Virus record (IMG/VR): IMGVR_UViG_3300037961_003462
Coordinates: 1-59,452 of that record
DNA: 59,452 nucleotides
Reading direction: 5' to 3' (one strand)
DNA from: a virus
The notes under the pieces were generated by a model. The model searched no databases, was not told the DNA's origin, and was given only the letters and a program-made list of their open reading frames with translations. Shown here piece by piece: positions 1-59,452 of this stretch (the first letter of the stretch is position 1; every line of letters begins with the position of its first letter). Both the position numbers and the translations under genes were made by a program.

Positions 1-2028
1 TTGTTGGTCTTTCTGAAGTTTTTTATTCTTCTTGACCTTTAAAAGCTGATTAGCAATTTTAGTGCTTTTCACCTCTCTTATATCAATCGCATCGTCAAGT
101 CCAATGTCACCCTTTTGAATAGCTATTTGAATGTTCTGTTCTAGCTTGGCCTTATCTTCTTCATCTGGAGCGACATCAACGAAAATGCCAAAGTCATACA
201 TATAATAGTCTTCTATATCTTTTATTATTTCAGACTTATGTCTTCCAATCTGCATGGCTAACTCTTCAGCATGCTCCATGTATTCCATTGCGTCAGATAG
301 TCTAATAGATATTGCCTGAGCAAGTTCTTTTGTTACAAAATGAGATGCATCAAGAATGTGTCGTGTTGCAGTATTGGAATTTGCTGCGGCTAACTTCTGA
401 ACACCAACCAAAGCATTTGAATCAGGAGTAGATCCGTCCCTAGCCTCATTCAGCCCAGTCACATCTCTAATCATTCTTAAGTAATGATTGTAATTGTTTA
501 TTAGGGCAGACATTTTTTGACCTCCCGAATGACCATTGATTGGCTGAATAGGAACTCTAGCATTATTGAAGTCTCCATCTTGTGTAAATGAGCGACCAAC
601 AACAGAACCTGTTTGAAAGTAAAGTCTAAGTGCATCTTCAGGATTGTATGCCGCACCTGTGCCTAAGTCAACCTCGTTAAGGCCATCGGCGTCAATAAAC
701 ACCCCATCTGGAGTCATACGGTTCATAACCTGCTGCAACTTGAGATGTGTAATCTGAATAAGGTCAGCAAAAGGAATCATTCTTCTTACTAAAGACTCTA
801 CATTCCCCTTATAAACTCTAGGTGCAACAGCCACATAGTTTGGCATTGCGTGTTGGGATGAAGATTTAGGCCTAACCATATTCTCCATAAGATTCCACTT
901 AAGTATAATGTTTGTTCCCATCACCATAACGCCCTCGTACCAAACATCAATAGTTTTCTCTACAACCTCAAACTTGCCATCCTCAATCATATCCTTTGGA
1001 GGATTAAAATCAGATGGTTTTTCAATCATTCTGACAGAACCGTTCTCCCCTACTTTCTTTTTGTACTTAAACGTGTTTGTTGTTTTGTAGTTAAAGTAAA
1101 GAAGGGTTGCAGTGTCTTTTCTAAAAGTATCATCCCCATAGGTGCTAGGCTCATTGTTGTAATCATAAAAGCCATAACTATATTCTGATATCTCAGATAA
1201 GTCTTCATTAGTTAAGGATGGGTCTATTTTACGTAACTCATTTACTGGAACGGTTTTAACCTCTCCCCAATAGAAACAATCTTTAAAGTAAGGGTCTTCG
1301 GTATAACTGTGTATAACGTCGGCAGGGTCAACATACTTTACTTCGACACCAGATCCTTCATTAAACTCATGCTTCGCAACACCCATTCCCAAGACAGCAA
1401 TGTCGTAGTTTATTCTTTTCTTTAAATCCTCGTAGAAATTATCTTCTAGTATAGTAGATATAGCAGTTTCGGCAGCAACCTCAATAGATGGCTTATACTT
1501 TAACTGCATAATTAAATCTAACTCCTCATCATTTTCTGGAAGTTCATCCTTGCTAAATGAATATGGATTAATGTTAAACTTTTCAGCCATATTGTCTAAT
1601 ATGGGTCTAGCTAACATCTCTGACTTCAGTCTGTCTTGATATGTGTTTCTTTTATATATAGATGTTGGATCCTGTGCCTTTACCTTTACATCAAAAATCC
1701 TATCTGTCATTCCATTGACAACAATGTCAACAAACTTAGGTATAATAGGAACAGGTGTCCAGTCTAGATTTAAATAGCTAAGGTCGCCATCAACGGCAAT
1801 CTCTTTTTTGTACTTAGATATCGACTGCTCTCCACGAGCGTACAATCTCATTTTGTGAAACTTTCGATACCTATCATAGTATCTACCCCGATTGCCATCT
1901 TTTCTAAACCATTCATATTGGATTGATTGCCCAATCCTTAAACCGAACTCAGGAGTTGCTTTCTTTTCGTCTGAAACAAACTGGTCGGGGAAATAGGTCG
2001 ATGGTATATCTACATTAACTTTCTGCAT
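1..2028 (-). CDS. Portal protein, N-terminal 676 codons (gene continues at 59452-58919)
   Basis: This is the portal, which forms the dodecameric ring at one capsid vertex through which DNA is packaged and ejected. The ATG at 2026-2028 directly follows the terminase stop. Across the joint the full protein is 820 residues (2463 bases after removing the 98-base duplication). The call rests on position (terminase-portal-scaffold-capsid), on size, and on resemblance of the region ending LDDAIDIREVK to crAss-like and related Bacteroidota phage portals, which I know from the family. The C-terminal part is a long Gln/Lys/Met-rich coiled coil. No signal or membrane segment is seen. Confidence 0.85.
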   Translation of the reverse strand, partial: MQKVNVDIPSTYFPDQFVSDEKKATPEFGLRIGQSIQYEWFRKDGNRGRYYDRYRKFHKMRLYARGEQSISKYKKEIAVDGDLSYLNLDWTPVPIIPKFVDIVVNGMTDRIFDVKVKAQDPTSIYKRNTYQDRLKSEMLARPILDNMAEKFNINPYSFSKDELPENDEELDLIMQLKYKPSIEVAAETAISTILEDNFYEDLKKRINYDIAVLGMGVAKHEFNEGSGVEVKYVDPADVIHSYTEDPYFKDCFYWGEVKTVPVNELRKIDPSLTNEDLSEISEYSYGFYDYNNEPSTYGDDTFRKDTATLLYFNYKTTNTFKYKKKVGENGSVRMIEKPSDFNPPKDMIEDGKFEVVEKTIDVWYEGVMVMGTNIILKWNLMENMVRPKSSSQHAMPNYVAVAPRVYKGNVESLVRRMIPFADLIQITHLKLQQVMNRMTPDGVFIDADGLNEVDLGTGAAYNPEDALRLYFQTGSVVGRSFTQDGDFNNARVPIQPINGHSGGQKMSALINNYNHYLRMIRDVTGLNEARDGSTPDSNALVGVQKLAAANSNTATRHILDASHFVTKELAQAISIRLSDAMEYMEHAEELAMQIGRHKSEIIKDIEDYYMYDFGIFVDVAPDEEDKAKLEQNIQIAIQKGDIGLDDAIDIREVKSTKIANQLLKVKKNKKLQKDQQ
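2..99. repeat. Terminal direct repeat, left copy (circular joint)
   Basis: These 98 bases are identical to 59355-59452. The portal reading frame continues without interruption across the joint, which means the contig is a linearised circle or a circularly permuted genome. The base just outside the repeat differs (T at 1, C at 59354); both give a Gln codon in the portal gene, so this may be a strain variant or an assembly edge error. Confidence 0.95.
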
Positions 2029-4347
2029 CTATCTTAATAATTGGCTATTACTACCCTTGTTATTATACCTTGCAAAGTTAATCTTTATTTTTGATTGTTT
2101 AACTTCAGGCTTATATAGGTGTTTTTGGTTGGCCATAATCGCTAGCCCCGAACTAATTGACGCATCATACTTTGTCCTGTTGTTTACATCAAACTTTGCC
2201 CAATCTTCTAGAGTTTTCACAAAAGGCATTGAACCTATGTCTCCCATCTCTCTAAACTCTCCTGTCATGTCAAGCCCAACATATTTTTCAATATACGACT
2301 CTATAGCGGATGCGTGAGCCTGTTTTACGTCCTCAGATGAGTTGGGTATGCCCCCTATCTCTCTTTCGGTCTTAGAGAGTTTGTTAGAGGCCTTGTCGGG
2401 CCTGTTCATGGAAAACGCCCTATACCCTCTATTCTTAAAATGATAAAGGAGCCTAGCCTTATTGTTCTCCGCAAGTATTGGCATACCATAAAACACACAG
2501 GCCATAAGCACATCTTCAAAGAACATCTCTGCTGTTTGTGGCCTAGCAATGTACTCTAAGAAAAACTCATTAGAAGGGCCCTCGTCCATGTGAAACTTGG
2601 TAAGCCCATGAAGCGCACCATTAGACGCTCCCCCTCCTACAGTTCCTGATATATCATAAGGGTCGCATCCGAAAGACCCCATGTGCTCGTTGCCAGGGTA
2701 TCTTCTGCCTCCCCTCATAATTACATTATTCTGCAAATGAGCTGGAGGAATCCAAGACAGTAAGAACCTACCGTTATTATCAGGACTCCAAACCACTTTG
2801 CTATCAGGACCATCCTTCCAATAGAACTTACCCCTTGTGACAAAATGCTCCTTTATTACAGAATCATTGTAGTCTATTTGCTGATATATCTTTGTGAGAT
2901 TAAATATAGATGACTTGCTCTCATCTCTGAAAGCATGCGACTCTGTTCTTGGGAACTGACGGTAAAACTCATTTAATGCATTCCCATCAGACTTCAGAGA
3001 CTTCACTTCGTTATCCCAATATGTAATAGCACCCGTAGATATCATCTCGCCATCCACTCCCTCTAGTTCAACGATAGGATCATCAAACACGGGCCACCCA
3101 AACTTGTTTATATACCCCTCGAAGTTCCACTCCATTGGAATAAACAATGAATACAGCCCACTCTTTGTCTGCCCGTTCGGGTTTCTTGTGGAGGGGTCCG
3201 AGTCCATATATAGTTTCTTGAAGTTGTCACCACCCTTGTTCAGTGCGTTACACGTAGACCCCATCATACACTTGCCAACGACACGACTACCTAGCCTCAA
3301 GCAGGTCTTAGTTACACGCCAATTGTTTAGAATGTTCTCAGGCTTATCCCACTTACCACTCTCGTCGTGTATTAGTAGTTTTAGTTTCTCACCATCGTAA
3401 CTATTGTCGGCTGTGTTCTTCCAGTCAATAGTAGTGTCAAGGCCATCCATATCATCGTCCATAACCTCGTGCATGTTCTTCTTTGTAATCTTAGAAGCCG
3501 GAACACGGAACGCCAACTCAGTCTTCGGCTTATCCATACCATCCTGAATAGGCTTAAAGAAAAATGGATAGTTGTTGGCTATCGGTACAATCTTGTCTAC
3601 AAATAGCTTCTTAGCATCACCTCCTGTCTTTGACAACACGCCAAGCCTAGAGTCCTTAGCTAACGTTCCCACATTTACAGACTCTGAAGCACCCATAAAC
3701 GAAAATCCTGAACGCCTAATCTTTAGGTAGCACATACCAAAGCACCTCTTATCCGCCTTGCAGGCCTCCCAGTATATGAAGAATATTCTATTGGCCTCTC
3801 TAAAGTCAGGATACCCAACGTCAATCTTAGTCCACTGCAAGTACATGTAATGAGACCCTGTAAGGTAGGTTGGCTCACCATGGTTCATATACCAAAAACC
3901 ATTCTCTCGGTTATCAAATTCCTGCTCGATATAGTCAACCCACATTGACTTGAAGTCAGACAACATTTCGTTCCATTGAAAGATTGACTTTATCCTATTT
4001 AGTTGTCTAGGATATTCCTTGCGCTCCCAATACTGCTCGTCTTTCTTTTTACTCCTAGAGTAAACATTCTTGGGTTGTTCGGGTAGACCTATAATAAGTC
4101 CATTAATATTGTACACCTCCCCTAGCGTACCATCTTTTGAGATGATTATAATATCGTACTTTTCGTCGTAGCCATACTTCCAGCTCTTCCCCTTGTTCTT
4201 TTGTCTTATGACTTGCTTGGGGATGCCTGAGTCTACAACTCGATATAAACTATTTTGACCTTCGTTCAGCAAATCCTCTAGTTGAACTTTTAACTTCGTT
4301 AAGTGCCTCTTTCTCCGCCTCGATTCTTGATAGTATCTCAAACGCAT
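2029..4347 (-). CDS. terL: Terminase large subunit
   Basis: This 772-residue protein is the ATP-driven packaging motor and headful nuclease. The ATPase half has a degenerate Walker A-like region around RRSGFSFMGASE, without a classic GKS/T, as in crAss-like terminases. It has a clear Walker B (LKLLIHDES) and a coupling-type motif (MGSTCNALNKGG). The C-terminal RNase H-like nuclease shows acidic positions at SFGCDPYD and ILAENN. The gene lies between the small-subunit candidate, which it overlaps by about 100 bases, and the portal, whose ATG follows the TAG stop directly. It is longer than typical TerL (450-600 residues) but within the range for large podoviruses of Bacteroidota. Confidence 0.9.
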   Translation of the reverse strand: MRLRYYQESRRRKRHLTKLKVQLEDLLNEGQNSLYRVVDSGIPKQVIRQKNKGKSWKYGYDEKYDIIIISKDGTLGEVYNINGLIIGLPEQPKNVYSRSKKKDEQYWERKEYPRQLNRIKSIFQWNEMLSDFKSMWVDYIEQEFDNRENGFWYMNHGEPTYLTGSHYMYLQWTKIDVGYPDFREANRIFFIYWEACKADKRCFGMCYLKIRRSGFSFMGASESVNVGTLAKDSRLGVLSKTGGDAKKLFVDKIVPIANNYPFFFKPIQDGMDKPKTELAFRVPASKITKKNMHEVMDDDMDGLDTTIDWKNTADNSYDGEKLKLLIHDESGKWDKPENILNNWRVTKTCLRLGSRVVGKCMMGSTCNALNKGGDNFKKLYMDSDPSTRNPNGQTKSGLYSLFIPMEWNFEGYINKFGWPVFDDPIVELEGVDGEMISTGAITYWDNEVKSLKSDGNALNEFYRQFPRTESHAFRDESKSSIFNLTKIYQQIDYNDSVIKEHFVTRGKFYWKDGPDSKVVWSPDNNGRFLLSWIPPAHLQNNVIMRGGRRYPGNEHMGSFGCDPYDISGTVGGGASNGALHGLTKFHMDEGPSNEFFLEYIARPQTAEMFFEDVLMACVFYGMPILAENNKARLLYHFKNRGYRAFSMNRPDKASNKLSKTEREIGGIPNSSEDVKQAHASAIESYIEKYVGLDMTGEFREMGDIGSMPFVKTLEDWAKFDVNNRTKYDASISSGLAIMANQKHLYKPEVKQSKIKINFARYNNKGSNSQLLR

Positions 4348-4561
4348 CGAATATGGCTAGTTTCTTTGTTGCAGCAGCATTCTTAAGCCTATCAGCAGCA
4401 AGTTCATCATCAGGATCTGGCTTGATGATATTTTCCTCAGCCACCTTGATGAGTTGTTGCACGGCCTTATAACCTGCATCAATAATTTTTTTCTTTATCT
4501 CTGAAGTGTTCGCTGTACTTTTTGTCCCAGCTCCAGTCTCCTGTTTTTTTGAATTGCTCAT
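4250..4561 (-). CDS. Putative terminase small subunit
   Basis: The protein is 103 residues from MSNSKKQ at 4561; an in-frame ATG at 4576 adds five residues. It is mostly helical, with a low-complexity Ser/Thr/Gly/Lys N-terminus followed by charged helices. Small terminase subunits recognise phage DNA and recruit TerL. The assignment comes from its place directly upstream of terL, its size and its helical character; no helix-turn-helix is obvious by eye. The 3' part overlaps the start of terL by 98 bases in another frame. The 4576 start overlaps the TGA of an 18-codon ORF (4576-4632) as TGATG, which could couple translation and would favour the longer form. Confidence 0.5.
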   Translation of the reverse strand: MSNSKKQETGAGTKSTANTSEIKKKIIDAGYKAVQQLIKVAEENIIKPDPDDELAADRLKNAAATKKLAIFDAFEILSRIEAEKEALNEVKSSTRGFAERRSK

Positions 4562-4645
4562 AAATCCATATTGCATCAGGGCATCTCTGCCATCTGTACT
4601 TTCCTTTTATTCTTTTCAATTTGCATCCGCATTGAAGCCACCTTT

Positions 4646-5215
4646 CTACTTTTTCCACTGAATCGTAATGTTCTCGGTAAACATCCTGTACAGGTCCTCC
4701 CCATCTATCTTAAACTCATATTCGCTATCAGGCTCAAAAGATATCCTGTCCCCAACGCTAAGACCTAAATCTACAAGCTCCTTATTAATATACTTAATCT
4801 TACCAATAAGTGGCTGATGTGAGAGCGGATTAAATAGCCAAGATTGCTCAGGCCCTACCGGCTCTATGAAGCAGTATTTGCCTGGACACTTCCAATCAAC
4901 GCCATCATTGTATAAGAAAAACTGATCGTGGTCAACCAAGAATAGGTCGTCCTTGAAGAAACTCTTACCACTCCTGTGGTTACCCTTCATGTCGTAGTAT
5001 GTTCTGAAAACATTATGGTGCACCAAGATAGTATCACCGACCTTTACGTCGCCATCATAATTTATTGGAACGGAGAGAACCTCTGCCTCTCTATTTGTAA
5101 CCGTATGGTCTTCAGGAGATATACTTAAAATAAAATCAACGTCACCTATCTTCTTTGTGTTGTTGTATCTCCGTCCGCCTTTAGGTTTAACTAAAAACGA
5201 ATGAATTGATTGCAT
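4646..5215 (-). CDS. Tandem GroES-like (co-chaperonin fold) protein
   Basis: A 189-residue protein that reads as two GroES-like units. The C-terminal unit (about residues 112-184) has LSVGDRISFEPDSEYEFKID followed by GEDLYRMF, which lines up with the GroES segment VGDRVLF...EVKLDGEEYLIL. The N-terminal unit (about 3-101) has EVLSVP, VKVGDTILVHHN and a closing DDLFLVDHDQFF strand. Known phage co-chaperonins (T4 gp31 type) assist capsid-protein folding with GroEL. I infer a co-chaperonin or an assembly factor built from the same fold. It is encoded just upstream of the terminase genes, about 7 kb from the phage's own groES/groEL. A plain structural protein with a chance GroES-like fold is the alternative. 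Confidence 0.6.
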   Translation of the reverse strand: MQSIHSFLVKPKGGRRYNNTKKIGDVDFILSISPEDHTVTNREAEVLSVPINYDGDVKVGDTILVHHNVFRTYYDMKGNHRSGKSFFKDDLFLVDHDQFFLYNDGVDWKCPGKYCFIEPVGPEQSWLFNPLSHQPLIGKIKYINKELVDLGLSVGDRISFEPDSEYEFKIDGEDLYRMFTENITIQWKK

Positions 5216-5434
5216 TTAAAAATTTATATTATATTCTACCGACACCGGCATTGTTGGCCCAAAAGACTTCCAAAGCAAAACCTCGTCACCCTTTTGAATC
5301 CATATCTTATACTCAGCACCCTCCAAGTCTATAAGATGTATTTTATATCCACCACCTAGCACATCCTGTCCAAGGATATAGTGCATCGCACTACTCTTGT
5401 AGTCCGCCCCTATTGAAATTTTTCTGATTTGCAT
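5216..5434 (-). CDS. Small conserved phage protein of unknown function
   Basis: 72 residues from ATG at 5434, which overlaps the preceding stop by one base (TAATG). A longer in-frame version starting at 5482 lies inside the upstream gene and is less likely. The protein starts MQIRKISIGADYKSSAMHY and is rich in beta-strand pattern (YKIHLIDL, YKIWIQKGDEVLLWK). I recognise it only as a type of small protein seen near terminase genes in Bacteroidota phages. It ends immediately before the tandem GroES-like gene. Confidence 0.65.
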   Translation of the reverse strand: MQIRKISIGADYKSSAMHYILGQDVLGGGYKIHLIDLEGAEYKIWIQKGDEVLLWKSFGPTMPVSVEYNINF

Positions 5435-5721
5435 TAGAAAGTGCTTATGGCTACTCTCTTCCAAGTGTCTGTAGCGACACAAACATAAAAGTGAGTAGAA
5501 TCAAATGCTATTTGTCCAGCTGTTCCTGTGTCCGAAGCACTTGATGGTACGGAAGAGCTGATAATTAAATTGGATCCAACATTAGCGGCTACGTGACTAG
5601 TTATATTAGCCATCGTAAATGTTTTGGTAGCGTTTGAAGACCCTGCATCAGTTCCTATTACATAGTCAGCGGCAGCTGGCGTTACCGATGCGTACTTTGA
5701 AGTATCAGATATTTTCCCCAT
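5434..5721 (-). CDS. Small virion/tail-fibre-type protein
   Basis: 95 residues, Ala/Thr/Ser rich. It ends with GTAGQIAFDSTHFYVCVATD and WKRV, a beta segment commonly seen at the ends of tail fibre and decoration proteins of marine phages. It has no membrane segment. It sits in the chain of overlapping genes between the holin and the terminase genes and overlaps the holin stop by 17 bases. Probably a minor structural protein; the precise role is unknown. Confidence 0.6.
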   Translation of the reverse strand: MGKISDTSKYASVTPAAADYVIGTDAGSSNATKTFTMANITSHVAANVGSNLIISSSVPSSASDTGTAGQIAFDSTHFYVCVATDTWKRVAISTF

Positions 5722-5959
5722 TTTTTACTTTTTCGTATGTTCTCATTCCGCTTAGACCAAGCATTGTTACAAGGACAGTTATTAAGTGATCCATCTGCAC
5801 AGGCTCTCCCAAGCGTTCTGTGAAGATAACAATAATATCTCTAGCGATAAAGTTGTATAAAAGTGCCAACCCACACACCCAACCTATAGTCGGTCTCCAG
5901 CCAGCACGAAACATCTCCCAACCTTTACTCTCCAGAATTGAGCTCGTAAAGTCTTTCAT
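5705..5959 (-). CDS. Holin-like membrane protein
   Basis: 84 residues. A short N-terminal amphipathic stretch is followed by the segment WRPTIGWVCGLALLYNFI, a pattern typical of three-TM phage holins, with hydrophobic segments at about residues 23-42 and 57-75. Holins form the inner-membrane lesion that times lysis. It is adjacent to a single-TM coiled-coil protein (5925-6185) with a 35-base overlap, which supports a lysis cassette. The cell-wall enzymes are encoded elsewhere (14.75 and 45.7 kb). Confidence 0.75.
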   Translation of the reverse strand: MKDFTSSILESKGWEMFRAGWRPTIGWVCGLALLYNFIARDIIVIFTERLGEPVQMDHLITVLVTMLGLSGMRTYEKVKNGENI

Positions 5960-6185
5960 CTAGTTTGTCGATTTTAGTATTCATTACGTCAAGCTGTCTT
6001 TGGATCCCGTCGAGAGAAACTTTAATCTCTTCAGCGGATATCTCCTGCGGAGGAAGCATCTTTGCCTCATCTATTTCAGCTTTTAATTCAAAGTATGCCA
6101 CGAATACTGAGAATATAATTCCCATTATCCATACAAAGGTTGACATTGGCATGCCGACAACGGTATCTTTCGTTATCAGTTTCAT
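5925..6185 (-). CDS. Single-TM coiled-coil membrane protein (lysis-associated?)
   Basis: 86 residues. One membrane segment near the N-terminus (STFVWIMGIIFSVFVAYF) is followed by an acidic coiled coil (about residues 35-84, with IQRQLDVMNTKIDKLDERLY). The architecture resembles XhlA/inner-membrane spanin-like partners of holins. It overlaps the holin gene by 35 bases. The lysis role is inferred from neighbours and topology only. Confidence 0.6.
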   Translation of the reverse strand: MKLITKDTVVGMPMSTFVWIMGIIFSVFVAYFELKAEIDEAKMLPPQEISAEEIKVSLDGIQRQLDVMNTKIDKLDERLYELNSGE

Positions 6186-6206
6186 GCCCTTAAAATTACT
6201 ATTTTT

Positions 6207-6935
6207 TTACCATTGCAAAAACTTAGGCGAATAGTGGATACCCACACCTATGTAATGCCTTGTTTGGCCCGTTGTTGTGATGCCTATACCCGTCTGAAAA
6301 CCAACGCCAAATGATTTTCGTACCTTAACGAGTTGCTTCGGGTCTACTAGTATAGCGTTGGCATTGTTGAACCTAACTCCTGGGTAGTCAGTTCTCATTC
6401 TAAAGAACACCTCACCCGTTTTATTGTTCCGTTCTATTGTGTTCTCAACCCATATGTCCTGCTCTAGGTTTATTATAGCATCCGCCACTACCACGCCATC
6501 GGTAGGTATGGTCACCTCGATGGATCTGTTGCTCTTGCCGAACGTGTCTGTTCGCTCCACGTATATCTGCTTGTAGAACGTGTCGGTGTTTACTATAGTA
6601 ATCGTGTCGTATATGAACGCAGGCACTTCAATAGTCTCTCGTATCTCTGTTGTCTGATTGGTTATGGTTACAGGTGGCTGAGACCTATCAACTGCTATGC
6701 TGTCCGCTAGTTCGTCCAGCTTTAGGTTTAGTGCCCTGATGTCAGCAGCGTATAGCCCATCGCTATCCATGTAGTTTCGGATAGTGTCTAGTAATGCAAC
6801 GTTATTATTATTGATTCGCTGTATCTCCTGCTGGTATTCCTTCTCCTGCTCACACTTGTTTAGTAGCATGAACGCAAGGAATATGCAGAACATATATGGT
6901 ATGGCTTCGTTTAAATTAAATTTATGTCGCCTCAT
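6207..6935 (-). CDS. Membrane-anchored protein with beta-rich C-terminus
   Basis: 242 residues from the ATG at 6935, chosen because it forms an ATGA overlap with the preceding stop; an in-frame start at 6986 would run well into the upstream gene. A basic N-terminus precedes one TM segment (EAIPYMFCIFLAFMLLN, about 10-26) and a coiled-coil stretch (EQEKEYQQEIQRINNNN). The C-terminus is Gly-rich beta (SFGVGFQTGIGITTTGQTRH). It could span the envelope, like a unimolecular spanin-type lysis protein, but no lipobox is seen. Position between the tail genes and the holin supports, but does not prove, a lysis role. Confidence 0.6.
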   Translation of the reverse strand: MRRHKFNLNEAIPYMFCIFLAFMLLNKCEQEKEYQQEIQRINNNNVALLDTIRNYMDSDGLYAADIRALNLKLDELADSIAVDRSQPPVTITNQTTEIRETIEVPAFIYDTITIVNTDTFYKQIYVERTDTFGKSNRSIEVTIPTDGVVVADAIINLEQDIWVENTIERNNKTGEVFFRMRTDYPGVRFNNANAILVDPKQLVKVRKSFGVGFQTGIGITTTGQTRHYIGVGIHYSPKFLQW

Positions 6936-7177
6936 ATACCGCTTGACAGATAACCTTGCTCTTCTGCTTCTGCTTGTGTTATCCATTCCACACCAATTAA
7001 TACTGAACGCGTAGGAATAGATCCATCAACAGCTAACACCCAATCTGTGCCGTTGGTATACCACGGATAGCTGTAAGTCGTACCACGTTGGTCAGGTGGT
7101 TGCCACGCATAAAGGTCGTAAATGTCAGCCGATGCCATTCTTGCCTCGTCCTCTGTTATGTACTTGTAGTATTTCAT
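6932..7177 (-). CDS. Small tail-module protein, unknown function
   Basis: 81 residues, starting MKYYKYITEDEARMASADIY, rich in Tyr/Trp (ADIYDLYAWQPPDQ, YSYPWYTNGTDWVLAV). It lies directly downstream of the tail fibre gene 7179-8018, two bases away, and overlaps the next gene by ATGA. Proteins in this position often assist fibre assembly, but I see no diagnostic motif. Confidence 0.6.
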   Translation of the reverse strand: MKYYKYITEDEARMASADIYDLYAWQPPDQRGTTYSYPWYTNGTDWVLAVDGSIPTRSVLIGVEWITQAEAEEQGYLSSGI

Positions 7178-7178
7178 C

Positions 7179-8018
7179 TTAGTATATTGTATAATGTCCG
7201 TTGATTGCTGTTTCTATATCTGACTGTATGCTTGACTTGTCTCCTTGATATACGATAAATTCTTGCATATCCCACATATCTGGACTGCTAAAACTATATC
7301 CAAGCCTAAAATCAAAAGCACCGCTTCCTATTGATAAGTTACCGTCAACCGTTATTAAAGTCTGCGAAGTATTATCATCGTGTAGCACGTTGCGGTTAGA
7401 TGGAGAATACGATGCACCATTCCTACGATAAGTGTCAGACGAATAATTACTACTTTTTATTGCTGTTGAAGTACTCCCATCTTGTGCGCCAAGTTGCCAT
7501 CTGTTAGGCTGATTTTCAGCGTATAAAACACAAAAATCATTAGTATTGCAAACAGAGAAAAAGAAGTATTGACCTGTTGCAGGTATATATGTTGACTTTG
7601 GATCAATCAAATCAAGGTGTGTCGCATAACTTGCATTGTTGCCTTCGATTACAGGCTTGCCGTTGCTTTTTAATACTGCACCACTTGATACGATTTTAGG
7701 TTGTTCTGCTGTTGTAGAGTTTTCTATGTTGCCTCCATTACCACTTTGGTCGTACCACTTAACAACAAATCCATCGCCACTTCCGCAATGCGTAAGCAAT
7801 GCAGACTCGTCAAGGTTGCCACTACTATCGAACCCAATATCTAACTCAACACTTGAGCCATTGCGTACACGCATACAATTACCCGTGTAATCTGCTCTTA
7901 GTTTGCGTACCGAGTAGGCAAGTATATTATCCGTGCCATAATCATCTAGTAGAAACGAAGAAGATGCCACCCGAATAACATCCCTTCCTATTGATATGGC
8001 GTTAGATATAGATATCAT
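7179..8018 (-). CDS. Tail fibre / receptor-binding protein with concanavalin-like domain
   Basis: 279 residues. The N-terminus begins MISISNAISIGR, nearly identical to the start of the second fibre (8284-9627), suggesting a shared virion-anchoring peptide. From about residue 33 it carries a domain with AYSVRKLRADYTGNCMRVRN and VVKWYDQSGNGGN, the pattern of the arabinofuranosidase-B-type jelly-roll found in many marine phage tail proteins. This is consistent with binding or trimming host surface glycans. No catalytic assignment can be made by eye. Confidence 0.7.
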   Translation of the reverse strand: MISISNAISIGRDVIRVASSSFLLDDYGTDNILAYSVRKLRADYTGNCMRVRNGSSVELDIGFDSSGNLDESALLTHCGSGDGFVVKWYDQSGNGGNIENSTTAEQPKIVSSGAVLKSNGKPVIEGNNASYATHLDLIDPKSTYIPATGQYFFFSVCNTNDFCVLYAENQPNRWQLGAQDGSTSTAIKSSNYSSDTYRRNGASYSPSNRNVLHDDNTSQTLITVDGNLSIGSGAFDFRLGYSFSSPDMWDMQEFIVYQGDKSSIQSDIETAINGHYTIY

Positions 8019-8020
8019 AA

Positions 8021-8284
8021 TTACACTTCTTCATCCACCCATCCTGAGTAAACTACAAATTGACCATCTACAGTGTAAGTGTATTTGCTGATAATAAACT
8101 CATCATCAGGTAGCTGAGTACCCTCAGGGACATCAACTATTTCTAACGTATCTGTGGAGTTGGCTCTCTGCACTTTATGCGGAGCAGCGTCGTTCCAAGC
8201 ATAGTACACGCCATCGTCCTCAAGTATAATATTGTCTGCTATCAAGCAAATTTGTCTTTCTATTTCTGTTACTAAAAATTTCAT
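8021..8284 (-). CDS. Small protein between the tail fibres
   Basis: 87 residues, acidic, beta-rich (YYAWNDAAPHKV, EFIISKYTYTVDGQFVVYSG). It lies between the two fibre genes, two bases from one and overlapping the other by one base (TAATG). It may be a fibre chaperone or connector by position; no recognised domain. Confidence 0.6.
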   Translation of the reverse strand: MKFLVTEIERQICLIADNIILEDDGVYYAWNDAAPHKVQRANSTDTLEIVDVPEGTQLPDDEFIISKYTYTVDGQFVVYSGWVDEEV

Positions 8285-9627
8285 TACGAATTTGTTATTT
8301 CAAAGTTATTCATTGCTACACCTCTAAATTGTGTACCTATACCTTGTGTTCTAAAAGCAGCTAAGGCTATGCCGTGGTCTGTGTCAGCTTGGCCTACAAA
8401 TACTTGTCGCATTGAGTGACCACTTGTTGGATTGCTTGTGTCTTCTAATACAATATCTGAATCAGATGAGTCGAATTTTGATACATCCCAAGTATTTGCA
8501 CTTGAGTCATAGTAAACAGGAAACACTTGAACATCGCCTGTGCTTGAACCACTGCTCCAAAAGGCTGTTTCAAGTATATATTCAGTTTTACTGTCTTCTT
8601 CGCCATTATAATATTTACGCAAAGTATGCTCAAGGCCTCGCTTGTTAGTGTCTCCAAAACTTGAGGGTGTGCCGACAGTTAAAGTAGTGCCATTCCAAGT
8701 ACAAGTAGTTAATTCTACATCATAGTTAATCCTATCTAAATACATTAACGGAGCTTTGCCGTCCTCAATGCTCCAAGGAATGTCACCCATAAGGTGGTTA
8801 GAGCCACTTTTATAAAGAGTATCACCTACGGCTTCTACAAGTGTGTTTGTGCTTGCGTTGTACTCGTATACAGCGTAGTATAATACACCTGTCGCAGTTG
8901 CTGCCTTAGCATAAAATATCGCAAAGCAATGCTTGCCTCCTACCGTTCCTAAGTTGACAAGTTGATTCATACCATTACCAGACCCACTTACACCCATTGG
9001 GTAAAGTATTCCTCGACTTGTAATCGTCTCACCGTCTATGTCTAAATCCCATACCCTTGCATAAGGAAAAGCACCTGCCCTTGTTAGACCTGTAGATGCA
9101 ATTGTATATACATTGTCACTTGGCTTATTTATAACTGCAAATTTAGGTAGCCTATCTATATAGTTGGTTGTGTCTCCATCATTGACTGTGAAGTCTATGG
9201 TTACGTTATTTGTCCCACCATTATATGTACACACCTTAAATACGTTCCCTGTTCCTACTTCGGGACACATCATAACACATTTAGAGTCTGTTAACCTAAG
9301 CACACTAAAAGCCTGACCTCTAGCATATGGGTCAAAGTCAGCAGTCCCATTAAAAACGGCTGTAGTAGATGAACTAGTGGTCAGAGTTGAACCACTTTGA
9401 GTTACACCGATCGCTGTTAAATCTTGATTGTCTGCATTACCCGCTTGTGCAAACGCATATACATATCGACCTAATTGAAGTTCAACGCCCCTGCCATTTA
9501 TATTGGCATCGTTACCGCCAGTTATAATATTTGATTGCGTACCAGCGTTAGCGATTCCACTTATACTAGCCACTAATTCTGCAAGAACTCTCCTACCAAC
9601 TGATATGGCGTTGGATATTGATATCAT
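8284..9627 (-). CDS. Tail fibre protein with beta-propeller-like repeats
   Basis: 447 residues. It starts MISISNAISVGRR, the same anchoring peptide as the neighbouring fibre. The body contains repeated blade-like motifs (RLPKFAVINKPSDNVYTIAS, GKHCFAIFYAKAATA, HGIALAAFRTQG) in the style of a beta-propeller, a common receptor-binding fold. Its 3' end overlaps the start of 8021-8284. Predicted to act in host recognition on the virion tail. Confidence 0.65.
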   Translation of the reverse strand: MISISNAISVGRRVLAELVASISGIANAGTQSNIITGGNDANINGRGVELQLGRYVYAFAQAGNADNQDLTAIGVTQSGSTLTTSSSTTAVFNGTADFDPYARGQAFSVLRLTDSKCVMMCPEVGTGNVFKVCTYNGGTNNVTIDFTVNDGDTTNYIDRLPKFAVINKPSDNVYTIASTGLTRAGAFPYARVWDLDIDGETITSRGILYPMGVSGSGNGMNQLVNLGTVGGKHCFAIFYAKAATATGVLYYAVYEYNASTNTLVEAVGDTLYKSGSNHLMGDIPWSIEDGKAPLMYLDRINYDVELTTCTWNGTTLTVGTPSSFGDTNKRGLEHTLRKYYNGEEDSKTEYILETAFWSSGSSTGDVQVFPVYYDSSANTWDVSKFDSSDSDIVLEDTSNPTSGHSMRQVFVGQADTDHGIALAAFRTQGIGTQFRGVAMNNFEITNS

Positions 9628-10097
9628 CGCAGGGCTAAAATAGTAGAGGCTGTTGTTCCTGTTGATTTAACTCTTGTAACCTGAACAGGTACAAATGTCC
9701 CTGCCGGCAATCCTGTAAACTTAACTTCGTCACCACCTGATGTAATAACCGTAGCGTCTCCTGCTGTTCCAACGTAGAGAACACACGCAGAGGCCTTGTC
9801 TGGAACTGAGAATATTGTGTAAGCCTCACTATTTGCCATAATGTTAGCGGATATACTTAAAACAGTATCGCTATCTATTGCTGTAACAGTTGCTATGGTA
9901 TCGTCAGTAGTGTTATGAATAATATCACCAACCTTGACGTTTAGGTTGTTAAAGTTTTGACTTGTATCTGTTAGTTTAGACGATGTGCCAGCTGTATCTG
10001 TACTACTAGCTAATGCAAACCCTGGGTCTGGAATATCTATAGTATCACTAGGTACAACAAGGTTTGCTCTTTCTGTTTGTAATTTCTGGTATGCCAT
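9624..10097 (-). CDS. Virion beta-domain protein
   Basis: 157 residues. Residues about 33-100 hold a beta module (KLTDTSQNF, VKVGDIIHN, TVTAID, VLSISANIM) that recurs in three other virion proteins of this phage. The C-terminal half is a second beta domain (DKASACVLYVGTAGDATVIT). It overlaps the fibre gene by ATGA and is preceded by a promoter-like TAACTTTG four bases before the ATG. Probably a tail decoration or fibre-attachment protein. Confidence 0.65.
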   Translation of the reverse strand: MAYQKLQTERANLVVPSDTIDIPDPGFALASSTDTAGTSSKLTDTSQNFNNLNVKVGDIIHNTTDDTIATVTAIDSDTVLSISANIMANSEAYTIFSVPDKASACVLYVGTAGDATVITSGGDEVKFTGLPAGTFVPVQVTRVKSTGTTASTILALR

Positions 10098-10101
10098 ATC
10101 G

Positions 10102-10109
10102 CAAAGTTA
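10102..10109 (-). promoter_or_regulatory. Putative Bacteroidota -7 promoter element (TAACTTTG)
   Basis: On the minus strand TAACTTTG is followed by CGAT and then the ATG at 10097. It matches the TAnnTTTG consensus exactly, and the 4-base spacing predicts a leaderless mRNA. No clear TTG -33 element is seen upstream. Confidence 0.45.
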
Positions 10110-10110
10110 A

Positions 10111-10269
10111 CTATTTTCTATTATACGGAAACAGCCTGTTCAGCGTATCTCTACGCTCACCACATCCACAAGGTTTACCTGTTACCTCAGATGCCTTTTC
10201 GACAACCTTCTTGATCCCCGTGGCCTTAGTGAACTTCTCTATGCTATCTCCTAATCCTTTTGACTTCAT
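10111..10269 (-). CDS. Small Cys-containing phage protein
   Basis: 52 residues. A basic helical N-terminus is followed by a GKPCGCGERRDTLNRLFPYN-type C-terminus, a pattern I have seen in short proteins of many marine phages. The CGC pair could bind metal. The ATG overlaps the stop of the upstream gene (TGATG), typical of the tight packing here. Function unknown. Confidence 0.65.
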   Translation of the reverse strand: MKSKGLGDSIEKFTKATGIKKVVEKASEVTGKPCGCGERRDTLNRLFPYNRK

Positions 10270-10559
10270 CAGTACTTTCCTTTTCTACTCTTTGGTGAAG
10301 ACTTCGTTGATCCGCCTTTACCGGCCCAAAGAGTTTTACATGCCCAATATCGAGCAGTCAATTTGTCTTTTGCTGTAGAGCATTTATGTCTTGCTCTAAA
10401 CGACTTCCTTGCCGCAGCAGAATAGTTGTGCCCATATCCCTTAGCACCAAAATGTATTAGCTTCTCCTTGCCACCTGAGCAAGCCTTAACCATTTTCTTC
10501 TTCCCAGCCCTGTCTGAGGGTCTAGGTTTATTACATGCCATTTTGGATTTGTCCGCCAT
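10269..10559 (-). CDS. Small basic phage protein (Cys/Lys-rich)
   Basis: 96 residues, strongly basic. It contains KACSGGKEKLIHFGAKGYGH and SFRARHKCSTAKDKLTARYW followed by ACKTLWAGKGG. This belongs to a family of small Lys-rich proteins found in aquatic phages and some large DNA viruses, function unknown. Conserved cysteines suggest a small folded domain; the basic tail suggests DNA or capsid-interior association. Part of a run of small basic genes from 11.8 to 10.1 kb. Confidence 0.65.
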   Translation of the reverse strand: MADKSKMACNKPRPSDRAGKKKMVKACSGGKEKLIHFGAKGYGHNYSAAARKSFRARHKCSTAKDKLTARYWACKTLWAGKGGSTKSSPKSRKGKY

Positions 10560-10733
10560 CTACTCTATAAGTGACTTTACAGCTGACCAAAGTTTAACGC
10601 AAGCAATGCCTAATCCAGCACCACCAATAACTGTTACGCCTTTAGCCAATAAAACTCCTGCAATAATTGCAGCATACAATGCTACCGCTAAGTCGCTAGT
10701 AGCCCATTTTAATATTTCGTTTAATTTTCTCAT
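10560..10733 (-). CDS. Small membrane protein
   Basis: 57 residues. A charged N-terminus (MRKLNEILKW) is followed by two hydrophobic stretches (VALYAAIIAGVLLAKGV and VIGGAGLGIACVKLW) joined by a Gly-rich turn, giving a hairpin membrane topology. It ends one base before the next ATG. A promoter-like TATCTTTA lies four bases before its ATG. A holin or antiholin role is possible but unproven. Confidence 0.6.
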   Translation of the reverse strand: MRKLNEILKWATSDLAVALYAAIIAGVLLAKGVTVIGGAGLGIACVKLWSAVKSLIE

Positions 10734-10737
10734 ACCC

Positions 10738-10745
10738 TAAAGATA
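10738..10745 (-). promoter_or_regulatory. Putative -7 promoter element (TATCTTTA)
   Basis: Minus-strand TATCTTTA, then GGGT, then the ATG at 10733. It matches TAnnTTTG at 7 of 8 positions, and the spacing again predicts a leaderless transcript. Confidence 0.4.
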
Positions 10746-10749
10746 GTGA

Positions 10750-11043
10750 TTATGTTTTTTTATGTTTCCGCCTTATGGCTTCTTTACCTCTCTTAAATAT
10801 TCTGACGACCTCAGACTTACCCATAACCTTAGCCCTCTGCTCCCCTACGGTTAGTATTTGAATTTTTCTTGCGAACGGCTTCTTAATTTTTTTAACCTTA
10901 GCAACAGTAGCACGAGCATCACTAGGAGTCGCAAATTTAATTCTGACAGTATCTTTCGGATTTTCATCTGTATATAGTCTTCTACCTGAACCCTTAGGCT
11001 TTTTGCCTGTCCCCACTCTAGGGTCTTTCTTTTTTCTAGGCAT
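10750..11043 (-). CDS. Basic protein, DUF5872-like
   Basis: 97 residues, very basic. It has the block DPRVGTGKKPKGSGRRLY plus TDENPKDTV, and later ARKIQILTVGEQRAKVMGK. This pattern is shared by a small family in aquatic phages and giant viruses that I recall as DUF5872; the family label is from memory. Likely nucleic-acid binding given its charge. One of seven compact genes in this cluster. Confidence 0.65.
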   Translation of the reverse strand: MPRKKKDPRVGTGKKPKGSGRRLYTDENPKDTVRIKFATPSDARATVAKVKKIKKPFARKIQILTVGEQRAKVMGKSEVVRIFKRGKEAIRRKHKKT

Positions 11044-11045
11044 AC

Positions 11046-11297
11046 TTATCTAGTATACTTTTTAGTCACTCTTCCTGCACGAGTATTTGCAACCACAGTC
11101 TTCCCTTTTGCGCCCGCACGTTTCTTTTTCCTTGCAGTGGCAGCACGTTCCGCCTTGCTCATGCTTCGAGCTTTCTTTAGAGGAAGACAACGATCTGGGT
11201 TCTTCTTGTCCTTGCTCGTTCCGCAAGCTCCCAATATCGACCCGTCCGTTCCTATCCTTACCCATTTCTGTTCCCTCCATTTTTTAAGCTCTCCCAT
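11046..11297 (-). CDS. Small basic conserved viral protein
   Basis: 83 residues from the ATG at 11297 (MGELKKWREQKWVRIG); a longer in-frame extension to 11384 lies inside the upstream gene and is rejected. It contains GACGTSKDKKNPDRCLPLKK and SKAERAATARKKKRAG, a block shared with small proteins of aquatic phages and large DNA viruses. Two cysteines and a Lys/Arg-rich tail. Function unknown. Confidence 0.65.
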   Translation of the reverse strand: MGELKKWREQKWVRIGTDGSILGACGTSKDKKNPDRCLPLKKARSMSKAERAATARKKKRAGAKGKTVVANTRAGRVTKKYTR

Positions 11298-11415
11298 TTT
11301 TCTTTTTCTTCTTTCTGTTGCTCTTGCGTAGAGCCTTGAAATCTTCAGATGTAATCTTGTCGTATGGCTTTGCCATCTTAGCAATCTTTTGCTGTGCTGG
11401 TGTTAACTTTTTCAT
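11284..11415 (-). CDS. Very small basic protein
   Basis: 43 residues: MKKLTPAQQKIAKMAKPYDK, then ITSEDFKALRK and a Lys-rich tail. It overlaps the upstream gene by ATGA and the downstream gene by 14 bases, consistent with a real member of the operon. Similar in style to short TPAQQKKI-type peptides in other phages. Function unknown. Confidence 0.55.
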   Translation of the reverse strand: MKKLTPAQQKIAKMAKPYDKITSEDFKALRKSNRKKKKKNGRA

Positions 11416-11579
11416 TGCTTCTTTCTTTTTGCACCCTTAGCATAGTTAGGGTCTTTACAATACTTAGAAGCCGCCATGTTCGCATACGCTGATGGATATG
11501 TGTCAAACGTTCTCTTAGCCCAGGCTATGCCTTCTGGACAAATTTTGTTTCCTTTCTTTTTTGTTCTTCCTTTTGCCAT
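11412..11579 (-). CDS. Small conserved basic protein
   Basis: 55 residues. It contains GNKICPEGIAWAKRTFDTYP and AYANMAASKYCKDPNYAKG, a pattern recurring in aquatic phage genomes. Two cysteines flank a helical centre. It overlaps both neighbours (TAATG and ATGA). Function unknown; the basic ends suggest DNA or virion association. Confidence 0.65.
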   Translation of the reverse strand: MAKGRTKKKGNKICPEGIAWAKRTFDTYPSAYANMAASKYCKDPNYAKGAKRKKQ

Positions 11580-11821
11580 TATGCTCTTCCTCTGTTTCTT
11601 GCTCTGTTTTTACTTTGGCATTCCAAGAACGTAGATCCGTCTTTTCTGTGAGACACATCCTTCTTGTCGCCATTGCCATAAGTACCTCTCTTCCTATTCT
11701 CCTTATTAAGTAAACTCCTTTTCCTAATCTGCTTCTTCTGCTTGTTATACTTCTTTTGATACTCAAGCCTTTTCTTGCGAGCCTTAGGATTTTTCTTATA
11801 ATATTCTGAGGTTCTACTCAT
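11579..11821 (-). CDS. Small basic conserved viral protein, first gene of the cluster
   Basis: 80 residues, extremely basic N-terminal half (KKNPKARKKRLEYQKKYNKQ). The C-terminus has KKDVSHRKDGSTFLECQSKN followed by RARNRG, a block shared with small proteins in other aquatic phages and large viruses. Its ATG lies 14 bases from the divergent plus-strand regulator gene, inside a palindrome that includes both start codons. Confidence 0.65.
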   Translation of the reverse strand: MSRTSEYYKKNPKARKKRLEYQKKYNKQKKQIRKRSLLNKENRKRGTYGNGDKKDVSHRKDGSTFLECQSKNRARNRGRA

Positions 11822-11838
11822 ATCTTAGCAAAGATATG
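11819..11838. promoter_or_regulatory. Palindromic divergent start/promoter region
   Basis: CATATCTT-AGCA-AAGATATG is a perfect 8-bp inverted repeat that contains the start codons of both divergent genes. Each arm gives a -7-like element: TATCTTTG on the minus strand (11836-11829) and TATCTTAG on the plus strand (11821-11828). Both lie seven bases before the ATG they serve. It could be a shared promoter core, an operator, or both. Confidence 0.5.
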
Positions 11839-12258
11839 GAAAATACACTTAAGTACTGGAAGCCCGTCCGAGAATGGATGAAAGCCAAGCATGGCTTACT
11901 ACAAGCCGATTTAGATATGCTTCTATTCCTTTATGACGAGGGAACATTCAAGCAGTCAGATATAAAGAACTTCAGCAAACTATTATCGTGGGATAAGTCA
12001 AGACAAACCCGGCTAATGGATAGCGGTTGGATCAAGATGGTTATGAAGGGTAAGAAGATTAAAGACACTACCTACCGAATGACAGTAAAAGGCAAGTTGG
12101 CTATAAATGAAATGTACAAACGCCTTAACGGAGAGGTGTTCGACGAGTCGAACGCCCTCTACCGTAATGACGCTGGTTACCAAGCCAAAAGATATCGCAG
12201 GTTTATTGAGAAGCTGAATCAGGAGCGCATACAATTACAGCGTCACGGTCACGTATAA
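11836..12258 (+). CDS. MarR-like winged-helix DNA-binding protein
   Basis: 140 residues. The order is a helical N-terminus (EWMKAKHGLLQADLDMLLFL), then a helix-turn-helix (GTFKQSDIKNFSKLLSWDKS), then a wing-like beta pair (WIKMVMKG...TTYRMTVKGKLA) and a basic C-terminal helix. This is the MarR/PadR-type layout. It is the only plus-strand gene between 10 and 14 kb, divergent from the basic-protein operon and overlapping the groES 3' end by 56 bases in convergent orientation. A role as late-gene or operator-binding regulator is inferred. Confidence 0.65.
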   Translation: MENTLKYWKPVREWMKAKHGLLQADLDMLLFLYDEGTFKQSDIKNFSKLLSWDKSRQTRLMDSGWIKMVMKGKKIKDTTYRMTVKGKLAINEMYKRLNGEVFDESNALYRNDAGYQAKRYRRFIEKLNQERIQLQRHGHV

Positions 12259-12481
12259 CGGTGATAACCATACCGTCAAACATGGCATCATGGCCTGCGC
12301 TCTTGTCGTAGTAAATAACATCACCCTCCTTTACGCAGGTGACTTTATCTCCAGCTCCTAGCACAACCCCTTTGTTGTATCTGAAGTGCAGTGCATCGTC
12401 CTCAGACAATAATAAACCGCTCTCGTTCTTGAGCTCTTCCTGAATCTTCTCGATTATTACGTAGTTATTCACCGCTTTCAT
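12203..12481 (-). CDS. groES: Co-chaperonin GroES
   Basis: 92 residues. It starts with the beta-strand YVIIEKIQEE, then a mobile loop with the hydrophobic tripeptide (NESGLLLSEDD, about 20-29), then GVVLGAGDKV and VKEGDVIYYDKSAG, and ends DAVIV. This is the GroES core, slightly short of the usual 95-97. It caps GroEL to form the folding chamber. It lies downstream of and overlaps groEL by 17 bases, the reverse of the usual bacterial groES-groEL order. The C-terminal DSASQ tail is atypical. Confidence 0.88.
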   Translation of the reverse strand: MKAVNNYVIIEKIQEELKNESGLLLSEDDALHFRYNKGVVLGAGDKVTCVKEGDVIYYDKSAGHDAMFDGMVITVIRDRDAVIVCAPDSASQ

Positions 12482-14054
12482 ATGTTCTTGCTAAAGTTAC
12501 TATTGCATTTGTACTAAGTATTGTCGTGGCAACCGACACTGCGTTGCGCAATGCGTTCTTCGTCACCTTTGCCGGATCAACAATCCCCATATCAATCATG
12601 TTCCCATACTGATTGTTCTTTACGTCGTACCCCTGCACACCTCCAAAGACCCCGCCATCAATAATGTCGTCTAGATCGTGCCCTGCATTATCTAGTATCT
12701 GAGTGATAGGAGCCGTAAGCGAGTTGCACATAATCTTACATGCTACACTAGTCTCATCATCTCCATCAACTTCGCACACGTTATTGTACAGTGCAATCCC
12801 TCCACCAGGCAATATTCCCTCTTCTAGGGCTGATTTTACCGCACATACAGCGTCATCTACCCTGTCATAGAGCTCTTTTTGCTCCAAATCTGAGTTACCA
12901 CCCACATAAATCACCCCAATGGCTCCCTGGAGCCCCGCAATGCGCTTAGAAATGAAGTCCTTGTCCTGTTTTTTATGTGCTTCCTCTCTTTGAACCTCTA
13001 ATTCTTCTACTCTCTGCTTGATTTCGTCGTTATACTCTTCGCTTCTTATGATAATTGTCTTATCACGACCCACAATAACCTTTTCTGCGTGCCCTAAGTC
13101 GCCATAATTCGCAAATTGTATGTTATCACCCGTCTGTTCAGACAAATATGTAGCCCCAAGAGCCAATGCAATGTCTCCCATGAGCTCATGCTTACGATAT
13201 CCGAAGTCAGGTGGTATGATATTACAGAATTTTAGTCCATTCCTGACCACATTGGCTGCTAAGGTGTTAATAACGTTCTGTGAGCACGTACCGATAATCA
13301 AAAGTTTCTTCTGTTCATTGATAACTTGCTTCAAAACACCTTCTATACTGATAAGATTCGATATCTCTTGGTCTGTTACAAGAACATGCACGTCTTCTAG
13401 TATGCACTCGTCCCTTCTTTGGTCGTTCACAAACAACGGAGAGGTGTATCCTCTATCAAGCTGGATTCCGTGGGTGACCTCTGAGGTAGTATCTGATGTC
13501 TGACTCTTCTCTACGGTAACAACTCCGTTCTTCAACCCTACCTTCTTGTAGGTGTCGGCAATAACCTTACCTATTTCCTCATCATTGTTAGCAGATATAG
13601 TAGCTACATCTTGCAACTTCTTTTGGTTTACCCTGATTGACTGATGATCTAGATACTTTATTATCTCCTCAGCCTTCTTGTTAAGGGCTCTTAGAACTTC
13701 CGTCACATTATGGTGGGGCTCAATCAGCCTTAGTCCCTCTTTCACTATGGCTTCCGTAAGGACGATGGCTGTTGTAGTTCCATCACCAGACGATAGGGCC
13801 GTCCTATCGGCTGCTTCCCTTACCATGCGAACAGCGAGATTCTCGACAGGGTCGAGGAGGTCGATGGAGCGAGCCACGGTGACTCCGTCCTTCGTGACTG
13901 TAATGCCATGCGTATGCTCGTTAGATTCTATCAGTACTGTGTTACCTCTCGGACCGAGAGTTGACTTGACCGCTTTAGCGATCTGTTCTATGCCACTAAC
14001 TAGACGTTCACGTCCTTCCTGGTCAAAGCACAGGTTCTTTGGTTGGTAATTCAT
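12465..14054 (-). CDS. groEL: Chaperonin GroEL
   Basis: 529 residues against about 545 in E. coli. The ATP site is intact: TLGPRGN near 33, TKDGV with D56 (E. coli D52), GDGTTTA with D91 (E. coli D87), and RVDDAV (E. coli D398). The apical domain keeps the hydrophobic substrate/GroES-binding strand (LDRGYTSPLFV). EYGNMIDMG-type C-terminal motifs are present (QYGNMIDMGIVDPAKV). The usual Gly-Met repeat tail is absent. It probably makes a functional phage chaperonin for virion protein folding. Divergence from cellular GroEL is moderate, which suggests acquisition followed by adaptation. Confidence 0.95.
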   Translation of the reverse strand: MNYQPKNLCFDQEGRERLVSGIEQIAKAVKSTLGPRGNTVLIESNEHTHGITVTKDGVTVARSIDLLDPVENLAVRMVREAADRTALSSGDGTTTAIVLTEAIVKEGLRLIEPHHNVTEVLRALNKKAEEIIKYLDHQSIRVNQKKLQDVATISANNDEEIGKVIADTYKKVGLKNGVVTVEKSQTSDTTSEVTHGIQLDRGYTSPLFVNDQRRDECILEDVHVLVTDQEISNLISIEGVLKQVINEQKKLLIIGTCSQNVINTLAANVVRNGLKFCNIIPPDFGYRKHELMGDIALALGATYLSEQTGDNIQFANYGDLGHAEKVIVGRDKTIIIRSEEYNDEIKQRVEELEVQREEAHKKQDKDFISKRIAGLQGAIGVIYVGGNSDLEQKELYDRVDDAVCAVKSALEEGILPGGGIALYNNVCEVDGDDETSVACKIMCNSLTAPITQILDNAGHDLDDIIDGGVFGGVQGYDVKNNQYGNMIDMGIVDPAKVTKNALRNAVSVATTILSTNAIVTLARTYESGE

Positions 14055-14268
14055 ATTAGATTTAATTTATGCCACTAATATAGAAATAAAACATGACGAC
14101 CTGACAACTTTTTTCCACGATACACTCTCTTATATATTTATTCTTCAAATATTTTTTTAATACTAATTTTTTGACTACTAAAGTCGTCATCTTGTCATAA
14201 ATGTTGATATATAAGGATTCTATCATCATAAAGTCGTCATAAAATATGATAACTTTCGTCATAATACT
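14055..14268. promoter_or_regulatory. Intergenic control module A with GTCGTCATAA repeats
   Basis: 214 AT-rich bases separate divergent groEL and tRNA-Arg. Repeats of (G/A)TCGTCATAA occur at 14183-14190, 14192-14200, 14222-14231, 14233-14242 and 14255-14264, with one inverted copy at 14093-14100. The block from TTG at 14171 through TTGATATATAA matches module B at 27000-27151. A groEL promoter (minus strand TTG, about 22 bases, TATATTAG) would have the inverted repeat in its spacer, so a binding protein could repress it. Confidence 0.6.
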
Positions 14269-14342
14269 GCTCCTATAGCTCAACTGGATAGAGCAACTGC
14301 CTTCTAAGCAGTAGGTTTCAGGTTCGAGTCCTGATGGGAGTA
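14269..14342 (+). tRNA. tRNA-Arg (anticodon TCT)
   Basis: A full cloverleaf can be drawn. The acceptor GCTCCTA pairs with TGGGAGT, including two G-U pairs. The D-arm is AGCTCAACTGGATAGAGC, the anticodon stem ACTGC/GCAGT has loop CTTCTAA (anticodon TCT at 14313-14315), and the T-arm is CAGGTTCGAGTCCTG. CCA is not encoded. It reads AGA, a codon favoured in AT-rich phages. It stands at the head of the plus-strand operon, 13 bases before the first gene. Confidence 0.93.
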
Positions 14343-14355
14343 CAGAGAAAAAACT

Positions 14356-14538
14356 ATGGAAGATCAAGTATCAATTGTAATCGAAGGTGAGCCCGGAGGA
14401 CTGATGTCTTTCCAGTTTACCGGAACTAGGAAGCAACTTATTGATATATTGTATTCCGCAATGAGGGAGGATCAGGATATATATTTCTTACTTACTGAAG
14501 CATGTCATCACTATGAAACGCATCTTTCAGGTAATTAA
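14356..14538 (+). CDS. Small hypothetical protein
   Basis: 60 residues, acidic (MEDQVSIVIEGEPGGLMSFQ, then FTGTRKQLIDILYSAMRED). The alpha/beta pattern resembles short regulators found at operon starts in Bacteroidota phages. It directly follows the tRNA and overlaps the lipoprotein gene by 26 bases. Function unknown. Confidence 0.6.
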   Translation: MEDQVSIVIEGEPGGLMSFQFTGTRKQLIDILYSAMREDQDIYFLLTEACHHYETHLSGN

Positions 14539-14761
14539 TATTTTTCTACTTACGTCTTGTTGTTACGGGCAACATTCGTATTTTGGATTGACGCAAGAGC
14601 AACTTATGAGGGAATCTAAGCGTGACGGATATAGGGTTATGACTCAGCTGATAGACAGCACGATAGTCTATACGCTTACAAATGATTGGGGCACGATAAG
14701 GGTAGCCTATGATCCAAGCTCCAAGTTGCCATCATACATAATATATAGAGAAGATGAATAA
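14513..14761 (+). CDS. Small putative lipoprotein
   Basis: 82 residues. A short signal peptide (MKRIFQVINIFLLTSC) carries a lipobox-like LTSC with the modified Cys at about residue 16. The remainder has SYFGLTQEQLMRESKRDGYR and a beta-rich tail. It overlaps its neighbours on both sides and sits just before the M23 peptidase, so a lysis or superinfection-exclusion role at the outer membrane is possible. This is inference. Confidence 0.6.
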   Translation: MKRIFQVINIFLLTSCCYGQHSYFGLTQEQLMRESKRDGYRVMTQLIDSTIVYTLTNDWGTIRVAYDPSSKLPSYIIYREDE

Positions 14762-15398
14762 CATACTAACCATAGCTGTGGGAATATTGTTGATTGATAT
14801 TGCCATACTATTTCATAATAGAGATAAGTTTACAACGGATTCTTTTTTATGTGTAGGAGAGGAGGTTACAGATACCGTTCAGGTTGAAGAGCCTCCTCTT
14901 TTTTTGGACACTATGTACAATGACTATTGTCCGTATATACACTACAGACACGACAGTACGGTTGACTCTATAACACTACACTTAGATTCGTTTGAGTTCC
15001 ACTCAACGGGCCATGTGTCTAGTGGCTATGGATGGAGATGGGGTAGGATGCACTACGGGATAGACTATGCAGGATGTAACCGGGACACCTCCAGATCCGT
15101 ATGGGATGGAGTAGTGCGTTATGCTGAGACGGGGTACAATGGTGGGTACGGGAACTTAGTTGTGGTGAGACACTTCAATGGCTTGGAGACTTACTACGCT
15201 CATCACTGGTCGCTGCTAGTAGAAGAGGGTGACACCCTGAGCGCAGGCGAGGGGATAGGTATAATTGGTTCGACGGGTAGGTCTACGGGGCCGCACCTTC
15301 ACTTTGAGGTTCGGTTCCTAGGCGTGCCTGTGAATCCTGATGTTGTACAGACTGACACCTTAACATTAATAAAAAACAGATACGACTATGGGGTATAA
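14754..15398 (+). CDS. M23-family peptidoglycan endopeptidase with N-terminal TM anchor
   Basis: 214 residues. The N-terminal segment NILTIAVGILLIDIAILF is a membrane anchor or signal-anchor. The catalytic LytM/M23 domain has zinc ligands in MHYGIDYAG (H100, D104) and GPHLHFE (H183), with H150/H181 as catalytic histidines. It cleaves peptide cross-bridges. It probably acts in lysis or entry; encoding it in the plus-strand block, apart from the holin, is unusual. A second wall hydrolase (amidase) is at 45734-46612. Confidence 0.85.
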   Translation: MNNILTIAVGILLIDIAILFHNRDKFTTDSFLCVGEEVTDTVQVEEPPLFLDTMYNDYCPYIHYRHDSTVDSITLHLDSFEFHSTGHVSSGYGWRWGRMHYGIDYAGCNRDTSRSVWDGVVRYAETGYNGGYGNLVVVRHFNGLETYYAHHWSLLVEEGDTLSAGEGIGIIGSTGRSTGPHLHFEVRFLGVPVNPDVVQTDTLTLIKNRYDYGV

Positions 15399-15588
15399 GA
15401 TATTAAAGGAAGTATACGTAGGGCCAAAGTCCATAAACGTGTACATGCTAAATGGAATGAGTGAGGTGCTTCAGATTGAGAGAGCTAGCGAAGCGATGGA
15501 ACTTCTTAATATTCTTAATCGAAACTCTGATAATAATACAACCTATAAACTAGTGCCATGCAAAATCCAAGATGGGACGAAAGTATAA
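15388..15588 (+). CDS. Hypothetical protein
   Basis: 66 residues (MGYKILKEVYVGPKSINVYM...). Predicted beta strands then a helix. It overlaps the peptidase gene by 11 bases and the next gene by 31. No recognised domain. Confidence 0.5.
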   Translation: MGYKILKEVYVGPKSINVYMLNGMSEVLQIERASEAMELLNILNRNSDNNTTYKLVPCKIQDGTKV

Positions 15589-15740
15589 CTCCGTTTATAC
15601 AGTCGGCCAAAAACAGGGCTGCATCGTCTGAAAGATATTATATTGCAGCAAAAATCAATGATATCATAAGCAAGTCTAAAGATGATAGGCAGGCAATTAA
15701 CTTAATAATAAACTATATAAATGGCTTACATAGAATCTAG
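15558..15740 (+). CDS. Hypothetical helical protein
   Basis: 60 residues (MQNPRWDESITPFIQSAKNR...), all-helical pattern. It overlaps both neighbours, in keeping with operon packing. No recognised domain. Confidence 0.5.
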   Translation: MQNPRWDESITPFIQSAKNRAASSERYYIAAKINDIISKSKDDRQAINLIINYINGLHRI

Positions 15741-16371
15741 CTTCCCACCTGTAGATGTGTGGGTACGTGCTGAATACTTATACGATATGAAATCTCACCA
15801 CGGTGAGTTCTTCCTAGGGCGAATTGTATCCGTTAGATGCTTGCCGGGTCAAGTGCCCCTGTTCCAGGTTCTTCTTGAGAATGGCGTAATGAGAGATAAA
15901 CTTCCGTGCTCTGCACTGATAGATAAGGATGCTAATCCCCATGATGTGCCACATATGCCGTTTCACCAACTTTGTCTATGGAATAGTTTCAGTAAGACAT
16001 TCTCCGTTGTGGAGTTGGCATATATAGCAGATGCGACAGCATCGGTGTTTATGAAGGACCGTAAATGGTATGATGGCGAATACCTATGTACAATACAATG
16101 GGCATGTGAGACAAATGAGAATGCTGACCTCACGCTAAGTGAAACTCCTCACGAACATAAGTCGCATCACATAATAATACTAGACAACGGGTGTTTTGCT
16201 CTGCAACCTAACAATAGGGTGCGGTGGATCGAACCATCATTCACCACGAAAGATTTTCCAAAGAAGCCTGACTACAAGGTATGCACCCAGACATACAATG
16301 CTGAGGGGCACGAGAAGTGGATAACCGAAGACAGTGATAACTACTTCTATACTACTTGCTCAGTGATTTAA
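15721..16371 (+). CDS. Conserved hypothetical protein
   Basis: 216 residues. It contains an SH3-like start (VDVWVRAEYLYDMKSHHGEF, then FLGRIVSVRCLPGQVPLFQV) and a His-rich stretch (PHEHKSHHIIILDNG), followed by a Trp/Tyr-rich C-terminus. It lacks signal and membrane segments. Last gene of the first plus-strand operon, converging with the small gene 16352-16531 (20-base overlap). Role unknown. Confidence 0.65.
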   Translation: MAYIESSFPPVDVWVRAEYLYDMKSHHGEFFLGRIVSVRCLPGQVPLFQVLLENGVMRDKLPCSALIDKDANPHDVPHMPFHQLCLWNSFSKTFSVVELAYIADATASVFMKDRKWYDGEYLCTIQWACETNENADLTLSETPHEHKSHHIIILDNGCFALQPNNRVRWIEPSFTTKDFPKKPDYKVCTQTYNAEGHEKWITEDSDNYFYTTCSVI

Positions 16372-16531
16372 TATCGTCCAGCATGTCTTTGCGACGCATT
16401 GCATCTACCATCATAGAGATCTTCTCTTGTCTCTTAATAGCTTTCTTCATGAGGGCCATTCTCTGCAACCCTGTAATTGAATCAGGCCTGTCATTGATTA
16501 ACCTGCCGTTCTGAATTCGCAATCCTTCCAT
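16352..16531 (-). CDS. Small hypothetical protein, antisense-oriented
   Basis: 59 residues from ATG at 16531 (MEGLRIQNGRLINDRPDSIT); an alternative in-frame start at 16570 is possible. The C-terminus is helical and basic with many Met. It is the only minus-strand candidate in the early region. A -7-like TACCTTTA (16553-16546, minus) precedes it with a leader of about 14 bases. It ends 20 bases inside the convergent gene. Confidence 0.5.
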   Translation of the reverse strand: MEGLRIQNGRLINDRPDSITGLQRMALMKKAIKRQEKISMMVDAMRRKDMLDDIKSLSK

Positions 16532-16651
16532 TGTCTTTGTTTTTGTAAAGGTATAAAATTCACGAGACACCCGTAGTTTTCGGGTTATATATAGATTTTT
16601 TATTTTTTTTTATTTTTTAGAACTGACCCCCCTATTGCGATTTTTTTTACC

Positions 16652-16667
16652 AAACAAACGTTTGTTT
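16652..16667. promoter_or_regulatory. 16-bp perfect palindrome
   Basis: AAACAAACGTTTGTTT reads the same on both strands and sits between T-tracts. It is a likely binding site for a dimeric protein. Confidence 0.5.
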
Positions 16668-16758
16668 TGTAATTTTTGTCGTTTTTATTGGACACCTTGT
16701 TATCGTGTTGATAACTTTATTTTTTTATGTCCTAGATTTTTTGTATTCGTGACGTTCG

Positions 16759-16867
16759 AAGTTTTACGTTCACAATCATCAAAGTTTTGCGCCAAAGTTT
16801 TACGTAAATCATGACCGAAAAGTTCAGCACAAATTCTATTCAATTTTACTTCGACGTTTTACGTTTT
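16759..16867. repeat. Iteron-like AAGTTTTACGT repeats
   Basis: Four direct copies: AAGTTTTACGTT at 16759-16770, AAAGTTTTGCGCC at 16781-16793, AAAGTTTTACGTAA at 16794-16807, and GACGTTTTACGTTTT at 16853-16867. All are on the same strand and none lies in a gene. Confidence 0.55.
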
Positions 16868-17048
16868 TTTCGTCGCACATTTCGATACATAGTATAGCCA
16901 CATTCCACACGTATACACGTACATTTTCGGTCTCCCCAGAAAACATATGTGCATTTTTTTGAAATTTTTTTTACCACTTAATTAATTGAATATCAAAGAT
17001 TTACATCGATTCACTCAATACCTTTTGAAATTTTTTTTTGCAAAAAGG

Positions 17049-17080
17049 TTGCATAAGTGAAAAGTATTCGTATATCTTTG
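17049..17080 (+). promoter_or_regulatory. Bacteroidota-type promoter (TTG ... TATCTTTG)
   Basis: The -33 element is TTG at 17049-17051, followed by a 21-base spacer and TATCTTTG at 17073-17080, an exact TAnnTTTG match. The predicted transcription start is near 17085. It would drive the structured RNA and the genes from 17709 onward. Confidence 0.75.
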
Positions 17081-17084
17081 TATT

Positions 17085-17667
17085 GCATTGCGGAGGTGGG
17101 ATTGGCAAGGTGCTCTAATAATCTTGATATTATTTCTTTTGGTATCTCTAAGGGTTATTAATCACCACTCAGTCACGGAGAAAGCAATATAGTTTTTTAA
17201 CATCTTGAATAGTACACGTTAGGAGAACGAGACCTAGACCAATATGTCACGCAAGGGCATTTAGGCGATAGGGAATATGAAGTACTTTATCGATATCATT
17301 CTTGCCTATGGTCACGCAAGGGCCATGTCAAAAGGTTTGAATGATTGCGTTTGTTGGAGGATAATCCAACAGATAAAAAGGAAAAGATTTAGGAAAAGTA
17401 TTCCGCTATCTAGGTAGGAGTAAATTATCAATGGGAAAGTGTACAACGCTTGTGACGAATGAAGGCGGCGTTAATAGTCATTCACTAGATAGCCAATGGG
17501 AGGCAACATCCGAAAAGGAACACTCAACACGAAAGTTCGAGGTTAAGTTTATCTGTTACTTAGAATATCCCATCACAAGAAAATTATTTCTTAGGTCTTA
17601 CAACCACGCTATGGTTAGTTAATAGAGGTTCGATTCCTCTACGTGGTTCTACATGCAAGACGCATGT
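17085..17667 (+). ncRNA. Candidate large structured noncoding RNA / leader
   Basis: About 580 bases between a strong promoter and the first gene at 17709, without convincing coding potential. Helices visible by eye: two hairpins with the identical 11-base loop TCACGCAAGGG (loops at 17247-17257 and 17312-17322) on different stems; a 7-bp hairpin TGTTGGA/TCCAACA (17352-17371); and a 9-bp long-range helix GCTATCTAG/CTAGATAGC (17405-17413 with 17485-17493) enclosing a possible pseudoknot (17445-17449 with 17468-17472; 17457-17462 with 17478-17483). The 3' end is a tRNA-like minihelix and a 6-bp hairpin. Size and phage context recall GOLLD/ROOL-class RNAs, but I cannot match it to either. Confidence 0.55.
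17602..17649 (+). ncRNA. tRNA-like T-arm/acceptor minihelix 1
   Basis: AACCACG (17602-17608) pairs with CGTGGTT (17642-17648). Between them are a 14-base connector and a canonical T-arm AGAGG-TTCGATT-CCTCT. D- and anticodon arms are missing and no CCA is encoded. A 6-bp hairpin ACATGC-AAGAC-GCATGT follows at 17651-17667. A near-identical element occurs at 18381. Confidence 0.65.
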
Positions 17668-17708
17668 TAGCCGCGCGATTCTGCGCAATTTATTTTAATC
17701 ATTTTATC

Positions 17709-18074
17709 ATGTCAAAAATTAAGACAAACACAAAGAAAGCCGTTTCATTAACCTCTGTTCTCACAAAAGAGCATAGAGATTTCATTAACAAGACCTACCT
17801 TTCACCTAGTGGTCATATGAAGTATTTCATTCATGACGAACTTGGTAAGAAAGCCATTCGTGCTATTGTAAAAGATAGAAACGAAAAATTTGGTACATCA
17901 GTTACGGTTGAGCAAGTACTTGGTAAAGGTAATCCTAGACATATAATGGAATTCATGTCCGACTACCGTAAGAATTCAAAAGATGGAAAACGCAAAGATG
18001 CAATTTCCATGTACTTCTTTATTCAAGCAATTGGTAAGTTTATCGAAAGCAAAAAAGCTGCTAAGAAAAAGTAA
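17709..18074 (+). CDS. Basic protein of unknown function following the structured RNA
   Basis: 121 residues from ATG at 17709 (MSKIKTNTKKAVSLTSVLTK). An upstream in-frame extension to 17643 would overlap the minihelix and hairpin and is rejected. Lys-rich at both ends (C-terminal ESKKAAKKK), with helices such as KHRDF-like EHRDFINKTY and GKKAIRAIVKDRNEKFG. Monocistronic: it follows the structured leader and is closed by a strong terminator at 18104. High basicity suggests nucleic-acid binding, possibly the leader RNA itself, but that is inference. Confidence 0.75.
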   Translation: MSKIKTNTKKAVSLTSVLTKEHRDFINKTYLSPSGHMKYFIHDELGKKAIRAIVKDRNEKFGTSVTVEQVLGKGNPRHIMEFMSDYRKNSKDGKRKDAISMYFFIQAIGKFIESKKAAKKK

Positions 18075-18103
18075 GACTACCAGACTTCAGACGATTTTTT
18101 GAT

Positions 18104-18127
18104 AGGGACATTTATGTCCCTTTTTTT
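18104..18127 (+). terminator. Rho-independent terminator
   Basis: AGGGACAT-TT-ATGTCCCT hairpin followed by a run of T, 30 bases after the stop of 17709-18074. Confidence 0.85.
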
Positions 18128-18166
18128 ATGCCCTATAGTTAGGGGATTTTTTAACGTGGAATCATT

Positions 18167-18179
18167 TTCACACTCACTA
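18167..18179 (+). promoter_or_regulatory. Shared upstream motif TTCACACTCACTA, copy 1
   Basis: This 13-mer lies 9 bases before the ATG at 18189 and recurs exactly at 22703-22715, 10 bases before another ATG. Probably a shared translation or transcription signal. Confidence 0.4.
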
Positions 18180-18188
18180 TTTATTACT

Positions 18189-18371
18189 ATGACAAATTTT
18201 ATTTTCTCAAGTTCTGTTCAGTTGAACAGACATTTAGACATCCTTGAAGAAGCAAGGGAGACTCGCCTGGCGGAAATCCGTGAAGAAGCAGACCGCCAGA
18301 TCACCATGCTTATGGCACAAATAGGCGAAGTAGACTTAGGTGAATTAGGTCTAGTCGAATGGGACGTTTAG
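18189..18371 (+). CDS. Small acidic coiled-coil protein
   Basis: 60 residues from ATG at 18189 (MTNFIFSSSVQLNRHLDILE). An in-frame extension to 18099 would read through the terminator hairpin and is rejected. The centre (EEARETRLAEIREEADRQIT) is a clear coiled coil. It lies between a terminator and the second tRNA-like minihelix. Function unknown. Confidence 0.6.
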   Translation: MTNFIFSSSVQLNRHLDILEEARETRLAEIREEADRQITMLMAQIGEVDLGELGLVEWDV

Positions 18372-18380
18372 GCGTACCAA

Positions 18381-18425
18381 AACCACGTTTGGAATAAATA
18401 GAGGTTCGATTCCTCTGCGTGGTTC
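18381..18425 (+). ncRNA. tRNA-like T-arm/acceptor minihelix 2
   Basis: AACCACG (18381-18387) pairs with CGTGGTT (18418-18424). A 12-base connector leads into the T-arm AGAGG-TTCGATT-CCTCT. It is followed by the hairpin AACGTACA-ATGG-TGTGCGTT (18426-18445). Compared with copy 1 the connector and following hairpin differ in sequence but keep pairing. It starts 9 bases after the stop of the previous gene. Confidence 0.65.
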
Positions 18426-18459
18426 AACGTACAATGGTGTGCGTTATAAATCAGAATCT

Positions 18460-18657
18460 ATGTATAAAATAGCACGTTTTTTTAATTCGCTAAACTACGT
18501 CTGCATACTTGGTGTGTGCTATATGGTGTTAAGCGAAATCGATTATTGTAAGAATGCAGGAGAACAATTTGATTTGCTCTTCAATGCACTCTTAATCTTG
18601 ATGGCAGGGCAGTACTTCCGTATTGTCAGTTTATTAATCTTAAAAGGAGAGCAATGA
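18460..18657 (+). CDS. Small membrane protein
   Basis: 65 residues from ATG at 18460 (MYKIARFFNSLNYVCILGVC). Two TM segments are predicted (NYVCILGVCYMVL and LLFNALLILMAGQYFRIVSLLIL). An in-frame GTG at 18439 would lie inside the hairpin and is unlikely. It opens a chain of overlapping early genes. Confidence 0.6.
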   Translation: MYKIARFFNSLNYVCILGVCYMVLSEIDYCKNAGEQFDLLFNALLILMAGQYFRIVSLLILKGEQ

Positions 18658-18947
18658 AAATATTTCACTTTCAATTAGAAGACTCATTGGGTAACAAGAA
18701 AACCCTCATATGTAATCTAAGATTTGGTAGCATACGATACAGATTGTATGGAGGATGGTCAGACAGCGGTATGATATTCAGCGTACAGGACATTCACTTT
18801 AAGAACGGAGGAGACCTACCCGTAAAGCTCTTGTCAGAAAAAGAAAAAACCCACGAATTCTCTCAAAGAGTTTGGAATCTGCTTAAAGATAGTAGTGACA
18901 AACCAAAATGGAGTATACCAGTTAACATAAAATTCGCAGACTTATGA
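18654..18947 (+). CDS. Hypothetical protein
   Basis: 97 residues, beta-rich (MKIFHFQLEDSLGNKKTLIC, then RFGSIRYRLYGGWSDSGMIF). ATGA overlaps on both sides. No recognised domain. Confidence 0.6.
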   Translation: MKIFHFQLEDSLGNKKTLICNLRFGSIRYRLYGGWSDSGMIFSVQDIHFKNGGDLPVKLLSEKEKTHEFSQRVWNLLKDSSDKPKWSIPVNIKFADL

Positions 18948-19444
18948 AAAATACATACAAGTACGAAATTATCGAACAAGCCGTATCACACGGCAAATTT
19001 TTCACACGCCGAGACTTCTATGGGTTCGTGTGGTGGGCTAGGGAAAAGATATACAAAAGTGAACCTTTCTATGACCAACAGCTTTCCAAGTGGATTAGCG
19101 AGGGGTTGATAGAAAAGGTAGCGAAGAACAAGTATGCGGCTGGGGACTTAGCGGAGACATACCTCGAAGACCCGAAGGTTCATAGGGCAATCATAAAGGA
19201 GCGTAGGGAGAAAAATCAAGTAGACAGCCTCGCCAGATCTTTAGTGGGCACTATGATTCAGAGGGTAATTTGGCTCAACCCAAATGACATGCCTCGTGAT
19301 TGGAGTGGTTCGCCAGTCGTGCTCGTATTGAGTAATGGAATGTGTATCATGCCGCAGCGAGATGACGAAGGAAATGACGCAGGGGCACTGAGAGTGTGCG
19401 ATTGGAATACGATTGATGAAATCGGAATTATTGGTAAGAACTAG
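18944..19444 (+). CDS. Hypothetical protein, possible winged-helix start
   Basis: 166 residues. The first half (YEIIEQAVSHGKFFTRRDFY and then LSKWISEGLIEKVAKNKYA) has the helix-helix-wing look of a small DNA-binding domain. The second half (VVLVLSNGMCIMPQRDDEG, DAGALRVCDWNTIDEIGII) is beta-rich and resembles short domains in Bacteroidota phage early genes. Overlaps the upstream gene by ATGA. Function unknown. Confidence 0.6.
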   Translation: MKNTYKYEIIEQAVSHGKFFTRRDFYGFVWWAREKIYKSEPFYDQQLSKWISEGLIEKVAKNKYAAGDLAETYLEDPKVHRAIIKERREKNQVDSLARSLVGTMIQRVIWLNPNDMPRDWSGSPVVLVLSNGMCIMPQRDDEGNDAGALRVCDWNTIDEIGIIGKN

Positions 19445-19476
19445 AAGTTCAATTTGTTAATGTTAAATAGTAAAGT

Positions 19477-19773
19477 ATGAGTTATATACTAGAGTGGAGA
19501 GAAGTTTTTAATTCACTGAGACGTGAGCTCGGGCAAGACCTTGCAATAAATGATGCAAGCCCAAGTAAAATTGAATGTTCAATCAGACATTGGGGTAATT
19601 GGGATTACGATTGGGAAGAAGGTGGTGATGGTGATATGGTTCTATGTGATAGTTCTAGGTCTGCAATGATAGACATAGTAAAGCACATTCACAACAAGTA
19701 CCCAGCCTTCAACGTCCATTGGTACATGAGTGAAAAGAATTGGATTGATTTTATAATTATAAAAACGATATGA
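19477..19773 (+). CDS. Hypothetical protein, paralogue of the next gene
   Basis: 98 residues, acidic and Trp-rich. It shares with 19770-20042 the pattern R-V-F-x-S-x-R-R-x-L near the start, C-x-I-R-x-W-G-x-W in the middle, and P-x-F...SEK near the end. These indicate a tandem duplication. No known domain. Confidence 0.65.
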   Translation: MSYILEWREVFNSLRRELGQDLAINDASPSKIECSIRHWGNWDYDWEEGGDGDMVLCDSSRSAMIDIVKHIHNKYPAFNVHWYMSEKNWIDFIIIKTI

Positions 19774-20042
19774 TGAGACAAGTTTTTTATTCGATTAGGC
19801 GTAGACTACATCCTGTCTACCAACGTGACCTTGAGTTATATTCTCAAGATGACAATGAGTTAGTATGCTGTATCAGAGGGTGGGGTAAGTGGTATGGAGA
19901 TTCTGAATTAGAAGATGAATCAGTTTCCGAACTGCTTAAATTGTGGAACGACATCAAGCAAGACAATCCAGAGTTTGATATTGACTTCGACATTTCAGAG
20001 AAGGAGCGAATTTATTTTATCGTCCAAAAAAGAGAGCAATGA
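19770..20042 (+). CDS. Hypothetical protein, paralogue of the previous gene
   Basis: 90 residues (MMRQVFYSIRRRLHPVYQRD). It carries the same CCIRGWGKW core and a C-terminal FDISEKERIYFIV segment as its neighbour. The starts overlap by ATGA-type packing; the first or second ATG could be used. Function unknown. Confidence 0.65.
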   Translation: MMRQVFYSIRRRLHPVYQRDLELYSQDDNELVCCIRGWGKWYGDSELEDESVSELLKLWNDIKQDNPEFDIDFDISEKERIYFIVQKREQ

Positions 20043-20206
20043 AAGAGATATCAATTCAAGAATATCAAGCCATGCGTAATGAAGCATGGGATATGATGGT
20101 GGCTACCAATATGGTGGAAAAAAATGATGATTGGCAGTGGCAAGTGTTTGACATGTACTACCACCAATATCTTATTGATGAAAAAAAATTCAAAATAATA
20201 TCATGA
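20039..20206 (+). CDS. Small acidic protein
   Basis: 55 residues (MKEISIQEYQAMRNEAWDMM), ending DWQWQVFDMYYHQYLIDEKK plus a few residues. It overlaps both neighbours by ATGA, which strongly supports it as a real operon member. Function unknown. Confidence 0.6.
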   Translation: MKEISIQEYQAMRNEAWDMMVATNMVEKNDDWQWQVFDMYYHQYLIDEKKFKIIS

Positions 20207-20952
20207 ATTACGTAGAATACTACAAGCGGAATCGCTTACTCAAACCAGGCAGTACGAATGCGAAGACCTCCAAGAGTGAAACGCCTACTGCCATTATGTA
20301 TATGTCCCCGTACAAGGACAATGACTTCGGACGTAACGTCTGTTCACACGCAAAGACCTGTATGAAGCCTTGCCTATCTGAGGCGGGGCGTGGTAAGTTC
20401 AGCAGTGTACGTGTGGCTCGGAGGAACAAGACAAACTTCTTCTTCAGTGACAAACGTGCGTTCCTTGCTCAGCTTAACAATGATCTGGAGCGACTAGCCA
20501 AACGAAAACACACGACTGCTGTACGTATGAATGGCACGAGTGACTTGGACTTCGTGTCTATGCTGCGAGCCATGCTCAAGGTCAACGTGTTCAGTTATGA
20601 GAACTTGCAGTTCTATGACTACACCAAGAATCCCAATCGCGTCAAGCGATACGCTGGCACTAACTATTTACTGACGTTCAGTTACGACGGACAGAATTGG
20701 GATGATGCAGTTACATCAATGACAGAATACAATACGCCTGTATCTGTGGTGTTCAACCTCAAGAAAGGTGAAGCACTGCCGAAGACCTGGCGAGGGTTTG
20801 ATGTCGTGGATGGTGACGTGGCGGATGACATCATGATTGGTAAGAGAGGTAAGTACATACTCGGACTTCGGTTCAAAGGAACTAAGGCTAAGTTGGAGGA
20901 GGGCATCCAGCTTGGCTTTGTAGTAGATAGCCCAAATATTTTCAACTCTTAA
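20203..20952 (+). CDS. Gp88-like phage protein
   Basis: 249 residues. A Cys cluster C47-x5-C53-x3-C57 lies in NVCSHAKTCMKPCLSEAGRG, followed by RVARRNKTNFFFSDKRAFLA and several alternating beta/alpha units. This fits the gene-product-88 family of phage proteins, whose function is not established. The three cysteines could bind metal or an Fe-S cluster. It starts in an ATGA overlap. The local sequence appears less AT-rich than its neighbours, perhaps indicating separate acquisition. Confidence 0.75.
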   Translation: MNYVEYYKRNRLLKPGSTNAKTSKSETPTAIMYMSPYKDNDFGRNVCSHAKTCMKPCLSEAGRGKFSSVRVARRNKTNFFFSDKRAFLAQLNNDLERLAKRKHTTAVRMNGTSDLDFVSMLRAMLKVNVFSYENLQFYDYTKNPNRVKRYAGTNYLLTFSYDGQNWDDAVTSMTEYNTPVSVVFNLKKGEALPKTWRGFDVVDGDVADDIMIGKRGKYILGLRFKGTKAKLEEGIQLGFVVDSPNIFNS

Positions 20953-20960
20953 ATATAGTT

Positions 20961-21164
20961 ATGGGATACAGAACAATATTTTATTACGAGACCTACGATG
21001 GGATAAGACATCATTTTCTCACACGATTTTGCTACCGTCCAGCGTCCACAAAGGCATGGAAACAATTAAAGAAAATGCTCAGTGATAAGAAGGATAATAT
21101 CCGTTGTATAGGTTATGATATAGGCGATGAGCCAATTGTTAAACAATTAAATAAGGAAACGTGA
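20961..21164 (+). CDS. Hypothetical protein
   Basis: 67 residues (MGYRTIFYYETYDGIRHHFL...). Beta then helix, basic. Overlaps the next gene by 4 bases. No recognised domain. Confidence 0.55.
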   Translation: MGYRTIFYYETYDGIRHHFLTRFCYRPASTKAWKQLKKMLSDKKDNIRCIGYDIGDEPIVKQLNKET

Positions 21165-21451
21165 AAGAAAAAGTATTTGACCAAAAGATTTATAACATCA
21201 TTCTAATACATACTGCGAGAACGTGGGAACGCATTAGAGTTAAGCAACCACATCAAGAGATGCCTATTGATAATATAGAGTCAACGGAATGTATTGAAGA
21301 AGTAGCGATTGAAATCATTTATGACGATGTTGTCCAAGAGTTCTTAGAAACAAGAGATTGGTTGGTGTGGGTAAAAGTAAGTGGTGCTATGAGTGATGCC
21401 TACATTGAATCATTGGCAGAACAAATAATAAGAAAAAATTTTATTGACTAA
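21161..21451 (+). CDS. Hypothetical protein (GTG start)
   Basis: 96 residues, starting with GTG in a GTGA overlap with the upstream stop. Pattern of helix (DQKIYNIILIHTARTWERIR), acidic linker and a second helical half. No recognised domain. Confidence 0.55.
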   Translation: MKEKVFDQKIYNIILIHTARTWERIRVKQPHQEMPIDNIESTECIEEVAIEIIYDDVVQEFLETRDWLVWVKVSGAMSDAYIESLAEQIIRKNFID

Positions 21452-21465
21452 TTAAATAAGGAAGT

Positions 21466-21684
21466 ATGAGTAATACAACGTTTGAACAAGCCAAGAAAGT
21501 GCTTGAGGATTTAGGGTATGTGGTAGATGTTGCTCACATATCTACAGTGACTGACCATTACGAGTGTACAGATGAGGACGCTAGGGAAGTATTAAAGGAT
21601 GTGTATGAGGTGATCTGGCATACAATCAAAGAACGTGTGCATGACAGATGTGAGGATTTACAATTTAAAAATAAGGACGAATGA
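21466..21684 (+). CDS. Small helical protein
   Basis: 72 residues (MSNTTFEQAKKVLEDLGYVV...). It reads as a compact helical domain with TDEDAREVLKDVYEVIWHTI, a type often seen in Bacteroidota phage early operons. Overlaps the next tiny gene by ATGA. Confidence 0.6.
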   Translation: MSNTTFEQAKKVLEDLGYVVDVAHISTVTDHYECTDEDAREVLKDVYEVIWHTIKERVHDRCEDLQFKNKDE

Positions 21685-21770
21685 GTGAGGAAACATTATA
21701 CGACATTTTTATGACAGCCATATGCTTCGCAATCGTAGCACTTGGGATTTTATCATTTATCATTTTATAA
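21681..21770 (+). CDS. Tiny single-TM protein
   Basis: 29 residues: an acidic start (MSEETLYDIFMTA) and one hydrophobic segment (ICFAIVALGILSFIIL). The ATG overlaps the previous stop (ATGA) and the stop lies 2 bases before the next ATG. Operon fit and topology support it; function unknown. Confidence 0.5.
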   Translation: MSEETLYDIFMTAICFAIVALGILSFIIL

Positions 21771-21772
21771 TC

Positions 21773-22039
21773 ATGGAAGACAATAAACTAATAGCAGAAT
21801 TTATGGGGTATTCACCTGTAAGCGGTGTATATGTAAGCCGTAAAGATGAATTTCATATTGATGAAATGCAATACGACATATCTTGGGATTGGTTGATGCC
21901 AGTAGTGGAGAAGTGTTATGAAAGTGGTGCTGAAGAAAACGAAGTGGGAGATATAACACACGCTCTGTTGGATTGCGACAGAAAAGAAACGCACAAAGCA
22001 GTAGTAGAATTTATTAAACAATTAAATAAGAAATCGTGA
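21773..22039 (+). CDS. Conserved hypothetical phage protein
   Basis: 88 residues from ATG at 21773 (MEDNKLIAEFMGYSPVSGVY); an in-frame extension to 21722 lies in the tiny TM gene. It carries ISWDWLMPVVEKCYESGAEE and HKAVVEFIKQLNKKS, a pattern widespread in Bacteroidota phages and prophages. Function unknown. Overlaps the next gene by GTGA. Confidence 0.7.
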   Translation: MEDNKLIAEFMGYSPVSGVYVSRKDEFHIDEMQYDISWDWLMPVVEKCYESGAEENEVGDITHALLDCDRKETHKAVVEFIKQLNKKS

Positions 22040-22275
22040 AGTACAAAAGACACTTAGTAGAACTGAAATCAGTTGGGAGTTTTGTAGACGTTATAAACTC
22101 TATAATCTACCCGGCAAACAAGGATGGTACGCCAGACTTTAACTGTCCAACGGCATTGTCGTTTGACTTTGACGAGTTTCTCGATGACAACTCAGAGTGG
22201 TGGGATGCCATGAGTAAAGAGGACAACACTCTGTTGTGGAGTACAATGTTAAAAATAGCAAAGGAATTAAATTAG
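22036..22275 (+). CDS. Hypothetical protein (GTG start)
   Basis: 79 residues, GTG start in a GTGA overlap. Acidic C-terminal half (SFDFDEFLDDNSEWWDAMSK). No recognised domain. Confidence 0.55.
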   Translation: MKYKRHLVELKSVGSFVDVINSIIYPANKDGTPDFNCPTALSFDFDEFLDDNSEWWDAMSKEDNTLLWSTMLKIAKELN

Positions 22276-22280
22276 AAATT

Positions 22281-22631
22281 ATGGGAAGATATTATACAGG
22301 AGATATAGAAGGTAAGTTCATGTTCGCTGTTCAAGGCAGCGACGCTGGAGAGCGATTCGGTGCAGTTGAAAGCAATGTGATAAGTTATTCAGTATCTAGG
22401 GGATGTTACGATGACATCGTAAAGGAGCTCAAGTCCATTGAGGATAGCGGATGCTTAGAGAGAGCGGAGGCAAGAATGAGAGAAGGCTACGACATGAAAT
22501 CGCCTTTCGTTCAGACTCCAGAGAGGAAAGACCTAGAAGAATACGCCGACTACCGAATGGGTAAGAAAATCAAGCAGTGGTTTGATGACAATCCAGATGA
22601 TGATTACCTATACTTTGACGCAGAATGTTAA
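22281..22631 (+). CDS. Conserved hypothetical phage protein
   Basis: 116 residues from ATG at 22281 (MGRYYTGDIEGKFMFAVQGS); the longer frame from 22236 overlaps the upstream gene and is unlikely. The start MGRYYxGDIEGKFxFAVQxSDA is a recurring pattern in phage-encoded proteins; the C-terminus is acidic (DDNPDDDYLYFDAE). Function unknown. Confidence 0.65.
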   Translation: MGRYYTGDIEGKFMFAVQGSDAGERFGAVESNVISYSVSRGCYDDIVKELKSIEDSGCLERAEARMREGYDMKSPFVQTPERKDLEEYADYRMGKKIKQWFDDNPDDDYLYFDAEC

Positions 22632-22702
22632 TGGGTGTTAAAAATTTGTTATTGCAAATTATTATTTGTAAAATTGTTAAAATTACTTTCAAAAAGAGTG
22701 CA

Positions 22703-22715
22703 TTCACACTCACTA
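22703..22715 (+). promoter_or_regulatory. Shared upstream motif TTCACACTCACTA, copy 2
   Basis: Exact copy of 18167-18179, ten bases before the ATG at 22726. It lies in a 94-base gap that otherwise holds only AT-rich sequence. Confidence 0.4.
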
Positions 22716-22725
22716 AAACTAAATT

Positions 22726-23040
22726 ATGAATAAACTACACTTAAAAGATTTTTGGATTGAAGAAATCAAAGAGATTGCTAGGGGTAACCTGGTGGACTTG
22801 GACGTTGTGTTCACGCTCGATGATACCGCAGTGCCTATCAAATGGCAAAAGAAGTTAATACCAATGGAAAATATAGAGCAGTTCTACTACGACGAGGGGT
22901 TAGACCAGCGTGAGTTGAAAGGGCCGCCCCACCTTGACGCTTCGTATGACAGGGTTTGGAGGGTTGATTTTTGGGATGAGGTAAAAGACGGATACCTAGA
23001 AAAGTTCGTCAAGGGTTATTTAATTGAAAACTTAAAATAG
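22726..23040 (+). CDS. Hypothetical protein
   Basis: 104 residues (MNKLHLKDFWIEEIKEIARG...). Mixed alpha/beta, Trp-rich. First gene after a 94-base gap, so probably the start of a transcription unit. No recognised domain. Confidence 0.6.
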   Translation: MNKLHLKDFWIEEIKEIARGNLVDLDVVFTLDDTAVPIKWQKKLIPMENIEQFYYDEGLDQRELKGPPHLDASYDRVWRVDFWDEVKDGYLEKFVKGYLIENLK

Positions 23041-23045
23041 AATTT

Positions 23046-23429
23046 ATGGGAATGTTTAGTTGGATTACAATGGATACGGGAAGAAGTATCCGAAATAGAC
23101 ACGCTGAGGACTACAAGCCACGGACAGTGTATATGCGAGACCAGAAGGGAAACGTGTGGACAGAGCATGATTACGATGGGTATGGTGTCTTCGGTGGCAA
23201 GGACTTCTATCAGTTGCTTGCAGAGATGAATGAGGTCGAGGGGTTGACTGGTGACGTGAACAATGACCGGCAGATTGGTATAGACTTGGCGTTCAGTAAT
23301 GAGGCGCACATATCACCGACACTCAATGCGCATTATCATTCGGATTGGGTTAATGAGCACAATCAAACGTGCCCTGACCAAGGTTATTTCTGTCAAGATG
23401 AAAATGAGGATGATGATGAGACATGGTAG
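23046..23429 (+). CDS. Conserved hypothetical phage protein
   Basis: 127 residues. It begins MGMFSWITMDTGRSIRNR and contains YDGYGVFGGKDFYQLLAEMN, a pattern common to hypothetical proteins in phages of diverse hosts. The C-terminus is acidic with two cysteines. It overlaps the methyltransferase start by 14 bases. Confidence 0.65.
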   Translation: MGMFSWITMDTGRSIRNRHAEDYKPRTVYMRDQKGNVWTEHDYDGYGVFGGKDFYQLLAEMNEVEGLTGDVNNDRQIGIDLAFSNEAHISPTLNAHYHSDWVNEHNQTCPDQGYFCQDENEDDDETW

Positions 23430-24282
23430 TTTATTTTCAGGTATAGGTGGTTTTGATCTGGCAGCTCAATGGATGGGTTGGCAGAACGTATTCCACTGCG
23501 AATGGGAAGAGTTCCCACGCAAAATATTAAAACATCATTTTCCTAAATCAGTATCATATGGAGACATTAAAAAAACAGACTTTACTATTCACAGAGGACA
23601 AATCGATATCCTCTCAGGCGGGTTCCCCTGCCAACCTTACTCCGTCGCAGGAAAGAGAGAAGGTAAAAACGACGATAGACACCTCTGGCCGGAAATGCTT
23701 AGAGCAATACGAGAAATTAAACCAAGGTACGTCGTGGGCGAAAACGTTCGTGGACTGCTTAGTTGGAATGGAGGATTGGTTTTCGATGAGGTGCAAACTG
23801 ACTTGGAAAATGAAGGCTTCGAAGTCATCTCGTTTATACTTCCAGCTGCAAGCGTCAACGCCCCGCACAAAAGAGACAGGGTATGGTTTGTTGCTCACGC
23901 CAACGACCAGGGAGGACGTGGTAAACTTGGAGACATTTCAAAAGCGAATGGAGAAGTATCCCAACGGAACGACTATGCCGAATTTAGCTACCCAAGTAAG
24001 CAGCATGATGCTACCAACGCCCAAGGTTCAGGACGAACGCCATGCACTGAGGGACAGGGGCAAGAGCAATCTAGGCGAGGAGATGGCAGAGGTCGGATAT
24101 CAACGCACTGGGACTCCTTCCCATCTCAACCCCCTGTTCTGTGCGGAGATGATGGGATTCCCCGTGAATTGGACGGTATCACCTTTCCTAAGTGGAGAAA
24201 AGAATCAATCAAAGGATACGGCAACGCAATAGTTCCCCAGGTAGTGTATCCCATATTCAAAGCAATCGAAAGATTGGATTAG
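23416..24282 (+). CDS. dcm: DNA cytosine-5 methyltransferase
   Basis: 288 residues from MRHGSLFSGIGGFD (23416); in-frame ATGs at 23410 and 23413 are equally possible, and an extension to 23299 lies in the upstream gene. Motif I is LFSGIGGFDLAAQW, motif IV GGFPCQPYSVAGKR with catalytic C72, motif VI GENVRG (E109), motif VIII KRDRVWFVA and motif X GYGNAIVPQV. It methylates cytosine at C5, probably shielding phage DNA from restriction. No partner endonuclease is seen. The middle and C-terminal region also encodes another protein in the +1 frame (23558-24232), so the target-recognition region is dual-coding. Confidence 0.93.
   Translation: MRHGSLFSGIGGFDLAAQWMGWQNVFHCEWEEFPRKILKHHFPKSVSYGDIKKTDFTIHRGQIDILSGGFPCQPYSVAGKREGKNDDRHLWPEMLRAIREIKPRYVVGENVRGLLSWNGGLVFDEVQTDLENEGFEVISFILPAASVNAPHKRDRVWFVAHANDQGGRGKLGDISKANGEVSQRNDYAEFSYPSKQHDATNAQGSGRTPCTEGQGQEQSRRGDGRGRISTHWDSFPSQPPVLCGDDGIPRELDGITFPKWRKESIKGYGNAIVPQVVYPIFKAIERLD
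23558..24232 (+). CDS. Overlapping gene inside the C5 methyltransferase gene
   Basis: 224 codons, fully nested in the methyltransferase gene in another frame. The product starts METLKKQTLLFTEDKSISSQ and contains GRKCLEQYEKL, WFSMRCKLTWKMKA, LYFQLQAS, GYGLLLTPTTREDV, MLPTPKVQD and LNPLFCAEMMGFPVNWT. This order matches a phage/prophage protein type that I know as encoded with C5 methyltransferases (annotated variously as DNA methylase or hypothetical), so it does not look like a chance open frame. It may contribute to the methylation system or have a separate role; function is unknown. Confidence 0.65.
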   Translation: METLKKQTLLFTEDKSISSQAGSPANLTPSQEREKVKTTIDTSGRKCLEQYEKLNQGTSWAKTFVDCLVGMEDWFSMRCKLTWKMKASKSSRLYFQLQASTPRTKETGYGLLLTPTTREDVVNLETFQKRMEKYPNGTTMPNLATQVSSMMLPTPKVQDERHALRDRGKSNLGEEMAEVGYQRTGTPSHLNPLFCAEMMGFPVNWTVSPFLSGEKNQSKDTATQ

Positions 24283-24301
24283 TTAACCCTCAATAAATTA
24301 A

Positions 24302-24511
24302 ATGGAATTAAGTAAACATCAGAAGAAAGAAAGGCTGACCAGCATAAAGCAACACGTCAGCATAATGAAGGACCATCTTGTAGATATGTACAAGTTAATG
24401 GATGATATGGATAGTCGCACAAGGATAGAGGTGCGAGATAATATTAGTAATGTCAAGGATGAATTGAATGCAATTCTCTTGGCGAGTAAATGGCACTTTG
24501 AAACTAAGTAA
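24302..24511 (+). CDS. Small helical protein
   Basis: 69 residues (MELSKHQKKERLTSIKQHVS...), all-helical, coiled-coil-like. It ends directly before the next ATG. No recognised domain. Confidence 0.6.
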   Translation: MELSKHQKKERLTSIKQHVSIMKDHLVDMYKLMDDMDSRTRIEVRDNISNVKDELNAILLASKWHFETK

Positions 24512-24700
24512 ATGAATAAGCATAAAATGGAACAGACCGTAGAATTTTTTACAAGGTATTTAGAATTCGTAAAGACGATTGATAAAAACCTACACCACTC
24601 AGCTGTTATGTACGCAGTTGTTAACTCTGATCGCATCGAGACTGACGAGTCTGATGACGTTAATGTAAACGCTCAAGACGTTGAGCTCAAATCAAATTAA
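24512..24700 (+). CDS. Small acidic protein
   Basis: 62 residues, helical start (MNKHKMEQTVEFFTRYLEFV) and an acidic tail (TDESDDVNVNAQDVE). Starts immediately after the previous stop and ends immediately before the next ATG. Function unknown. Confidence 0.6.
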   Translation: MNKHKMEQTVEFFTRYLEFVKTIDKNLHHSAVMYAVVNSDRIETDESDDVNVNAQDVELKSN

Positions 24701-25012
24701 ATGAATCATAAAGAGAAGTTTGATCGGTGCGTTGGAGTTGTGTCCAGGCGTACAGGAGTTCCTGAGAAGAAGATTCTCTCAGGGGCTAGGGCAAAGCCCG
24801 TGGTTGATGCAAGGCATCTATTGTATTACAGTTGTCATCGTATGGGGATGGGCATAAGCTACATCATACCATATATAACTATGGCTACTGACGGCAAGAT
24901 GTCTCCAGTGTACAACTCTATCGGGTACGCCATTGAGAAGGTTCATGTCTTGGCTAAGAATAGCGACGACCTGAATGATATGATAAACGAAATAGTTAAC
25001 GAATGCAGTTAG
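24701..25012 (+). CDS. Solitary DnaA-domain-IV-like DNA-binding protein (1)
   Basis: 103 residues. The layout matches the DnaA C-terminal DNA-binding domain: VSRRTGVPEKKIL, then RAKPVVDARHLLYYSCHRMG, then SYIIPYI and MSPVYNSIGYAIEKV, the last corresponding to the HSTVLHA helix. The AAA+ part is missing, so it cannot load helicase by itself; it could mark an origin or regulate transcription. A second, better-conserved version is at 31791-32240. Confidence 0.6.
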   Translation: MNHKEKFDRCVGVVSRRTGVPEKKILSGARAKPVVDARHLLYYSCHRMGMGISYIIPYITMATDGKMSPVYNSIGYAIEKVHVLAKNSDDLNDMINEIVNECS

Positions 25013-25098
25013 ACGATATATATGTAAACATAGTTTGCGTTTTAGTCTTTCTAACATATTTTTCTATACTAATTAGATATATCATATGGGGAGAGTAA
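25003..25098 (+). CDS. Tiny single-TM protein
   Basis: 31 residues (MQLDDIYVNIVCVLVFLTYF then SILIRYIIWGE). One hydrophobic segment. It overlaps the previous gene's 3' end and the next gene's start, filling an otherwise empty gap. Function unknown. Confidence 0.45.
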   Translation: MQLDDIYVNIVCVLVFLTYFSILIRYIIWGE

Positions 25099-25421
25099 TT
25101 AATGATTTGTACCTAGAAGCAATGGATGCCTCTGAAGGTATTCATTTTGACAACGCCTGCATTTTTGCAGGATACAAAATCAGTAAAAACAAGGATGGCG
25201 AGGTAAGGGTGTTAGAAACAGGATCACATAGCAGGTCCAACTATCGTCCAGCAACCGAGGAGTCCATTGAACTTTTATTGAAAAATGGTTGGGTATCAGG
25301 AGTTAAACAACTATATTTAAAAAAGTACCACGATTTGGCGGAAAGGTCAGATGATAAGTGGGCTTTATTTGCTAATAATAAATTAAATCGATTTTATGAG
25401 CGTTTTCCAGAAATTAAGTAG
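25086..25421 (+). CDS. Hypothetical protein upstream of the recombination genes
   Basis: 111 residues (MGRVINDLYLEAMDASEGIH...). Mixed alpha/beta. It overlaps the annealing-protein gene by 26 bases, so co-expression with the recombination module is likely. No recognised domain. Confidence 0.6.
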   Translation: MGRVINDLYLEAMDASEGIHFDNACIFAGYKISKNKDGEVRVLETGSHSRSNYRPATEESIELLLKNGWVSGVKQLYLKKYHDLAERSDDKWALFANNKLNRFYERFPEIK

Positions 25422-25977
25422 TATACCAATTAAAGACCGGGTAAAGAGAAAGGGTCAGTTAGATTATGTGTCATGGGCAGATGCCTGGTCACTAATTAAG
25501 AAGCATTATCCTGAAGCTCAACGTACAGTATATGAACACGAGCACACAGGTCTTAACTTCTTCAGTGATGGGCATACAGCATATGTCAAGGTCGGAATAA
25601 CCATTGAGGGGCTAGAGCATATTGATATGCTTCCTGTGATGGACTACCGTAACAAGGCTATATCTGTAGATGCCATGACAGCATTCGATGTCAACAAAAC
25701 AATCCAGCGGTCAACTGCCAAGGCGATTGCCATGCATGGTCTAGGGTTGCAGTTGTGGACGGGTGAGGACTTGCCTGGAAGCAAGCAAGAGAATCCACCA
25801 AAGAAGACTAACAAGAAGCCCACGCTAAAGGTTGGTGATTCTAATTGGGGTAAGGTTGTCCAGTATGTAAAGGCAAACAAAGGCAAGGTTCAGTTTGATG
25901 AATTGGTATCTAATCTTGAAACCAAATATGCTAAATTGTCTCAGGCGGTAATCAAAGAACTCAAGAAGAATGTCTAG
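25396..25977 (+). CDS. Single-strand annealing protein, Sak3/DUF1071 type
   Basis: 193 residues. It carries the block LDYVSWADAWSLIKKHYPEA, then AYVKVGITIEGLEHIDMLPV, MDYRNKAISVDAMTAFDVNK and QRSTAKAIAMHGLGLQLWTG followed by EDLP, which is the DUF1071/Sak3 signature. These proteins anneal complementary single strands during phage recombination-dependent replication. The C-terminal Lys-rich linker (about 135-145) leads to a small extra helical domain. The next gene encodes its exonuclease partner (8-base overlap). Confidence 0.88.
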   Translation: MSVFQKLSSIPIKDRVKRKGQLDYVSWADAWSLIKKHYPEAQRTVYEHEHTGLNFFSDGHTAYVKVGITIEGLEHIDMLPVMDYRNKAISVDAMTAFDVNKTIQRSTAKAIAMHGLGLQLWTGEDLPGSKQENPPKKTNKKPTLKVGDSNWGKVVQYVKANKGKVQFDELVSNLETKYAKLSQAVIKELKKNV

Positions 25978-26707
25978 GGGTCATATGAGTGCAGTATCAA
26001 AGCTCAAGAATGATGAGATGTACTATGGAGAGTTTGGGCAGAAGTGGTTGTCCAACTCCGACATCTCTACACTACTGAACAACCCAGCGATGTTTCGCAA
26101 GGGCAAGTCAGACAGTAAGGCTCTTATCATGGGACGATACTTCCATTGGGCTATACTTGAGCCTGAGAAGGCTGAAACGATTACTTGTGTAGAAGCAACC
26201 ACAAGGTCTACTAAGGTGTACAAGGAAGCCACGAGAGACGGCAATATTGCTATGCTATGCCATGAGAAAGACCAGGTGGATGAGATGGTTAAGGCCATCA
26301 AGAGTAACTTCGACTTCTTCGAGGGTATATACGAGGATGGCAACATATTCGAGACTCCTGAGGTTGGAAGCCTGTTTGGTCTTCCCTGGAAGGGTAAGGC
26401 TGATATCTTGAGTAGCAACAGAATCATTGATTTAAAGACTACTTCGGGCATCAGCAGTTTCAGGAACTCAGCATACAAGTTCAACTACGATAGTCAAGCC
26501 TACATATATCAGCACCTGTTTGGTGTGCCTATGGAGTTTTGGGTTATCGATAAGAACACGTTGGCAATGGGCATGTTTCATTGCTCGGATGAATTTCTGC
26601 GATCTGGAGAGCAGAAGGTGAAGGCGGCTTCAGAAATTTATAATCGATTTTTCGGGGAATCCTCCACCGAATCAATCGAGAATCATTATATTGTGGAGGA
26701 ACTTTAA
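25970..26707 (+). CDS. PD-(D/E)XK exonuclease (RecE/exodeoxyribonuclease VIII-like)
   Basis: 245 residues; an alternative start is M6 at 25985. The motifs are GRYFHWAILEP (H59), FETPE (E129), then WKGKADIL and IIDLKTT (D145, D154, K156), giving the PD-(D/E)XK catalytic set. It resects double-stranded ends to make single strands for the adjacent annealing protein; together they form a two-component recombination system. The 8-base overlap with that gene supports co-translation. Confidence 0.85.
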   Translation: MSRGHMSAVSKLKNDEMYYGEFGQKWLSNSDISTLLNNPAMFRKGKSDSKALIMGRYFHWAILEPEKAETITCVEATTRSTKVYKEATRDGNIAMLCHEKDQVDEMVKAIKSNFDFFEGIYEDGNIFETPEVGSLFGLPWKGKADILSSNRIIDLKTTSGISSFRNSAYKFNYDSQAYIYQHLFGVPMEFWVIDKNTLAMGMFHCSDEFLRSGEQKVKAASEIYNRFFGESSTESIENHYIVEEL

Positions 26708-26718
26708 ATTTAATTAGA

Positions 26719-26949
26719 ATGTCAAAAGAGAAAATTTTCGCAAACGGATTCTCATTCAAACGTAATGAGAACGCACCTGACTTCGTTGTCGGACGCATGA
26801 GCTTGAAAGCAGAAGATGCTATCCAGTTTATTAAAGACCGCACAAAGAATGGTTGGGTAAACCTCAACATCAATCAAAGCAAGGGTGGCAGTTACTATGT
26901 GGAACTAGATACCTACGAGCCTAAAGTAAAGGAGGAGCAACCTTTTTAA
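26719..26949 (+). CDS. Small conserved protein of the recombination module
   Basis: 76 residues (MSKEKIFANGFSFKRNENAP then DFVVGRMSLK and GGSYYVELDTYEP). This pattern occurs repeatedly next to RecE-like exonucleases in phages. It may be a small ssDNA-binding or accessory protein; that is inference. Followed by a strong terminator. Confidence 0.7.
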   Translation: MSKEKIFANGFSFKRNENAPDFVVGRMSLKAEDAIQFIKDRTKNGWVNLNINQSKGGSYYVELDTYEPKVKEEQPF

Positions 26950-26967
26950 AAACGCTCATCTTTCTAA

Positions 26968-26998
26968 AGCAAGGGGGGCTACGGCTCCCCTTTTTTAG
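26968..26998 (+). terminator. Rho-independent terminator
   Basis: AGGGGGG-CTACGG-CTCCCCT hairpin with a T-tract, about 20 bases after the stop of 26719-26949. It closes the early operon before control module B. Confidence 0.85.
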
Positions 26999-26999
26999 G

Positions 27000-27151
27000 A
27001 CAACCATATGACGACTTTTCGGTTACCAACACTAATAATATTTTTTATATCTGAATTTGTTTTTACAACGAATATTTTGGGATGTAAAGTCGTCAGGTCG
27101 TCATAACCTTTGATATATATAACTTTTATCGTCATAAAATCATCATAAGAA
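27000..27151 (+). promoter_or_regulatory. Intergenic control module B with GTCGTCATAA repeats
   Basis: About 150 noncoding bases directly before the primase-helicase ATG. Repeats: GTCGTCA at 27089-27095, GTCGTCATAA at 27097-27106, ATCGTCATAA at 27128-27137, ATCATCATAA at 27139-27148, and inverted ATGACGAC at 27008-27015. The arrangement TTG, 24 bases, TAACCTTTGATATATA matches module A (14055-14268). It looks like a promoter with operators, possibly controlled by the same regulator. Confidence 0.6.
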
Positions 27152-29548
27152 ATGACAATTTCTATATTTAAGAACATAAAAGATACAACACAACCCTTTG
27201 AGAGGGATGTGCTGCACATCTTAGAAAGAATCAGGGAGGGGGCTTCCAGGGATGTAATAAAGGACATTCGTGGGGAGCGAGACAAGTCAAGGAGAAATCA
27301 ATTGAAGCAGGATTTACCAGCTATATGTTTTTCCGGGACTTTCAAGAAGAGAGCAGACAACGCACTCATTAAGCATAGTGGCCTTATGTGTTTAGACTTC
27401 GATGGCTACGACAGACAAAAGGATTTGCTAGAGGATAAGGAGAAGTTCAAGCAAAACAAGTTTGTATACTCAGTATTCCTTTCTCCATCGGGAAAGGGTC
27501 TTAAGGTATTGGTGAAAGTTCCAGCTGATGAAAGCAATCACAAGAACTATTTCAATAGCCTTGAGAAATACTTCAAGTCCGATAAGTTTGATAAGACGTG
27601 TAAGAACGTTAGTCGTGTATGCTACGAGTCCTATGACCCTTTGATCCATATCAATGAGAATAGTTCCGTTTGGGATAAGGTCGAGGAAGATAGTTACACG
27701 GAGCTGATGAAGAACCGGGACAAGCCCTCGATACCAATCACGGATGAAAACAAAATCATTGACATACTGGTGAAGTGGTGGGAGAAGAAGTACCCAATGG
27801 TAGAAGGGCAAAGGAATCATAACGTTTACATATTAGCGGCTGCGTTTAATGATTTTGGAATAAATAGAAGTCTTGCCGAGTTTTATTTACGTCAATATGC
27901 AGCAGAAGGTTTCAATGAGGAGGAGATCATGGCTACTATTGTTTCGGCATATAGTCACACGGCAAAGTTCGGTAGTCGATACTACGAAGACCAAGACAAG
28001 ATGCAGTACGTCAGAGACAAGATGAGATCAGGTGTATCAAAAAAAGACATACGATGCCAGCTTGAGCCATTAGAGGAGAAAGGAGTGGATATTGATGGCA
28101 TCCTTAAATCGGTTGAGCAAGAACAAGAGGAGCAGATGTTCTGGACTAAATCGGATAAGGGTAAGGTGAGCATCGTACCTCTGTCGTTCAAACTGTTCCT
28201 AGAGGATAATGGGTTCTATAAGTACAACCCTGAGGGTAGTAAGAACTATGTCTTTGTAAAGGTGACCAACAACCTGATTGACCATACCTCAGAGAAGGAA
28301 ATAAAGGACTTCGTTCTGAATTACGTGCTAGACCTGGAGGACTTGTCGGTGTACAACTACTTTGCTGAGAGCGTTAAGTATTTCCGGGAGGAATTCCTGA
28401 CCTTGCTATCATCTATCGATGTATACTTCATTGAGGACGAGAAGGACTCAAGCTACCTGTACTATCGTAATTGTGCTGTCAAGGTTACGCCAAAGGAGAT
28501 AATACCTATCGACTACATGGATCTGGGCGGATACGTTTGGAAAGACCACGTAATTGATAGGAACTTCCTGATGTGCAAGCCTAGGGACTGCGATTACAAG
28601 ACGTTCATTCATAACATATGTGGCAAGGACGAGAATCGTATTCTATCTATGGAGTCTACCATTGGATTCCTGATGCATGGATACAAGAACATGTCGTACT
28701 GCCCAGCAGTAATCCTTAATGACGAGGTGATAAGCGACAACCCTGAGGGTGGCACAGGTAAGGGTATAGTAATGAATGCCCTATCGCAGATGAAGAAGCT
28801 GGTGACTATCGATGGTAAGTCATTTACTTTTGAGCGTTCTTTTGCTTATCAGTTGGTATCAGCAGATACTCAGATACTATGCTTCGATGATGTGCGTAAG
28901 GCGTTCAACTTTGAGCGGTTGTTCTCGGTGGTTACTGAGGGTTTGACGTTGGAGAAGAAAAACAAGGATGCAATCAAGATTCCTTTCAAGAGGTCGCCTA
29001 AGATTGCCATTACAACCAACTACGCCATCAAGGGTAAGGGTAATTCATTTGAGCGACGTAAGTGGGAGTTAGAACTTCACCAGCATTATAGTAAGGACTT
29101 CACTCCATTAGATGAGTTCGGTAAGTTGATGTTCGGAGATTGGGATGATGATGAGTGGTGTGACTTCGACAACTACATGATATCTTGTCTACAGATGTAC
29201 ATGAAGGATGGCCTTATCAAGAGTGAGTTTGTCAACCTAGCAATACGTAAGCTCAGTGCTGAGACCTGTCACGAGTTTATTGAATGGTGTGGATTGATAG
29301 ATGGCGCAAAGCCATCAGACCTAATAAGGCCTAACATTAGGCTGCGTGCCAATGATTTGTACATTAGGTTTACTGATGACTATCCTGACTTCGCACCGAA
29401 GGCCAAGATGTCTGTGTCCAGGATTAAGTTCCATCGGTGGCTCAGAGCCTACGGCACGTTTAAGTATTCCAATGTAGAGGAAGGCAAGGATATGGAGGGT
29501 AAGTGGATTTTGTTTGGGAATGAAAAGAATGACGATGTTCCGTTTTAG
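27152..29548 (+). CDS. Primase-helicase (BT4734-like N-terminus, SF3-type helicase)
   Basis: 798 residues. The N-terminal third resembles the BT4734/VirE-N primase-like domain, with a conserved LCLDFDGY strand (about 83-90) and SPSGKGLK (about 110-117). The C-terminal half is a P-loop ATPase: Walker A NPEGGTGKGI near 530, Walker B ILCFDDV near 575, and a sensor-like KIAITTNYAIKGKG, as in SF3 and related phage helicases. It would unwind and prime phage DNA. It is the main replication protein visible; no DNA polymerase accompanies it. Confidence 0.85.
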   Translation: MTISIFKNIKDTTQPFERDVLHILERIREGASRDVIKDIRGERDKSRRNQLKQDLPAICFSGTFKKRADNALIKHSGLMCLDFDGYDRQKDLLEDKEKFKQNKFVYSVFLSPSGKGLKVLVKVPADESNHKNYFNSLEKYFKSDKFDKTCKNVSRVCYESYDPLIHINENSSVWDKVEEDSYTELMKNRDKPSIPITDENKIIDILVKWWEKKYPMVEGQRNHNVYILAAAFNDFGINRSLAEFYLRQYAAEGFNEEEIMATIVSAYSHTAKFGSRYYEDQDKMQYVRDKMRSGVSKKDIRCQLEPLEEKGVDIDGILKSVEQEQEEQMFWTKSDKGKVSIVPLSFKLFLEDNGFYKYNPEGSKNYVFVKVTNNLIDHTSEKEIKDFVLNYVLDLEDLSVYNYFAESVKYFREEFLTLLSSIDVYFIEDEKDSSYLYYRNCAVKVTPKEIIPIDYMDLGGYVWKDHVIDRNFLMCKPRDCDYKTFIHNICGKDENRILSMESTIGFLMHGYKNMSYCPAVILNDEVISDNPEGGTGKGIVMNALSQMKKLVTIDGKSFTFERSFAYQLVSADTQILCFDDVRKAFNFERLFSVVTEGLTLEKKNKDAIKIPFKRSPKIAITTNYAIKGKGNSFERRKWELELHQHYSKDFTPLDEFGKLMFGDWDDDEWCDFDNYMISCLQMYMKDGLIKSEFVNLAIRKLSAETCHEFIEWCGLIDGAKPSDLIRPNIRLRANDLYIRFTDDYPDFAPKAKMSVSRIKFHRWLRAYGTFKYSNVEEGKDMEGKWILFGNEKNDDVPF

Positions 29549-30761
29549 GTACTACCAAGAGGAGATAATACATAGTGCTGTAGAGAAGATAAATCAATAC
29601 GGCTTTGTGTATTTGGCGATGGAGGTCAGGACGGGGAAGACACTTACTAGTTTAGGCATATGCAAAGAGGTTGGAGCGAAGAGCGTTCTGTTTCTTACTA
29701 AGAAAAAAGCTATCAGTTCAATACAGAGTGACTACGATATGTATGCACCTGGTTACGACATCACGGTGATTAACTACGAGTCGATGCACAAAGCACCTCA
29801 GGTCAAATGGGATGTTGTGGTTTTGGATGAGGCTCACGGACTTGGAGCATTTCCTAAGCCATCCAAAAGGGCGAAGGGTGTGTTCACACTCATCAAAAAG
29901 ACGGGCGCAAGGGTGATCCTGTTATCAGGTACTCCAACTCCTGAATCCTATTCACAGATGTTTCATCAAGTGTATGGTATACCAGGCAATCCATTTTCGG
30001 AGTTCAAGAACTTCTACAGGTTTGCAGACAGGTATGTTATAATCAAGGAGCGTAACCTAGGGCATCACAGAGTCAAAGACTACAGTGGAGCAACCAAGGG
30101 TACTATGGAACTTATGAAGCCATATATGATATCGTTCTCTCAGAAAGACGCTGGTTTCGAGGTTGATACTCAAGAGAATGTTCTAAGAGTTAAGATGTGC
30201 GACGGGACATACGACTTGATACATAGGCTAAAGCGTGATCTGGTCATTGAGGGTTCTGAGGAGGTTATACTTGCCGACACGGCTGTAAAGTTAATGAGTA
30301 AGATTCATCAGATGTGCAGCGGCACTGTTAAGTTTGAAAGCGGTAAAAGTATGGTCCTGGACTATAGCAAGGCTGAGTTTATCAAAGAAAGGTTCAAGGG
30401 GAAAAAGATAGGTATCTTCTACAAATTCAAGGAAGAGCTGAATGCCTTGAAAGAAATATTTGGAGACAGCCTATGCACTGAACTTGACGACTTCAATGGA
30501 AGCGATAAGAACATCGCCTTACAGATTGTAAGTGGAAGAGAGGGCATAAGCCTTCGAGAAGCGGACGCTTTAGTATATTACAACATAGACTTCAGTGCCA
30601 CATCGTACTGGCAATCTAGGGATAGGATGACCACAAAGGACAGGCTCAAGAATGATATCTATTGGGTCTTTGCCGAGAAGGGCATCGAGACCAAAATATA
30701 CAAGACGGTTAGCGGAAAGAAGGACTACACATTGTCACACTTTAAAAAGGATTTTTTATGA
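29529..30761 (+). CDS. SF2 (SNF2-like) helicase
   Basis: 410 residues from ATG at 29529; in-frame alternatives are 29514 and 29535. Motif I is EVRTGKTLTS, II DEAH, III LSGTPTPE, V GREGISLREAD and VI QSRDRM. This is the compact SNF2-type helicase seen in phage replication modules, acting on duplex DNA or displaced strands. It overlaps the primase-helicase gene by 20 bases and the methyltransferase by 4. Confidence 0.88.
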   Translation: MTMFRFRYYQEEIIHSAVEKINQYGFVYLAMEVRTGKTLTSLGICKEVGAKSVLFLTKKKAISSIQSDYDMYAPGYDITVINYESMHKAPQVKWDVVVLDEAHGLGAFPKPSKRAKGVFTLIKKTGARVILLSGTPTPESYSQMFHQVYGIPGNPFSEFKNFYRFADRYVIIKERNLGHHRVKDYSGATKGTMELMKPYMISFSQKDAGFEVDTQENVLRVKMCDGTYDLIHRLKRDLVIEGSEEVILADTAVKLMSKIHQMCSGTVKFESGKSMVLDYSKAEFIKERFKGKKIGIFYKFKEELNALKEIFGDSLCTELDDFNGSDKNIALQIVSGREGISLREADALVYYNIDFSATSYWQSRDRMTTKDRLKNDIYWVFAEKGIETKIYKTVSGKKDYTLSHFKKDFL

Positions 30762-31240
30762 ATATAAATAAAGAAAAGATAGTATTGGATGTATGTTGTG
30801 GCCCTAAGGGGATGTGGTTTGATAAGCACGACGAAAGAGCTTTGTATCTTGACAGAAGATGTGAAACTCACATTGACCACTATCCTTGTGGCACAAAAAC
30901 CAACATTATCAATCCTGATATAATAGGAGACTTTACCGATATTAAACAACCTGACAACTCATTTTATCACGTTGTCTTTGACCCCCCACATATTAAACAG
31001 AAGTCAGAATCTCAAATAACTAAGAAGTATGGCTCTCTGCAAGATGATTGGCAGGATATGATTAGGCAAGGGTTTAAGGAATGCTTCAGGGTATTAAAGC
31101 CAAATGGAACTTTGATATTTAAATGGAATGAGGTTCAGTTCCCAATTAAGGACATCTTAAAGCTTACCGACAAGAAGCCATTGTACGGACACAAGTCAGG
31201 CAAGAAAATGCAAACGCATTGGGTCTGCTTTATTAAATAG
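30758..31240 (+). CDS. SAM-dependent DNA methyltransferase (DPPH type)
   Basis: 160 residues. Motif I is VLDVCCGP (about 9-16) and the catalytic motif is FDPPH (74-78), the DPPY-family layout of amino-methyltransferases, with a compact Rossmann fold. Probably modifies adenine (or cytosine N4) in phage DNA. No cognate endonuclease is seen. ATGA overlap with the helicase gene. Confidence 0.75.
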   Translation: MNINKEKIVLDVCCGPKGMWFDKHDERALYLDRRCETHIDHYPCGTKTNIINPDIIGDFTDIKQPDNSFYHVVFDPPHIKQKSESQITKKYGSLQDDWQDMIRQGFKECFRVLKPNGTLIFKWNEVQFPIKDILKLTDKKPLYGHKSGKKMQTHWVCFIK

Positions 31241-31244
31241 TCAG

Positions 31245-31278
31245 TTGATTTTATTTACTTCGGACTTTAGTATCTTAA
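31245..31278 (+). promoter_or_regulatory. Putative promoter TTG...TATCTTAA
   Basis: TTG at 31245-31247, 23 bases, then TATCTTAA at 31271-31278, three bases before the ATG at 31282. Matches the host-type promoter at 6 of 8 positions of the -7 element; the transcript would be nearly leaderless. Confidence 0.45.
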
Positions 31279-31281
31279 AGT

Positions 31282-31527
31282 ATGCGAGAGCAACAAATCC
31301 AATCCAAAAGAATCAAAGAGCTCGAAGCTGATGGTTATTACGTTATAAAGCTTATAAAAACGAATAAGAATGGCATTCCTGATCTCATTGCGATACCACC
31401 TGGAGCGGATGTATTATTTTCTGAAATTAAAACTAAGAATGGGAAACTATCAAAACTACAAGAATACAGACTCAGAGAACTTGAGCGACACGGATGCAGG
31501 ACCGAAGTATATGGTCCAGATAAATGA
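31282..31527 (+). CDS. VRR-NUC nuclease
   Basis: 81 residues. The motif GIPDLIAIPPGADVLFSEIK, then TKNGKLSKLQ, gives catalytic D34, E48, K50 and Q60: the stand-alone VRR-NUC form of the PD-(D/E)XK fold. It probably cuts branched DNA during replication or recombination. Preceded by its own promoter-like sequence. Confidence 0.85.
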   Translation: MREQQIQSKRIKELEADGYYVIKLIKTNKNGIPDLIAIPPGADVLFSEIKTKNGKLSKLQEYRLRELERHGCRTEVYGPDK

Positions 31528-31819
31528 CTTCCTCATTGAAAGGTTAGTTGATTTACCAAGAGACATAAGACAATCTACAGTTAACACGATTATGTTGAAT
31601 GCTGAGACACTACCCATAACCGAAGAAGAACCAAATTCAGTTGCATTTATCGTTAAGGATGAGAACAGCGACGATATGTTTATGGAACTAGAATACTTTA
31701 ATGATGGCTTAGAGCCTTTTTTTATATTAGATGTCAATGAGATTACCTCAGATGAATATCTTGATTACTTTAATTCAAATAAAATTATAAATGAACTTGA
31801 ACAGAAGCGAGACCTTTGA
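31511..31819 (+). CDS. Hypothetical acidic protein
   Basis: 102 residues from ATG at 31511 (MVQINDFLIERLVDLPRDIR). An in-frame extension to 31370 overlaps the VRR-NUC gene and is rejected. Acidic, alpha/beta (FIVKDENSDDMFMELEYFND). No recognised domain. Confidence 0.6.
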   Translation: MVQINDFLIERLVDLPRDIRQSTVNTIMLNAETLPITEEEPNSVAFIVKDENSDDMFMELEYFNDGLEPFFILDVNEITSDEYLDYFNSNKIINELEQKRDL

Positions 31820-32240
31820 GTCGGTAAGAAATAAAATTGCTGAAGTAAACCATACAGATGTTGAAGACCTAATGAGCAAAATCAGAAGGCACGAACTAGT
31901 TAGAGTCAGATGTATGGCTTATAATATGCTTTACTACAAATACGGTGCTAACCTATCCGAAATAGCAAGGCTATTCAATAGGCATCATGCCACGATTATA
32001 CATGGATTAGAGACGCATAAAAGCCTTATAGATACAGACGAAGGATATGTAAGTGATTATGGACATACAGAGAATGTTTTACAGGTTGAAATTGAAACAA
32101 GCACAAGAAACAGGGCTATAAGTATCTTAGAATCTCTAGAATCGTTCACAACAATAGGCAGAAAAATAAAATTTGTTGAAAAGTTACTGGAATCTTTTGA
32201 CAACAACTCAATAAATTGTGACAATGAATCCGAAACTTGA
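31791..32240 (+). CDS. Solitary DnaA-domain-IV DNA-binding protein (2)
   Basis: 149 residues. VNHTDVEDLMSKIRRHELVR, then CMAYNMLYYKYGANLSEIAR and LFNRHHATIIHGLETHK, reproduce the DnaA domain IV layout including the RDHSTVIHA-type signature (here RHHATIIHG). There is no AAA+ domain. It could bind the phage origin or act as a transcription factor. The C-terminal 60 residues are acidic and helical. Confidence 0.8.
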   Translation: MNLNRSETFESVRNKIAEVNHTDVEDLMSKIRRHELVRVRCMAYNMLYYKYGANLSEIARLFNRHHATIIHGLETHKSLIDTDEGYVSDYGHTENVLQVEIETSTRNRAISILESLESFTTIGRKIKFVEKLLESFDNNSINCDNESET

Positions 32241-32460
32241 AAATAAAATCGAAAAGATAATCGGATATAAAACCTGGGCAGACCGACGCAAGATTGATGC
32301 CCTTTTAGAAATGGATTGTGTTATGTACACAAACCTTGGAATCGACTCTACTTTAGAAGAAAAAAGAAACGTCAAGATGATGTCTAAACGCATATACAGA
32401 GGTATAAGCAAGATAGATAAGACGCTTGGAGATACTATGATGAGGGCAATGGATAGGTAA
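32224..32460 (+). CDS. Small basic helical protein
   Basis: 78 residues from ATG at 32224 (MNPKLENKIEKIIGYKTWAD); a GTG two codons earlier (32218) is possible. It overlaps the DnaA-like gene by 17 bases and the next gene by one base. No recognised domain. Confidence 0.6.
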   Translation: MNPKLENKIEKIIGYKTWADRRKIDALLEMDCVMYTNLGIDSTLEEKRNVKMMSKRIYRGISKIDKTLGDTMMRAMDR

Positions 32461-32624
32461 TGATACGACACGCACACAGGTTTCTACACATATTGACGAC
32501 GATGGAAGAACTTCATGATCTGGTCAATAGTCTTTACGAAGCCTGGGCGGACGAAGAGTACGAGGTGGTTGAAGAGATAGTAGAGCAAATCACTGAAATA
32601 CTTAAATCCATAGACAATGACTGA
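32460..32624 (+). CDS. Small acidic helical protein
   Basis: 54 residues; M15 is an alternative start giving 40 residues. The C-terminal part (EELHDLVNSLYEAWADEEYE then VVEEIVEQITEILKS) is a long acidic helix. It overlaps both neighbours (one base and 8 bases), consistent with operon membership. Function unknown. Confidence 0.55.
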   Translation: MIRHAHRFLHILTTMEELHDLVNSLYEAWADEEYEVVEEIVEQITEILKSIDND

Positions 32625-33327
32625 AGTTAGGCCTAGATTAAGTGGGCAAAGGTTAGCCGCTTACAACAACCTCACAAGCAACGAGAAACGTTTATTGGTC
32701 GTTGGCGATATTCACGAGCCTTTCTGCGCTCCAGGATATCTTGATTTCTGCATAGAGACTTATCAAAAATTTAACTGCAACGCAGTCCACTTCTGCGGAG
32801 ATATTATAGATAATCACTATGCCTCATACCATGAGACAGACCCAAATGGACTTTCAGGAGGGATGGAGCTTGACTTTGCGATAGAGAAGGTTCAGGAGTG
32901 GAGTAAGGCGTTTAAGACTGCCACTGTTTGTATAGGCAACCATGACCGGCTCATAGCCCGGAAAGCGTTCTCATCTAACATACCAAAAGCTTGGATTAAG
33001 TCCTACAATGAAGTGCTTGGCACTAACTGGGACTGGCAGCCCCGCTTTGTTATTGATGGCGTGCAATACGTACATGGCGAAGGGGGGACTGCCCGTACTA
33101 GGGTTAAGAATGATATGATTAGCTGTGTGCAAGGACACATTCATACGCAGTGCTATGTCGAGCATCTATGCGGACAGGATAAAAATATTTTCGCCATGCA
33201 GGTAGGTTGTGGCATAGATAGGGACAGTTATTCGCAGGCCTATGCTCGCAACTATAAGAAGCCAGCTATCGCTTGTGGCGTTGTAATAGGAGGGCACACT
33301 GCTATTAACGTGATGTTTAATCGATAG
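32617..33327 (+). CDS. Calcineurin-like metallophosphoesterase
   Basis: 236 residues. Metal-binding motifs are GDIHEPF (D31, H33), GDIID (D62), GNHD (N108, H109), H153 and GHIH (H174, H176). It hydrolyses phosphoesters of nucleotides, nucleic acid or protein; the substrate is unknown. Last gene of the rightward block, converging with the giant virion gene (11-base overlap, no obvious terminator). Confidence 0.85.
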   Translation: MTEVRPRLSGQRLAAYNNLTSNEKRLLVVGDIHEPFCAPGYLDFCIETYQKFNCNAVHFCGDIIDNHYASYHETDPNGLSGGMELDFAIEKVQEWSKAFKTATVCIGNHDRLIARKAFSSNIPKAWIKSYNEVLGTNWDWQPRFVIDGVQYVHGEGGTARTRVKNDMISCVQGHIHTQCYVEHLCGQDKNIFAMQVGCGIDRDSYSQAYARNYKKPAIACGVVIGGHTAINVMFNR

Positions 33328-36300
33328 TCATATCTCTTCTTTCGATATACTCATTCACCATATCATCTATAAACTTATACTCCTTTTTCAAATCTTCATA
33401 TTGATCTGGGTAATATAATTTCAGTGAGTATATGTACTCTAATGAGTAATCTTGTAGGGCCTTGTCGATTGTCTTAAGTTTTCTGTTTTCGTACTCAGCC
33501 TCTTCCATTGCTTTCTTAATGGCCTGGTACGTATCGTACTCATTCCTGTCGTGAATTAATAAGTAGTTAAGAGTCTCTTCATCGTAGTCCTTATCTGCCT
33601 TTATCTTGTTGTTTATAGTGCCATCACTATTAATATTGTATGCAACATATGGTTTTAAATCCTCTACGGTCATATCAAACTGCTCTAAAACGTCCGCATA
33701 TATTCTCTCAATATAAACGTCAGAGAATTTGTGATCCTCTCCCATTTTCTTCGCATAAGACTTGACCTTCTCTACATACCTATTTACTTCCACTGGCATA
33801 CCTAAAAAGGACATTCCTTGAAGTATAGCTAGGTTCTTTAATGCGTGCTGACTTTCAGGAGATATCTTACCCGTCTCTTTCTTCCCTGTGAATTTATTTG
33901 TGTATTCATATTCACCTGTATTTGCCATCCGGTTGGTTTCAATTACAGACAATAAGGTCTTAACAGCAATGCCACCCGTTCCAAAGAAACTAAATTGATT
34001 TGGATCATATATAGTGAAATAATCCTCTTCATCTTGACTTAATTCTTTAATTACAACATTTGCAGTTTGCAGGGCATAGTTTGATCCCAATGGGATTGGG
34101 TTCAATATATCTATAACAAATGTTCTGCCTAGTCTATTTACACCTTCCTCTACCATTTTCTTGCTTACATCAAATCCTAATATGTCGATGGTTTCATCTT
34201 CATCATCTTCGAATCCTATCATAGACGCAACCATTGATGCTATCTTCGCTCCAATTGCTATATTTATTCCGTGATATGTTACCATTTCAAGAGCAACCCC
34301 TGTTGCTGATTGAAGTGCTTGTGTCCTGTCTGCAATTGTTGTTGATGGATCAACTAGCTGTCTAATATCAGAGTAGAATCTAGCCTTTTGAGCCATTGTG
34401 AAATTACTGAATGGTATAAAGTTTTTCCTTAATATATCGTAACCAAAACCCTTTTTGGTAAACAAAACACCTCTCAAGTCTTTGTCTGATGGAGCTTGGT
34501 TTCTACTAACCATCATATCAGCGTAAGACAAGGCCTCTTGATTCCACTCGTGAGTTTCCCAATCTATATTCCCATACGGTAAGCCTTGCTTTTTAAGAGA
34601 TTTTTTGTAGAATGCCAATAATGCAATTCTAGCACCATAGGTATCTACCACACCCACACTGAGTTTCAGTGCATGCTCAGGAATAAAATTAAGTAATTTT
34701 GATGCTACTCTAACAACTCTTCTTCCAGAGCTCAACTCATTAGCTACTTTTTGCTCTGATGAAACTTCGTAAATTGCATCCTCTCCCCTATTAACCACTG
34801 CCATACCAGAATCATCTAACTTTTTACTTAGTCTAGATTTTGGATTAAAAAGAGCCGCAGTGTCTCTTCCACTTATATATCTTCCTGCCTGCGGTATTGT
34901 ATTAAATATAGCAGAAGCAAGCTGTTTTACAGGCTGTCCAAAGCCCACTAAAGCAATGGCGTAACCCGTCTTGTAAAGAGGGTCTGTAATTAATCTAACT
35001 GCACTAGCTAAATCACCATCTATAGAAGAACTGTACACATCATTACCTTTAATGCGAGAAGTATAACCAGTTATTGCCTCTACAATTCTATTTTGAGTTT
35101 CTTTACTGCCAGACATAGTTGCAAATTCAGGAGAATCTGTGTATGCTGTTGCTCTAAATATAGATTCAGCAGTCTCTGTATCTATGGCTATTTCATTTAG
35201 TTTGTTGTAAAAAACCTCTCCAAAGTTGAAATTTATACTTTGATCTAAGTCTAATTTATATGGTCTCTTAGCCTCAAATGATGCCGATGCCCGTGAATCA
35301 TGATTGATTCTATTAAACTTAGACGCACTACTTACTTGCTTGGCTGCTTTGCTGTAAAAAACATCTGAAATATAATTCAAATCAAACCCTATGGTTTTAT
35401 TCCTAAGATTTTCATTCATTTTTAAAAACCCTCCATATTCCTCAGCAAATGCCTTTCTTCCAAAGTTTAATATTTCTAAATTCTTAGGGTCCATTTTAGC
35501 CTCAACCTCCTCAATAGAATTAGAATCCTTAATTACATTATCATAAACTCTCTTTAAAACTTTATATAGTTTTTGGTCTGTATTTTTTTCTACCTCAAGA
35601 GCCTGCTCAACCAAAGACTTTCTTCTTTTAAACGCCTCCTCTTTTTTCATCCCGTGATCAACTCTTGTCACGAACCCAGCCATACCCTGCTCAAACGAAT
35701 TGTAAGCAGAAGCATACTTACCAATATTTACTCCTTTACTTCCTCTTAGTTTATTAAACTCTTTAAATTTTCTATTTACCCTAGCAACAGCTTTGTTCTT
35801 GCCATTTTTTATTCCAGTAAATCCTGAGTTATCTGCAACTGTTTGCCCTTCATTAATGCCGCCAAACGCTCTTTCGAACTCCAAATTGACTTGATTTACG
35901 ATTTTACTATACACTCTCCCAAGCATACTAGATTTACGACCCCTTATTCCATCGGCAAGGTCTTTCTTGGCAGCCATGTAGCCCTCATAGGCAGCAACTG
36001 TAGCTAGCATTCCGCTTGTATCCCCATTCTCATAGAAATTGTTCATCTGATTTACTGCGGTGATAACAAAAGCTCTGTTTTTTGGTGATGAAAACATTGT
36101 TAAATCAACCTCCATAAATCTTTTTATTAGGTCAAAGTCTACATCACCCTTGCCATCTTTTGACCTCTTCTTGGCCTCTATCATCAAGTTTTTCTTGTAG
36201 ATGTTAAATGACCTGGCCAAGGCTTCAACAACTGAAATTTGCTTTTTATTAGTTATCCCTTCTTTTGTTTCTTCCTCTGATTTTAACTTAGACAAAATAT

Positions 36301-39300
36301 CAGATGATTTTTCAAAGAGTGCCTCTATATCTGAATTATCAAAACCCTTTGTGTCTATACCTGCGTCCTCTAACTGGGAGCGCATTTGCTTTATCTCTAT
36401 GTTCTTTAGTCTTAAATTTTGATTCGAAACATACTGCTCTACAACCTCCTGATTAAATATCTTTGGCATATCCACATGACCTGTTTTGCGATCAGGTTTT
36501 ATTGCCTTAAAACTTTCAACTATATTTTCTGCAATGGAAATATATTCGTCAATGTTTTCTACTAGCAATGGCTTTAGTTTGCCAAAAGATGCCGCTTCTA
36601 AACTTAGCTTGTTAGAAAACCCTACTCTCCTTGAAGATGATTTTACTCTCTTTCTTAGAATATTTGCCTTCTTTAATTTTTCATCAAATGCAGCATCCTC
36701 CAATACTTTCTCTACATAAGATTGAAACTCTATCAAGGACTTGGGGTTGTTTATGTTTAACCTTTGCAGCCTGCTTAATATTTTTGCGTGAGCCTTATTG
36801 GTTTTACTTATGCCAAGTTCCTTAAGTTCAGCCCTAATTTGCTTTATTACTTCATTTCGCTTTCTATTTGTATCTCCAGCTGCCCTACGAATGGCGATAT
36901 TTATTTCCTTAAGTTTTTTCTTAAGTTCAACAGCAGTATTAACAACTTTGGTTTTGCCAGGCTTCTCTAGCCTAGCCTCTGCTTTTTTAACGAATTGATT
37001 CATCAGCGTTTTAACACGCCCCTCTTGCTTTGCTTTTATTAGGTTATTTAGGAGAGTAGCATCAGGACCTATTAGATTCATCTTCTTACTGTTCATCCTT
37101 ACTAGCGTAGATAGTTCTCTGACTTTTGCACTTAGCGATTTGTCGCTTTCTAAAACCGCATTCACCTTCTTTTTGAATTCAGATACTATTTTAGCAGTCT
37201 CCTTATCAATAACCGGTGGCTCTGTTTTTTTCTTAACAGGAGTCTTCTTTTTGGGTTTGGCTTTTTGATCTGGTGCTTCTTCAGCAGGAGCCTCCTCTTC
37301 AACTACAGGCTCTTCAACTACAGGTTCTGCTTCTTCAGTGACTTCCACTTCTTCAGTAGTCTCTTTCCTCTCAACCTTTCTAGCCTTCACCACTTTACCA
37401 CCTTTACGCTTACCCTTTCTAGCTAGCCTTGCATCAACCTTTATTTTCGTCTTGGCATCTGCCACTCTTTGCCTCAACCTCTGCGTTACATCATTTATCT
37501 GTTGTTCACTTAGGCTATCCAAGTCTAAAAGAGCGTATTGATATGCTATTTCTTCTGCTATATTGCCAGTGAATGTTTTGTTTTGACCATTCTCGTCTGT
37601 CAACGTTACTGACTTTACATTGCCATTTTTATCTAATGTTATTGCAGAATTTATATCAGAGTAGTTGTTAGTATATGACTTGCCCTGTACATTTACAGAG
37701 CCATTTTCAGCAACATTTATTGAGGCAGGCGAAATGCCTAGTTCTGACAAACTACTGTCTATCAATTGTTCAATATTACCAATTTCTGTTTTTTTGGTTA
37801 CGCCATTTTCTACATATTGGAATACTACCGTGTCACCATCTAGTTTAAGTTCTCCTATTGCACCGTCTTTTTCAAAAAGATTCCTAGACAATAAGGCCTC
37901 ACCAAAACTTCCTGGGATTAAATTATCCAAGTCTTCGCCCTCAATGGGAGCCTTTAAATCTGAAAGTCTGTCAAGGCCAACAGGAACAACTTCACCCAAG
38001 CCCTCTTTTTTCTCGAAGGACATTTTTGAATCTAAAATTATTTTAGACTCGGCATCAACCAACTGGTCTATTAATCTATTCCTATTGTCTTTCTCTATTT
38101 TCTTCTCTCGTATAAATCTATCTCCCTCTTCCCTTGATACTAAATATTTTTTTCTTCTTAAAAGACCGGATCTTGATTGAGTATAATCAACACCAAATCG
38201 AGGCTCGTTTTCAAGCAAGTAACTTCCATCTTCCTGCCTTGCATTTTCTAATTCTTGTATTTCTGAATCAATTCTACTAACAGCTTCCTTCTCTCGTTCA
38301 ATGGTAGATTTTTGAGCATTTCTTCGATTTTCTCTCTCCCTGATTTTTTGTTGTCTTGTTTCATAACTATACACTTTTAACATTGATGTTTGCTCGACCT
38401 TTTTACCAATCAGCTGGATTGTTCTTTGGTCGATTAAGCTTTGCGTTTCGGAATCATTTATAACTTCGTACTCGGCACGATTGATAGCGTTCTTATTGTT
38501 GTTTTCAAAAAAGCTCAAAATGGTTTCCTTATCCACCACCTTCTCGTTAAGGATATATGCCGTTTCACCATCTTGTTTAGCTATTTCAGAAACTGCTATT
38601 GCTTCAGCAGACTCTCTAAGTAACTTTGCTCTTAATTCGTTTCTTTCTTTTGTTACTGCATTACTTGTGGCGGCAGCTTCGGCATCTAATCTTTGAGCCT
38701 TCATCTCTAGCCTGTAAGCATATGCAATAGACTCAGGAGACTTTAACTTAGGAGATAACTTATTTAATGCTCTATCCGCTAGTTCTAAATCGGATTCTAA
38801 CCTACCCTTTAGGGCTGAGTTAATTATACCTTTTCTTTCTAGGGTTGCTATAGCCTTCAAAGACTCATCTTTGTTTTTGGCTGCGATCATCATCAAATCA
38901 TCTATATCAGTTTTAGATGCTGAATTAAAATTTGATATGTCATTTACTTTGCCAACTCCTCCACCACCAAAACCAACAATAAATGATATTAAGGCTGTTT
39001 CTTTGGTTTCTTCAGAGGACCTTCTAAGGGGCTCAATTTCTTTTTTATTCATAGCCGTGGCTAATGAATGATATCCTAACTGAAGTCCATGCTCAAGGTA
39101 TGTTTCTTCTATCGTTTCAAGAGTACCTTCTTTTATCGCACCTTTTAAAAACTTTGATGTGGCTTCTTTCAGCGTAATCCGAGCAGCTTCTTTGCCACCC
39201 ATTTTACCAGCTGACGCTCTAACAATAGGAGACATTGTTGTGCCTAGTCCAACTAAATTTTTCTCAAGGCCACCAAACATCATATTTAAGTAACCAACCC

Positions 39301-42076
39301 CAATACTTACAGTAGAGGCATATGTGTTTGCCTCATCTTCATCGAACCCATAACTCAACGCTTCTGTTCTAAGGCCATTATACATTTGACCAGCCACAAT
39401 ACTAGCAGACGGAGCATACGTTAAAACTTTCCTGCTTGCCTTTGACAAGTAACTAGCCCCCTTTGGAAGTAATGAAGAACCCTTAATCGCCGTAGTTCCT
39501 ATGCCTCCTCCAACTGCAAGAATCACTAAGTCGGCAACAGTTCTATTTACTCCTGATGCAACACCAGTCCATCTAGGATTATACCAATTTCTAGCCTTAG
39601 TTGCCTTGTCAGTAAACCCTTCGTAGTTTCTATATATATCCTCCTTTACCTTCTTGGTTTCAGCTATAGACGGTATGCTAAAGTCAGATTTTAATATTCT
39701 GTTTATTTCTCCAGACTGGGAATCAAAAAACACCTTGTATCCGTCATGGTTAACGTATCCATCATACACGGGCACTCTTCGCCTGTCGGCCAATATGTCT
39801 GTAGAAGAATTAATGTTGTCTTGAATGTCACCCAAGCCGTCAATCATAGCGTTGGATATATTGTTTACGGCTTCGTCAGCACTACTACCCAATCCCAAAA
39901 TACTAGCAGTCCCTGTAACACCTCTTACCACTCCTGACAAGTTTTGAGTTGCAACTTGCCCTAGTCCTAAAGACGTATTCAAAACACTAGCACCCAAGTT
40001 AACGCCAAATCTCAATGGGGACTCTATGATATCAGGCAAATCATCAAATCTTTTTCTTAACCTGTCAGATTCTTCATCTAACTGTCTTAAATAATCAAAG
40101 CGAGGAGAATCAATTAAGTTGTATGAAACGTCTTCTAGCTGCTCTAACTTTTCTCTGGCTTGTTCTGCTCCAGATCCGTTACCAGCTAAAATAGACGCAG
40201 AATATAAATCTGAATAATACTGATAATACTTTGCTATTTGATTTTGAATTTTATCATATTTTTCAAGTTCCGACTCTTTTTGTTTTACCAATTTATAAGT
40301 GCTTTGATATTTAACCTCATCAGAAAAATTTAACATATCTAAATCCTGACTTAAGTAGTCGCTGTCCTCATTAACATAGTCAGAAATCCTGTCAGCGGTT
40401 TGCTGCCTCTGACCTTTCGGGAAAAAATACCCGTCTCTTGCAACGGATATTAATTCATCTATACTATAGTCGGCATCCTGAAGAAAAAATCCATCTACAA
40501 ATGGGTTCATTTCCAATTCAAGCATTTCTTCGCCATACCTTACCCGCATACCAAAACCTGTTTCAGGGTCTTCCTCCACTGCACTATATGCCGCTCCTTT
40601 ACCCTTGTATTTAGTTCCAGCCTTTAGCCTTGAAAGCAACTCTTCCACTTCAATAAAATCCTTCAGTTGAGGGACTTCTTCAGCAACTCTTTTTTGAAGC
40701 AAGTATCCAAACATTTCCTGCTTATTATTCGCAACAACTGTTTTTTCTTCTCCTGTTACAGGGTCTATGATTTCCATTTTGTACATATCCCTATCACTGC
40801 TTGTTCTTATGACATCAGGAAGCGTGTTAACATAATCTGTAACAGATTGCTCTATTCTGTCTATCTCATCCTCCACCGCTCCCTCGTCCTTACTCAAGTT
40901 GACTAATCTATCAAGTTCATTTATAACTTGAGCCATTTCGTATTGGCCAATGTATTCGGAATCAAAATCCAAATTTGTCTGTCCTCTAGCAAATTGATCT
41001 AGTTCATATTTACTTTTCAATGTTACGGTTTCAACAGGCCCTAATTCCTCCTTACCGGTTTGAGCATTTACAGAGACCTTTCTAGCATCTATGTTCACAA
41101 TCATATTGCCTGAATTGTCTCTAGATATTCCCGTGCCTGTTGTCGGAAGTGTTGAATCAGTTTCGTATACCTCCCCATTGATGGTATATCTTTTACCAGG
41201 CGTTTTTGCAGACTCTACGGCTTGGTTTATGTTAAAGTCATCTGTGTCATATATTCTTTCTGCTGTATTAAAAGGAACAAAACCTTGAGCGGTTAATTGT
41301 TGCGTTTCTAATTCATCACCATCTTCGAAATCAAAAGCAGGCTGAACTGATGATGCTCTTTGAAATTGACTTGATTGAATTCCTCCCGCCTGCGACCTAA
41401 AACCTGCCGTAGATTGAAATGATGTTACATTTCCAAGTTTATCTCTAAACATAACGGGTGCATCATATCTTAGTCCAGCACCATCTTGGCTTTGGTCATA
41501 GCTTTCTTTAAATGGCTTTTCTTGAGCCCAAGACAAAACATCTGACACTACACTCTGAACCCTGTTGTTCCTTTCATCACCTCTCATGCCTAACCCAACA
41601 CCAGCATAGTCAAATGTAGAAACAACTTCTCCTTGAGGAGTTTTCACATCAAACATATGCTTACCTGATTTGGAAAAAGATAAGGTTGATATTCTATTTC
41701 TAGATTCCTCATCTAGTATACTATTGCTAGACAAGTCACTCATTAATTCTTCTAAATCCTTTAGTGCATCATCAGTGTATCTATTTTTAGATACCATTTC
41801 AATTCTGTCCGGAAGAGAAAATTGAACCCCCATGTTGTTGTCAACCCTTACTTGATTTGGTTTTAGTGCTAGTGGAGTTACCCCCTTAGTGGCATATGAC
41901 GCAAGGAATTGATCTAAACTTCCGTCGTAAAGATTATTAGAAACCAATTTATTGTAGACCTTTTCATATGCCCTTGAATTATTAAACTGATTTCCAAAAT
42001 CTGCTTGGGTCATGTCTAATAACCCATGAGTGTTCATAAACTTATATAAGCTTTTAGCTTCTGGGGATATTGCCAT
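33317..42076 (-). CDS. Giant internal virion / DNA-ejection protein (2919 residues)
   Basis: 2919 residues, 15% of the genome. The N-terminal ~800 residues are a globular/linker region. Hydrophobic Gly-rich stretches follow (VADLVILAVGGGIGTTAIKG, SIGVGYLNMMFGGLE). There is a highly charged Glu/Pro/Lys linker (EEPVVEEEAPAEEAPD region, about 1580-1630), long coiled coils (1640-2000), and a C-terminus with further membrane-like segments (YKTGYAIALVGFGQPVKQLA, INIAIGAKIASMVASMIGF). Last of four genes ordered like T7 13-16, so probably the gp16-like protein that forms the ejection channel. No transglycosylase or RNA polymerase motif was recognised. Confidence 0.65.
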   Translation of the reverse strand: MAISPEAKSLYKFMNTHGLLDMTQADFGNQFNNSRAYEKVYNKLVSNNLYDGSLDQFLASYATKGVTPLALKPNQVRVDNNMGVQFSLPDRIEMVSKNRYTDDALKDLEELMSDLSSNSILDEESRNRISTLSFSKSGKHMFDVKTPQGEVVSTFDYAGVGLGMRGDERNNRVQSVVSDVLSWAQEKPFKESYDQSQDGAGLRYDAPVMFRDKLGNVTSFQSTAGFRSQAGGIQSSQFQRASSVQPAFDFEDGDELETQQLTAQGFVPFNTAERIYDTDDFNINQAVESAKTPGKRYTINGEVYETDSTLPTTGTGISRDNSGNMIVNIDARKVSVNAQTGKEELGPVETVTLKSKYELDQFARGQTNLDFDSEYIGQYEMAQVINELDRLVNLSKDEGAVEDEIDRIEQSVTDYVNTLPDVIRTSSDRDMYKMEIIDPVTGEEKTVVANNKQEMFGYLLQKRVAEEVPQLKDFIEVEELLSRLKAGTKYKGKGAAYSAVEEDPETGFGMRVRYGEEMLELEMNPFVDGFFLQDADYSIDELISVARDGYFFPKGQRQQTADRISDYVNEDSDYLSQDLDMLNFSDEVKYQSTYKLVKQKESELEKYDKIQNQIAKYYQYYSDLYSASILAGNGSGAEQAREKLEQLEDVSYNLIDSPRFDYLRQLDEESDRLRKRFDDLPDIIESPLRFGVNLGASVLNTSLGLGQVATQNLSGVVRGVTGTASILGLGSSADEAVNNISNAMIDGLGDIQDNINSSTDILADRRRVPVYDGYVNHDGYKVFFDSQSGEINRILKSDFSIPSIAETKKVKEDIYRNYEGFTDKATKARNWYNPRWTGVASGVNRTVADLVILAVGGGIGTTAIKGSSLLPKGASYLSKASRKVLTYAPSASIVAGQMYNGLRTEALSYGFDEDEANTYASTVSIGVGYLNMMFGGLEKNLVGLGTTMSPIVRASAGKMGGKEAARITLKEATSKFLKGAIKEGTLETIEETYLEHGLQLGYHSLATAMNKKEIEPLRRSSEETKETALISFIVGFGGGGVGKVNDISNFNSASKTDIDDLMMIAAKNKDESLKAIATLERKGIINSALKGRLESDLELADRALNKLSPKLKSPESIAYAYRLEMKAQRLDAEAAATSNAVTKERNELRAKLLRESAEAIAVSEIAKQDGETAYILNEKVVDKETILSFFENNNKNAINRAEYEVINDSETQSLIDQRTIQLIGKKVEQTSMLKVYSYETRQQKIRERENRRNAQKSTIEREKEAVSRIDSEIQELENARQEDGSYLLENEPRFGVDYTQSRSGLLRRKKYLVSREEGDRFIREKKIEKDNRNRLIDQLVDAESKIILDSKMSFEKKEGLGEVVPVGLDRLSDLKAPIEGEDLDNLIPGSFGEALLSRNLFEKDGAIGELKLDGDTVVFQYVENGVTKKTEIGNIEQLIDSSLSELGISPASINVAENGSVNVQGKSYTNNYSDINSAITLDKNGNVKSVTLTDENGQNKTFTGNIAEEIAYQYALLDLDSLSEQQINDVTQRLRQRVADAKTKIKVDARLARKGKRKGGKVVKARKVERKETTEEVEVTEEAEPVVEEPVVEEEAPAEEAPDQKAKPKKKTPVKKKTEPPVIDKETAKIVSEFKKKVNAVLESDKSLSAKVRELSTLVRMNSKKMNLIGPDATLLNNLIKAKQEGRVKTLMNQFVKKAEARLEKPGKTKVVNTAVELKKKLKEINIAIRRAAGDTNRKRNEVIKQIRAELKELGISKTNKAHAKILSRLQRLNINNPKSLIEFQSYVEKVLEDAAFDEKLKKANILRKRVKSSSRRVGFSNKLSLEAASFGKLKPLLVENIDEYISIAENIVESFKAIKPDRKTGHVDMPKIFNQEVVEQYVSNQNLRLKNIEIKQMRSQLEDAGIDTKGFDNSDIEALFEKSSDILSKLKSEEETKEGITNKKQISVVEALARSFNIYKKNLMIEAKKRSKDGKGDVDFDLIKRFMEVDLTMFSSPKNRAFVITAVNQMNNFYENGDTSGMLATVAAYEGYMAAKKDLADGIRGRKSSMLGRVYSKIVNQVNLEFERAFGGINEGQTVADNSGFTGIKNGKNKAVARVNRKFKEFNKLRGSKGVNIGKYASAYNSFEQGMAGFVTRVDHGMKKEEAFKRRKSLVEQALEVEKNTDQKLYKVLKRVYDNVIKDSNSIEEVEAKMDPKNLEILNFGRKAFAEEYGGFLKMNENLRNKTIGFDLNYISDVFYSKAAKQVSSASKFNRINHDSRASASFEAKRPYKLDLDQSINFNFGEVFYNKLNEIAIDTETAESIFRATAYTDSPEFATMSGSKETQNRIVEAITGYTSRIKGNDVYSSSIDGDLASAVRLITDPLYKTGYAIALVGFGQPVKQLASAIFNTIPQAGRYISGRDTAALFNPKSRLSKKLDDSGMAVVNRGEDAIYEVSSEQKVANELSSGRRVVRVASKLLNFIPEHALKLSVGVVDTYGARIALLAFYKKSLKKQGLPYGNIDWETHEWNQEALSYADMMVSRNQAPSDKDLRGVLFTKKGFGYDILRKNFIPFSNFTMAQKARFYSDIRQLVDPSTTIADRTQALQSATGVALEMVTYHGINIAIGAKIASMVASMIGFEDDEDETIDILGFDVSKKMVEEGVNRLGRTFVIDILNPIPLGSNYALQTANVVIKELSQDEEDYFTIYDPNQFSFFGTGGIAVKTLLSVIETNRMANTGEYEYTNKFTGKKETGKISPESQHALKNLAILQGMSFLGMPVEVNRYVEKVKSYAKKMGEDHKFSDVYIERIYADVLEQFDMTVEDLKPYVAYNINSDGTINNKIKADKDYDEETLNYLLIHDRNEYDTYQAIKKAMEEAEYENRKLKTIDKALQDYSLEYIYSLKLYYPDQYEDLKKEYKFIDDMVNEYIERRDMTID

Positions 42077-42081
42077 TTCTA

Positions 42082-43653
42082 TTATTCTAAGTTAGTTAGT
42101 GGGTCTGTAGCGTTAGGATTCGCCTGCGGGCCTACTACTGGATTATATCTATCTTGTGGGAATGCGAAATTCTGAACATTTCTAGGATTTACACTATAAT
42201 TTATAGAAGCAAGGTTATTAGCATAATTATAAAGCCCTAATGAATTAAGCAAATTCTCACCTAACTCAGTTAATGATTCTGAATTATTAAGCGGTGTTTT
42301 ATTAACGCCTAGTATTCCGCCTGTGGACGGATTTATAAGTTCGAAAGTGTAGTCATCTCTTCCTTCCAATATATTCAAACTTACTCCCTGCCCCCTCATT
42401 ACTGTTTTAATCTTAGAAAGGCCATCCGTCATCATAGCAGCGTCTCCACTAGCCAACATCTCTAGACCCTCGGTAAGTTGATTGACGATTCCAAGCTCTT
42501 TAGCTCTTTCATTTCTATCTGCCACTTGTTGTGCGTTATAGCCTTGTTTTTGCTCTGCTATAATTTGCTTGCCAATCCTAGCATCAATCATCATACTTCC
42601 TGCATCGTGCATTAGTTTTCTGTGTACAGGTAGTATTTCTATATCAATAATTGCTCCTTGATCTGTCTCATTGCCATACATGAGCACTTTTGTGCTACGT
42701 AACTTGGCATCTAAAGAAACCAATTGCCTATCAATACTAGCAACCTCCTCTTCCGATAGCCCTTCTTGCTCTTTGCGAATAAGTAAATCTGCTATTTCAG
42801 ATGAAGTGCTCATATACTCATCAGCAGACCTTCTTGCCTCTTCCCTGTCTCTAGTAAAGCCAAACTGAGATTCTGAATACTGTTGAGATAAAAAGTCTGA
42901 TATCTCCAAATTATCAAGAGAGCTTAATTTTCTATACATATTATCTACCGCAGCAGGCACGATGGAGGCGTATTCACCAGGTGCATTAGTTATTAGTTTT
43001 CCTGCCGAAGTTATTTCAGAATCAAACATTGCATCGAAGTCGGTTTCTCTCAAAACTTCCCTATTCATGATGCTACTCATATATAGAGGTGTTTTCTTGT
43101 CTACAAGATTTCCGTCAGCATCAAACTTTATCTCACCATTTTCATCTGTCCCAACAAGCATTATTTCCCCCGTGGTGGGGTTTTGGAAAAATGTGTTTTT
43201 CTGTAAAAAGTCATTGTTGATGTACAGGTCTGATAAAAATATATCTAATTCATGTATGCCATCTTCTTGTAGTTCTTTTGCTCGGTCTTGGATTCTCTTT
43301 GACATCTGATGGATATGGTCAATTGAAGCCTTGCTGTTTTGAACAAATTTATTGTAGTTAGATACGCTTGTTCCTCCAGTTCTCCTTAGGTTTTCTTGAA
43401 AACTTATGTTTTCTAATATTTGATCTGTAGCTCCTAAAAGATGGTCGTTAAGTTGGTCAATAGCACCCATCCCTATGTCGGACCTAGCGGCCTCAATAGC
43501 AAGTCGAGTGTTTTCTTCTATCGTCTTCTTCTTCTCCTCTCTTTCCTTAGATATTCGCTCAAGTTCAGTATTTACCTCTTGACGTATACTTCTGAAATCT
43601 ATATTAGGGGAGTAACCCGTTACCTTATCTAATCCGTAATAACTTCTAGCCAT
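42082..43653 (-). CDS. Internal virion protein, gp15-like by position
   Basis: 523 residues, mostly helical with coiled-coil segments (RSIRQEVNTELERISKEREE, LRRTGGTSVSNYNKFVQNSK). It lies between the gp14-like gene and the giant gene, matching the order of T7 internal core proteins. Asn/Pro-rich tail (NPVVGPQANPNATDPL). Role inferred: part of the ejection complex. Confidence 0.6.
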   Translation of the reverse strand: MARSYYGLDKVTGYSPNIDFRSIRQEVNTELERISKEREEKKKTIEENTRLAIEAARSDIGMGAIDQLNDHLLGATDQILENISFQENLRRTGGTSVSNYNKFVQNSKASIDHIHQMSKRIQDRAKELQEDGIHELDIFLSDLYINNDFLQKNTFFQNPTTGEIMLVGTDENGEIKFDADGNLVDKKTPLYMSSIMNREVLRETDFDAMFDSEITSAGKLITNAPGEYASIVPAAVDNMYRKLSSLDNLEISDFLSQQYSESQFGFTRDREEARRSADEYMSTSSEIADLLIRKEQEGLSEEEVASIDRQLVSLDAKLRSTKVLMYGNETDQGAIIDIEILPVHRKLMHDAGSMMIDARIGKQIIAEQKQGYNAQQVADRNERAKELGIVNQLTEGLEMLASGDAAMMTDGLSKIKTVMRGQGVSLNILEGRDDYTFELINPSTGGILGVNKTPLNNSESLTELGENLLNSLGLYNYANNLASINYSVNPRNVQNFAFPQDRYNPVVGPQANPNATDPLTNLE

Positions 43654-43659
43654 AATAAT

Positions 43660-44499
43660 TTATTCTAAAAATGATGGTGTTTCTTGAAGAGTACCTGGAA
43701 GAATCATTCCTGAACTACCAGCGATATCAATTGTAGTCGCCCCGGTAACATCATACGGAGATGTTATGGAAGGTGCTCCAAACTTTAATAAATCTCTCAA
43801 TTGTCGATTAGGTAATGCTTGAAACGCCTCTAGCCTTTGTCTACTATTCATTTCAAATACTTGATTCCCCAATATTGATGCCATGGCCTTGGGGTCATTT
43901 TGAAACTCTAGAAACGCCTCTCTTCCAAGACGCTCTTGCCTGGTAGACGATTCTAGTCTTGTAAAATCTGCCCCTTGTGTGCCCAAAGATGCCAATCCTG
44001 ATAATGAATCAGAAATAGCTTTTGCTCTAGCAGTGCCTGCCTGTATAGCCGCAGCAGATGCCCCCTGAGCTTCTGCTAGTTCAATTTCTCCTAAAGCGTC
44101 AATGTTAGCCTGCTCTTGTTTTAGTATGGCCTGCTCTCTAGCTATCTCTTGTTGCTCCATGCCTGCCATAATGTTCATTTGTTGTTCCGTAGCCTGCGCC
44201 TGAACTGCTTGTATGCCTCCTAGAACACCTCTAGCCCCAGCAGATTGCAGAGCATCAACTGACTGTGCTGTTAAGGATTGCTGCCTCCTCAATGATTCAT
44301 CAAAGGCAAATGTTCTAAGTCTAGCCTCCTCTGCTACATTTCTAGTAAGAAGGTTTCTAGCTTGAGCCATTGCTCTAGAGGATGCCCTTTGCGCCCTTTT
44401 CTGTTCTTTTTTTAATTTAGCCGCTTGAGCCCCGCCACCTACGGTTTGACCGGCTGATAATGCCAATCCTATTCCTGCCGCTACTACTTCGAATCCCAT
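43660..44499 (-). CDS. Internal virion protein, gp14-like
   Basis: 279 residues. A short hydrophobic N-terminal segment (FEVVAAGIGLALSAGQTVGG) is followed by a long Ala/Gln-rich helix (about 28-180; AMAQARNLLTRNVAEEARLR). This is the layout of T7 gp14, the outer-membrane end of the ejection channel. Position after the GNAT gene fits. Confidence 0.7.
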   Translation of the reverse strand: MGFEVVAAGIGLALSAGQTVGGGAQAAKLKKEQKRAQRASSRAMAQARNLLTRNVAEEARLRTFAFDESLRRQQSLTAQSVDALQSAGARGVLGGIQAVQAQATEQQMNIMAGMEQQEIAREQAILKQEQANIDALGEIELAEAQGASAAAIQAGTARAKAISDSLSGLASLGTQGADFTRLESSTRQERLGREAFLEFQNDPKAMASILGNQVFEMNSRQRLEAFQALPNRQLRDLLKFGAPSITSPYDVTGATTIDIAGSSGMILPGTLQETPSFLE

Positions 44500-44500
44500 A

Positions 44501-44878
44501 TTATATAATTTTTACTAATTCTTGCTGATAATCACCTTTATTATAGCCTAAATCCACATACCTCTCGACCAATGAATTGCTACTTATCACCCCGTACATA
44601 ACTTCAACGCCATTGTCTTTTGCTATTTGTTCTAGCGAAAGAATAACATTGTTTATTATCTCACCCCTGTCATCTTCTCTGTAGTTTTTGTCTGTTACTA
44701 TCCAATTAGCCCAAGCTAATTTTGAGTTGGTTAAATACAAAAACCCCGCAGCAACTTCATTTACCACAACACCTATATCGGGTAACATATTTTTGCTTGG
44801 ATATTGAGACCAACCCCAATCTTTCCACCAACCACATAACATTTCGTAATCAGAGTCATTAACGAGCCGAATATCCAT
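44501..44878 (-). CDS. GNAT-fold protein in the virion module (gp13-like by position)
   Basis: 125 residues. IRLVNDSDYEMLCGWWKDWG, GVVVNEVAAGFLYLTNS, WIVTDKNY and VERYVDLGYNKGD follow the GNAT acyltransferase strand/helix order; the acetyl-CoA loop (Q/RxxGxG/A) is not clear, so activity may be lost. T7 gp13 is also reported to be GNAT-like, so this may be an internal virion assembly protein. TAACTTAG five bases before the ATG is promoter-like. Confidence 0.65.
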   Translation of the reverse strand: MDIRLVNDSDYEMLCGWWKDWGWSQYPSKNMLPDIGVVVNEVAAGFLYLTNSKLAWANWIVTDKNYREDDRGEIINNVILSLEQIAKDNGVEVMYGVISSNSLVERYVDLGYNKGDYQQELVKII

Positions 44879-44883
44879 ACTCG

Positions 44884-44891
44884 CTAAGTTA
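44884..44891 (-). promoter_or_regulatory. Putative -7 promoter element (TAACTTAG)
   Basis: Minus-strand TAACTTAG, then CGAGT, then the ATG at 44878. 7 of 8 match to TAnnTTTG; predicts a leaderless mRNA for the internal virion genes. Confidence 0.4.
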
Positions 44892-45734
44892 CGGATTACT
44901 TTTCATTTTGTCCGTTTCTATAGCATACAGCTCAATAAGTGCTTGAGAGTCCATGTCTATTTTAGTAATCATATAGTGACCTGTTAGTCCATGAGACTCG
45001 TCATCTGTTGCAGGATCTGGAACAGAGTATATAAAATTACCACTAGATGCCGCTGACCCTCCTGTTGTTGTTATGGTGGTAGTCGTGCCTGATTGTGTAA
45101 TCGCAGTAACAGTTCCCAAGAACGTGGGAGTTTGGTTTGGCGTTTCAACAGCGTTGCCATCGTTGTCTAAATCAGTCAATGTTCCAGACGTTAATATCCT
45201 GTCGCCTATGCCAACCATACTATTTATACTCGCCAAGTCAAATTGTATACTATTCGCTACAGTATTGGCGTTACAAACACCTATACCTTGAGCAAACCGC
45301 ATATCCACCTGAGTATCTGTTATGGGCTGTCTTATGTATGAGTAGAATGAGTTTTCTTTCTTCTCGAACTGGTCAGAGCCCACAGTCCCATTGTGAAGGT
45401 CAGTAGTTGTAGTTGCCGCCAATGATCCTCCAACAGGAACGGTAGCACTAACCCTAATGGCCTTATATATATCAGCCTCTATTGGCTTTTCGTTAAATAC
45501 AGTTTCTATGTATGGAGTAGTAAACGGAGTAATACTTGTGTCTCCGTCTGTGTTCTCCTCTAAATAAAATGTAGCCCTTAGGCTTGCCTTTTGGTTGTGT
45601 ATGTTGATGTTGCCATTCTTAAACGTAAAGAAGTCGCTATTCATCCCAATCATAAATTCAGGATTGTACCCATAAAATGAAGGCCACCCCCCTCTATCCG
45701 GTAAACTAGGGCTATATGTTACTGTGTACGCCAT
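44889..45734 (-). CDS. Virion structural protein
   Basis: 281 residues, beta-rich. The start MAYTVTYSPSLPDRGGWPSF then YGYNPEFMIGMNSDFFTFKN is typical of tail proteins next to amidases in Bacteroidota podoviruses. A module with GIGDRILTSGTLTDL and FLGTVTAITQSGTTTTI resembles the recurring beta domain of this phage. Overlaps the amidase by one base. Probably a tail component. Confidence 0.65.
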   Translation of the reverse strand: MAYTVTYSPSLPDRGGWPSFYGYNPEFMIGMNSDFFTFKNGNINIHNQKASLRATFYLEENTDGDTSITPFTTPYIETVFNEKPIEADIYKAIRVSATVPVGGSLAATTTTDLHNGTVGSDQFEKKENSFYSYIRQPITDTQVDMRFAQGIGVCNANTVANSIQFDLASINSMVGIGDRILTSGTLTDLDNDGNAVETPNQTPTFLGTVTAITQSGTTTTITTTGGSAASSGNFIYSVPDPATDDESHGLTGHYMITKIDMDSQALIELYAIETDKMKSNP

Positions 45735-46612
45735 TATAGTTCTGTTAGCATGGTTAATAATTCTTCCTGTGGGAACATATCACTCTTGCCCTTGTTGGTG
45801 TTAGAATGCGACCAAAGGCCCCTAACAAGCCCATAGTAAGCGTCCTGATTCCATTCGAAGGCATCAGCTCCCTTTTCTTTTATAAGGGCAGGGAGGCCCT
45901 CTCTGACATCTATGTTGTCTCTGTTTGCTATGTACAGGATTAAGTCTCTAAGAGATTTAATCTGAGCATCAGAATATTTATGCCAAAACTTATAGCCCTT
46001 GAAGGGCTTTGCGAGTTCAACTACCTGCTCTTCGTGAACAGTATGCCCAGCGTATGTCTTGCCATTCTTCAAGTATCCGAAGTTGCATACCTCAATGCCT
46101 ACGCTGTTTGTATGCATCTTTTGCTTCCCGTTCTTCCCCAAATGCCACGCATACCCCCCATCAGGAATACATCTGACAATCTCACCATCGTTCTCAAAGT
46201 CTGTATTAAATATTGATGGGCCTCCAATAAGAAACTCGGTAGCGATACGCCCTCTAGAATCTCTTGCCCAATTATTCACAGTTCTGTATGGATTCTGCCA
46301 CCCAGCCGTGTGGTGAATAAACAGCCATTCCTTTTTAGTAGGCCCTTCTAAGTATTCACCCTTAGGCAAGAAGTGGTTGTTGATTACTATGTCGTGAGTT
46401 CCACCTATCGTCTCTTGCCTATCTGTTGTAAGTCCAAATAGTTTTGACCAAGTGATAGGCCCTACAATACCATCAACATCTAAGCCTTCTTCTCGCTGAA
46501 ATCTCATGACTTCAAACTCTGTCACGGGGCCAAAAATGCCATCAGCATCAATATCGAGTTCTCGCTGAATCTGTCTTACCTCTTCTCCCTTATCTCCTTT
46601 TCTTATTAGCAT
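45734..46612 (-). CDS. N-acetylmuramoyl-L-alanine amidase with peptidoglycan-binding domain
   Basis: 292 residues. Residues 1-60 are a PG_binding_1 domain (DKGEEVRQIQRELDIDADGI, then FGPVTEFEVMRFQ). Residues about 90-230 are an Amidase_2 domain with FIHHTAG (H100/H101 zinc), WHLGK (W156, H157), SVGIEVCN and a GYKFWHKYSDAQ segment. It cleaves the stem peptide from glycan; the order of domains matches phage endolysins or tail-associated lysozymes. Its position inside the tail genes, far from the holin, favours an entry role or dual use. Confidence 0.88.
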   Translation of the reverse strand: MLIRKGDKGEEVRQIQRELDIDADGIFGPVTEFEVMRFQREEGLDVDGIVGPITWSKLFGLTTDRQETIGGTHDIVINNHFLPKGEYLEGPTKKEWLFIHHTAGWQNPYRTVNNWARDSRGRIATEFLIGGPSIFNTDFENDGEIVRCIPDGGYAWHLGKNGKQKMHTNSVGIEVCNFGYLKNGKTYAGHTVHEEQVVELAKPFKGYKFWHKYSDAQIKSLRDLILYIANRDNIDVREGLPALIKEKGADAFEWNQDAYYGLVRGLWSHSNTNKGKSDMFPQEELLTMLTEL

Positions 46613-49600
46613 GATGCTTTATTTGTTACGACCCCATTAGAATCAACAGTCAGCACATCAGTACCTACCTTATAGAAGCCTGCCGATGCTCTTGTTGAGC
46701 CATTAGAATTAGTAAATATAATATCGTGTAGCGCAGGTGTACCTCCAGAACCCCCACTAAATGTTGAATGATGCAATGTTATCCCTGGTGTTCCAGCACA
46801 AGCGGTAACAGAACTAGAAGCATTATAAAATGCCGTGAATGATGGTAGTGCAGCAGCACAGCTTGCTGTTATTTCAAACAGATTTGCCTTGACGCAGAAG
46901 AAGTTTAGCAACAACCTAGATGGAGATGCTGATGTCTTGGGAACAATCATTACATACTCGGCCACATTTGTAGCAGCAGTCACTTCTGATGTATCTATTG
47001 ACACATTCTGAACACCATCGTTAGTATATGAAGACCCGTTATAGTCTATAACCGTAAATGGAACTGAAGCAGAGCCCGAAGAAGGTAGTGGGGCAATCTT
47101 CCCGCTATGAGACCAAAACTTTTCAACAAACCCAATCACAGATGAAGTATACGAGTTAAATGTACTTGTTCCTAAACTAGCCAACAGCATGCCTGCGTGT
47201 TCTGTATTAGCAAGTGCTCCTGATAAGTCAACATTAGGCTTTATCCTTATAGTAACAGCACCCGTTCCACTTCCAAGTTCAACAGGAAACCTGTACAGCT
47301 CTTGATTTGAAAATACTTGAGCTGGCACAAATGGAGTAGATGCCGACGTAGCACAAGCAGTAGCACAAACAGGGCAGTCCACTATTTCAGACAATGCACC
47401 ACTATTGATGTGATAAGCCACTCCATTGCCCCTACTATATAGACCATCGTTTGCAATGTTTGCCAAGTCTCTATCCGTAAACACTCCCTTAACCTTCAAC
47501 GGATCATCCGCATCAATATATAGCTGCGTACTACCCGTGGTGCAACATACAGTGTTTAGGTTGTCATCAAATGAACTTACAGGAGAAACCACACTAAAAT
47601 CAGCTGGTCTGTTTACATTCCTTAAATCCCATATTAGATACAAATAATTTTCTCCAGTCTCTCTTACATAATTAAAGTCAGCAAAGTATCCATTACCTGC
47701 GCTGTTTGCGGAAACAGACAGTGGTGGCTTCAGTTCAGAGTCAGCTAGTATTGTTTGGATCTGAGAGGCTGAATATTGTGTAGATGTCTCAAGTATTCTA
47801 AACCTATGAACAGGGTCAGCAGCAGTCATATCATCTAAAACAAAAGACCCATTATTAAACGCAGACATTCTTATTGTATCACCGCTAACAGGTATGATGC
47901 CTTCTCCAGGCAATCCCGCCTTCTGAATAAAACTACTCACGACAGTAGCATTTGAGCCCGACCCCAAAACGAATTGCCCACCTTCCAAATCTGAGTACCC
48001 TCCACTTTCTATTCTTGAAAATGCATACCCCACTTGCTGCCCATCGCTCTCATTGCTGTTAAGCACAACATACACCACATTCAATAGTGTTGGTTCAGGG
48101 CAAGGAGCTTTAATTATAAACTCACCCATCACAGCCTGAGGATAAGATATATCAATCGTAACGTTGTTTGGCTTGGACTTATTCTTCGTAAAGTTGAAGG
48201 TTGTATCGCTGTTTATAGCAGAGCCGCTACCACCTCTAGTAGAGCCATCCCAAGTAATAGTTGGCGTTATGTTACCCGCAGAGGTTCTCTTAATTGTATA
48301 TCCGTCAGCCAATGAGACAACCCCGCCCCCATTTTGTACAATCTCTGTTTCAGAATTAATAGACTTTACACTTCCAGTAGCTCCCGTTGTTTTGTTTACA
48401 ATAACATCATTGGTGGCAACACCATCCGTTACAAAGGTGGCATTCGTGTCTATTAGTTTCCTTCCCTCAGCAAAAGCATAAATCTCATATCTCTTGCCGG
48501 ATGCTGCAATGTCTGAGCTTATTGTAACCACCTCATCGCCATCTATGTTGGTTATTGTGGCTATGTTGCCATCGATTCTTACTTGGTCGTTGACAGCCAC
48601 TTGCTCTCCAAATATTGCGGTTGAATCCACTAGTTTGTTTGTAGTGGTGCTTGTTGCTGTTCCCGTCTTCTTTATTGTTGGGTTGTTGGTTGATGACCCC
48701 TCGGAAACAAATTGAGCAATATCATCCACCTCGATGGTAATTGCTATATCTCCAACAGTGTCTCCAAAGTCAACCTCTGTCTTCCTAGTTGTAGCAGACG
48801 TGCTGTTTACGGCCTCTAGTTTCCTAGTTACGATTATATCGCAAGGTTCTATCACGGTTCTTTCAGGCAACGCCACATCAGTGCCCGCCAATACATACTC
48901 ATCGGAATGCTCATCAAAACCTCCAATATGTTGCGTGTTTATGTTTGCCTTGAGTTTATCTCTAAAGTAAGACCGAAGCCCTGCATCTGATATAACAATC
49001 ATTTGGAGATTGTTTGAAGAAGTTCCACTTAATCGTATCACAGCCCCTCTCTTGGCATCAGTAAAGAAATAATCAGATCCGTGCCTTGAAAAACTCTCTG
49101 CGTTTCTGCTTATCCCGTGCTCCTCAACCCTAGCCACTTGAGTTCCCAAGAACTTATCCCCCTCAGCAGTTAATACAACATTGCCTGAAGACGTTGTTAC
49201 TAGTGTTTTATCTACTACTACGTGAGACACCCTGTCCTCTTGTAAAACTAGGAGGTCGTTTCCAATATCAGACAAAACCATAGTTTCACCAAACATCCTG
49301 TCAAGGTCTTGAAAGTTGCCCACTCCAAGGTTGAATTCATTTAGTCTATTAAGGTTTGTCTCTTGAACAAAAATATCACTGAATGTAAGCGAAGCAAATC
49401 TGTCTTCCTCCTTGTATTCCGTCTCAGATACAGAAGAAACTCTTTCTCCTAAAACAATCTTATGTGCAACCTGCCTATCTCTAGCCTTCATAGATTCTGC
49501 TCCATTAGGGAACATTATACAATTGAAGAAATTTAGGTCACATATAGCATCAGCACTTGTTGCTGTATTCTGATCTTGCGTATTACCCTTGTGAATTCTC

Positions 49601-52488
49601 TTACCAGCACCATCAACGCCTATATCAAAAGTTTGGTTACCCTCAAAATATATGTCATCGTTTATTTCTATTGGCTTTGTTTCAAATATGAAAGTTCCAT
49701 TAGAACTTATAATAGTGATAACACCCTTGCTTTTAGCCTTTTTGCCCGCAGTGCAACCCTTTCTACCAGCACGAGTATGTAGTTCTAATCCGCCATTAGA
49801 CTGTCTTATGAACTGAAACTCATGCTCTCCGTTAGGATCACTGCCAAATATGTTGTTTGTTCCCGACTGAAAGAAAGAATCCCCTATCGACGGGTCATAT
49901 CTTGTATTAAGTGCTATCTCGCCGGAAGATACTTTTAGGCTTTCGAAACTTATACCACCCAAGTGCCCGTCGAAAAACTCCTTAAAGTTTGCGTAGTCGG
50001 ATTGAGCAACAAACTCATCCATTATGTATTCATCAAAAAACCCTTTACAGTTATCAGAGGACCCCTCTCTGTGGTGCTTTATCTTCATAGATATGATACT
50101 ACCCGTAGTGATAGGTATGTCGATACCTCCAGGTGTAAATAGCCTAAATCTCAATGGGTCTTGCTTGTTGTTTTTTGTTTGAACGCCATTGGGCTTGGGC
50201 TCTATATTTATAACAGATGTCTCCGCACTACTAACATCAAAGTCTCCATCAGGTTTAATGGACATATAAAGCCCCGCAGGAGTGTTAACTGATACAGGGA
50301 GACCATTTTCCTCAAACGACTCAACACCCAAAACAGTGCACTCCACCAAGTTATCTAAAGCCCCTGCCGAGTCAGACTTAACAATAAGCCTATCCCCTTC
50401 TTTCATTTTGTTTTGGTTGTCACCCTCTAGCCTAAAGTATGCTGTGCCGTTAGTGTCATCCAAGTATACTATATCGCTATATATGGTTTCGTGGTCACCA
50501 CTAGAGCTTTTCATAAAAAACTTGTACTTGCTAGCCCATGTTGGTGGCTTTTGAGTGACAGGTATTCTCACTCTTGCGGCATTCCTTTCATTACTATTAG
50601 CTGGTGAAACAAAAAAGTCATTGTTCTGTGAAGTCAATACCGTTGAGGATCTATTATACTCATCCATATAGGCTATCCCAACAGTATAGTCCCTATTGCT
50701 ATGTAAAGACTTCTTGCCCGAATCAGCCTCGAACGCAGAGTAATCCATAGTGGCTATACTGAAATAATCATAAAAGTCCGAACTAGAATGATTCAACTTG
50801 AACGCAGGAAACTTAAATGTTACATCATTACTGCCTAGCGTTGGAGTAACCTGTATCTGTCTTGTTTCAACTAGACTGCTTATACTTGTGCCAATAGCCT
50901 CAATGCCGTTCGCAACTATAGACATCCCTGTCCTGCTTCTTGTGCTCTCATAGGCACACATATACTGCTCCGTGAAGTTGTCTGTTGTATTACAGAAATT
51001 ATTGTCCGTCACAGACTTAGAAGTGTCTATGTTCGTTATATTGGTGTAACCCTGGGAGGTTATATCAAACCCCAAGGCCAATTTAAACTCGGCACTGTTA
51101 AATAAGTCATATACTGAGCTGTAGTCTTTTGTTAGTTCGTAAAACATTTCAAAAGAAAACGTGCTTGGCTCAGACGAAGTAGCTACATAAGTAGACGATG
51201 CCTCTCTAGAAAAGTTAAACACCAAACTAAAAATTGACCCTTGAGTCAAAGGTTGGCTCGAAAAGTCAACAGTTGCCTGAGCATTATCTACAGTTACCGC
51301 TCCCCCACTAATGTTATAGTCTAAGTTTGACAGTGTAATTTCTGACCCCGTCTCATTAACCGTTGTTACAATAGGTAGTTCCCTCCTCTCAGCAGTGTAA
51401 GTCATTTTAACCTTAGCCCCATCGCTATCTAGCAGATTGAACCCATCAACGTAGTTGCCATAAACTAGCCTCCCACCAATAATGGTTTGGGCCTTAGCAA
51501 ATCTAGGTACGTTATCAAATAGCCTTAACAGCTGGCTCTGAGGAAGTGCAGTATATATCTTACTATTGTCGAACGTAATTGTGTGGTCTATATTATCTGG
51601 CAATCCAAACTCAGCCTTGTCGTAGTTCTGTATTACGTTTACAACATTTGTGTCGCTAATCTTGTAGCATAGTTGTATGTCTGTTACCCTCTTGTCTCCC
51701 GTATTAAAGGTCACTTCAACAGAGTTGAATCTATTAAGCATCCCCTCATTATCATAAGATCCTCTATCGAAGTCAAACTTATTACCCTCAAATGCCACCT
51801 CGCTAAACTGAGACAACGCACTATACTCTCCGTCTCTGTATCTAAATCTATATGCAAATGATATAAACTTGTCCTCTATAAAGTTCTCATCAGTGCCCGT
51901 CTTGAGCATATTAATAGTTGGAGCACTTGATGGTGGTTTTTGTATAACGCTAAAATCATCCTCTGTAACGTTATCAGCTAAAGTCCCACCACTAGGAAAA
52001 GGATAATTCCTTGTTACGTTAATTCTTCTCGGTGGATTGAAGTCGTCTGTAAAGAACAGCAAGTCGCCAATCTTACTTACGCCATTTATTAAATGAGAAG
52101 CACTAAAGTTTAGCACGCTTACAGATATGGCATGATACAACAACTGCTCCGTATTCATATTGTACGAAACAATCATATCCATTGCCGTGGTTGTAGCACC
52201 TGTATTGTTAGTGCCTCCCGGATCATGGACAAACCAGTATATGGTTTCGTTTGCGTCATCAGCAAAAGCACCCAAGCACACTGTATCAAAAGAAAGCCTA
52301 GTGCCTGCAAACTCAAGTTCAGTTAGCCTACGGCTACCCTCAACATTCTGCACAGCACCAAGTTCACCAGAGTCACCTGAACTGTTGACCCTGACATTCA
52401 TTGCATCTGTATATTGACTTGCAGGAACGATACGTTCGTCCGCTCCCTTGTTCATTTTACCTGCGGTAAATTCCCTACGTTCTCTCAT
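46606..52488 (-). CDS. Large tail protein (crAss-like stabilisation-protein type)
   Basis: 1960 residues. It starts MRERREFTAGKMNKGADERI, then VPASQYTDAMNVRV, the typical opening of the tail stabilisation proteins of crAss-like phages. The body alternates beta domains; residues about 1275-1400 hold two copies of the recurring KLVD-type beta module. The C-terminus is Cys/Ser-rich (CPVCATACATSAST) with a Gly/Ser-rich end. It probably forms the tail hub or the muzzle. Confidence 0.75.
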   Translation of the reverse strand: MRERREFTAGKMNKGADERIVPASQYTDAMNVRVNSSGDSGELGAVQNVEGSRRLTELEFAGTRLSFDTVCLGAFADDANETIYWFVHDPGGTNNTGATTTAMDMIVSYNMNTEQLLYHAISVSVLNFSASHLINGVSKIGDLLFFTDDFNPPRRINVTRNYPFPSGGTLADNVTEDDFSVIQKPPSSAPTINMLKTGTDENFIEDKFISFAYRFRYRDGEYSALSQFSEVAFEGNKFDFDRGSYDNEGMLNRFNSVEVTFNTGDKRVTDIQLCYKISDTNVVNVIQNYDKAEFGLPDNIDHTITFDNSKIYTALPQSQLLRLFDNVPRFAKAQTIIGGRLVYGNYVDGFNLLDSDGAKVKMTYTAERRELPIVTTVNETGSEITLSNLDYNISGGAVTVDNAQATVDFSSQPLTQGSIFSLVFNFSREASSTYVATSSEPSTFSFEMFYELTKDYSSVYDLFNSAEFKLALGFDITSQGYTNITNIDTSKSVTDNNFCNTTDNFTEQYMCAYESTRSRTGMSIVANGIEAIGTSISSLVETRQIQVTPTLGSNDVTFKFPAFKLNHSSSDFYDYFSIATMDYSAFEADSGKKSLHSNRDYTVGIAYMDEYNRSSTVLTSQNNDFFVSPANSNERNAARVRIPVTQKPPTWASKYKFFMKSSSGDHETIYSDIVYLDDTNGTAYFRLEGDNQNKMKEGDRLIVKSDSAGALDNLVECTVLGVESFEENGLPVSVNTPAGLYMSIKPDGDFDVSSAETSVINIEPKPNGVQTKNNKQDPLRFRLFTPGGIDIPITTGSIISMKIKHHREGSSDNCKGFFDEYIMDEFVAQSDYANFKEFFDGHLGGISFESLKVSSGEIALNTRYDPSIGDSFFQSGTNNIFGSDPNGEHEFQFIRQSNGGLELHTRAGRKGCTAGKKAKSKGVITIISSNGTFIFETKPIEINDDIYFEGNQTFDIGVDGAGKRIHKGNTQDQNTATSADAICDLNFFNCIMFPNGAESMKARDRQVAHKIVLGERVSSVSETEYKEEDRFASLTFSDIFVQETNLNRLNEFNLGVGNFQDLDRMFGETMVLSDIGNDLLVLQEDRVSHVVVDKTLVTTSSGNVVLTAEGDKFLGTQVARVEEHGISRNAESFSRHGSDYFFTDAKRGAVIRLSGTSSNNLQMIVISDAGLRSYFRDKLKANINTQHIGGFDEHSDEYVLAGTDVALPERTVIEPCDIIVTRKLEAVNSTSATTRKTEVDFGDTVGDIAITIEVDDIAQFVSEGSSTNNPTIKKTGTATSTTTNKLVDSTAIFGEQVAVNDQVRIDGNIATITNIDGDEVVTISSDIAASGKRYEIYAFAEGRKLIDTNATFVTDGVATNDVIVNKTTGATGSVKSINSETEIVQNGGGVVSLADGYTIKRTSAGNITPTITWDGSTRGGSGSAINSDTTFNFTKNKSKPNNVTIDISYPQAVMGEFIIKAPCPEPTLLNVVYVVLNSNESDGQQVGYAFSRIESGGYSDLEGGQFVLGSGSNATVVSSFIQKAGLPGEGIIPVSGDTIRMSAFNNGSFVLDDMTAADPVHRFRILETSTQYSASQIQTILADSELKPPLSVSANSAGNGYFADFNYVRETGENYLYLIWDLRNVNRPADFSVVSPVSSFDDNLNTVCCTTGSTQLYIDADDPLKVKGVFTDRDLANIANDGLYSRGNGVAYHINSGALSEIVDCPVCATACATSASTPFVPAQVFSNQELYRFPVELGSGTGAVTIRIKPNVDLSGALANTEHAGMLLASLGTSTFNSYTSSVIGFVEKFWSHSGKIAPLPSSGSASVPFTVIDYNGSSYTNDGVQNVSIDTSEVTAATNVAEYVMIVPKTSASPSRLLLNFFCVKANLFEITASCAAALPSFTAFYNASSSVTACAGTPGITLHHSTFSGGSGGTPALHDIIFTNSNGSTRASAGFYKVGTDVLTVDSNGVVTNKASC

Positions 52489-53408
52489 TTAATTACGTTA
52501 CCCTGAGACCTTAAATTCATTAGTAGTCTTCCCGGGTGAATATTGCTCAATCGTATTTTAGCGTTTCTAAGTAAGGCCGTTTTATCTTTTTGAGACCTTC
52601 TGACAACATACTCTTGAATACCCACCCTAGAGTTGACTATCATATATTTTATATAAGCATATATATATTCTTCAAACAGTTTGTTCACACTCACCAAAGA
52701 GTCGTCGCCACCTTCCATGCCATCAGAAATGTATTCTAAAAGACAGGTTTCATTCGCCATATGAGATGAAAAGTTTATAACTCCAGCCCTTCTATCGATT
52801 CTAAATGTTGGATTAGCATTTGCCGTTTCAGAGTTAAGACCAAATCTAGCCCCAATATTATAATCAAAGTACCACCTTCCATCAACAAACATACCCTCTC
52901 TGCCGTGAAACCTACTTCCCTCATTTAGGTATAAAGTTCTTTCAACGCCAGCTATTCTGTCTAAGTCCAATTCAGATTGCTCAGGCTGTAATATCTCTCC
53001 CGATTCATCAAAGAGTATACGACAATCATTGTCTTGTAAATAAGACATTGCGCTGTTAGCTTGAATGTTTTCTGTTAATGGGAATAAAGCTCCATCTTGA
53101 TATAAAGATATTCTTATCCAATTAACAAAGTCAGGAGGCAATACAAACCTTAAGTTATCACATACTTCTAACTCAAGTGCTTTTATCTCTTTGAATGCAT
53201 CATAGTTTAATTCTTGGATGCCACGCTTGGCGTAAAATATAACCTGAGCTCTAGATACATTGGCTAGCATTTCGTTGTTGCCCGTATACATCATCATAAA
53301 ATTATTGACAATGTCCTTTAGCGGAACATACTGATACGACCCCCAGTTGGCATTTTCAGGAGCGGATCCTGCATTCTCATAGTATTGATATCCTGTTAAA
53401 TATGGCAT
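52485..53408 (-). CDS. Head-tail ring / tail tube adaptor protein
   Basis: 307 residues. It contains LTGYQYYENAGSAPENANWG, QVIFYAKRGIQELNYDAFKE, LRFVLPPDFVNWIRISLYQD and LLEYISDGME, a layout shared with crAss-like ring proteins that join portal and tail. Overlaps both neighbours (ATGA and one base). Confidence 0.7.
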   Translation of the reverse strand: MPYLTGYQYYENAGSAPENANWGSYQYVPLKDIVNNFMMMYTGNNEMLANVSRAQVIFYAKRGIQELNYDAFKEIKALELEVCDNLRFVLPPDFVNWIRISLYQDGALFPLTENIQANSAMSYLQDNDCRILFDESGEILQPEQSELDLDRIAGVERTLYLNEGSRFHGREGMFVDGRWYFDYNIGARFGLNSETANANPTFRIDRRAGVINFSSHMANETCLLEYISDGMEGGDDSLVSVNKLFEEYIYAYIKYMIVNSRVGIQEYVVRRSQKDKTALLRNAKIRLSNIHPGRLLMNLRSQGNVIK

Positions 53409-54391
53409 TATCTATCTTCGTTTGCGTTTATACTAGCTAGGACCGATGCATCTTTAGCAAATTGTGACTCCCTTATTGATATACCTGCCAAAGTAGCAAT
53501 CTTAGATATAAGATAGGGAATCTCTGATTTTGGCAGTTCAAAGTCTTGGAAGTCCGCAGCAGATGCATTAAACACTTCCTGTGGGTTTGCAGCACCCGTT
53601 ACAGTAACACCCGTCCAATTAGGGTCTTTAGGGTTCCTAACATACTGAGCTATTACACTGCCAGGGTTTGTTATGGTGTTAGGATACATTATGATGTTGT
53701 CGGCCTGCATCAAGCAAGATGGAAACATAGTAGATGGATTAACTAACGTAGATGCCGCTAGATTAAATATTTGAGACGGGTCTTGTATCTCAATCTCACT
53801 ATACTTAGTAGGATTAAATATCTTGTACTTAAGTGCGCCTGCTCCAAAAATGTCATCGGTAATCTTTAGTGAAGTCCCACTCTCTACCTCCACCACAAAA
53901 GCCAAGGTATTATCATCAGTGTTTACAACCAAGTCGCCTGCGGATGCTGTGTTGCCAAATGCAGACAACCCCGTAAGTGAAGGGTCTACTAGTTTATTTG
54001 TGCTAACTGCACTCTCCTTTGTGCCCGATATCCTTTCAGTATCATAAAAGAAGAGTTTATTAAGAAGATACAGGTCGCTAGGCTTATCATACACATGCCC
54101 ATCAGTAGCGTTGCCTAGTGGAGCTAGAGTTGAAAATATCTCTATGACCTGTCTTTTCCTTTCGGCTATGTTGGCATAATCCTCGTTGCTAGCAACAGAT
54201 TTAGCGTTTGATTGATTTACTGCAACTCTTTTATTTTGCTTATCAATGTGAGTATTGTAATCATACATATACTCTTTAAAAATCTCTAGCTGGGCTTGTC
54301 TTGCAAAGTGATTGAAGTCCCTTCTTGAGATGTATCCGTAATTATTTTTATTCGCTAATGCGAGTACAGTTTGACGAACCTCATTAATCAT
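53408..54391 (-). CDS. Head-tail ring protein
   Basis: 327 residues. Starts MINEVRQTVLALANKNNYGY, then ISRRDFNHFARQAQLEIFKE, typical of ring proteins in crAss-like phages. Residues about 130-192 contain the recurring beta module (NKLVDPSLTG, AGDLVVNTDDNTLAFVVE). Directly downstream of a terminator and a promoter-like TATCTTTA (54404-54397, five bases before the ATG). Confidence 0.7.
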   Translation of the reverse strand: MINEVRQTVLALANKNNYGYISRRDFNHFARQAQLEIFKEYMYDYNTHIDKQNKRVAVNQSNAKSVASNEDYANIAERKRQVIEIFSTLAPLGNATDGHVYDKPSDLYLLNKLFFYDTERISGTKESAVSTNKLVDPSLTGLSAFGNTASAGDLVVNTDDNTLAFVVEVESGTSLKITDDIFGAGALKYKIFNPTKYSEIEIQDPSQIFNLAASTLVNPSTMFPSCLMQADNIIMYPNTITNPGSVIAQYVRNPKDPNWTGVTVTGAANPQEVFNASAADFQDFELPKSEIPYLISKIATLAGISIRESQFAKDASVLASINANEDR

Positions 54392-54396
54392 AACGG

Positions 54397-54404
54397 TAAA
54401 GATA
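54397..54404 (-). promoter_or_regulatory. Putative -7 promoter element (TATCTTTA)
   Basis: Minus-strand TATCTTTA, then CCGTT, then ATG at 54391. It lies just downstream of the terminator at 54410-54435, so it may restart transcription for the tail genes. Confidence 0.4.
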
Positions 54405-54409
54405 CAAAA

Positions 54410-54435
54410 TAAAAAAGGGGTCGAAAACGACCCCT
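54410..54435 (-). terminator. Rho-independent terminator
   Basis: Minus-strand hairpin AGGGGTCG-TTTT-CGACCCCT followed by T-tract. 26 bases after the stop of 54461-54799. Confidence 0.85.
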
Positions 54436-54460
54436 AATAAAATTAAATACAACCTTTCGA

Positions 54461-54799
54461 TTAAGCAAGTCCTTCGTCGAAGTCTCTCTGGTCGTATGTA
54501 ATGCCTTCAATTGCATATGGCAATGTAACATCATAAATTGGGTTAGTCCAAGATGTCTCCAAAGCATTTCCGATTTCAGCCACTAGAGCTCTTTGTTGCT
54601 CCTTTATCTTGTCTTCTGTATTAGCAAGGCTTGATGTTATCGTGACAGTAGCATACTCAGCATCAGCATCATTCAAAGTCACTGAGTCTAAATGAATGTC
54701 GACGTTTTGCGTGCCTGTACGAGCTCTAACTGCAAGGATTTTGTCCACTGCAATTATGTTATCCATGTTGTCAAAAGAAAGTTTTATAAACTTTTTCAT
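54461..54799 (-). CDS. Small virion-type protein
   Basis: 112 residues (MKKFIKLSFDNMDNIIAVDK, then DSVTLNDADAEYATVTITSS). A pattern resembling a small head decoration or completion protein, and similar in layout to the start and end of the neighbouring gene 54842-55459. Preceded by TATATTTG with a 34-base leader and closed by a terminator, so transcribed separately. Confidence 0.6.
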   Translation of the reverse strand: MKKFIKLSFDNMDNIIAVDKILAVRARTGTQNVDIHLDSVTLNDADAEYATVTITSSLANTEDKIKEQQRALVAEIGNALETSWTNPIYDVTLPYAIEGITYDQRDFDEGLA

Positions 54800-54833
54800 A
54801 GTAAAAAAATGTTGTTAGTTAAAAAATACTCTG

Positions 54834-54841
54834 CAAATATA
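54834..54841 (-). promoter_or_regulatory. Putative -7 promoter element (TATATTTG)
   Basis: Exact TAnnTTTG match on the minus strand, 34 bases before the ATG at 54799. Confidence 0.4.
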
Positions 54842-55459
54842 CTAAGAAACTAGAACCGATGCTGAACCCCTCTGTATAGCCACAAACTCTTCTGAGCCTT
54901 GAGGAATGACAAAGTCTGCCATTACCTTAGTTGAGTTAGACTGCAAGTGTGTTTCTATCTGATTGATAAGAGCATCATAGAAAGCCCCTGCTTTTGCTTC
55001 GCTTGGGTCATTACCCTCAAATACAATCGTTATCATAGCCCCGCTCGCATATTGAATCTCAATGCCGTTGTATACTAATGCAACAACTGGAGACCCCGCA
55101 GCGAATTCTCTTGGCCCTCCGACTTGAACTATAGATGCGATATCGTTACATCTAATAATGCTGTCTCTACGAGTATCCTTATCATATATGTTAAAGTTAT
55201 TGCTCGCAGGTATCGCAAACGTACTATGTGTGTTTAATGTCAATTCGGTTGCACTGTCTACGGTTACTACTTTATCAAGAGCATATGCAGGTCCATTGTC
55301 TGTTGCTGTTGAGGTTAATACAAAGTCTCCTACATCAACACCCAGTGTTATGAAATTAGTACCCGCTGCACCTTTTAGTTGATTATTCGCAGTAGGGGTG
55401 TCACTCGTGCCGCCAGCCTTAGCTATAGCTAATGAGTTTATACGTAAATATTTTTCCAT
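54842..55459 (-). CDS. Virion beta-domain protein
   Basis: 205 residues from ATG at 55459 (MEKYLRINSLAIAKAGGTSD); the in-frame extension to 55510 would read through a terminator hairpin. Residues about 14-95 are the recurring beta module (NQLKGAAGTNFITLGVDVGD, FVLTSTATDN). Preceded by TATATTTG-CGCT-ATG, predicting a leaderless mRNA. Probably a head decoration protein. Confidence 0.65.
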   Translation of the reverse strand: MEKYLRINSLAIAKAGGTSDTPTANNQLKGAAGTNFITLGVDVGDFVLTSTATDNGPAYALDKVVTVDSATELTLNTHSTFAIPASNNFNIYDKDTRRDSIIRCNDIASIVQVGGPREFAAGSPVVALVYNGIEIQYASGAMITIVFEGNDPSEAKAGAFYDALINQIETHLQSNSTKVMADFVIPQGSEEFVAIQRGSASVLVS

Positions 55460-55463
55460 AGCG

Positions 55464-55471
55464 CAAATATA
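55464..55471 (-). promoter_or_regulatory. Putative -7 promoter element (TATATTTG)
   Basis: Minus-strand TATATTTG, then CGCT, then the ATG at 55459. Exact consensus; leaderless spacing. Confidence 0.5.
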
Positions 55472-55476
55472 ATGAA

Positions 55477-55502
55477 TAAAAAAAAGAGCCCCGAAGGGCT
55501 CT
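55477..55502 (-). terminator. Rho-independent terminator
   Basis: Minus-strand hairpin AGAGCCC-TTCG-GGGCTCT followed by a long T-tract, downstream of the gene 55556-56287. Confidence 0.85.
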
Positions 55503-55555
55503 CTAAACAATAATTATGAACTATCTATCGAGTCAAATATATAAATAAATATTTA

Positions 55556-56287
55556 CTATTCACCCTTTTTCTTAGATAATTGTTTTTCGAACATATTTAG
55601 AATATCACCATCCTGTTGAAGTAATGATACCACAATGTGTTGTGGGTCTTCTCCATAAGGAACGCTAGTAAGTTTCTTTTTGTTTCCAGGAAGGTTGAAG
55701 TAAATGTCTTTGTTCTTGTTACGCATAGACAACAATCCTTCCTCAAAAATCTTAGCTACTATATCTTGAATCTCAAGCATAGGATCCTCTAATGCCTCTA
55801 AGAACTCAATAGGGTTATTTTTAGCAAACAAAATCACATCTCGCTTCAATTCAGCAGATGACATTTTATCCGTGTTAAGGCCTAAGAATACTCGACCCAA
55901 TGTCTCCATTGTTTGAATATCAAGAGTCTTAGCAGCTATTAAAGCATCCACCTCGGCATTTATAATGTCTAACTCCTCTTGAGCGTTTTTCTCATTATCA
56001 AGCTCCATAAATATCTCTCCATTGCCTGGGTGAAGCTCCATAAATTGTTGAAGAACAGGGTTTGTAGATTGAACATGTAGAAAGCCATCCTTGAAGATGA
56101 TTGGTTCTAAAATAGCGTTGCCATCCTGCTCATCTTCGAATGGGCTTTTTTGGTTGCGAGCGTATCTAAGGGCTCTGTTTGTTGTTCCGTCAAAATGTAA
56201 CAAAGGGCTTCGGTGTGTGTGTCTTGAAGCCAACAAGAAGTTTAGTGGTGCTCTATCTTGCGTCAGCACGTATATTTTATCTTTCAT
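55556..56287 (-). CDS. Capsid-associated structural protein
   Basis: 243 residues from ATG at 56287 (MKDKIYVLTQDRAPLNFLLA); the longer frame to 56326 would start inside the terminator hairpin. It has SRHTHRSPLLHFDG, ALRYARNQKSPFEDEQDGNA and ILEPIIFKDGFLHVQ, a pattern I recognise beside the major capsid gene in crAss-like phages. Coiled-coil acidic middle. Probably an auxiliary capsid or head-assembly protein. Confidence 0.75.
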   Translation of the reverse strand: MKDKIYVLTQDRAPLNFLLASRHTHRSPLLHFDGTTNRALRYARNQKSPFEDEQDGNAILEPIIFKDGFLHVQSTNPVLQQFMELHPGNGEIFMELDNEKNAQEELDIINAEVDALIAAKTLDIQTMETLGRVFLGLNTDKMSSAELKRDVILFAKNNPIEFLEALEDPMLEIQDIVAKIFEEGLLSMRNKNKDIYFNLPGNKKKLTSVPYGEDPQHIVVSLLQQDGDILNMFEKQLSKKKGE

Positions 56288-56300
56288 TTGATTAGAATTT

Positions 56301-56324
56301 AAAAAAGGGGGAGTTGCCTCCCCC
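56301..56324 (-). terminator. Rho-independent terminator after the capsid gene
   Basis: Minus-strand GGGGGAG-GCAA-CTCCCCC followed by T6, 16 bases after the capsid stop. It would give the capsid gene its own abundant transcript end. Confidence 0.85.
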
Positions 56325-56339
56325 ATTAATTAAGAAATA

Positions 56340-57785
56340 TTAGTTCTTAAAGATAACGAAGTTGTTCGCTCCCATAACACAAAGCGCACGCTCTGATAAG
56401 AAGTGAACCTCCATTGCATCAAGATCAGAAGTTCTTACATCACCGGCAGAACCAGTCATCCAAGTTTTATATCTTCTGTCCTCAGACTCAGACGCACGAT
56501 ATCTTACGTGTAAGAACGGACGTTGAGCGTTTTTGCCAAGAATTTGGTCGTAAACAGTTGTAGAACCAGCAGGTACAAGAATACCGTTGATGTTTCCAGC
56601 TTTTACGCCTCCTCTCATAGTGGCATCGTTGAGGTATTTCCAGTCAGACTTGTAGAAGTCATATCCTCTGCGGAATCCTGTGAATCCGAGGTTCAATGCC
56701 ATCTCTTCGTCGTTGTCGAAAAGACCGTAAGAAGTACCACCTACACCATAAGAGTTCTGAGCAGCAAGCATATCATCGATGTCGAAAGAGAACTGTCTGT
56801 TTAAGAACAATACGTTTTCTTCGATAGCACCTTGCTTATCAAGAACCTGAATGATAGAGTCAAAGTCAGAAAGAGTAGTTGGGTTACCACCACTCCAAAC
56901 GTTTCCTCTATTTTCTACTGCGTGGAATAATCCTTCAGAACCACCTGTTTGTGCTAATGAAGATCCAGCAGGTAATGAAGAGTATGCAGTAGTATTAGGA
57001 GTTACAGCTGTTGTAGCACCAGAACCAGTTTCCATAGGAACAGCCTCAACCATAGCAGTCTCCAAGTAATCTTCGAAGCGAAGTCTTGTTTCGTGCTCTG
57101 ATTTTAGATACCATAGGTAACCTGTAGCACCATTCTCAGTTGTAACCTCTACCCATCCGATTTGAGCCATGTCAGAACCGTTGACAGCATATCTGTCTTT
57201 TAGAATGATTGGCTTGTTTTCGAAGATGTTATCTTCAGCTTCAATAGAGCCATCCATTCCTGTGCTTCCTTTTCCAAACTCAGAACCATAGATGAATGCA
57301 GTTACTGTAGAACCGGTAGTGATTGAAGGAGTAGCAGCATAAGCAGCAACAGTAATCGTAGCCCCAGATACACCAGTTACAATAACTTTATCAGTTTTGC
57401 TAGAGCCAGCAGCCTCATCAGCAACAACAAGAGTTTGTCCAACTCTTACCGGAACAGATGAAGGAGAACCAGCTACAACAATGTCGAATCTTGCACTAGT
57501 TGTACCAGCACTAACAAAGTTGTTCGCAGTAGCACCTTCAAATTTAACGTGGAGACGACCCTGCTCCGCCCATTTGATAAGGTCAGAGTTAGTTGGCATC
57601 TCAGCACCTACCATTCTCATAAAAGAAGCAACGCTTCTGTTTCCATATCTCTCAAATTCCTTCTCATAAGTATCAGGTAGATACTGATCTAAGAATTTGA
57701 AATCGTTGATGTAGTTAGATGCCAAAGCAACTTTACTACCGTGTGGGGTTAATGCAACAGACCCCGCCTGTAATGAACCAGCCAT
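56340..57785 (-). CDS. Major capsid protein
   Basis: 481 residues. The region FERYGNRSVASFMRMVGAEM, then NSDLIKWAEQGRLHVKFE, is typical of crAss-like and related HK97-fold capsid proteins. A beta-rich insertion (about 85-170: VVAGSPSSVPVRVGQTLVV, FIYGSEFG) is followed by the long alpha/beta core and a conserved C-terminus (HFLSERALCVMGANNFVIFK). Located between the scaffold and a strong terminator. Confidence 0.85.
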   Translation of the reverse strand: MAGSLQAGSVALTPHGSKVALASNYINDFKFLDQYLPDTYEKEFERYGNRSVASFMRMVGAEMPTNSDLIKWAEQGRLHVKFEGATANNFVSAGTTSARFDIVVAGSPSSVPVRVGQTLVVADEAAGSSKTDKVIVTGVSGATITVAAYAATPSITTGSTVTAFIYGSEFGKGSTGMDGSIEAEDNIFENKPIILKDRYAVNGSDMAQIGWVEVTTENGATGYLWYLKSEHETRLRFEDYLETAMVEAVPMETGSGATTAVTPNTTAYSSLPAGSSLAQTGGSEGLFHAVENRGNVWSGGNPTTLSDFDSIIQVLDKQGAIEENVLFLNRQFSFDIDDMLAAQNSYGVGGTSYGLFDNDEEMALNLGFTGFRRGYDFYKSDWKYLNDATMRGGVKAGNINGILVPAGSTTVYDQILGKNAQRPFLHVRYRASESEDRRYKTWMTGSAGDVRTSDLDAMEVHFLSERALCVMGANNFVIFKN

Positions 57786-57795
57786 ATTTTACTTT

Positions 57796-58908
57796 TTAGG
57801 TTTTTTTGTTAATACTTTTTATCGTTAAGCCCCTGCTTCGACCTGAGTCTACAGCACGAACTTTGAATCCTCCGTCAGAAGTTACTTTTGGCGTTTGACG
57901 AACATCCATTTTGATGTTTTTCGCACGCTTTGCGTCACCTTCTATAGCCTCGGCTCGCCCTTGCTCATAAAAGAACTTGGCGAATTTATCAGGATTCATG
58001 GCTACTGATAGTGCTCTGTGATAACCCGCAGAATCTTTAATTAACCCATCATCACCTATAAACTTACCAATGAAGTTGTATACATCAGACTGAGCCTTTT
58101 GCAAATCCTTTGCGCTACCTGGAGAAAACGTGTAGGCCTTTTCATCAATGGTGAAATCAAAACCTTTGAAATCATCACCGAAAACCTCAGAAGTTTTCTT
58201 GCTAAACCACTCGGCTCGCCTTTCCGCTTCCTGTCTCTCGTTTTTGGCACTATTAAGATACTCTCTATAATCCTCTAAAGCTTTTTTATCCTCATCAGAC
58301 AAAGATGCGCTTGACTCAAGCGGTGCCTTGTATTTTTCCCTTTGAGAATTAAAGTGTTTTTTGGCTTTAGCGAGTTCTTTTTTCCTTTCTATTTTTTTAG
58401 ACTTAATCTCTCTTTCTTCCATAGAATCCTCGTCTGTATGAAATTTATCATACATCATGTCTTCGATGTCCGAGCGATCAAGACCTTCCTCTGTCTCTGA
58501 GTAGTAGTTGAATAATAAATCATCATCATCCATGTCGTCAGAAGATTTGTTTAATCTAACAAAATCATCCATTCCTCTACCTGTCTCCTGCTTGTACTTA
58601 TAGTATGCCGCAACATCCTCAGGTAAATCTGGCGATTCACTTCTTTCAGCCACCAACTCATCAAAAGAGTCTATTTTTTTGCCATATCTTTCAGATATAT
58701 ATGAAAGAACATCTTCGTCACTAAGTGACTTTTCTTCTTTCGGTTGCTCTTCTTGTTGAACCTCCACCTCTTCTTTTACAACTTCAACAGTTTCTTCAAC
58801 CGGTTTTTCTTCATTCAAAGATTGCTCATGCTTATCTAATAGCTCCTGCTCAATCTGTTGACTTGACTTTGCCTCCTCAGAGCCAAGGTCTCTTACTTTG
58901 ATTTCCAT
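57796..58908 (-). CDS. Scaffolding protein
   Basis: 370 residues, acidic and helical: a Glu-rich N-terminus (EETVEVVKEEVEVQQEEQPK), an Asp-rich centre (KSSDDMDDDDLLFNYYSE), coiled coils, and a basic C-terminus (VDSGRSRGLTIKSINKKT) likely to bind the capsid protein. Position between portal and major capsid genes is diagnostic. Confidence 0.8.
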   Translation of the reverse strand: MEIKVRDLGSEEAKSSQQIEQELLDKHEQSLNEEKPVEETVEVVKEEVEVQQEEQPKEEKSLSDEDVLSYISERYGKKIDSFDELVAERSESPDLPEDVAAYYKYKQETGRGMDDFVRLNKSSDDMDDDDLLFNYYSETEEGLDRSDIEDMMYDKFHTDEDSMEEREIKSKKIERKKELAKAKKHFNSQREKYKAPLESSASLSDEDKKALEDYREYLNSAKNERQEAERRAEWFSKKTSEVFGDDFKGFDFTIDEKAYTFSPGSAKDLQKAQSDVYNFIGKFIGDDGLIKDSAGYHRALSVAMNPDKFAKFFYEQGRAEAIEGDAKRAKNIKMDVRQTPKVTSDGGFKVRAVDSGRSRGLTIKSINKKT

Positions 58909-58918
58909 AAATTAAATT

Positions 58919-59452
58919 TTACTCAAAATTACTACTTTCTTCCATATTGAAATTTTCTATCATATTCGGAAAGTTTAGTTTCATTTCTTTTTTATCCTCT
59001 TCAAAATTCATTGGAGGAAGATTGTTCTTTCTTTGATTAATAAGTTTTGACTGCTGAGTGTTCTGCTTGCTTATTCTAGCTTCTTTACCAGTCTCTTTCA
59101 TTTTATCTCTGCTCTCAAGTTTAGATTCTTTAAGTTCAGCTAACTGATAGTCAAACTCAAATTGCTTTGCCATTAACATTGATCTTATCTCTGCTTCACG
59201 CATCGACTTCTCCATGTCTATTTGAGCCTTGAATTGCATTTCTCTAGCAGCCATTTGAGATTCAATTTGTTGTTTTTGCATTTCCATTTGCATAGCGGCC
59301 TGCTGTTTCTGCATTTCCATTTGAGACTTAAACTGCTGCTGCTTTTGAATGTTCTGTTGGTCTTTCTGAAGTTTTTTATTCTTCTTGACCTTTAAAAGCT
59401 GATTAGCAATTTTAGTGCTTTTCACCTCTCTTATATCAATCGCATCGTCAAG
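58919..59452 (-). CDS. Portal protein, C-terminal part (continues from 2028-1)
   Basis: The reading frame enters at 59452 from the other end of the circle and ends at 58919. A GTG at 59425 is in frame but internal, so a separate 168-residue gene is not expected. This part is a Lys/Gln/Met-rich coiled coil (QQKQ-type heptads; MEMQKQQIESQMAAREMQF), ending in an acidic tail. It would form the portal's crown/barrel or C-terminal extension. Confidence 0.8.
   Translation of the reverse strand, partial: LDDAIDIREVKSTKIANQLLKVKKNKKLQKDQQNIQKQQQFKSQMEMQKQQAAMQMEMQKQQIESQMAAREMQFKAQIDMEKSMREAEIRSMLMAKQFEFDYQLAELKESKLESRDKMKETGKEARISKQNTQQSKLINQRKNNLPPMNFEEDKKEMKLNFPNMIENFNMEESSNFE
59355..59452. repeat. 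Terminal direct repeat, right copy (circular joint)
   Basis: Identical to 2-99. See the left copy; it lies in the portal gene and marks where the circular genome was cut during assembly. Confidence 0.95.

Follow-up and report, generated by a model that had tools for sequence, protein, structure and literature searches.

In the MALAT1/mascRNA system, RNase P acts on a tRNA-like element that lies downstream of a long noncoding RNA, and this forms the 3' end of that RNA. Among phages, the large RNAs GOLLD and ROOL are often found near tRNAs, and the GOLLD linker sometimes holds tRNAs (PMC12286853). A mark of these two families is an RNA-only multimer with kissing loops between the molecules. E. 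coli RNase P RNA efficiently cleaves hairpins that consist of an acceptor stem, T stem and T loop alone, and does so at the canonical position (PMC11143913); RNase P gauges the stack of T stem and acceptor stem from the elbow (PMC4919913).

Here we analyse a locus in a virus record of 59,452 bases, the whole of which is referred to below as the window. The RNA at this locus is noncoding and has a covarying fold, and thus belongs to the general kind of large structured phage noncoding RNAs. At its 3' end stands a minihelix that a first-pass annotation, made from the sequence alone, had treated as a detail. This minihelix, an anticodon-less tRNA-like element (TLM), is the most general feature of the locus and is common to many other phages. 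Phage RNAs that are large and structured have been described before, as has punctuation by tRNAs; the TLM is possibly a new class of element.

Results

The phage and its noncoding locus

Cultured phages with terminases related to that of the window infect Flavobacterium, Cellulophaga, Maribacter and Tenacibaculum. An exact direct repeat of 98 bp at the termini of the window (2-99 and 59355-59452) indicates that the record is probably a complete genome, though it is classed as linear. The phage encodes a GroEL (12465-14054), with a tRNA-Arg gene on the other strand at 14269. ARAGORN also called a tRNA-Gly at 45119-45201, which lies antisense inside an ORF, was not confirmed by Rfam and is probably spurious. 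Two stretches that repeat GTCGTCAT are 73% identical (14148-14255, upstream of the tRNA-Arg/groEL region, and 27054-27161, upstream of the primase gene) and are possible operator or promoter repeats.

The noncoding stretch lies between a ferredoxin-like gene (PHROG 3704) and a small-gene module; all features of the locus given below are on the plus strand. One relative, 90% identical and without indels, was found, IMGVR_UViG_3300025127_000033 (hereafter the relative), and the body was found in no other phage. A phage closely related to that of the window, L006, whose groEL is 87% identical and whose upstream genes are the same, carries small genes instead of the RNA, and L007 resembles L006 at the RNA locus as far as its contig extends.

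The stretch was originally proposed to open with an exact promoter, and this was borne out by a Bacteroidota-type promoter, TTG-N21-TATCTTTG, at 17049-17080, of which the -7 element and its neighbourhood are identical in the relative. The pattern TTG-N18-22-TANNTTTG has five matches in the window, and this is the only intergenic one, the other four lying within ORFs. The structured RNA body of 517 nt extends from 17085 to 17601, its 5' end being estimated from the promoter and its 3' end from the TLM. Across the body, 53 substitutions and no indel separate the window from the relative. These fall 16/20/17 by position modulo 3, that is, with no codon-position bias, as compared to 4/2/20 in the next gene, in agreement with the earlier view that the stretch is noncoding.

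This next gene (17709-18074), downstream of the first TLM, encodes a lysine-rich protein of 121 aa, and 20 of its 26 changes are at third codon positions. The protein had no PHROG or Pfam match, was modelled by AlphaFold as all helical with a mean pLDDT of 58.9, and showed no similarity to the basic protein beside the TLM of phage L016. A stem-loop read from the sequence (ACATGC-AAGAC-GCATGT, 17651-17667) stands directly 3' of the first TLM. In the interval between the body and the 121-aa gene, neither a terminator nor a sequestered start was found, except for a weak stem at 17673-17686. An intrinsic-terminator-like stem with a T run follows the gene (18104-18128). As part of our explanation as a whole, it is on balance probable that promoter, RNA, TLM, one small basic-protein gene and terminator form a short transcription unit, with the RNA at its head.

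The fold of the RNA body is under selection

A consensus fold of 17085-17648 was computed with RNAalifold from the window and the relative. It contains 162 pairs, of which 18 are changed on both sides (12 in the body and 6 in the 3' minihelix), and no standard pair is broken. As a consensus fold carries a bias, each sequence was also folded alone and the other one was scored on that fold. The window's own fold, scored on the relative, gave 9 both-sided changes and 7 broken pairs, versus 0.7 and 19.3 expected when the same substitutions were placed randomly; none of 2000 placements equalled either value. With the relative's fold scored on the window instead, the outcome was weaker (3 both-sided changes and 14 broken pairs, P = 0.03 and 0.0035). 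The consensus energy was -115.7; 40 column shuffles gave -87.6 (sd 4.5), and the reverse strand gave -84.3. Single-sequence folding was only moderately better than chance (z = -2.2). The fold of the body is under selection, as supported by covariation that, with two phages compared, counts single events rather than providing a phylogenetic test.

The both-sided changes are spread over several parts of the body. The 5' domain (17087-17188) is a helix, 17087-17091/17184-17188, around a long hairpin, with such changes at 17090/17185 and 17102/17172. A long-range helix, such as the first-pass annotation had proposed, exists between 17267-17278 and 17398-17410 and carries four. One more is found in the hairpin UUUGUUGGA...UCCAACAG (17349-17374), at 17358/17365, and three in the 3' domain (17492-17596). 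A 10-bp complement between 17368-17377 and 17548-17557, a candidate pseudoknot, is invariant with respect to the relative and overlaps a supported hairpin.

Homologues of the body were sought in several ways. Searching 50,697 phage records with blastn returned only 16 chance-level matches. In viral contigs, a pattern of the two hairpin loops described below matched a single contig, that of the relative, and a pattern conserved in the 3' part led to the same contig; model R3, which covers both hairpins, gave no new match in 59 sources or 29 records. A 17-mer of the first hairpin occurs, beyond the relative, in five contigs, where it looks coincidental and lies within unrelated, mostly coding sequence. 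The three matches of the two-loop pattern in genome contigs are unrelated tandem repeats.

Kinship with GOLLD or ROOL, of which size and phage context had been reminiscent, was not supported by the Rfam covariance models (GOLLD, ROOL, OLE and tmRNA), which gave no match. In the window as a whole, Rfam yielded one match at gathering score, the tRNA at 14269, and for 16600-18500 none of these four families was among the matches up to an E-value of 10.

Two hairpins carry one repeated module

The 13-mer GTCACGCAAGGGC occurs exactly twice, at 17246-17258 and 17311-17323. When the 517-nt region was shuffled 1000 times with dinucleotides preserved, an exact repeat of at least 13 nt arose in 4 cases. 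Both copies fold as GUC, a bulged A, C[GCAA]G and GGC, so that a short stem with a bulged A is capped by a GNRA tetraloop. The claim that two hairpins share an 11-nt loop is thus right as to the exact repeat, but not as to an open loop, since the sequence folds inward. Modules of this GNRA-capped kind, when repeated, typically mark places of tertiary docking or protein binding.

In hairpin 1 (17239-17265), the module is identical in the relative and no pair varies, so this hairpin gives no covariation signal. In the relative, one of the four pairs of its proposed outer stem, CCTA/TAGG, is broken, whereas the stems proposed for hairpin 2 (17295-17345), ATCATTC/GAATGAT and ATGG/CCAT, hold. Hairpin 2 presents the same module on a different stem, and its comparison with the relative shows one both-sided change (G-C to A-U), two one-sided changes and no broken pair. 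Pairing of the repeated loop with CUUGCC just upstream was considered and dropped by eye; that stretch is altered in the relative.

The RNA is followed by a tRNA-like element lacking the anticodon arm

The tRNA-like 3' minihelix of the first-pass annotation, TLM 1 (17602-17648; models R1 and R2), proved well founded: six of its pairs are changed on both sides in the relative. It consists of a 7-bp acceptor stem, a 14-nt linker containing GG (17609-17622) and a T stem of 6 bp with the loop TTCGATT. A second element, TLM 2 (18381-18424), has an 11-nt linker (18388-18398), and 9 nt separate it from the stop of the preceding 60-aa gene (18189-18371). The architecture is a 7-bp acceptor stem, a D-loop-like linker of 11-14 nt with GG, a 6-bp T stem and a T loop. 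As compared to a tRNA, the anticodon arm is absent, whereas the acceptor stem and the T arm with its TTCRANY loop are present. Judged by sequence, the 13-bp stack of acceptor and T stems, together with the linker GG, would fit the geometry of an RNase P substrate. In the window, ARAGORN listed the tRNA-Arg and the tRNA-Gly only, with no tmRNA, and both TLMs were unreported by ARAGORN and Rfam alike. With promoter, covarying fold and TLM 1 in place, the first-pass view of a structured RNA that has its own promoter and is tRNA-like at the 3' end is sustained, its transcription being what these features imply.

TLMs recur in unrelated phages

An initial scan of loci turned up TLMs in the unrelated phages L016 and L029; shuffled sequences contained no short-linker TLM. 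A pattern blind to the acceptor stem, which favours one linker type, gave at least 103 non-redundant matches. Among the matches listed, 13 of 103 pair at 6 or 7 of the 7 acceptor positions in the TLM register, as compared to 0 to 5 in 13 shifted registers. In a gapless alignment of 23 TLMs, 95% of the cells were paired, with 130 both-sided cells, and sliding by one to three columns reduced these values to 41-47% and 23-35. Most of the 23 rows had been chosen by a pairing criterion, and the register test is therefore the unbiased one.

Across the 23 copies, the GG, a T three positions after it and the T-loop core are invariant, and the closing G-C of the T stem is kept while the stems vary. The acceptor ends vary freely and have no common motif. 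Acceptor stems are 5-7 bp and linkers 10 to about 35 nt long, and no CCA is encoded; such variable lengths might not suit RNase P if it measures strictly. Rfam gave no match to a TLM-bearing locus in the ten examined (92.6 kb). The sole ARAGORN call over a TLM, a permuted tmRNA in L227, is probably spurious. The scans also catch pieces of true tRNAs (in L007 and in annotated tRNA genes) and probably a few false matches.

The distribution of TLMs was further surveyed with models R1 and R2. R1 matched 4 of 30 records of groEL relatives, one of which (L038) is dubious, with four unpaired positions, and none of 43 terminase-relative records (43 of 80 loci); R2 matched none of nine long terminase-relative records. 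The lack of the RNA in L006 and of a TLM match in the 43 terminase relatives indicates that neither part is essential to the lineage. Among 395 Bacteroidota genomes, R1 matched two and R2 four, of which only the match in G188, between two phage-like structural genes, was both strong and full length. R2 had no match in 299 Bacillota genomes, where stricter filters were applied. R2 also matched 27 of 40 records, most of these having been preselected by the TLM pattern or a scan match. TLMs are present in many unrelated phages, Bacteroidota phages and mycobacteriophages among them.

TLMs are placed at the ends of genes

Of 38 non-redundant TLMs, 17 start between -7 and +12 nt from the stop of an ORF of at least 40 codons on the same strand. 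In L128, a Bacteroidota genome, the TLM fills the gap between a stop and the next ATG. Among cultured mycobacteriophages, 12 TLMs were found in Fowlmouth (L206, L261) and 13 in Cuke (L262), all in the small-gene module, in lists pooled from several scans. Every one of them (12 of 12 and 13 of 13) lies within 20 nt of an annotated stop, as compared to 11% of random positions, and 8 of the 12 and 9 of the 13 lie exactly 8-10 nt from it. Conversely, 8 of 12 intergenic gaps of at least 60 nt in Fowlmouth and 10 of 13 in Cuke hold a TLM. A scan of both strands of the Fowlmouth, Cuke and MrMiyagi stretches gave 12, 15 and 12 sense matches (annotated tRNA genes included) and no antisense match, and 20 shuffles of each stretch gave none.

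No TLM is annotated in these records, and unannotated copies occupy most gaps of the small-gene modules at L261:13770-21760 (Fowlmouth) and L262:10010-18930 (Cuke). At most Fowlmouth TLMs a small stem-loop, like that after TLM 1, stands between the element and the next start, and in most copies the ribosome-binding site AGGATGG comes after the TLM and stem-loop. Fowlmouth gp47 and gp56 are annotated to start before or within a TLM, so these annotated starts may be wrong.

Other candidate RNAs lie upstream of a TLM

Upstream of the TLM in L211 is a noncoding stretch of 755 nt (3895-4649), predicted to fold very stably (z = -7.9), which we consider a candidate for an unrecognised large RNA. L200 has 274 nt of structured sequence directly upstream of its TLM (z = -3.7), and in L016 the 400 nt upstream fold weakly better than shuffles (z = -1.8). 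In L174 (7280-9050), an array of about 14 units spans 1.8 kb free of long ORFs; most units are a GUGA-tetraloop hairpin, with differing stems, and then a TLM. In the light of these four examples the RNA of the window seems to belong to a broader pattern, while the body itself has no relative elsewhere.

Discussion

The promoter sequence, the noncoding status and selected fold of the body, and the fold, recurrence and placement of TLMs are all observed; transcription, cleavage, the identity of the enzyme and a binding partner for the body are what we infer from them. The best explanation, and one towards which we lean, is that the phage makes a discrete RNA of about 515 nt that acts in trans and has its 3' end formed by an RNase P-type cut at the TLM. 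The promoter at 17049-17080 would set the 5' end of this RNA. The tRNA-processing machinery would mistake the TLM for a pre-tRNA, and RNase P-type cleavage would occur at its first base. As far as the accounts of minimal-hairpin cleavage (PMC11143913) and of the elbow ruler (PMC4919913) go, the two together imply that a TLM would be cut at its 5' side. Such a cut would create the 3' end of the upstream RNA, and trimming on the 3' side would free the downstream mRNA. Once released, the RNA would most likely work in trans, either as a structured scaffold or as a sponge, offering its two GNRA-capped, A-bulged helices to a protein or to RNA helices. TLMs would punctuate gene boundaries in other phages likewise.

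In the chief rival reading, the RNA would be a 5' leader that acts in cis on the 121-aa gene, such as a riboswitch, an attenuator or an HK022 put-type antitermination element, with the TLM just a part of it. Leader RNAs with paired hairpins are known at the heads of early transcripts, and the RNA does lie between the promoter and the gene, after which a terminator follows. However, known put sites are far shorter than the body, and the interval before the gene offers only the weak stem at 17673-17686 by way of a terminator or sequestered start. TLMs also stand at gene ends with no leader nearby, which argues that they are not leader-specific, and we regard a leader function as unlikely, if worth keeping in mind. 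Processing at the TLM is likely whether the RNA is discrete or a leader. A divergent member of GOLLD, ROOL, OLE or tmRNA, as size, phage context and structured body might suggest, is scarcely credible in view of the absence of an Rfam match or an ARAGORN tmRNA, and of acceptor halves that are adjacent with no tag domain between them.

The remaining alternatives concern the TLM itself. It might be the product, matured and CCA-tailed into a mini-tRNA that mimics a tRNA or acts as a decoy, its target being a synthetase, a tRNA nuclease or elbow-binding machinery, with the upstream RNA a side product. The constancy of the linker GG, the TTCRANY loop and the closing G-C of the T stem amid varying stems would suit this, as would the L174 array of about 14 units without a long ORF, but the acceptor sequences differ between copies, which leaves no common charging identity, and the tight placement at stop codons goes unexplained; we find this reading improbable. 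Alternatively, TLMs could act as DNA, either as attC-like recombination sites between cassettes or as tRNA fragments derived from integration. Integron cassettes carry one element per gene in constant orientation, and TLMs likewise come one per small gene and in one orientation. The conserved core ends of integron attC sites are RYYYAAC and GTTRRRY, and an identity with attC was rejected when the acceptor ends of the 23 copies were found to vary freely. Partial tRNA genes are known in prokaryotes (PMC9897764). Against a DNA element stand the completeness and covariation of both TLM stems, the retention of residues that make tertiary contacts in tRNA, the want of an end motif common to the copies, and the existence of single isolated copies and noncoding arrays, all of which make it very improbable.

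Returning to the discrete RNA and its processing at the TLM, a broader proposal, on which our own opinion is evenly balanced, is that anticodon-less tRNA mimics form a class of RNA element that is specific to phages and occurs in phages of unrelated hosts, which would punctuate operons gene by gene and set the 3' ends of noncoding RNAs via the tRNA-maturation enzymes of the host. The half-kilobase RNA would be one product, and the arrays of GNRA hairpin plus mimic another. If this is right, a compact mark for cutting, shaped like a tRNA, exists in phages and is overlooked by Rfam and by the usual tRNA finders. Each small gene or noncoding RNA would get its own ends, and the regular gaps of 80-120 nt in phage small-gene modules would be explained. 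TLMs would also be a hook for finding unrecognised phage RNAs upstream, as the noncoding stretches of L211 and L200, which are clearly structured, and of L016 illustrate. Among the open-licence PMC papers found by searching, none described anticodon-less tRNA-like elements between phage genes, and no family for an anticodon-less tRNA mimic that punctuates operons and ends noncoding RNAs was found in Rfam 15.

Like GOLLD and ROOL, the RNA of the window is a long structured phage noncoding RNA near tRNA features. However, it is about 515 nt long, matches no covariance model, ends in an anticodon-less mimic and is known from two phages only. TLMs recall the tRNA punctuation of mitochondria, in which tRNA-shaped intergenic elements mark cuts in a polycistronic RNA, cutting at TLMs being our proposal; unlike these, they stand in phage operons, have no anticodon arm and are not tRNAs. 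With the tRNA-like domain of tmRNA they share an acceptor stem, a GG-bearing D-loop-like stretch, a T arm and the lack of an anticodon arm, whereas their acceptor halves are joined by a linker of 11-14 nt, with no tag reading frame or pseudoknot domain. As in MALAT1/mascRNA, a tRNA-like element follows a noncoding RNA, but TLM 1 belongs to a bacterial virus, has no anticodon-like arm and would be cut as proposed here. Nearly identical in architecture are the acceptor-T-stem-T-loop hairpins that serve as model substrates for E. coli RNase P RNA (PMC11143913); these are synthetic, whereas TLMs are natural and carry a GG-bearing linker.
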